Positions 1 through 21,217 of a stretch of 21,217 nucleotides of DNA are shown piece after piece. The first letter of the stretch is position 1. Each line of letters opens with the position of its first letter. The notes under the pieces are model-generated. The model did no database searches. It was not told the origin of the DNA and worked only from the letters and a program-made list of their open reading frames with translations. The DNA is taken from IMG/VR virus record IMGVR_UViG_3300003322_001273, positions 1 to 21,217 of that record. One strand, given 5' to 3'. Position numbers and translations under genes: made by a program. Source of the DNA: a virus.

Positions 1-50
1 ACATGCGCACGCTCGACCGCTGGCTGGCGGCGGTGGGCGTGAATTACTGA
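1..50 (+). CDS. 3' end of a plus-strand gene, cut by the window edge (tentative)
   Basis: An open frame enters from the left edge and ends at a TGA at 48-50. Its last residues read LDRWLAAVGVNY. It converges with the MFS gene on the other strand, whose stop lies at 44-46, so the two genes would overlap by seven bases tail to tail. Only about 16 codons are present, too few to name a product, and a chance open frame in GC-rich DNA cannot be excluded. Confidence 0.3.
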   Translation, partial: MRTLDRWLAAVGVNY

Positions 51-1354
51 GCGGCGCGGGGCGCGGATCGGGAGCGCCACGCGAATCCCGCGCAGATTCC
101 GGCGCAGACGAGGAAGGCCGGCGGCAGCCAGGCGAGGGCGCGATGGAGGGTGGCATTGGGATCCGCGTGCGGGCCGCCGAGCCGCGCGGTGAGAGCGGCG
201 AACGCCAGGCCGAGGATGCCGTAACCGAGGTTGAAGGCGAGTCCGCGGAAGCTGAGCACGGTCGCGCGCACGTCGGACGGCGCCCAGGCATTGAGGTAAT
301 GCGACAGAAAGAACGAGAGGGCGGACATCGCCAGCCCGAGCGGCACGATCACCCACACGCCGGGCCAGGACGTGGCGAATGCCGCGCCGACGAGGCCCAC
401 GAGGATTACGCCCGCCAGGCCCGCGAAATTCCGCTGCACCGCCTGGCTCGCGACGAGGCGGCGGGCGATCGGCGCGGCGACATAGGCGAGCAGGGCCATC
501 GCGGAGCCGAGCACGCCGTAGCTGGCCGGCGGCAGATCGATGAGGCGGAAGTAATTGCTCTCGAAGGTGAGGAACAGCCGCACGAAGCTGTCGCCGAGGA
601 GACCCGCGAGCACGAGCAGGAGGACGCGTCGATTCCCGGCGATCCACACCGCGCCGCGCCAGACATTGGCATTCGCCGTCCGCAGCGCCGCGCGCAGGCT
701 TCCCAGCGGAGGGCGGCATTCCTGCAGACCAAGGGTCACGAGGAAACACGGCACCGCCGTGGCGAGTGTGAGGTAGAGCGGCCAGCGCGTGGTCGAGGCC
801 GGGTGCCAGTCTGCGCCCAGCCAGCCGGCGACACGCCCGACAAACGCCGCGTCGTAGCACGCCGCGCCGACGAGCATCGCGACGAAGAATGCCGCGGATT
901 GCCAGCGCGCCAGGCGCACGAGGACGTTGGCCCACGCGGCTTCGCGGCCTTTCGCGGGAAGGGATTCGTAGGCGAGGGCCTCGTCCGCACCGCTCGCGCA
1001 AGCCTCCGCCGCGCCGCTCAGGATCCGGTTGAGCACGAGCAGGGGAAAGAGCAGCGGTCCGGTGGGCGCGAAGGCGAAGATTGCCATTTCGAGCACCATC
1101 AATCCCGCCGCGGCGACGACCAGGCGGCGGCGGCCGATCACGTCGGCGAGAGCGCCGGAGGGGACCTCGAGCGCGACGATGGTGACGGCCCAGACGACGT
1201 TCAGCAGCGCATATTGTGCGACGGTGAGGCCGAGATCGAGGAACAGCACCCCGAGCACGGGGTAGTAGAACCGCGCGTTGAAGAGCACGCGGAACGCGAG
1301 GAAGCGCGGGATGTTGCCGGGGAGATCGCGCATGAACGCAGGGCGATGTCGCAT
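44..1354 (-). CDS. MFS transporter (major facilitator superfamily)
   Basis: A 436-residue inner-membrane secondary transporter; substrate unknown. The protein is hydrophobic throughout, with about twelve predicted membrane segments. The MFS motif A loop between helices 2 and 3 is visible as GALADVIGRRRLV, followed by charged loops near GADEALAYESL. The frame is open up to 1486, but the ATG at 1354 (MRHRPAFMRDLPGN) is preferred because the upstream residues are basic and disordered and look untranslated; the ATG at 1333 is an alternative. No strong Shine-Dalgarno is seen at either. The gene is richer in G+C than the phage region and has no relation to phage late genes. A perfect palindrome lies just upstream. 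The family call is firm; the lineage (possibly Verrucomicrobia/Opitutales) is an impression only. Confidence 0.85.
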   Translation of the reverse strand: MRHRPAFMRDLPGNIPRFLAFRVLFNARFYYPVLGVLFLDLGLTVAQYALLNVVWAVTIVALEVPSGALADVIGRRRLVVAAAGLMVLEMAIFAFAPTGPLLFPLLVLNRILSGAAEACASGADEALAYESLPAKGREAAWANVLVRLARWQSAAFFVAMLVGAACYDAAFVGRVAGWLGADWHPASTTRWPLYLTLATAVPCFLVTLGLQECRPPLGSLRAALRTANANVWRGAVWIAGNRRVLLLVLAGLLGDSFVRLFLTFESNYFRLIDLPPASYGVLGSAMALLAYVAAPIARRLVASQAVQRNFAGLAGVILVGLVGAAFATSWPGVWVIVPLGLAMSALSFFLSHYLNAWAPSDVRATVLSFRGLAFNLGYGILGLAFAALTARLGGPHADPNATLHRALAWLPPAFLVCAGICAGFAWRSRSAPRAAQ

Positions 1355-1359
1355 CTTTC

Positions 1360-1373
1360 GCGCCAATTGGCGC
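1360..1373. promoter_or_regulatory. Perfect 14-bp palindrome upstream of the MFS gene
   Basis: GCGCCAATTGGCGC is a perfect palindrome starting five bases upstream of the preferred MFS start codon at 1354. A dimeric repressor could bind here, but no promoter elements are recognisable next to it, and GC-rich genomes yield such palindromes by chance. Confidence 0.3.
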
Positions 1374-1402
1374 CGGGAGAAAATGGGAAACGACGGAGCG
1401 TT

Positions 1403-1417
1403 TCCCTCCACGAGGGA
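1403..1417 (-). terminator. Small hairpin just after the fusion ORF (weak terminator candidate)
   Basis: TCCCTC, a three-base loop CAC, and GAGGGA form a six-bp hairpin that begins one base after the TAA (1419-1421) of the ORF to its right. No T tract follows on the minus strand, so it is a poor intrinsic terminator. It is the only structure in the short gap before the MFS gene. Confidence 0.3.
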
Positions 1418-1418
1418 T

Positions 1419-2861
1419 TTAGAACCCGGGATTCGGCGGGCGAGTGACGACTTCCTCGGGCGCGCGCTCGGTCTTCGGAGCGACATTGACCACGCGCACG
1501 GTCTCGACGGCCTGCTTCGGCACGACGACGGGCGTGGTGTCCATGATCGTCACGACGCCGATGCCCTCGCCGTTATCCGCCATGGCGCTGTAGTTGATCT
1601 GGCGCTTGATGCGCGAGAAGATCCACTCGCCGTTGAACTTCGCGTATTTCGCATTCCACTGGCCCTTCGTGGCGATAATGGGAACGTCGGAGCCGAAGCG
1701 CGAGGGCGGCCCGTATTTTGCGAAGAGGTAGTTGCGAATGCCTTCCCAGCCGCCCGCGCTGGCGAGCGTATGGACGCCGGGGCCGTTGAAGTAGCGCAGC
1801 TCGAGGCGCACGAGCTTGTCGTTGAAATACCAGGCCTTCAGCTCGGAGATGTTCGCGCTGACGTTGAAGACTTCCCACACGTCGTAGCCGCCGAGTTTGA
1901 TCGGGATGTGATTGACCTGCTGGAAGAGAGCGAGCTGGCCGGGCCGTCCGCCGATGGTCACGCCGTTGACGTTGAAGTCGAGCAGGATCGAGGCCTCGTC
2001 GCCGTTCACGAAATCCCGGACGTGCGGGTTGGTGATGTCGTCGAAGATGCCGAAGTCGATGAAGTCGTCACCCGGACCGCCCAGCACCCAGCCCACGACC
2101 GCACCGGCGCCGGTGTGCTCGAAGCCCAGCGCCTGGTAGACCTCGTTGAGGAACACGTGACCGCGGGCCTGCAGCAGCTGGTTGAAATATGCCTGCTGCG
2201 CCTGCAGGAACACGCGGTTGTACTCCGGATTGCGCTGCCAATCCTTGCACTGCTCCGCGAAGAATCGCGCGTACTGTGACGGACCCTCGGCCCGCTTGTG
2301 GGTGACGGTCTTCGTCTTGCCGTCCTTGCCCTCGACGGTTTCGGTGATCTCACGGGTCCCGAACTGGAACTCGCGGTCGGCGTCGTCGCCCAACTGCTCC
2401 CGGACGCGGGAACGGTACTTCTGGAACGCCTGGTCGACGGTCGCGTAGGCCGCGGTCAGCGACGCGTTGCGCTTGTTCAGCGTGATGTGCGAGCCGGTCA
2501 GGAGCCCGATCGAGATCATCATCAGACCGGCAGCCGGCGCGTAGAGCTTGGTGACCGCGAGAATCGTCTTGACGCGCAAGACCGCCTGGTCCTTGGCGTA
2601 CATCTTGTCGTCGTAGCCCTCGGCGTCCGGCGCCGTGGTGCCGCCCATCTGGTGCTGGGTGTGCAGCAGCTCGGAACGATCCTTGAGCTCCTCGATCGGG
2701 TCGAGAGCGTCACTGATCTTCATGGTCGCGCGGCACGCGAGAACGGTGGCGCCCACGACGCCCACGACGCCCACGCCGAACATGATCTGCGGCGAGGTCT
2801 TCTGCAGGTGCAGCAGCGGACGACCCATCCTGTGGGCCACCGCATCCGGAAGGAACTTCAT
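1419..2861 (-). CDS. DUF6353-like phage membrane protein fused in frame to a foreign C-terminal segment
   Basis: The ORF encodes 480 residues. Residues 1 to about 300 resemble the DUF6353-like membrane proteins of actinobacterial phages. There are two hydrophobic segments (about 24-44 and 104-123), a charged middle, and the typical block GHVFLNEVYQALGF followed by GAVVGWVLGGPGDDFIDFG and ILLDFNVNG. A weaker relative lies at 4528-5274. Residues about 301-480 have no counterpart there. They contain YFNDKLVRLELRYFNGPG, KGQWNAKYAKFNGEWIFSRI and GVVTIMDTTP, end in a Pro-rich tail, and share codon habits with the neighbouring MFS gene. Family members usually end soon after the ILLDFN block, so the second part looks like the C-terminus of a bacterial protein joined by chance in frame. 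The start at 2861 has an AAGGA ribosome site. The reading frame is certain; a natural protein of this length is doubtful. Confidence 0.6.
   Translation of the reverse strand: MKFLPDAVAHRMGRPLLHLQKTSPQIMFGVGVVGVVGATVLACRATMKISDALDPIEELKDRSELLHTQHQMGGTTAPDAEGYDDKMYAKDQAVLRVKTILAVTKLYAPAAGLMMISIGLLTGSHITLNKRNASLTAAYATVDQAFQKYRSRVREQLGDDADREFQFGTREITETVEGKDGKTKTVTHKRAEGPSQYARFFAEQCKDWQRNPEYNRVFLQAQQAYFNQLLQARGHVFLNEVYQALGFEHTGAGAVVGWVLGGPGDDFIDFGIFDDITNPHVRDFVNGDEASILLDFNVNGVTIGGRPGQLALFQQVNHIPIKLGGYDVWEVFNVSANISELKAWYFNDKLVRLELRYFNGPGVHTLASAGGWEGIRNYLFAKYGPPSRFGSDVPIIATKGQWNAKYAKFNGEWIFSRIKRQINYSAMADNGEGIGVVTIMDTTPVVVPKQAVETVRVVNVAPKTERAPEEVVTRPPNPGF
1935..1970. other. Probable junction between bacterial flank and phage DNA
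   Basis: The phage-like part of the ORF ends at about residue 300 (ILLDFNVNG, coded near 1962-1990), and the bacterial-like part is clear from about residue 305 (GRPGQLALFQQ, near 1920-1950). The changeover therefore lies within these few dozen bases. No direct repeat, att-like core, tRNA gene, integrase or transposase is visible at or near it. The exact base cannot be set without homologs. Confidence 0.45.
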
Positions 2862-2878
2862 GGTATGTCCTTGTCTGT

Positions 2879-3511
2879 TCAGTCGAGGGGAACGGCATCG
2901 GGCAGCGTCAGCGTGTATCCATCGCGAACCCTGCGAACATCACTTCCACGGAGGTCAGTCCAGCCCCACTTCTCGTCGATGTAGTCGGAACTCCATCCGA
3001 TGAGGCTTTTCAAGTCGCGCACGCTGACGAACTCGTATCCCTCGAGAAGTTCGTACATCTTCGTCAAGACGACGTCCGCCTCAACGCGAGTGGCGAACAA
3101 CAGGTCGTCGTGCGTTCGACGCTGCAGAGACGCATTCGGCTGGCGCACCATGGTATGGCGCCCGACGGGATTGTTGCCCCGTTCGCTGTACCGAGTGTAG
3201 TTCGTCGGACCCGGAGAAACGGTCGGTCGATACCCACCCGGTCGGCGCGATCCACGGCTTTCGCCGTACAGCATGCGCTCGAAGAACGTGCTCACCATCT
3301 CATTGAGCATGTCTTTGGCCTGAGGAATCAGCACCTCGTTGACCACGTAACTCGTCACGGTCTTGCTGTCGCCACCGATGAAAATATCGTGGATCCGCCG
3401 TCCGAGAGGCTTCTTCCGCGACGCGACTTCACCGGTGACGACTTGCTCCACCACCTTGTCGGGCGTGGGTTTGGGAGCACCTGGCTGCGGCCTTCCCGGC
3501 AATTCGCTCAT
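2879..3511 (-). CDS. Conserved phage protein of unknown function (210 aa)
   Basis: A soluble protein with no membrane segment. It has a Pro-rich N-terminus, a basic stretch RKKPLGRRIHDIFIGGDSK (about residues 32-50), a helical central part, a Gly/Arg/Tyr-rich low-complexity linker (about 86-125) and a folded C-terminal part with WSSDYIDEKWGWTDLRGSDV. This layout is familiar from small-gene regions of actinobacteriophages, where the function is unknown. The start at 3511 has an AGAGGA site and lies 17 bases after the hairpin that ends the preceding cassette. No promoter is seen between, so the gene probably depends on read-through. The gap to the DUF6353-like gene is 17 bases. Confidence 0.75.
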   Translation of the reverse strand: MSELPGRPQPGAPKPTPDKVVEQVVTGEVASRKKPLGRRIHDIFIGGDSKTVTSYVVNEVLIPQAKDMLNEMVSTFFERMLYGESRGSRRPGGYRPTVSPGPTNYTRYSERGNNPVGRHTMVRQPNASLQRRTHDDLLFATRVEADVVLTKMYELLEGYEFVSVRDLKSLIGWSSDYIDEKWGWTDLRGSDVRRVRDGYTLTLPDAVPLD

Positions 3512-3527
3512 GGTCCTCTTTCCTGCG

Positions 3528-3561
3528 AAAACCTTGAGCCCTTGTAGGGGCTCTCGGGTTT
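3528..3561 (-). terminator. Rho-independent-type hairpin after the 86-aa gene
   Basis: On the minus strand, directly after the TGA of the 86-aa gene, GAGCCC-CTACAA-GGGCTC forms the core stem. An outer AAACC/GGTTT pairing closes it, with unpaired CGA and AA between. It ends in a short T run. The design (outer AACC/GGTT, inner AGCCC/GGGCT) is shared with the hairpin at 6000-6031. Confidence 0.7.
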
Positions 3562-3562
3562 G

Positions 3563-3823
3563 TCAGTCCTCGGATGCGGGAGTGCTCTTTCGGATCTTCA
3601 TGCTCTGGAAGGCTTCGATCAAGTCGTCGATCTGCTTGTCGGTGTAGTTGCCGGTGATCTCGCCGACGGCTCCACCAATCGCAACGCTGGCAGTCGTCAC
3701 CGTGACCTTGTTCAGGGTCGATGACGTGTCCACGTTGTTCTTGATGAAGTCGTTGACGATCTTGGCAGTACCCGCCGCAACGACGTACTTGACGACCTTC
3801 TTCACAATCGCAATCTTGTCCAT
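3563..3823 (-). CDS. Small hydrophobic phage protein, cassette 1 (86 aa)
   Basis: A small protein with a Lys-rich amphipathic N-terminus (MDKIAIVKKVVKYVVAAG), a Thr/Val/Gly-rich centre (VTVTTASVAIGGAVGEI) that may insert in or line the membrane, and an acidic C-terminus with possible helix IDDLIEAFQSM. Function unknown. The ATG at 3823 is chosen because AAAGGA lies six bases upstream and a TATAAT element 25 bases upstream. The longer in-frame reading to 3907 would translate through that promoter. The gene is a one-gene transcription unit: promoter-like element at 3842-3874, hairpin terminator at 3528-3561. Confidence 0.75.
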   Translation of the reverse strand: MDKIAIVKKVVKYVVAAGTAKIVNDFIKNNVDTSSTLNKVTVTTASVAIGGAVGEITGNYTDKQIDDLIEAFQSMKIRKSTPASED

Positions 3824-3841
3824 TGCAATTCCTTTGTCGTA

Positions 3842-3874
3842 GGGTCTCATTATAGACCCTGTAATTCCTGCGAA
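3842..3874 (-). promoter_or_regulatory. Repeated promoter-like element, copy 1
   Basis: On the minus strand it reads TTCGCAGGAATTACAGGG followed by TCTATAATGAGACCC. It shares TCGCA, TTACA and TATAATGAGACC with the elements at 6279, 6743 and 7167. The -10 is a perfect TATAAT at 3849-3854, 25 bases before the start of the 86-aa gene. No TTGACA-like -35 is present. This copy carries a 7-bp inverted repeat AGGGTCT/AGACCCT (3841-3860) centred on the -10. The rest of the 154-base gap (3875-3977) holds nothing I can name. Confidence 0.65.
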
Positions 3875-3977
3875 TATGGGAAAGCAGGGGCACAGGCTAG
3901 TGGTCACAATTGTCGTTTAAGATTCGCGTTGGTCAAGAGGTGAGACCGGGCCTCTCGCGAATCCCCCACCCGTGGTC

Positions 3978-4520
3978 TTACTTGGCGCCGAGCACCTTGG
4001 CGAACGCGGCCTTCTGCTGGTCCGGAGTCATCTTCGCGAACTCCGCGGGAGTGGGGTTGCGACCCTCCTTCTCCCAGGCCGGACGGTCATCCTTGGCGAC
4101 GGTGTTGCCCATGATGGACGCCAGCTCGGGACTACTCGTGACGTCCTCGCGGAACTTGTCCTGAACCTCCTTGGGCATCAGAGCCGTCAGGAACTCGATG
4201 CCGGCGTTGGGGCTGACCAGGAAGGTCCAGACCAGTTCCTCGATGGCCTGGGACTCCATGATGGTCTTCTTGGCCTCGGGCGTCTTGATGAAGTTGGCGC
4301 CGTCCTCTGAGCGAACACCCGCGGCCATGCGGATGATCTCCTTGTAGGTCTCCACCAGCACCGGGAGGTTGTTCGTCTTGGCCGCCTCGAGGAGGTTCTT
4401 GTGCCAGACCTCCAACTTGAGCTGCAGTTCCGCGATCTCGAGCTTGGTCAGGTGGAAGTAGAAATCTTCGGTGTGCTTCACCCCGTTGAAGTCTTCCCAC
4501 GTGAGCGTCTTCTTGAGCAT
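3978..4520 (-). CDS. Phage protein, tail-assembly-chaperone-like (180 aa)
   Basis: A soluble protein. It begins MLKKTLTWEDFNGVKHTEDFYFHLTK, written in pieces here as LTWEDFNG and EDFYFHLTK. This opening is typical of a phage family sometimes annotated as tail assembly chaperone, which binds the tape measure during tail assembly. A helical middle follows (residues 30-70), then FIKTPEAKKTIMESQA, and a C-terminus with FAKMTPDQQKAAFAKVLG. It lies far from the tail genes, among membrane proteins, and a second chaperone-type gene exists at 18256, so its role here is unsure. The start at 4520 follows GTAGGAG. It is seven bases downstream of the 248-aa membrane protein and probably cotranscribed with it. 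Confidence 0.6.
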   Translation of the reverse strand: MLKKTLTWEDFNGVKHTEDFYFHLTKLEIAELQLKLEVWHKNLLEAAKTNNLPVLVETYKEIIRMAAGVRSEDGANFIKTPEAKKTIMESQAIEELVWTFLVSPNAGIEFLTALMPKEVQDKFREDVTSSPELASIMGNTVAKDDRPAWEKEGRNPTPAEFAKMTPDQQKAAFAKVLGAK

Positions 4521-4527
4521 GATTCTC

Positions 4528-5274
4528 CTACATGCAGCGATCGTAGTCGCGGATCGGGTTCTTGTTGTACGAAATCTGGATGGCCGGCTGATTGGTATTC
4601 AGCAGAGTCGCCGTGAACTTCACGTCCAGCAACTCGTCGGTGTTCCAGCCGAAGCTGTCCGAGAACTCGGTCGGCTCGAGGCCGATCTTCTCGTAGAACT
4701 CCGACAGGGACGCATAGTAAAAATGGTTGACCTGGTGGTTGATCTCGTTCTCGGCCCTCTTGATCTTCTCGACTTCGCTCTTGAAGAAACGCCCGGACAG
4801 CGAGTCGAAGAACAGCACATCGGGGCCGACGATGATGATATTCTGGTAGCCGCCCTTTTCCTCCATGCGCTCCTTGGCCAGCTCGGAGCGCATCTTCTCT
4901 TCCTTCTGGGGGCCGAGCGTCTCGACGACCTTCTTCTTGTAGCCCTCGGCCAGTTCCTCCGAGAGCTTGAATGCGGCCGTGATCGCCGCAGTACGCCGGG
5001 TGCCGATACTGTTGGCAGCGATGATGCAGGTCACCGTTCCCGCCAGCACGACGGCGCCAGGGATGAAGTCCTTGTAGTACTCCTTGACGAGCTCCTTCGT
5101 GGTTGGAGTCGCCTCGTCGAACCTCTCGGTCACGTCGATGCCCACACGAAATGCAGCGCGGCCGGTCAGCACTGCGGACGTAACGGCGCCGGCGACACCC
5201 AGACCGGTCAGGATTCCGGTAGAATTGTCGATGACGAACTTCTCTGCAGCCTTCAGAAACAACTTCACGTTCAT
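4528..5274 (-). CDS. DUF6353-like phage membrane protein (248 aa)
   Basis: The N-terminal half has two hydrophobic segments, about residues 16-42 (STGILTGLGVAGAVTSAVL) and 71-88 (FIPGAVVLAGTVTCIIAA). A long charged helical stretch follows (about 100-140), then a soluble domain with IIIVGPDVLFFDSLSGRFF and YYASLSEFYEKIGLEPTEFS. The order of features matches DUF6353-like proteins found near small membrane genes in phages of actinobacteria; function unknown. It resembles the phage part of the ORF at 1419-2861 in layout (two TM helices, then the FLNEVY/SLSEFYEKIG region, then a short beta-rich end), so the two are probably distant paralogs. The start at 5274 has only a weak GAGAGA site, 13 bases after the microprotein stop, which suggests translational coupling. 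Confidence 0.75.
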   Translation of the reverse strand: MNVKLFLKAAEKFVIDNSTGILTGLGVAGAVTSAVLTGRAAFRVGIDVTERFDEATPTTKELVKEYYKDFIPGAVVLAGTVTCIIAANSIGTRRTAAITAAFKLSEELAEGYKKKVVETLGPQKEEKMRSELAKERMEEKGGYQNIIIVGPDVLFFDSLSGRFFKSEVEKIKRAENEINHQVNHFYYASLSEFYEKIGLEPTEFSDSFGWNTDELLDVKFTATLLNTNQPAIQISYNKNPIRDYDRCM

Positions 5275-5287
5275 GGTCTCTCGCTTC

Positions 5288-5398
5288 TTACTGGTAGTGA
5301 TGTCCGCCGAACATGAGCGCGATCACCGGGAGAGTAATGCCGATCATTGCAGCGATGGATATGGCGATCGCCACGGCCACCCACACAGGGACCTTCAT
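5288..5398 (-). CDS. Single-TM microprotein (36 aa)
   Basis: The peptide begins MKVPVWVAVAIAISIAAMIG and ends LMFGGHHYQ. One hydrophobic helix spans most of its length, with a positive N-terminus, so the C-terminus with its His pair is likely outside. A strong AAGGAGAG site lies seven bases before the ATG at 5398. The gene fills the gap between its neighbours almost exactly, which supports it being real despite its size. It has no recognised family; a small holin-like or accessory membrane peptide is possible. Confidence 0.65.
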   Translation of the reverse strand: MKVPVWVAVAIAISIAAMIGITLPVIALMFGGHHYQ

Positions 5399-5423
5399 GT
5401 AGTGACTCTCCTTCGCGCTGTGC

Positions 5424-5882
5424 CTAGACATGTGTCAGATCGATCTGTCGCGAAACTCCCATCATGGTCATGGTGTACGACAGCGTACCGTGGCCGACCA
5501 TGAACACCTTCGTGTCGCTCTGCACGAGCAACGCCTGCGTGTTGTCCTTGACGGAGGCGACATTGGCGCCGGGCTTGGCCAGGTTGTCGAACGAACCCCT
5601 CCAGTAGGTGATGGTCGTGCCCTCGTTCGTCATGGTGATCACGATGGACTTGCCCTCGACGGACGCGCGGATCGTCACGCCGTTGCTGTCGCCCTCGTAG
5701 GCGCCGTCCAGCGTGGGGGCCTCGACCGGCACGACGGACGCCTTGGGCTGCGGGGCGCCGGCGTTCTCGAAGCTGCTGTGGCCGTCCGGGCCCAGCGAGA
5801 ACACGTAGAGCATGGCCAGCACGCCCGCGACGATCACGCCGCCGGTCAGAATCGGCCAGTACTTCTTCAGCAGGTGCTGCAT
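5424..5882 (-). CDS. Phage protein with N-terminal membrane anchor and exported beta domain (152 aa)
   Basis: It begins MQHLLKKYW. One hydrophobic segment (about residues 9-30) acts as a signal anchor, followed by a Pro-rich linker and a beta-rich domain of about 95 residues starting at LDGAYEGDSNGVTIRA, with TYWRGSFDN and a C-terminal MTMMGVSRQIDLTHV. The domain should lie outside the membrane. It resembles a small protein common in actinophage membrane-gene clusters; function unknown. The start at 5882 is chosen because AGGAAGAGG stands just upstream. The frame is open to 5939, but that extension would cross the Cys-rich gene. It overlaps that gene by 16 bases. Confidence 0.75.
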   Translation of the reverse strand: MQHLLKKYWPILTGGVIVAGVLAMLYVFSLGPDGHSSFENAGAPQPKASVVPVEAPTLDGAYEGDSNGVTIRASVEGKSIVITMTNEGTTITYWRGSFDNLAKPGANVASVKDNTQALLVQSDTKVFMVGHGTLSYTMTMMGVSRQIDLTHV

Positions 5883-5989
5883 GACATTTCCTCTTCCTGT
5901 ACGGGACAGCCCCTGATCGGAGCGTGTTCGGTTCCACACTCATCGCACAGCACGATGAGACATTCCTCGGGGATTTGAATTTCATACAT
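5867..5989 (-). CDS. Cys-rich small protein, possible zinc knuckle (40 aa)
   Basis: It begins MYEIQIPEECLIVLCDECG and continues to a C-terminal MSCSTC. It has six cysteines, including CDEC and CSTC pairs, about 20 residues apart, a spacing that could hold one zinc ion. A GGAGGG site lies four bases before the ATG at 5989, right after the T tract of the hairpin at 6000-6031. Another ATG at 5985 opens a longer frame, but that is a shadow of the 152-aa gene. The last 16 bases overlap that gene, so the two are probably translationally coupled. Confidence 0.6.
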   Translation of the reverse strand: MYEIQIPEECLIVLCDECGTEHAPIRGCPVQEEEMSCSTC

Positions 5990-5999
5990 GAGACCCTCC

Positions 6000-6031
6000 A
6001 AAAAACCTAAGCCCCTGTTGGGGGCTCGGTT
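6000..6031 (-). terminator. Rho-independent terminator after the 74-aa gene
   Basis: On the minus strand AACC-g-AGCCCC, loop CAACA, GGGGCT-ta-GGTT form the stem, followed by a run of six Ts counting the end of the stem. It lies just past the TAG of the 74-aa gene. The ribosome site GGAGGG of the next gene begins immediately after the T run. Confidence 0.8.
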
Positions 6032-6037
6032 GTCGGT

Positions 6038-6262
6038 CTACTTGTCGTCGGCCTTGAGTGCGTTCACGGCGATCTGGCAGGCGGCGTTCAGTACAATCGT
6101 GGCGCCAACAATAACGCCAGCAACGATGAGCGTGTCCTTGATGATTCCACCTGCGATCTTGGCGATCTCAGCAGTTTCCTCAACGGAGGTCTCAACGACC
6201 TGGGTCTTGTTGTCGTCCTTCTTGACGAGCGACACCTGGACAGCACGGTTCTTGAACCACAT
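6038..6262 (-). CDS. Small single-TM phage protein, cassette 2 (74 aa)
   Basis: It begins MWFKNRAVQVSLVKKDDNK, a basic N-terminus typical of a small-protein family seen in Streptomyces and Microbacterium phages. An acidic linker (VEETAEIAKI) and one hydrophobic helix follow (about residues 42-66, TLIVAGVIVGATIVLNAACQI), then a charged C-terminus. Function unknown. The ATG at 6262 has AAAGGA seven bases upstream and TATAAT 23 bases upstream. The start codon is part of an 11-bp inverted repeat with the promoter. It is a one-gene unit, promoter 6279-6310 and terminator 6000-6031. Confidence 0.8.
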   Translation of the reverse strand: MWFKNRAVQVSLVKKDDNKTQVVETSVEETAEIAKIAGGIIKDTLIVAGVIVGATIVLNAACQIAVNALKADDK

Positions 6263-6299
6263 GGCTTATCCTTTCGTAGGGTCTCATTATAAGCCATGT
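6259..6299 (-). promoter_or_regulatory. 11-bp inverted repeat joining promoter core and start codon (cassette 2)
   Basis: ACATGGCTTAT (6259-6269) and ATAAGCCATGT (6289-6299) are perfect complements around a 19-base loop. On the minus strand the first-transcribed arm overlaps the -10 region, and the second arm contains the bases before and including the ATG at 6262. A transcript entering from upstream contains both arms and can fold. One starting at the local promoter lacks the first arm. Confidence 0.7.
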
Positions 6300-6310
6300 A
6301 AATCTTGCGA
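6279..6310 (-). promoter_or_regulatory. Repeated promoter-like element, copy 2
   Basis: On the minus strand it reads TCGCAAGATTTACATGGC then TTATAATGAGACCC. The -10 TATAAT is at 6286-6291, 23 bases before the ATG at 6262. The TCGCA and TTACA blocks are shared with the other three copies. It starts right after the stop of the 33-aa microprotein (6312). No standard -35 hexamer is seen. Confidence 0.7.
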
Positions 6311-6311
6311 G

Positions 6312-6413
6312 TCAGTGGTGGTGCACGGCTAACCACATCACCGCGGCCAGAACGAATCCCAGCCCGATCAGCCACGTGATCAAAATGGCAATGGCTAGCT
6401 TCATGTCGTTCAT
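6312..6413 (-). CDS. Single-TM microprotein (33 aa)
   Basis: The peptide begins MNDMKLAIAILITWLIGLG and ends MWLAVHHH. One hydrophobic helix runs from about residue 6 to 30 and is followed by three His. Its ATG overlaps the TGA of the preceding microprotein in an ATGA, and there is no clear ribosome site of its own, so translation is probably coupled. Function unknown. Confidence 0.6.
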   Translation of the reverse strand: MNDMKLAIAILITWLIGLGFVLAAVMWLAVHHH

Positions 6414-6502
6414 AGGCCCGCGGGGACGATCTTCTGCAGAAAATAGATCCACGCCAGAAGAACAATCGTCACGATGACGATCCAGAAAATGATCCTGCCC
6501 AT
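6410..6502 (-). CDS. Single-TM microprotein (30 aa)
   Basis: The peptide begins MGRIIFWIVIVTIVLLAWIY and ends QKIVPAGL. One helix is preceded by a single Arg. The ribosome site GGAGGA lies four bases before the ATG at 6502 and abuts the T tract of the hairpin at 6513-6542. The stop overlaps the next start (ATGA), forming a two-gene unit with the 33-aa microprotein. No family is recognised. Confidence 0.6.
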   Translation of the reverse strand: MGRIIFWIVIVTIVLLAWIYFLQKIVPAGL

Positions 6503-6512
6503 GTCATCCTCC

Positions 6513-6542
6513 AAAACCTAAAGCCCTTGTGGGGGCTTTAGG
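6513..6542 (-). terminator. Rho-independent terminator after the 54-aa gene
   Basis: On the minus strand CCTAAAGCCC, loop CCACAA, GGGCTTTAGG form a perfect 10-bp stem, followed by TTTT. It lies about 20 bases after the TGA of the 54-aa gene. The GGAGGA of the microprotein pair begins directly after the T run. Confidence 0.85.
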
Positions 6543-6561
6543 ATCGATTCGCGGGGTGGGG

Positions 6562-6726
6562 TCAGTCCTCGTTGAGCGCGAGGTTGGCAGCGGCTTCCTT
6601 GCGGGCCTTGCGCTGGTCGAACTTCTTCCACACGTAGTTCACCGTGGCGTACACGGCGAACCCGGTGGCAGCAGCAGCGATCAGCTGGGCGGCAAGACGG
6701 CCGTTGTCTTCCTGGTTCTCGTCCAT
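6562..6726 (-). CDS. Small single-TM phage protein, cassette 3 (54 aa)
   Basis: It begins MDENQEDNGRLAAQLIAAAA. An acidic N-terminus, one helix (about residues 11-32) and a strongly basic C-terminal stretch (KKFDQRKARKEAAA) suggest the C-terminus stays in the cytoplasm. Function unknown. The start at 6726 has AAAGGAA five bases upstream and TATAAT 23 bases upstream. It is a one-gene unit between the promoter-like element at 6743-6775 and the terminator at 6513-6542. Confidence 0.75.
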   Translation of the reverse strand: MDENQEDNGRLAAQLIAAAATGFAVYATVNYVWKKFDQRKARKEAAANLALNED

Positions 6727-6742
6727 GACAGTTCCTTTCGTC

Positions 6743-6775
6743 GGGTCTCATTATAGCCCTTGTAAAACTTGCGAA
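6743..6775 (-). promoter_or_regulatory. Repeated promoter-like element, copy 3
   Basis: On the minus strand it reads TTCGCAAGTTTTACAAGGGC then TATAATGAGACCC. The -10 TATAAT is at 6750-6755, 23 bases before the ATG at 6726. It shares TCGCA, TTACA and TATAATGAGACC with the other copies. GGG and CCC flank the -10 in place of the longer stem of copy 1. Confidence 0.7.
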
Positions 6776-6780
6776 TCCCA

Positions 6781-6806
6781 AAAAATATAAGCCCCGTAAA
6801 ACTCGA
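6781..6806 (-). promoter_or_regulatory. Degenerate second copy of the promoter-like element
   Basis: On the minus strand TCGAGTTTTACGGGGC then TTATAT resembles copy 3 (AGTTTTAC, GGGC, TATAA). It has a poorer -10 (TTATAT) and lacks the GAGACC block. It lies between the strong terminator and copy 3, in tandem and in the same direction, overlapping the terminator's outer arm. It may be a relic of a duplication or a weak extra promoter. Confidence 0.35.
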
Positions 6807-6852
6807 AAAACCTTAAGACGTGTTTTCGGGTCACACGTCTTAAGGCTTCGAG
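6802..6852 (-). terminator. Strong Rho-independent terminator after the 92-aa gene
   Basis: On the minus strand CCTTAAGACGTGT pairs perfectly over 13 bp with ACACGTCTTAAGG around a nine-base loop, followed by TTTTT. Six more outer bases (CTCGAA/TTCGAG) can pair around the T run. It lies 20 bases after the TGA of the 92-aa gene. It is the strongest hairpin in the window, and its near symmetry means the plus strand could also form it. Confidence 0.9.
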
Positions 6853-6871
6853 ATTCCTCTGGTCGTACAGT

Positions 6872-7150
6872 TCACACGATCTTCTTCAGAAGGCCGAACG
6901 CCTTCGATGCGATCACGTGCGCACGCTCGTGCTGGAGGATCAGCAGCAGTCCAGCGAGGTGCGCCACGATGGGAGCAGCCACAACCAGGTTTACCTTCTC
7001 CTTGGAACGGAGTTCGTATGCCTTGGTCACGGCCGTCAGCATCGCGGCGTAGTTCTCGGTGTACTCGGGCTCATCATCCATCATCTGATACGTACGCATG
7101 ATCATCGCGTCGAAACCGGTCTTGACTTCGTCTTCAGTGCGCTTGAACAT
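6872..7150 (-). CDS. Small membrane protein, cassette 4 (92 aa)
   Basis: It begins MFKRTEDEVKTGFDAMIMRT. An acidic helical N-terminal half (to about residue 50, with DDEPEYTENYAAML) precedes one hydrophobic segment (about 53-73, NLVVAAPIVAHLAGLLLIL) and a basic C-terminal helix (ASKAFGLLKKIV). Function unknown. The start at 7150 has AAAGGA upstream and TATAGT 22 bases upstream. The start codon lies in an 11-bp inverted repeat with the promoter, as in cassette 2. It is a one-gene unit: promoter 7167-7197, terminator 6802-6852. It stands directly downstream of the holin gene. Confidence 0.75.
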   Translation of the reverse strand: MFKRTEDEVKTGFDAMIMRTYQMMDDEPEYTENYAAMLTAVTKAYELRSKEKVNLVVAAPIVAHLAGLLLILQHERAHVIASKAFGLLKKIV

Positions 7151-7186
7151 GGCTTATCCTTTCGGTGGTCTCACTATAAGCCATGT
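7147..7186 (-). promoter_or_regulatory. 11-bp inverted repeat joining promoter core and start codon (cassette 4)
   Basis: ACATGGCTTAT (7147-7157) and ATAAGCCATGT (7176-7186) are perfect complements around an 18-base loop. The arms are identical in sequence to those of cassette 2, although the two proteins are unrelated beyond their first residues. The ATG at 7150 lies in the second-transcribed arm and the -10 in the first. Confidence 0.7.
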
Positions 7187-7197
7187 AATTCGTGCGA
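7167..7197 (-). promoter_or_regulatory. Repeated promoter-like element, copy 4
   Basis: On the minus strand it reads TCGCACGAATTACATGGC then TTATAGTGAGACC. The -10 is TATAGT (7173-7178), one mismatch from consensus, 22 bases before the ATG at 7150. It begins immediately after the holin stop codon at 7198-7200. No terminator separates it from the holin, so late read-through should enter this cassette. Confidence 0.65.
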
Positions 7198-7554
7198 TTA
7201 CTGGAGCGGCTGTTCTCGCTTCACGTTCAGGGTGACCTGGCCACCCTCCTTGAATATCGGGTTGACCGCAGTGCCCACGACCCTCATGCCAGTCGCCGTA
7301 CCGTCGGGATCCTGCGTGATCACCAGGTCGCCCAGCGTGTTCTGGATCTGGTAGTTCTTCGCGCTCTTCCCGAGCAAGGCGCCCAGGAACGTGTCGAAGG
7401 CCGTCACGATCGCTGCCACCACCGAGGCGTCCTCCCAGTGGAGGATGAGCCCCAGAGTGATGACGAACGCCGCGCCAGCGGGCAGCACGACCAGTGCGAT
7501 CCACTTCAGGAAGTCGTACAGCTTCGGCGGCAAGGAAAAGCCGTTGTCATCCAC
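7198..7554 (-). CDS. Holin, r1t type
   Basis: Holins collect in the cytoplasmic membrane and open it at the time set for lysis. Residues 10-70 show the r1t-type holin pattern: PPKLYDFLKWIALVVLPAGAA, a first helix (about 16-39), a second (about 43-62) and the signature AFDTFLGALLGKSAKNY. The C-terminal 50 residues (LGDLVITQDPDGTATGMRV onward) form a hydrophilic, beta-looking extension. The start is a GTG at 7554 with AAGGGG about ten bases upstream. It overlaps the coiled-coil gene by eight bases. No endolysin gene lies nearby. Confidence 0.85.
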   Translation of the reverse strand: MDDNGFSLPPKLYDFLKWIALVVLPAGAAFVITLGLILHWEDASVVAAIVTAFDTFLGALLGKSAKNYQIQNTLGDLVITQDPDGTATGMRVVGTAVNPIFKEGGQVTLNVKREQPLQ

Positions 7555-7855
7555 TTCGTCTTCGCCCCTTCTCTAGCTCTTCAACTCTTCTCTTCAGGAT
7601 GGAGTTCTCGCCCTCAAGAAACGTGATCCTGTCCTGCAGTTTCTTGATTTCCGCTTCCTGCCGCTCGATGGTCTCGATATCCATCTTGCGTGCACGATTG
7701 TAGGCTTCGGTCTCCGCCTTGGTTCGTTCATTCGCGGTGCTGGCGTCAGCGCTGGATTGCGCAGCCTTCCTAGCCGATCGACCTGCCAATGCTGCTGACA
7801 CAAGGCCGATGGAAGCTACTACTGCACTGCCAACCCAGTTAAGATCGTCCACCAC
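7547..7855 (-). CDS. Membrane-anchored coiled-coil protein (102 aa)
   Basis: One N-terminal hydrophobic segment (about residues 8-25, GSAVVASIGLVSAALAG) is followed by an Ala/Ser/Arg stretch. A long charged helix (about 45-100) has regular heptads in IKKLQDRITFLEGENSILKRRVEELEK, a clear coiled coil. Similar anchor-plus-coil proteins lie next to holins in many phages and may be spanins, antiholins or lysis accessories; here that is inference from position. It starts with GTG at 7855 (a second GTG follows at once), overlaps the four-TM gene by 17 bases, and has only a weak ribosome site, so coupling is likely. Confidence 0.75.
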   Translation of the reverse strand: MVDDLNWVGSAVVASIGLVSAALAGRSARKAAQSSADASTANERTKAETEAYNRARKMDIETIERQEAEIKKLQDRITFLEGENSILKRRVEELEKGRRRSG

Positions 7856-8315
7856 TAATCACCGCCGTTTGGTCCGGGTTCAATAAACCAGAAACAGCCC
7901 ACCACATGAAGGCGAGCAATCCCCACAGTACCACCCCGGACACATTGGCCGATACCTGATAGAACAAATATCCTAGCAAGTACGTGGCGCACCATGCCGC
8001 AGAGATACCTGCGAGAAGCATATATCCCCAGGCTTCGGATAGTGGCGGCCATCTCGAAGAAATCATGACGAGGACACCGCACGTGACAAACACCCCACCC
8101 CAAAAATGAAGTGGGGCAATTTGCAACAACACGGTCAAACCAGCGTCACGAGCGGGATTTCGCGGACCGAAACCGTAGGCCCACCCGATGATGGAGTACA
8201 TGATTCCGGCGACCATGAGGATGGTGCTGTGACGCTTCCACGGACGTAACCCCCAGAATTTCTCCCGGAAAGTCAGTTTGTGGTTCTCTTCCACAGCCCC
8301 TGAGTCTTCACCCAT
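7839..8315 (-). CDS. Four-TM phage membrane protein (158 aa)
   Basis: A hydrophilic start (about 25 residues) precedes four predicted helices at about 30-50, 65-86, 97-118 and 124-145. The protein is rich in Trp and Gly, and a short tail follows (NPDQTAVISGG). No known transporter motif is seen. A strong GGAAGG site stands before the ATG at 8315. The first 43 bases overlap the fibronectin-type gene. Its place between the tail tip gene and the holin suggests a part in lysis or in altering the host membrane, which is inference only. Confidence 0.7.
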   Translation of the reverse strand: MGEDSGAVEENHKLTFREKFWGLRPWKRHSTILMVAGIMYSIIGWAYGFGPRNPARDAGLTVLLQIAPLHFWGGVFVTCGVLVMISSRWPPLSEAWGYMLLAGISAAWCATYLLGYLFYQVSANVSGVVLWGLLAFMWWAVSGLLNPDQTAVISGGRS

Positions 8316-9247
8316 GGTTCAGCCACCTTCCATATTCCTCCGGACCGTACGAACGGAACCGCACGTTTCCACTGGCCACTCACAAGAACGCGGGCGCCAG
8401 CGACAAGGTCTACTTGAGTTCGATCCGAATAGGAACCCCACCCAACCGAATTTCGACTACGTCCCCAAATATAGTACGTAGCACCCGGAGAAAGGCCCGT
8501 AAGGGTAAACGTGCCAGACGGATCGCTAACGAACGTCGTGGGGCTGGAGGGGTTGGTTCCGTATCCAAGCTGCCGTTCCAGTGTTGGCGGATTGTTGTCA
8601 TTCTCGTCGAAATCATACGTGACGATCATCGATGTCTGAGCGGCAGCGACCTGAGCAAGTTCAGGCGCCCGGGGAACGGTCCAGGTGACGCCTTCGGCCC
8701 GTGCCGACCAATCGCCCCATCCTACGGAGTTATGGCCACGAGCCCAGAAATAAATCAGGTCGCCTGAGCTGAATCCACCAATATCCGACGTGCCATTCGA
8801 ATCCACATAGGTCGGAGGACCATTGGGAACGCTGTACGCGATCTGCCACGTGTCGACTGTTGATCCGCCGTCGCCATTCCCCGTGAAAACTATGTGGAAC
8901 GCGCTTGTCGACGTTGGAGTGACACTATTGATCGTCGGCGGAGGTGGAACAGTCGAACGTTGAATGAATTGATCGAAGTTTGTCGTCGGCCAACCGAGCC
9001 CGGCACCTTCGATCGTGAACCTAACAGTCTGACTGGTTCCGACGTTGACTTGTCCGAAATACTGCCAGTTTCCGCCGCGAAGTAACCTAAACTTTTGGCG
9101 ATTATAGGTGCCATTTGCATTGTACGACCACCACTGATCGTTATTCCACGTATCCGGGCCGGTCTTGAACCAGAATTCGACAGAATATCCCAGATCTCGG
9201 ATCATCATGGTCGATGATCCACCAATACCGAGCAGATAGTCCGTCAT
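8273..9247 (-). CDS. Tail tip protein with two fibronectin type III domains
   Basis: A 324-residue virion protein. Residues 1-105 form a beta-rich, Trp/Gly-rich domain (YSVEFWFKTGPDTWNNDQWW). After a PPPPT hinge, two FN3-like domains follow (about 108-192 and 193-285), each ending in the paired motif of IYFWARGHNSVGWGDWS and YYIWGRSRNSVGWGSYS. The C-terminus has three short repeats (VSGQWKRA, RSGGIWKVA, KTQGLWKRT). FN3 domains in phage tips usually give weak contact with cell-surface sugars. It starts at 9247 in an ATGA overlap with the 76-aa gene. Confidence 0.8.
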   Translation of the reverse strand: MTDYLLGIGGSSTMMIRDLGYSVEFWFKTGPDTWNNDQWWSYNANGTYNRQKFRLLRGGNWQYFGQVNVGTSQTVRFTIEGAGLGWPTTNFDQFIQRSTVPPPPTINSVTPTSTSAFHIVFTGNGDGGSTVDTWQIAYSVPNGPPTYVDSNGTSDIGGFSSGDLIYFWARGHNSVGWGDWSARAEGVTWTVPRAPELAQVAAAQTSMIVTYDFDENDNNPPTLERQLGYGTNPSSPTTFVSDPSGTFTLTGLSPGATYYIWGRSRNSVGWGSYSDRTQVDLVAGARVLVSGQWKRAVPFVRSGGIWKVAEPWVKTQGLWKRTTN

Positions 9248-9474
9248 GGCAGGATCTTGAAGTAAATATCGCCGTCAACGCCGCCCACGGGATCCGCGGT
9301 TCCCGAACTGATTCCTGCCGCTGTTCGAGCCGCGGACTTGGACTGAGGAATCAGGTTCAGAGCAATCGCGACCTCATCCCGAGTTCGATTGATCTCTTGG
9401 GCGCCGTCTTTGACCTTGTCGGTATCGGCCACGAGAGGAAGACCTGCAGCAGCCGCCAAATCGCCGATGGCCAC
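9244..9474 (-). CDS. Small tail-region protein (76 aa)
   Basis: A short soluble protein, AIGDLAAAAGLPLVADTDKVK and so on, ending DPVGGVDGDIYFKILP. A helical N-terminal part is followed by a Gly-rich beta-looking end. I know no function for it; its place between the hub and tip genes suggests a minor tail component. The start is a GTG at 9474 with a perfect AAAGGAGG five bases upstream. The longer in-frame reading to 9756 crosses the Gp37-like gene and is rejected. Confidence 0.7.
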   Translation of the reverse strand: MAIGDLAAAAGLPLVADTDKVKDGAQEINRTRDEVAIALNLIPQSKSAARTAAGISSGTADPVGGVDGDIYFKILP

Positions 9475-9487
9475 AAGGGCCTCCTTT

Positions 9488-10705
9488 CTACTGAGTCGAC
9501 CAGTATTCAGTCGAACCGAACAGGGTCCATTCCACGTCGTACTTCCACGATGCCCACGTGCCTGGCGCCACATAATCCTTGCGAATGAGCGAAGGATATG
9601 ACGCATAGCCGCTGGCGTCGTCCTTGAAGATTTGCTCCACCACACGCATATACGCCGTGCCGCCGTCAGAACCTTGGATCTCGACGACGTCACCCAGATT
9701 GTAATCACGCTCGTACACGTAATTGCTGTTCTGTGCGACTTCCCCGTCGTACACATTGATGGATTGTGACCGACTTAGTTCCCCTTGTCCCAATTGGGTC
9801 AAATATGCCGGTACATCCACCAAAGCCATCCCCTCGGGAATTTGGGTGATGGTCACGATCTTTGTTTTCTGTTGGAAACCGCCCCCCGACAGAGCGATAT
9901 CCGGAACAGTGACGTACACACTGATGTTGGCGTCGTTATTGTCCGCGTCCTTGTAGGAGTAGACCATCCACACCGTGTTGACGTACTCTGACTTGTCCAC
10001 GAGATTCGTGGTATCAATCAGGTTCGCCATGTCGTGCGAGAATATGACTGGCGTATACGTCGTTTGGCGAGTCGTCCGATCGCAGCCCTGTACGGATTCG
10101 AAATATAGCTTCGAGGCGTTCGGATCCTTGTAGAAACGGAATCCCACGTCGTACTGCGTCGTCAGCGTCTGGAAGGCCGCATACAAGTTCATGGGCTTGA
10201 TGGACCACTGGAAATCCGACGGATATGTGACCGAGATGTTCTCGGCAGGATAAAGCGACGGAGTACCATCCGGCTGCAAGAATGGGATGGTGTCGCCAGG
10301 GTCCAGAGGATCCGTCGAACACTGTCGGAAGAAGTAATATGTCAACAGCTCAGGAGGCGCCGCACCGATAGTGTCCGAGGACACTGAGATCATTCCGGTG
10401 GTGATGTTGAGTGCGGCGCAGAGACGCTTTTCCAGCAAGGAATTCAGGCAACGCCCCGTGATCTTGAGAACGTTGCCCTTTTCCACATCATCGACTTCTT
10501 CGACCTTCTCGATGATCATGACACGCTTGGATTGCGTGATCGAGAGCATCGCATCGGCAACGAAACGCCGCCGGTTGTTGGGGGTTGCCAGCGTCTCGAG
10601 CGTGAAATCCCCCATAGTGGACCAGCGTTCCGTCCAAATGAACGAAATATACTGGTCCACGACGTCAATGGGTCGGAGCAACGCGTCCAGAATGAAGATA
10701 TCCAT
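9488..10705 (-). CDS. Tail hub / minor tail protein, ReqiPepy6 Gp37-like
   Basis: A 405-residue protein of the Siphovirus ReqiPepy6 Gp37-like family, the baseplate hub-type proteins found after the distal tail gene in phages of Gram-positive hosts. The family opening is clear: MDIFILDALLRPIDVVDQY, then FIWTERWSTMGDFTLE, TPNNRRRF and the RVMIIEKVEE strand with LKITGRCLNSLLEKR. A C-terminal NYVYERDYNLGDVVEIQGSDG region is also typical. It overlaps the distal tail gene stop by one base (TAATG), with GGAGG upstream. Confidence 0.88.
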   Translation of the reverse strand: MDIFILDALLRPIDVVDQYISFIWTERWSTMGDFTLETLATPNNRRRFVADAMLSITQSKRVMIIEKVEEVDDVEKGNVLKITGRCLNSLLEKRLCAALNITTGMISVSSDTIGAAPPELLTYYFFRQCSTDPLDPGDTIPFLQPDGTPSLYPAENISVTYPSDFQWSIKPMNLYAAFQTLTTQYDVGFRFYKDPNASKLYFESVQGCDRTTRQTTYTPVIFSHDMANLIDTTNLVDKSEYVNTVWMVYSYKDADNNDANISVYVTVPDIALSGGGFQQKTKIVTITQIPEGMALVDVPAYLTQLGQGELSRSQSINVYDGEVAQNSNYVYERDYNLGDVVEIQGSDGGTAYMRVVEQIFKDDASGYASYPSLIRKDYVAPGTWASWKYDVEWTLFGSTEYWSTQ

Positions 10706-11520
10706 TACAGACCTCCATACCTGACCACGTATTCCAAAACATAGGGGACAGGATCCCCCGGAGCATAAATGCGGAATTGATTATCGCCTGGGAACAGCTG
10801 AATCCAGTTTGACTGTGCAGAGCGCCCGTACAGCAGAGAACTCGCCACCCCAGCCCGAGTTCGCGTGATGCCCTTGGCGCCTTGCAGAGAACTGATGACC
10901 AACACGTCGCCCGCCAGCAACGGCGCGGAGAAATCCAGCTGGCGGATTGCGCCGCTCTCGTCTGACACATAGATCGAGAAATCGGACATTGCACGGTTCA
11001 CATTGAGCGTGACGACCGTGTCCGTCTCGACCGAGCCAGGATATGCAATGAGAGTGTTTGTCGTGGTACTGACCGTTGAGCCTGACAAGTCCACGATGCG
11101 CGGATCCGTGAAGTCGGGCATGTAACACATGATGGATACCGAGATGATGGGCGTCTGTGTGAACAGCGTGGAGGGCATTTTCTCCACCACGCCATTGATA
11201 TCCACGTAGAGCCCATCATCCTGGTAGAACCGCAACTTGATCTGGCTCTTCGGCAGGAAATATGCGTAGAGTGCCTGCCGAAGAGCCGTGTACGTGCTGG
11301 TATCCGGATCGAGATCGAGTTTCAGCACGATGTTGCGTGGTCCACGCTTGGCAGTCTGAAAGACTTCTCCATCCTGTCCTGCGTAGCTCGAGCTGGTGAG
11401 GATAGCGTCCACGGGGTCGAGACCGTCGATATCGGCCACCACGTATTCACTGTCATCGTCATCCAGCGGAAACGTCATGATATTTCCGCGGCTGTTGGTG
11501 ACCTCAACCTTCGTGAGCAC
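10705..11520 (-). CDS. Distal tail (Dit-like) protein
   Basis: A 271-residue protein placed between tape measure and hub, the usual position of Dit, which forms the ring linking tail tube to tip. The N-terminal half (YVVADIDGLDPVDAILTSSS, then GRNIVLKLD-like strands as GPRNIVLKLDLDPD) and LRQALYAYFLPKSQIKLRFY match the siphovirus tail component pattern. Residues about 165-271 look like a galectin-like beta domain ending FRIYAPGDPVPYVLEYVVRY. The start is GTG at 11520, sharing one base with the tape measure TAG, and GGAGGG lies six bases upstream. Confidence 0.82.
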   Translation of the reverse strand: MLTKVEVTNSRGNIMTFPLDDDDSEYVVADIDGLDPVDAILTSSSYAGQDGEVFQTAKRGPRNIVLKLDLDPDTSTYTALRQALYAYFLPKSQIKLRFYQDDGLYVDINGVVEKMPSTLFTQTPIISVSIMCYMPDFTDPRIVDLSGSTVSTTTNTLIAYPGSVETDTVVTLNVNRAMSDFSIYVSDESGAIRQLDFSAPLLAGDVLVISSLQGAKGITRTRAGVASSLLYGRSAQSNWIQLFPGDNQFRIYAPGDPVPYVLEYVVRYGGL

Positions 11521-14500
11521 TAGCTACCCTCCCTCGTCGCTGATACCAGGTTCTTCGTCTGACGGTAGATCTCTGCCGTAGACAGTGCCTTCGGCGAATT
11601 GTTGATCTGGGTGTAATTATAAGTGGCGCCCGAGCCGTTCGTCCCGTCCGTGGTATCCGTCGTGTCACGGTTGCTTTCAAAACCACTATTGGCACTCTGG
11701 GCACTAGACCGGGTCGAACCCACAGCCAACGGCTGCAAGCTCAAAATATCGCTGATCGAGCTTGCGTCCTTCTGGACCTGCGACAAGTCCAACACCGGCG
11801 TAATCGTCGGGTTGAAATCGCCCAGTTCCGTGCCAAGAGCCGCAGCCAGACCTGTCAAGGGCTTCATCATGCTGTCCAGCGTGTCTTGCGCGACACCACC
11901 GGCCGCATTCGCCATCAGATGTCCGTATCGGTCGAAACCGACCACGCCACCCTGCACGATCATCTCAGACAGCCAGATCGCTTCCTTCGCCGGAGAATTC
12001 ACGCCGAAGAAGTGCAATACTTCATTCCAGGCTTGCTGAGCCATGGCCAACAGCTTACCGCCGACACGGCTGGCGAACGTACCCAAACCGTTGACAGTGC
12101 CTTGAATGATGGCCTCGGCAAGATTCGCACCCGCGTTGCCCATTTCTGGACCACCGGCGCGAATCGTCGCAGCAAGGCTGTTAATGAAGTTGATCGCGGT
12201 GTTCTTGGCTGCTTCCGCAACCTTGGCTGCGTTTTGCCCAATACCCTGGATGAACGCGATGACAACATTTGTGCCCGCATCGATCATGTCCCTCAGGTGA
12301 GCCGCGATCCCGTTCAAGAAACTGATCAGGATCTTGGAGCCCGAGTCCACCATCGACGGCATGTGCTCTGCGATGACCTGCAGCAGCCGATCGAGCAATT
12401 GGTAAATCGTGTCAACGACCTTGGGAATGACGTTGACGATCGCGTTCAGCAGAGAATCCATGACCGCAGTCATGGCGTCGAGCATCTTCGGAGCAGCTTG
12501 CGCGATGGTGAGCGTGAACGCCACAAGCCCCAGCGCCAACTGCGTAGCGACGTAGGGGATTGTCGTGGCCAGACCCAGAATTGCCGCGATTGTCACTGCG
12601 ATAGCAGCGGCGCCCACCGTAGCCAAGATCGACAGACCAGTTGCGAACGCGAGAACACCCACACCTGCTGCGGCAATACCAATGCCCAACAGGGTGACTG
12701 CGGCGCCCAATGCAACGATCACAACCACAACTGGGGCCAGAACAAGGCCTGCAGCACCCAGGATGACAAATATCCCCGCAAGCCCGACAAGACCCGCGAT
12801 GATATCGCCCCAGCTCATCGCACCCAGTTCCTTGAAGACCGGGATAAAGAGAGCGAGCGATGCAGCAGCGACTGCCAGAGCCAACGACCCCGGCAGTGTC
12901 CCATCCATCACAACAAGAGCAGCAGCGATGATGATCAGAGACCCGGCAAGGGTGATGAGCCCCTTCGCGATCTCTTCCCAGCTCATCTTAGCCATCTTGC
13001 CGAGAACGTTCCCGACAATCTCCAACGAGGCAGCCGTCACGAGGATAGCTGCAGCGCTGAAGATGGCGCCCTGTGGCAGCAGAGCCAGAGCGGTACTGAT
13101 CGCAAATATGGACCCACCCAGAACAGTCAGACCTCGACCAATCTGGTCCCATTCCAAGCTAGACATCTTCTTGACGGCATCAGCAATGATCTCGAGCGCT
13201 GTACTGACGATCAGAACACCCGCGGCCTTGAACACTGCCCCCTGAGGAAGCAGATTCATCGCGCCGGTCAGAATGCCCAAACCACCTGCAACGCCAGCGA
13301 GGCCCTTGGCCATGCTCTTCAGGTCGAACTTTGAGAAATCACTGACAGCCAGCGCGAGGATTCGCAGACCGGTTGCCAGAAGAATGATGCCGGCGCCTTG
13401 GGTGATACCACCCTTGTCTGCTTCGGCGAATTTGGTGAACAACGTCAGCGCTGCAAGGAGCGTGCTGACACCCACAAGGCCCTTAGCTAGCTCTTCCCAT
13501 CCCAGGCCACTCAGTGCTTGCACCGACGTGACCAGGATACGAACAGCTGCAGCCATTAGTGTGAGTGCGGCGCCGCTTCGGATCATTCCCGGTGCGGCAG
13601 CGTCCATACCCTTGCTGACCAAGATCAAATCGCCCAGCAGAACTGTCACCGCGATTAAACCCTTGGTGAGTTCATTGAAGGGCATCCTGCCGAGGGTCGC
13701 TACGCTGATCGACAGAACATCGATCGCTGCGGCCAGCAAGATCAATCCGGCAGCAAGTACTCCTATTTTGAGCGCTGAACCCGTGGTCGTGATTTTGTTG
13801 AAAGCAAAGAACGCCGCGCCAAGCTGAGCGAACAAACCAGCGATGGCAGCGGAGCCTCGAGTCAGACCTGCGGCATCGATCTTGGACAGACCGATCAAGG
13901 CCAGTGTCAGAACACCCACTGCAAGAGCAATGCCGAGAAGTGCTGTGGCATTCAGAGAATTCTGCATGCCCTTGAGAGCGCCAGTGAAGCCCTCAAGCGC
14001 CTCAGTGATTCCCTTGAACAGGCCCCCGCCATCATTGAAGATGCCCGTAGCCTTCTTGACGAAACCCTTGATCTGCAGGATCAGAGCAGCGAAAACTCCG
14101 GTCCCAATGGCTTTGAGAACCGAGTCGAAGTCGAAACCGCCGGAGAAGACGCCTCTAATCGCTTCACCAACGCCGCTTGCCCACTGAATGAACTTCTGCG
14201 TGATCTGGCCAATCTTGTCGGCAACTTCTTGGAACACATCGCCGAGGTGAGACCAGAATCTTTCGATCTTCTGCCCAAGCTCCTGCAGCGGGGACAGAAC
14301 TTGGGTCATTCCGCCAACGGAGTTCTTGAGAGCGTCTCCGCCCTTGTTGGCGTTCTTGAACAGCTCACCCAGTACAGAAGACAGCGCCTTGAACAAGGCG
14401 ATCGGCACTGCAAGGATCTTCTCGAGCCCATCGAAGAACTTCGTGAAGCCTTGGCCATCCTCAATCGCCTTGTGGAGTGCGACGAGGAAGTCACCGACCC

Positions 14501-15953
14501 GAGCGGTGAATCTGAGGAAACCGCCAGATCCCTCAGTCAACTTTCCGATCAGATCGCCGATAAACCGGGCGCCTGCCTTGATGAGATCCCAGCCAATTCC
14601 CAGGATCGCAAAGAACCCGGCGAATGTGCGCTTGATCTCATCAGCAGTATCTGCTCCTATTTTGAGCTTTGCCGTGAAGTCTCGAAATGCGGCCGACAGA
14701 TCAGCAAGGTTCTTGCCGGTCGTCGGCGGGAAGATCTCGACGAAAGCGTCCTTGATCGGCTTGAGAATGCCGAGCAGCGCATTGAAGGCGTTCGTGATGC
14801 CATCAATGACAGCTGTTCGACCACCGAGGTCCTTCCACTGCTGCAGCATTCCATTGAAAGCCTGGAACGAGTTCTGGATCATTCCACCCAGAACATTGTT
14901 CACATCAGTGAAGAGACTCTTCGCTTCGTCGAAGTTACCAAAGACAATCTGCCAAGCCTGTGCCCATCCAGAACCCACAGCCTCACGCAGAGTGTCGAGC
15001 AGCTGAGACATGGTCTTGACCTTGGTGGCGGCATCCACCGCGGTCTTGGCCATCTCTTGGATGCCCTTGATTTGCTGCTGGGTGTAGCCCATCGACTTGA
15101 GCTGATCGTCGGTGAGCTCACCCGTGAACTTGCTGAGTGTCTCTGTCAGGATCTGACCGGTCAACCAGCCCTTTTGGAGGCTGTTCCGGAACGATCCTTC
15201 GTCCTTGATAATCTTATCGACGGCAACACCATGCACTCGAGCGGTCTCCACCAGAGCTTCCTGGAAGACCTTACCGCCCATGCCAGCATTGACGACGCTG
15301 TTCCAGTCTTCCAACGTGACCTTGCCCGCGGCCAGAGCCTGCGAGAGCTGGTACATCGCTGTAGAAGCCTGTTGCGCGTTCGAGCCTGAGATCGCAGCAA
15401 GGTTAGCGATACCCTTGATTGCCTGCGTCGCGGTATCCAGACTCACACCGGCAGCCGTGAAGGTACCGATGTTCTGCGTCATCTGCTGGAAATTGTAAAT
15501 CGTCTGGTCTGAATAGTGGTTCAGATTGTTCAGGGCGTCATTGACCTTGGCGAGGCCTTCGGCGCCCTTCAGACCAGTATTGGCGAGAATGGTTTGGATC
15601 GAACCTAGCTGATCCTCATACTCGCTAAAACCTTCCATGATCGGGTCGATCGTCAACGACTTCGCGAGGCTGAGGCCCGCGTCGACTGCTCTGTTGACGA
15701 TATTCGATAGCGCGGTGATCGCAGCGATCTGGAGAGCACTGAATTTTGCCGCAAGCGCGGAAACTTGGTTCTGCGGCTGAGATGTATCTATCTTGTTGAG
15801 CGAACTGTTGACACCTTCGAGACCCTGGGAGGCACCCTCCAGTTTCAGCGCCTTGTTCAACGCCTGAAGGAGTGACATCAGGTTGTTGGCACCACTGGCG
15901 AACGCTTGACTGTCGAGAGTCATACGAACAATACGTTCTTCAATGTTGCTCAT
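11520..15953 (-). CDS. Tape measure protein (1477 aa)
   Basis: It sets tail length and leaves the tail at DNA injection. Residues 1-60 form a helical start. The tape-measure N-terminal domain follows (LTIDPIMEGFSEYEDQLGSI, NLNHYSDQTIYNFQQMTQNI, AISGSNAQQASTAMYQLSQAL, WNSVVNAGMGGKVFQEAL). Then comes a helical stretch with LREAVGSGWAQAWQIVFGNF, a very hydrophobic repeat region (about residues 685-1050), and a C-terminal end with YNYTQINNSPKALSTAEIYR that is typical of these proteins. The ATG at 15953 is chosen over 15974 because it overlaps the upstream TGA as ATGA. The hydrophobic segments could insert into the host membrane. Confidence 0.93.
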   Translation of the reverse strand: MSNIEERIVRMTLDSQAFASGANNLMSLLQALNKALKLEGASQGLEGVNSSLNKIDTSQPQNQVSALAAKFSALQIAAITALSNIVNRAVDAGLSLAKSLTIDPIMEGFSEYEDQLGSIQTILANTGLKGAEGLAKVNDALNNLNHYSDQTIYNFQQMTQNIGTFTAAGVSLDTATQAIKGIANLAAISGSNAQQASTAMYQLSQALAAGKVTLEDWNSVVNAGMGGKVFQEALVETARVHGVAVDKIIKDEGSFRNSLQKGWLTGQILTETLSKFTGELTDDQLKSMGYTQQQIKGIQEMAKTAVDAATKVKTMSQLLDTLREAVGSGWAQAWQIVFGNFDEAKSLFTDVNNVLGGMIQNSFQAFNGMLQQWKDLGGRTAVIDGITNAFNALLGILKPIKDAFVEIFPPTTGKNLADLSAAFRDFTAKLKIGADTADEIKRTFAGFFAILGIGWDLIKAGARFIGDLIGKLTEGSGGFLRFTARVGDFLVALHKAIEDGQGFTKFFDGLEKILAVPIALFKALSSVLGELFKNANKGGDALKNSVGGMTQVLSPLQELGQKIERFWSHLGDVFQEVADKIGQITQKFIQWASGVGEAIRGVFSGGFDFDSVLKAIGTGVFAALILQIKGFVKKATGIFNDGGGLFKGITEALEGFTGALKGMQNSLNATALLGIALAVGVLTLALIGLSKIDAAGLTRGSAAIAGLFAQLGAAFFAFNKITTTGSALKIGVLAAGLILLAAAIDVLSISVATLGRMPFNELTKGLIAVTVLLGDLILVSKGMDAAAPGMIRSGAALTLMAAAVRILVTSVQALSGLGWEELAKGLVGVSTLLAALTLFTKFAEADKGGITQGAGIILLATGLRILALAVSDFSKFDLKSMAKGLAGVAGGLGILTGAMNLLPQGAVFKAAGVLIVSTALEIIADAVKKMSSLEWDQIGRGLTVLGGSIFAISTALALLPQGAIFSAAAILVTAASLEIVGNVLGKMAKMSWEEIAKGLITLAGSLIIIAAALVVMDGTLPGSLALAVAAASLALFIPVFKELGAMSWGDIIAGLVGLAGIFVILGAAGLVLAPVVVVIVALGAAVTLLGIGIAAAGVGVLAFATGLSILATVGAAAIAVTIAAILGLATTIPYVATQLALGLVAFTLTIAQAAPKMLDAMTAVMDSLLNAIVNVIPKVVDTIYQLLDRLLQVIAEHMPSMVDSGSKILISFLNGIAAHLRDMIDAGTNVVIAFIQGIGQNAAKVAEAAKNTAINFINSLAATIRAGGPEMGNAGANLAEAIIQGTVNGLGTFASRVGGKLLAMAQQAWNEVLHFFGVNSPAKEAIWLSEMIVQGGVVGFDRYGHLMANAAGGVAQDTLDSMMKPLTGLAAALGTELGDFNPTITPVLDLSQVQKDASSISDILSLQPLAVGSTRSSAQSANSGFESNRDTTDTTDGTNGSGATYNYTQINNSPKALSTAEIYRQTKNLVSATREGS
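12800..13900 (-). repeat. Six or so imperfect ~57-residue hydrophobic repeats in the tape measure
   Basis: Each unit opens with an aromatic or polar pair and an E/D-L/I-x-KGL box: FNELTKGL, WEELAKGL, LKSMAKGL, WDQIGRGL, WEEIAKGL, WGDIIAGL. Two hydrophobic helices follow, often with LPQGA between them, and the unit closes on a short VxxLGxM-type stretch. The units are diverged, so this is an old duplication. Confidence 0.7.
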
Positions 15954-16333
15954 GCAGAAGTCACCGCCTTCCATACAGTGTCTCGGATGCTGTCAAATAT
16001 AGGACGCATGGCCGGATTGATGTAGTCCCGACCTTGAATATAACCGCCGGTTCCCGTGCCGTGACCATATTGGATCATCAGCGCGACAGGGAATCCGTTT
16101 TCCACATCGGAGTTCGTCCACCCGATGAGAACTTTTCCTGCAGAATGCTCGATCTGATACCCCCATGAATTCGCGGCTAGGCCGGAATCGCGTGGAGTCG
16201 ATGCGATGAGTGCGTGGACTCCCTTTTGGGCTTCCTGTTCGCAGATCTTCGCAATCGCCGAATCGATCTTCGTCATCTGCTGCAGGAATTTCAGCGTTTT
16301 GCTGAAATCGCCTGAGGACGAAACGGAGAACAC
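15950..16333 (-). CDS. HK97 gp10-like tail completion / neck protein (127 aa)
   Basis: A soluble protein with a helical N-terminal half (FLQQMTKIDSAIAKICEQEAQ), then TPRDSGLAANSWGYQI, FPVALMIQYGHGTGTGGYI and a NPAMRPIFDSIRDTVWKAV helix at the end. The order RDTGxxxxSW ... QYGxxxxG ... FxxA is the HK97 gp10-like pattern of proteins that join head and tail. The start is GTG at 16333 with AAGGAGG upstream. Its place just before the tape measure, away from the other neck genes, is unusual. Confidence 0.75.
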   Translation of the reverse strand: MFSVSSSGDFSKTLKFLQQMTKIDSAIAKICEQEAQKGVHALIASTPRDSGLAANSWGYQIEHSAGKVLIGWTNSDVENGFPVALMIQYGHGTGTGGYIQGRDYINPAMRPIFDSIRDTVWKAVTSA

Positions 16334-16342
16334 ACGTCCTCC

Positions 16343-17497
16343 TTAGTCACTCAGTCGCGTGATGATGAAATCGCAGCGGTTGCCGAACGTGCCGTCCGCT
16401 TCATCGGTCGAGTTCGCCGACAGCGGCTGATACGCTGCGCCCACCGTGTCGCCAGCAGAGAAACGACGCTGAACAACGGCAGCTCCTGCCGCGAGTGCCG
16501 GGGCATTGCAGTACTTGGTGGCGCCAGTGGTCGTGTTGTCGTTGACCATCTTGACGATATACAGCGCGGCCGTGACGCTGCCGGTCGTGGGAATGTTGGC
16601 TTGGATCAGGTACTCACCATCCTTGTTGATGGTGACCCGTCGAGCAGTCGCGAGTCCGTTGACCGGCATGCTGAACCATTCGTGATCCGGATTCCACACG
16701 TCCGGGCTTGTGGTGTCTTCGGTAGTCCATGGAATCGGCGTCTCGGCGCCCGATGTGTATGTCGTACCGGTCGTCTTGTACACACGGCACTTGGGCAGAC
16801 GCTTGTGCGCGTTCCGGCCGAGGCCCATCCATGTGTTCGTAGCTGTCTTGACGAGCCGGACAGCCCCGTATCCAGGATATGCGATGTACGAACCGTTCAA
16901 CGTAACGCCAGCAGCGCCGACCACCTTGGCGCCACCCACGCCAATAGAAAGAACCTCCACAACAGAACCCACCGGGAAAGCCACCGTGGCATTCGCCGGA
17001 ATCGTGACCACCACGTTGGTTGTCAGCGACGAATTGTTGACTGCGACGATCTTCGATTGGTCCGTCAACGCCAGTGTGACGGCAGCAGTGACCGTCTGCG
17101 AAATGGTCGTCAGAACCAGTGCCGCAGCCTGAGCATCGAGCTGTGACTTCTGAATCAGATCGTCTGTCGCCGTACCAGCCGCAGCTTTCGCACGTCCGTC
17201 ACTAAGTCGCTTGACGAACTTGTCTGCAGTTGCCGCCGTATCTCCGTCAGTGTACTTGACAAGACTGCTGACACTAACACCACCAACCAACGCTGAGTTG
17301 GCGGCGGTGCCAAGAATAGGCAGATAGTTGCTCGCGAAAGCCACCGGAAGGTCGACCCAATGGCTCGTGCCGTTTCCGATCTTGATGATGCCGGTATCGG
17401 TCGTGACGCCAAGTTCACCATCTCCCAGAATGACGTTGCTGGTAGCCCAACTCGCCGCAGTGGCGCGCCGTTGCTTCATTTGCGTACCGACTGCCAT
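16343..17497 (-). CDS. Fibre / receptor-binding-type virion protein with C1q-like end (384 aa)
   Basis: The N-terminus (about residues 7-47) shows a tail-fibre attachment motif: KQRRATAASWATSNVILGDG, then ELGVTTDTGIIKIGNG. A helical stretch (about 110-145) may trimerise. A beta-rich middle with VVVTIPANATVAFPVGSVVE precedes a C-terminal domain of about 140 residues ending RRFSAGDTVGAAYQPLSAN and CDFIITRLSD, which looks like a C1q/TNF-type jelly roll. The start at 17497 shares one base with the preceding stop (TAATG). Fibres usually lie after the hub gene; here it precedes the tape measure. A role in adsorption is likely but not proved. Confidence 0.72.
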   Translation of the reverse strand: MAVGTQMKQRRATAASWATSNVILGDGELGVTTDTGIIKIGNGTSHWVDLPVAFASNYLPILGTAANSALVGGVSVSSLVKYTDGDTAATADKFVKRLSDGRAKAAAGTATDDLIQKSQLDAQAAALVLTTISQTVTAAVTLALTDQSKIVAVNNSSLTTNVVVTIPANATVAFPVGSVVEVLSIGVGGAKVVGAAGVTLNGSYIAYPGYGAVRLVKTATNTWMGLGRNAHKRLPKCRVYKTTGTTYTSGAETPIPWTTEDTTSPDVWNPDHEWFSMPVNGLATARRVTINKDGEYLIQANIPTTGSVTAALYIVKMVNDNTTTGATKYCNAPALAAGAAVVQRRFSAGDTVGAAYQPLSANSTDEADGTFGNRCDFIITRLSD

Positions 17498-18246
17498 TAC
17501 GCCGCACCTCCGTCGATGGTCTGATCGACCGTAGTAGTGGGTGTACCGGCGTCGTAGCTCGCGAAGACCGGTGTGAGTGGTGAACCTGCGTCGTACACCG
17601 TATCCGCGTACGAATCGAACATGAAGAACAGCTCGTCCGGCGCCGGAAGCGACGCATCAGTCGTATCAGTACCGTAGAGAAGATCTTCGAGATCCTGCAG
17701 AAGCCCCGAGGGAATATCGCGAGTATCGATGTAAAAATGCGCTGTCGGCCTATAGCCGCTGACAGCAACACCACGCGATGTGATCTTCCAGCTGAACGTC
17801 AAAGGCTCTATCTGATCGGACAGGGTCTTGTACGCTCGGTCAGACGGCTCAGCCGTGAGATTGTAGAGGAAATGGATCTTGTACGCCGAATCCAATCCCA
17901 GCAGATCGTCGCCGATCTTGGTGCGATACACCATGTTGAACGGCTTTCGCCGCTGTTTGGTGATACGCAAGCCATTGTCGGCACGAGCAGTGCCATCACA
18001 GCGCTCGAATTCGGTAGGATACGTGTAAGCTTCGAGTGTTCCTTCGAATTCTTCTGGCGTGCTTCGATTGCTGATCTTGACGCCATCGAGATACCGGGGT
18101 GAGGATTCGCCACCGGACTGAGTGTGACTGAAACCCACCAGTCCATTCCAAGGAACGCCAGAAAGGCCGTTGATGTACAACACGGCTCGATCGGCGCCAG
18201 CCTCGAAGAAGCGTTCGCCAGTTCGATCCCAGTCCAGTCTCGTCAT
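17497..18246 (-). CDS. Second major-tail-like protein (paralog, 249 aa)
   Basis: It matches the major tail protein over most of its length. Shared blocks are LDWDRTGERFFEAGADRAVLY with LQWDKTGERTFETGVRQGVLY, then GVPWNGL/GVAWNGL, EAYTYPTEFE/EAFTYPVEFE, VYRTKIGDD/CYRTIVGND, YKIHFLYN/YKLHLIWG, DLLYGT/GYLYGT and LPAPDE/LPSPAD. It lacks the Ig-like C-terminal domain and instead ends in a short Thr/Asp/Gly-rich tail. A second tube protein could form the tube end next to the tip or neck, or be a minor tube component. AAGGAGG stands before the ATG at 18246. Confidence 0.78.
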   Translation of the reverse strand: MTRLDWDRTGERFFEAGADRAVLYINGLSGVPWNGLVGFSHTQSGGESSPRYLDGVKISNRSTPEEFEGTLEAYTYPTEFERCDGTARADNGLRITKQRRKPFNMVYRTKIGDDLLGLDSAYKIHFLYNLTAEPSDRAYKTLSDQIEPLTFSWKITSRGVAVSGYRPTAHFYIDTRDIPSGLLQDLEDLLYGTDTTDASLPAPDELFFMFDSYADTVYDAGSPLTPVFASYDAGTPTTTVDQTIDGGAA

Positions 18247-18255
18247 CGCACCTCC

Positions 18256-18789
18256 TTACCCGGTTGTGTTGTATTGCGCCAGGCGCTGACGATTCAGTGC
18301 GCGACGATCCGCCAGATTCGGCTTGGTTTTCTTCGGCGGGGTGTTCTTGAGGTTGATGACACGAATCAACGTGATCAACCGGTTCAAATGCCAGTGCTGA
18401 AACTCCACCGGCACGTTGAGCGAGATCATCCAGTAGTAGATTAGCTCGGTCGTGATGATTTCCCGGGATGGCGCCCCCTGGGAATCCTGCCGAAACGTCG
18501 TCGCGGTGGCCTCATCGAGAATGTAAGCCTGGATCTTCTCGATGTGCTGTTGAACGAGTTTGGAGAAAACCTCCGGAGGCAATTCACCCTCGAGAATCAT
18601 GCATCGAATGTAGGAAATCGTCTGTTCGGAAGTCTTCTCTTTCTTGGAGAGAAACGCTTCCTTCCAGATTGACTCCCATTTTGACGCGGAGACCAAGGAA
18701 TGCTCGAGCTTGACCTTGACAGACTCCGTAAGGAACCTGTCATCCTCTTCGTCGAAGGATTCCTGCATGACGACGTCGAGTTCGAGCAT
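18256..18789 (-). CDS. Tail assembly chaperone
   Basis: A 177-residue helical protein with LTESVKVKLEHSLVSASKWE, WKEAFLSKKEKTSEQTISYI and IITTELIYYWMISLNVPVEF, then WHLNRLITLIRVINLKN. These are the hallmarks of the tail assembly chaperone family of this phage group, which keeps the tape measure soluble until the tube grows. Siphophages often make a longer form by frameshift, but only nine bases separate its stop from the next gene, and no extended second frame is seen, so one product is likely. An AGGAGG site lies before the ATG at 18789. Confidence 0.8.
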   Translation of the reverse strand: MLELDVVMQESFDEEDDRFLTESVKVKLEHSLVSASKWESIWKEAFLSKKEKTSEQTISYIRCMILEGELPPEVFSKLVQQHIEKIQAYILDEATATTFRQDSQGAPSREIITTELIYYWMISLNVPVEFQHWHLNRLITLIRVINLKNTPPKKTKPNLADRRALNRQRLAQYNTTG

Positions 18790-18807
18790 TCCTTGCCTCC
18801 TGTCTCA

Positions 18808-19023
18808 TCACGAGTAGATGATTCCCCACTGAGTCTGCTGCTCGGCCGGGAACTTGTAGCCAGTGGCCGGCTTGGCCTTGACCAGCTTGTTGGACGTGAT
18901 CGGGCCGAAGTCGCCGGCCGGCACGAGAGCGCCGTCGATGTAGTACTCGACACCCGTGACGGACGGGATGGTGATGAGATCGGTCGATGCGTTGTACGTC
19001 GGCGCCGTCGGAGTGGCCGTGGT
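18808..19023 (-). repeat. Ig-like domain coding segment shared with the capsid gene (tail copy)
   Basis: It encodes PTAPTYNAST, LITIPSVTGVEYY, KAKPATGYKFP and a final W. It corresponds to 20327-20572 in the capsid gene. A 22-base stretch is identical between the copies (18956-18977 and 20505-20526), covering the ITIPSVT region. Confidence 0.75.
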
Positions 19024-19695
19024 CAGCGTGCCGGCCATGATCATGATGACGTCGGCCGGGCTGGGCAGCCGCGGGTCGTCCGCGATCGTGCCGTACAGAT
19101 AGCCCTCGAGGGTGGCCAGCTTGGCCGGGTCCGTGCCGATGCTGCTGATCGTCATCGTCGAGGTCGGCTTGTAGGTCACACCGAGCACGGTGCCGACCGC
19201 CACCGGAGTGGTGGACACGCCCCACGAGAATCCGATCGGCGACGGGGTGTCGTTGACGGTGGCGAACGCCTTCTCCGAGGGAGCCGCCAGGGCACCCCAG
19301 ATGAGGTGCAGCTTGTAGCCGTACTCGTTCCCGTCCACGTCGTTGCCCACGATCGTGCGGTAGCACAGGCCGAACGTCTTGCGCGGCTGCTGCCCGATCG
19401 TCACGCCGGGAGTCGGCGACGCCGTGCCATCGTTCTGCTCGAACTCGACGGGGTAGGTGAAAGCCTCGATGGTGCCATCGAAGGTCTCGGCCGACAGCAG
19501 GTTCAGGTACACCTGGTCATCGGCGTACTGCTTGTTGGACTCGGCGCCACCCGGGCTCTCCGTGACGGTCGTGAGGCCGTTCCACGCCACACCCGGGGTG
19601 TACTCGCCGGTGTCGTCGAGCTGGTAGAGCACGCCCTGCCGAACACCGGTCTCGAACGTGCGCTCACCGGTCTTGTCCCACTGAAGAACGGTCAT
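18808..19695 (-). CDS. Major tail protein with C-terminal Ig-like domain (295 aa)
   Basis: The tail tube subunit. The N-terminal 220 residues form the tube fold seen in this group (LQWDKTGERTFETGV, EAFTYPVEFEQNDG, RKTFGLCYRTIVGNDVDG, LEGYLYGT). The last about 71 residues, from TTATPTAPTYNAST, form an Ig-like domain with ITIPSVTGVEYYIDG and a final GYKFPAEQQTQWGIIYS. That domain also ends the capsid protein. It should decorate the outside of the tail. Position after the tail terminator and before the chaperone fits. The start at 19695 follows AAAGGAAG. Confidence 0.9.
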   Translation of the reverse strand: MTVLQWDKTGERTFETGVRQGVLYQLDDTGEYTPGVAWNGLTTVTESPGGAESNKQYADDQVYLNLLSAETFDGTIEAFTYPVEFEQNDGTASPTPGVTIGQQPRKTFGLCYRTIVGNDVDGNEYGYKLHLIWGALAAPSEKAFATVNDTPSPIGFSWGVSTTPVAVGTVLGVTYKPTSTMTISSIGTDPAKLATLEGYLYGTIADDPRLPSPADVIMIMAGTLTTATPTAPTYNASTDLITIPSVTGVEYYIDGALVPAGDFGPITSNKLVKAKPATGYKFPAEQQTQWGIIYS

Positions 19696-19706
19696 GCCAC
19701 TTCCTT

Positions 19707-20006
19707 TCAGAAGTATAGGTTGAACACATCGTGGTTCAAACCGTTAGCTGCAAAATTGCGTTCATGAACGCACGAAGACAGTGCCGCAATGGCGTTGAAC
19801 GCCGTGTCATCAGGATTCGTGGATATCAATGTCAGTTGGTATTGCTTTGTCACCGTGTACGGCTTGTCGTTTGCGAACTTAGTATCCGCGCGTGCGCGCT
19901 CATACACGATAGCGGGGTAATCCATCTGCACATCATCGGGAGGTTGGAAATATACGTTCGGAACGATTCCCTTAAGAATCAACTGCAGCCGATCCCGGCG
20001 GTCCAT
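19707..20006 (-). CDS. Tail terminator protein (99 aa)
   Basis: A small alpha/beta protein: DRRDRLQLILKGIVPNVYF, then QMDYPAIVYERARADTKFAN, TKQYQLTLISTNPD and a final helix and strand. The layout (helix, PxxVYxR strand, KxYQLTxISxxPD strand, final helix) is that of the protein that caps the finished tail before it joins the head. Position right before the major tail gene agrees. The ATG at 20006 is chosen with GGAGG eight bases upstream. The GTG three codons earlier is too close to that site. It overlaps the preceding gene by 35 bases. Confidence 0.75.
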   Translation of the reverse strand: MDRRDRLQLILKGIVPNVYFQPPDDVQMDYPAIVYERARADTKFANDKPYTVTKQYQLTLISTNPDDTAFNAIAALSSCVHERNFAANGLNHDVFNLYF

Positions 20007-20313
20007 TGTATACACCTCCCAACCTCAGCAGAAGGCGGGGGTGCTGTATGTCGACTCCTGCGACTTTCCACAGCACCCCCCGCCATTCCACATACCGAAT
20101 GGCAGACAGATTCTCGCTGGCGTGCGCGTCAGAGACAATGGAAATCTGCGTTGACGTGTGAAACTCGCTGTTGACGCTCTGCGAGTTGTCCGCCGTCTTG
20201 TAGTTCTGGACTTCATCACCGTAATATTCCCGGTAATAGACGTCCACGGCATGCACGCCGTTTCCTTTGTCATTGGTCTGACCGAAACCGACCTTGCCGT
20301 AGAACCGTGCCAT
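19972..20313 (-). CDS. Head-closure / head-to-tail connector protein (113 aa)
   Basis: A beta-rich protein with ARFYGKVGFGQTND, VYYREYYGDEVQNYK, STQISIVSDAHASENLSAIR and YVEWRGVLWKVAGVDIQHPR, then LLLRLGGVYNG. This is the compact neck protein seen in this phage group between capsid and tail terminator, usually called head-to-tail stopper or connector. The start at 20313 has GGGAGGAG upstream, 13 bases after the capsid stop. A long inverted repeat lies near its 3' end, before the overlapping next gene. Confidence 0.72.
   Translation of the reverse strand: MARFYGKVGFGQTNDKGNGVHAVDVYYREYYGDEVQNYKTADNSQSVNSEFHTSTQISIVSDAHASENLSAIRYVEWRGVLWKVAGVDIQHPRLLLRLGGVYNGPPGSAAVDS
20034..20084 (-). promoter_or_regulatory. 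Long GC-rich inverted repeat inside the connector gene
   Basis: GGCGGGGGTGCTGT (20034-20047) pairs with ACAGCACCCCCCGCC (20070-20084) over 14 bp with one bulged C, around a 22-base loop. No T tract follows on either strand, so it is not a simple terminator. It ends 27 bases before the tail terminator start codon at 20006 on the transcribed strand. Confidence 0.6.
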
Positions 20314-20326
20314 TCGGCTCCTCCCG

Positions 20327-20572
20327 TTACGACTTGGTGAACTCCCAGTCCGCGTCCGTCAGGTGCGGGAAGTAGTAGCCGGTGTTCGGCGTGGCCACGA
20401 TTGCCTGGGTCTGACCGGTGGTCAGCGCCGTCTGCGCACCGGCGGACAGCGTGGTGCCCGCGGCACCCAGCGGACCAGTCGCCTGGGTCTTGTAGGTGAC
20501 GCCGGTGACGGACGGGATGGTGATGACGCCCGTGCTGTTGTTGAAGGTCGGCGTGGTCGGGGTCACGGACGT
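20327..20572 (-). repeat. Ig-like domain coding segment shared with the major tail gene (capsid copy)
   Basis: It encodes PTTPTFNNST, VITIPSVTGVTYK, VATPNTGYYFP and a final W four residues before the terminal S. Compared with the tail copy it has an Ala/Gly/Thr-rich insertion of about ten residues in the middle. Confidence 0.75.
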
Positions 20573-21217
20573 GCCGGCACCGCGGACGACGACCTGTGCA
20601 GTCTTGTACTCGGTCAGAGCACCGGACATCCGGGTCTCGATCAGGTACTTGTACTGGTTGTAGTCGATGTCGAAGTCGTCGAACGGGGTGATCTCGCCAC
20701 CGCGCGTCGCGCCGACCGCGTAGTCAGACGGGTTCACGATGATCATGAGGACTTCGGCGCCGTCACGCTGAACACCCTCGAGGATCGGGACCTCGACGAT
20801 CTCGTCGACGGCCAGGGCGCTGGCCAAGTCTGCCTTGGTGTTGTAGTAGCGGCGCAGCAGGGCGTCCTTCGCGAGCAGCATGTCCATCATGACGCCGGTG
20901 GTCATGTACGCCTTCGGGCCCGAGCCCTTGTAGGTCTCCCGACCCCGCAGGACGGCCTCGATGATGTCATTGCCGTTCGTGTTGGCCGGAACGGTGATGA
21001 CATCGGTGTAGAACACGTCGTCGTACGCGATGGGGCGGATGTTCGACTCGGTGATCTTGTCCGGGTCGTCGACCTCGCGACCGTCACCCACGAGGATCGC
21101 GCGCGCGACCTCCTCGCGGAGCATGAAGCGCATCTCGACCCAGATCCACGCCACGACATCGAAGTCGGTGATGTCGATGATGTCGTCGCGGTCGAGCTTC
21201 TGCTTCTTGTAGATGGT
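20327..21217 (-). CDS. Major capsid protein, HK97 fold, 5' end beyond the window
   Basis: The frame is open to the window edge (TIYKKQKLDRDDIIDITDFD, then VVAWIWVEMRFMLREEVARA), so the start is missing; 296 residues are visible. The block DRDDIIDITDFD, EMRFMLREEVARAILVGDG, DIIEAVLRGRETYKGSG and the P-loop-like NPSDYAVGATRGGEITPFDDFDI region (written NPSDYAVGATRGG, ITPFDDFDI) are typical of this capsid group. The last about 81 residues, from TSVTPTTPTFNNST, are an Ig-like domain like that of the major tail protein, probably displayed on the capsid surface. The GTG at 21154 is not a real start. Confidence 0.88.
   Translation of the reverse strand, partial: TIYKKQKLDRDDIIDITDFDVVAWIWVEMRFMLREEVARAILVGDGREVDDPDKITESNIRPIAYDDVFYTDVITVPANTNGNDIIEAVLRGRETYKGSGPKAYMTTGVMMDMLLAKDALLRRYYNTKADLASALAVDEIVEVPILEGVQRDGAEVLMIIVNPSDYAVGATRGGEITPFDDFDIDYNQYKYLIETRMSGALTEYKTAQVVVRGAGTSVTPTTPTFNNSTGVITIPSVTGVTYKTQATGPLGAAGTTLSAGAQTALTTGQTQAIVATPNTGYYFPHLTDADWEFTKS

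Follow-up and report, generated by a model that had tools for sequence, protein, structure and literature searches.

A conserved bipartite promoter-like element precedes small genes in phages that encode a two-barrel polymerase

Four promoter-like elements lie in the 21,217-nucleotide stretch of viral DNA analyzed here in its entirety (the window), all on the minus strand and one per small gene. They probably represent a single dedicated phage promoter, most likely read by the phage polymerase phrog_4291, that starts short transcripts of small genes. In the mechanism we propose, this single-chain two-barrel RNA polymerase of the phage itself would recognize a bipartite box (TCGCA around -30, TTACA around -20) from which a -10-like TATAAT and a start region, GAGACCC, stand at a fixed distance. 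Each promoter copy would drive a short transcript that encodes a single small protein, frequently a membrane protein, and an intrinsic terminator, which may leak, would close it. The resulting regulon would consist of small, fast-diversifying genes, together with some tRNA or non-coding units, situated between the tail and replication modules. The motif and its conservation across the clade, the small genes behind it, the terminators, and the polymerase with its fold are observed; reading of the motif by phrog_4291, the precise position of the transcript start, the timing of expression and the roles of the proteins are the parts of this scheme that we infer.

The consensus of the element is TCGCA-N4-TTACA-N5-TATAAT-GAGACCC, with box 1 (TCGCA) at -31 to -27 and box 2 (TTACA) at -22 to -18. 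The consensus in the initial annotation began TCGCA-N5-TTACA-N5/6; the element is real but longer and more regular than this, as TATAAT and GAGACC stand at fixed spacing from the TCGCA and TTACA boxes in 177 aligned copies. TCGCA is conserved in these copies although it was absent from the seed, and flanking sequence beyond the boxes is unconserved. A -35 hexamer (TTGACA at 16-18 bp) was sought among the 177 copies, and positions -36 to -32 proved unconserved. Using a 36-position log-odds matrix trained on the 177 distinct copies, which come from other contigs, we located copy 1 at 3838-3873 (TCGCA GGAA TTACA GGGTC TATAAT GAGACC CTACG; -10-like box 3849-3854; score 46.6), copy 2 at 6275-6310 (TCGCA AGAT TTACA TGGCT TATAAT GAGACC CTACG; 6286-6291; 51.0), copy 3 at 6739-6774 (TCGCA AGTT TTACA AGGGC TATAAT GAGACC CGACG; 6750-6755; 46.4) and copy 4 at 7162-7197 (TCGCA CGAA TTACA TGGCT TATAGT GAGACC ACCGA; 7173-7178; 36.1). 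Elsewhere in the window the highest score is -22.8, and the maximum reached in Markov shuffles is -15.2. An additional degenerate copy claimed previously scores at background level and is dropped. From the 3' end of the motif to the ATG of each of the four genes, the distance is 11-14 bases.

The genes behind these elements, all on the minus strand, encode proteins of 86 aa (cassette 1, 3563-3823, phrog_7539), 74 aa (cassette 2, 6038-6262, phrog_6618), 54 aa (cassette 3, 6562-6726, no family) and 92 aa (cassette 4, 6872-7150, phrog_5818). Their description as four small membrane-protein genes suits cassettes 2, 3 and 4, each with one likely transmembrane segment and a clear hydrophobic stretch (Kyte-Doolittle 19-residue maxima in this set of three: 2.28, 1.64 and 2.21), but not cassette 1, which has no clear transmembrane segment and a maximum of only 1.25. 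Among relatives, 36 motif-driven proteins are related to the cassette 4 product, while the sole close relative of the cassette 3 product is found in L113 (80% identity). DNA-level relatives of the window were not found among named phages, Rfam families were not detected in it, and a search for the origin of its foreign left end returned none.

A hairpin followed by a T-run closes all four small genes; the four genes, elements (matrix scores of 36-51) and hairpins noted at the outset are all present on the minus strand. Among six other genes tested, we found a single weaker hairpin, located inside the foreign left end. The long hairpin of terminator 4 (6805-6849, minus strand; -22.1 kcal/mol) is succeeded by promoter copy 3. 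Terminator 3 (6512-6544, minus strand; -16.9 kcal/mol) leads directly into a Shine-Dalgarno sequence and two mini membrane ORFs, and terminator 2 (5999-6033, minus strand; -16.1 kcal/mol) into a Shine-Dalgarno sequence and a 40-aa CxxC ORF; within approximately 20 bases of terminator 1 (3528-3559, minus strand; -14.2 kcal/mol) begins the phrog_4079 gene (2879-3511). The ORFs directly after terminators 1, 2 and 3 have no such promoter of their own. Because these three terminators run within a few bases into a Shine-Dalgarno sequence and an ORF, isolation of the cassettes is incomplete, and the proposal that they are monocistronic is correct only in part.

Copies of the motif recur across hundreds of related phages, including phages of Gordonia, Rhodococcus, Arthrobacter, Streptomyces, Curtobacterium and Microbacterium, and drifted forms occur in saliva phage contig89, Lactococcus phage 1706 and Faecalibacterium phage FP_oengus. 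Eight reference phages carry 3-12 sites each, with none on the opposite strand or in controls; the held-out phages Camille and Qui have 5 and 21, respectively. Behind the motif we found 251 distinct proteins (median 73 aa, maximum no more than 150 aa) that fall into 106 similarity clusters, which bears out the earlier suggestion that a constant control unit precedes unrelated proteins. A hairpin follows 15 of 22 motif genes versus 9 of 179 other genes in relatives, supporting promoter, small gene and terminator as the rule there. The expectation that the motif always introduces a single small, hairpin-ended gene is borne out to this extent, but a small number of copies stand ahead of tRNAs or structured non-coding regions instead. 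Rfam matches in three relatives were limited to two tRNAs. The families and order of the motif genes recur at one place in relatives, with the tail/holin module on one side and the replication genes on the other.

The boxes drift by lineage yet agree within a genome. The variant is TTACA-N5-TATAGT in Lactococcus phage 1706, ACGCG...CTTTAT in FP_oengus, and TTTAATAGA with a -10-like TTTAAT in Yotsuba; in Doxi13, TCGCA and GAGACCCCTAC are invariant and the -10 is variable. Such in-step drift of the control unit is as expected for a regulon under one trans-acting factor.

A candidate for this factor is phrog_4291, a single-chain two-barrel RNA polymerase of ~900 residues encoded in every complete motif-bearing genome checked. 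It is present in 8 of 8 reference genomes and in 25 motif-selected contigs, and contigs picked by the polymerase only all contained the motif (10 of 10, with 51 sites, versus 0 in reversed-pattern controls). The polymerase locus is absent from the window, a point against this assignment. The protein has two helix-turn-helix regions and a catalytic DxDGD motif that is invariant as ADFDGD in 3 and in 60 sequences. A PDB sequence-profile search with three polymerase sequences yielded nothing beyond a short match to a repeat protein, resembling a helix-turn-helix. In an AlphaFold2 model built from 60 sequences (pLDDT 80.6; a 4-sequence version with pLDDT 53.8 was discarded), the relationship to two-barrel polymerases is visible by fold: the catalytic core resembles that of QDE-1 (Foldseek E 2e-10; Z 15.4 over 377 residues), and comparison with gp64 gives Z 13.6. 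DNA-dependent RNA synthesis is a predicted activity of this protein. Related phages without the polymerase were sought as a negative control, and full-length DNA polymerase and close terminase matches returned the same clade only. Since polymerase and motif are both markers of a single phage clade, we infer the link between them, and their occurring together does not set the polymerase apart from other clade-core genes; the 83-aa phrog_4303 protein is another of these.

Several points weigh against a phage polymerase. TATAAT, with an A at -11, is a perfect -10 for host sigma-A in most lineages, including that of the window; 3-20 short units seem a small regulon for a ~100-kDa polymerase; and the studied relative YonO transcribes long late operons (PMC5467207). 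A possible, though less favored, explanation is that the host enzyme, RNA polymerase with sigma-A, recognizes TATAAT while a phage DNA-binding protein at TCGCA/TTACA replaces the -35 contact in the manner of MotA. T4 middle promoters carry a MotA box near -30 in place of a -35; box 1 occupies that position, a -35 hexamer is lacking, and clade-core proteins without an assigned role, such as phrog_4303, exist that might fill the part. However, sigma-A needs the A at -11, so the boxes of entire lineages (TTTAAT in Yotsuba, CTTTAT in FP_oengus) would serve it poorly, and Doxi13 keeps TCGCA and GAGACCCCTAC while its -10 varies.

We consider it unlikely that the elements are conventional strong sigma-A promoters that lack a -35 and have multiplied by copying, in which TCGCA/TTACA is just inherited sequence or a repressor operator. 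Actinobacterial sigma-A promoters often lack a -35, and published accounts of cluster DJ phages take the motif for a sigma70 -10 (PMC9671010, PMC10868162). Against this, the sequence and exact spacing of TCGCA/TTACA are kept across phages of different host phyla, and because flanks outside the boxes are unconserved, recent copying fails to explain the motif. The initial annotation had also raised a mobile cassette of promoter, gene and terminator, in keeping with units that often stand back to back, the T-run directly before the next TCGCA. We rejected this as very improbable, as the units hold their place, gene families and order in relatives and, in any one lineage, the copies of the control unit drift together.

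The motif reported in the Gordonia cluster DJ phages Vardy, Conley, Pherobrine and Burley, an intergenic sequence of 43-50 bp with a sigma70-like -10 close to the ATG (PMC9671010, PMC10868162, PMC9753669), is the same element: the matrix that detects the window copies finds 8 copies in Vardy, in the central region and before short terminator-ended genes. Those papers treat single genomes; the fixed TCGCA/TTACA boxes, the range over clusters and hosts, the -10 drift and the polymerase co-occurrence are new here. The start-associated sequences (SAS/ESAS) of clusters K and EF (PMC7302621) are likewise repeated ahead of the start codons of numerous small actinophage genes, SAS being a 13-bp motif at the ribosome-binding site. 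The window motif is not of the cluster K type: it is longer, has a -10-like box, differs in sequence and lies upstream of the ribosome-binding site. The TCGCA/TTACA boxes are also unlike the MotA box in sequence, the likeness being one of position near -30. The P23-45 virion RNA polymerase, fused to the tape measure, is a single-chain two-barrel enzyme with AT-rich pre-early promoters (PMC10770324); a repeated promoter motif co-occurs with such a polymerase in related phages there too, but polymerase family and promoter differ, and activity was mapped for P23-45, whereas ours is a predicted assignment. YonO of SPbeta, also a ~900-residue single-chain two-barrel polymerase of a siphophage, transcribes a long late operon rather than many short units with a recognizable motif, and the study of it expressly leaves its promoter unsettled (PMC5467207).

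Should phrog_4291 prove to be the reader of the motif, it would supply a ready-made promoter set for ~250 isolated and hundreds of metagenomic phages and the first testable promoter for a little-understood polymerase family, and the question could be addressed in vitro, using a single protein and a template of 60 bp. One regulon would then explain many unrelated small membrane proteins under identical control mid-genome, and such a compact, one-protein polymerase, paired with a promoter of its own, is a possible expression tool.

Two cassettes have a further layer of predicted control. An inverted repeat, ACATGGCTTAT...ATAAGCCATGT, at 6259-6301 (minus strand; -17.5 kcal/mol, z -5.0) spans promoter copy 2 and the cassette 2 start codon, and one of the same kind at 7147-7187 (minus strand; -14.2 kcal/mol, z -3.7) spans promoter copy 4 and the cassette 4 start codon; in the window, such a hairpin is predicted for these two only. 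It would mask the start codon in read-through RNA only, and if it locks that RNA as proposed, only transcripts from the dedicated promoter would be translated. T4 late genes have locked start codons, and the likeness would lie in a promoter within a hairpin predicted to hide the start codon. Start-codon pairing exceeds swapped controls in two gene families, including that of cassette 2, and is near them outside these families, so the arrangement is not general. The late operon in which the initial annotation placed the small genes is conjectural; if made by a dedicated polymerase, they could be early. We speculate, with considerable reserve, that a virion two-barrel polymerase, shared by an entire siphophage clade and ejected with the DNA, starts an immediate-early regulon of short membrane-protein and RNA genes from a new bipartite promoter class, and that the promoter-overlapping hairpin locks read-through translation in some of them. 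A weak hint of a virion location is that the polymerase protein of phage 1706 was deposited as a structural protein.

The repeated promoter-like motif that heads each of the four small minus-strand genes (3563-3823, 6038-6262, 6562-6726 and 6872-7150; cassettes 1 to 4) has a well-defined structure among relatives. An IMG/VR search for TTACA-N5/6-TATAATGAGACC matched at least 119 stretches, and alignment of 177 distinct copies gave the order TCGCA, N4, TTACA, N5, TATAAT, GAGACC and CCTAC, followed by a Shine-Dalgarno sequence and ATG. The TCGCA box (-31 to -27), absent from the search seed, is conserved at 91-99% per base; around -35 the only common feature of these copies is a T-rich stretch, consistent with terminators lying upstream. 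Scored as log-odds with a 36-position matrix trained on these copies, the four elements proposed in the initial annotation are borne out: they reach 36-51, and the rest of the window never rises above -22.8. The hairpins hold as well, with a stable one plus T-run 3' of all four genes. The single-gene transcripts proposed there are supported only in part, however, because terminators 1-3 run directly into further ORFs, and the genes downstream may therefore depend on leakage or other promoters. Three mini ORFs start directly after terminators 2 and 3 (5870-5989, 6312-6413 and 6414-6503); their products are one 40-aa protein carrying CxxC pairs and two membrane peptides (33 and 30 aa), and no motif copy was found upstream of them.

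Eight reference phages (Vardy, Pepy6, Circum, Salk, Doxi13, DrGrey, Yotsuba and Nightmare) carry 3-12 motif sites per genome, all on the coding strand, with none on the opposite strand or in Markov controls. The held-out phages Camille and Qui have five sites and, in an 18-kb part, 21 sites, respectively. The 251 distinct motif-driven ORFs have a median length of 73 aa, never exceed 150 aa and group into 106 similarity clusters; 61% have a likely transmembrane stretch, versus 17% of 52 other small proteins from two of these phages. The expectation that the motif always precedes a single, hairpin-ended small gene proved too strict. In three genomes, 15 of 22 motif genes are followed by a hairpin with T-run, versus 9 of 179 others, but a tRNA or structured non-coding stretch stands behind a few copies, where the start region is sometimes GAGAAG or GAGAGG. 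In DrGrey our terminator criterion matched after none of six motif genes, so terminators differ between lineages or the criterion is too strict for this phage. The structured non-coding stretches lie in the small-gene region of related loci (L126 36582-36876, L127 48461-48756, L133 31487-31747, L129 28349-28668 and L155 7734-8099). That of Vardy spans 295 nt (-123.6 kcal/mol), and in Pepy6, Nightmare, Salk and Qui the stretches stand behind motif copies whose start is mostly of the GAGAAG type. Loci L123-L125, spanning the Nightmare and Pepy6 stretches, matched nothing in Rfam but tRNA. In ReqiPepy6 (L127 41122-41551), a motif-like promoter lies directly 5' of a tRNA-Ala gene and a second 5' of a conserved-looking small RNA.

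The basic observation is not new. For cluster DJ the motif has been described as a 50-bp intergenic element in Vardy (PMC9671010) and a 43-base one in Conley (PMC10868162), with a sigma70-like TATAAT and close to genes with membrane segments and terminators. In Pherobrine and Burley it was reported as intergenic repeats (PMC9753669), and mid-genome clustering of small membrane genes was noted for clusters CC, AM, AW, AU and DJ (PMC13313380). What is new here is the motif's range, fine structure and likely reader.

A candidate reader is phrog_4291, found in all eight reference genomes and 25 motif-selected contigs. Three large motif-selected contigs lack it, two ending before its locus and the third 38,952 bases long; two chance pattern matches without TCGCA lack it likewise. 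In a motif-independent reverse test, ten contigs (42-61 kb) picked by phrog_4291 alone all contained the motif (51 sites, one strand per contig), with no sites for a reversed-pattern control. Deposited names for this protein include HTH protein, structural protein, tail fiber protein, putative RNA polymerase and RNA-dependent RNA polymerase. Its sequence includes an invariant LSGADFDGD and two HTHs, one N-terminal and similar to sigma region 4, the other C-terminal. Its fold, as modelled with AlphaFold2 from 60 sequences (pLDDT 80.6), resembles those of QDE-1 (Foldseek E 2e-10; Z 15.4 over 377 residues) and of gp64, a two-barrel phage polymerase (Z 13.6), at residues 220-717, and the protein is thus a single-chain two-barrel RNA polymerase. 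By analogy with YonO and P23-45, it would copy DNA (PMC5467207, PMC10770324). The window itself lacks the polymerase locus, and we infer the enzyme in its phage from relatives, among them the G020 contig (loci L064 and L140).

The motif is likely read by this polymerase rather than by host sigma-A. Its architecture is constant, and the boxes drift by lineage yet agree inside each genome. In Lactococcus phage 1706, whose polymerase is 38% identical to that of Vardy, TATAGT follows 11 of 39 forward TTTACA at exactly N5 and none on the other strand, with a looser box 1 (the TCGCA position). In FP_oengus, CTTTAT follows 11 of 24 forward [AG]CGCG[AG]A at the same offset; the Curtobacterium phage Yotsuba variant is TTTAATAGA, and saliva phage contig89 has a CTGCA-like box 2 (the TTACA position). 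Sigma-A requires an A at -11, which CTTTAT and TTTAAT lack. At six Doxi13 sites, TCGCA and GAGACCCCTAC are invariant and the -10 is variable. This assignment is provisional, because polymerase and motif both mark one clade and other core genes could supply specificity. A notable example is phrog_4303, a candidate polymerase partner of 83 aa encoded next after the polymerase gene (L134 9827-10075) and detectable in all ten phages compared.

The window comprises a whole IMG/VR record (21,217 bases) and comes from a siphophage of actinobacterial type. On the minus strand, tail genes and the tape measure are followed by a holin (7198-7554), the cassette region and then two DUF6353 genes together with a phrog_4079 gene. 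We found no DNA-level match to named phages; its nearest relatives, both metagenomic, are the contigs L113 (79% over 11.5 kb) and L054 (83% over 3.4 kb). Homology to L054/L064 ends sharply at 1958/1952, within the second DUF6353 ORF. Beyond it, positions 1-1957 are GC-rich (about 0.70 at the very end) and include an MFS-transporter gene (44-1390) with no match among named phages; this sequence was probably acquired or belongs to a chimeric contig end. A hairpin-forming stretch without a T-run, GATTCGCG...CGCGAATC (3910-3965), sits between a tail-chaperone-like gene (3978-4520) and promoter copy 1.

The spacer beside the -10 in cassettes 2 and 4 is complementary to the start-codon region over 11 bases. 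The hairpin predicted for read-through RNA (-17.5 kcal/mol, z -5.0, and -14.2 kcal/mol, z -3.7, respectively) would hide the start codon there, but not in RNA from the predicted start, an arrangement like that of T4 late genes, whose early transcripts are locked. If so, the dedicated promoter would be the sole productive source. Relatives show more of this pairing than swapped controls do, chiefly within two gene families, and the arms show matched changes (CATGGC with GCCATG, CACGGC with GCCGTG).
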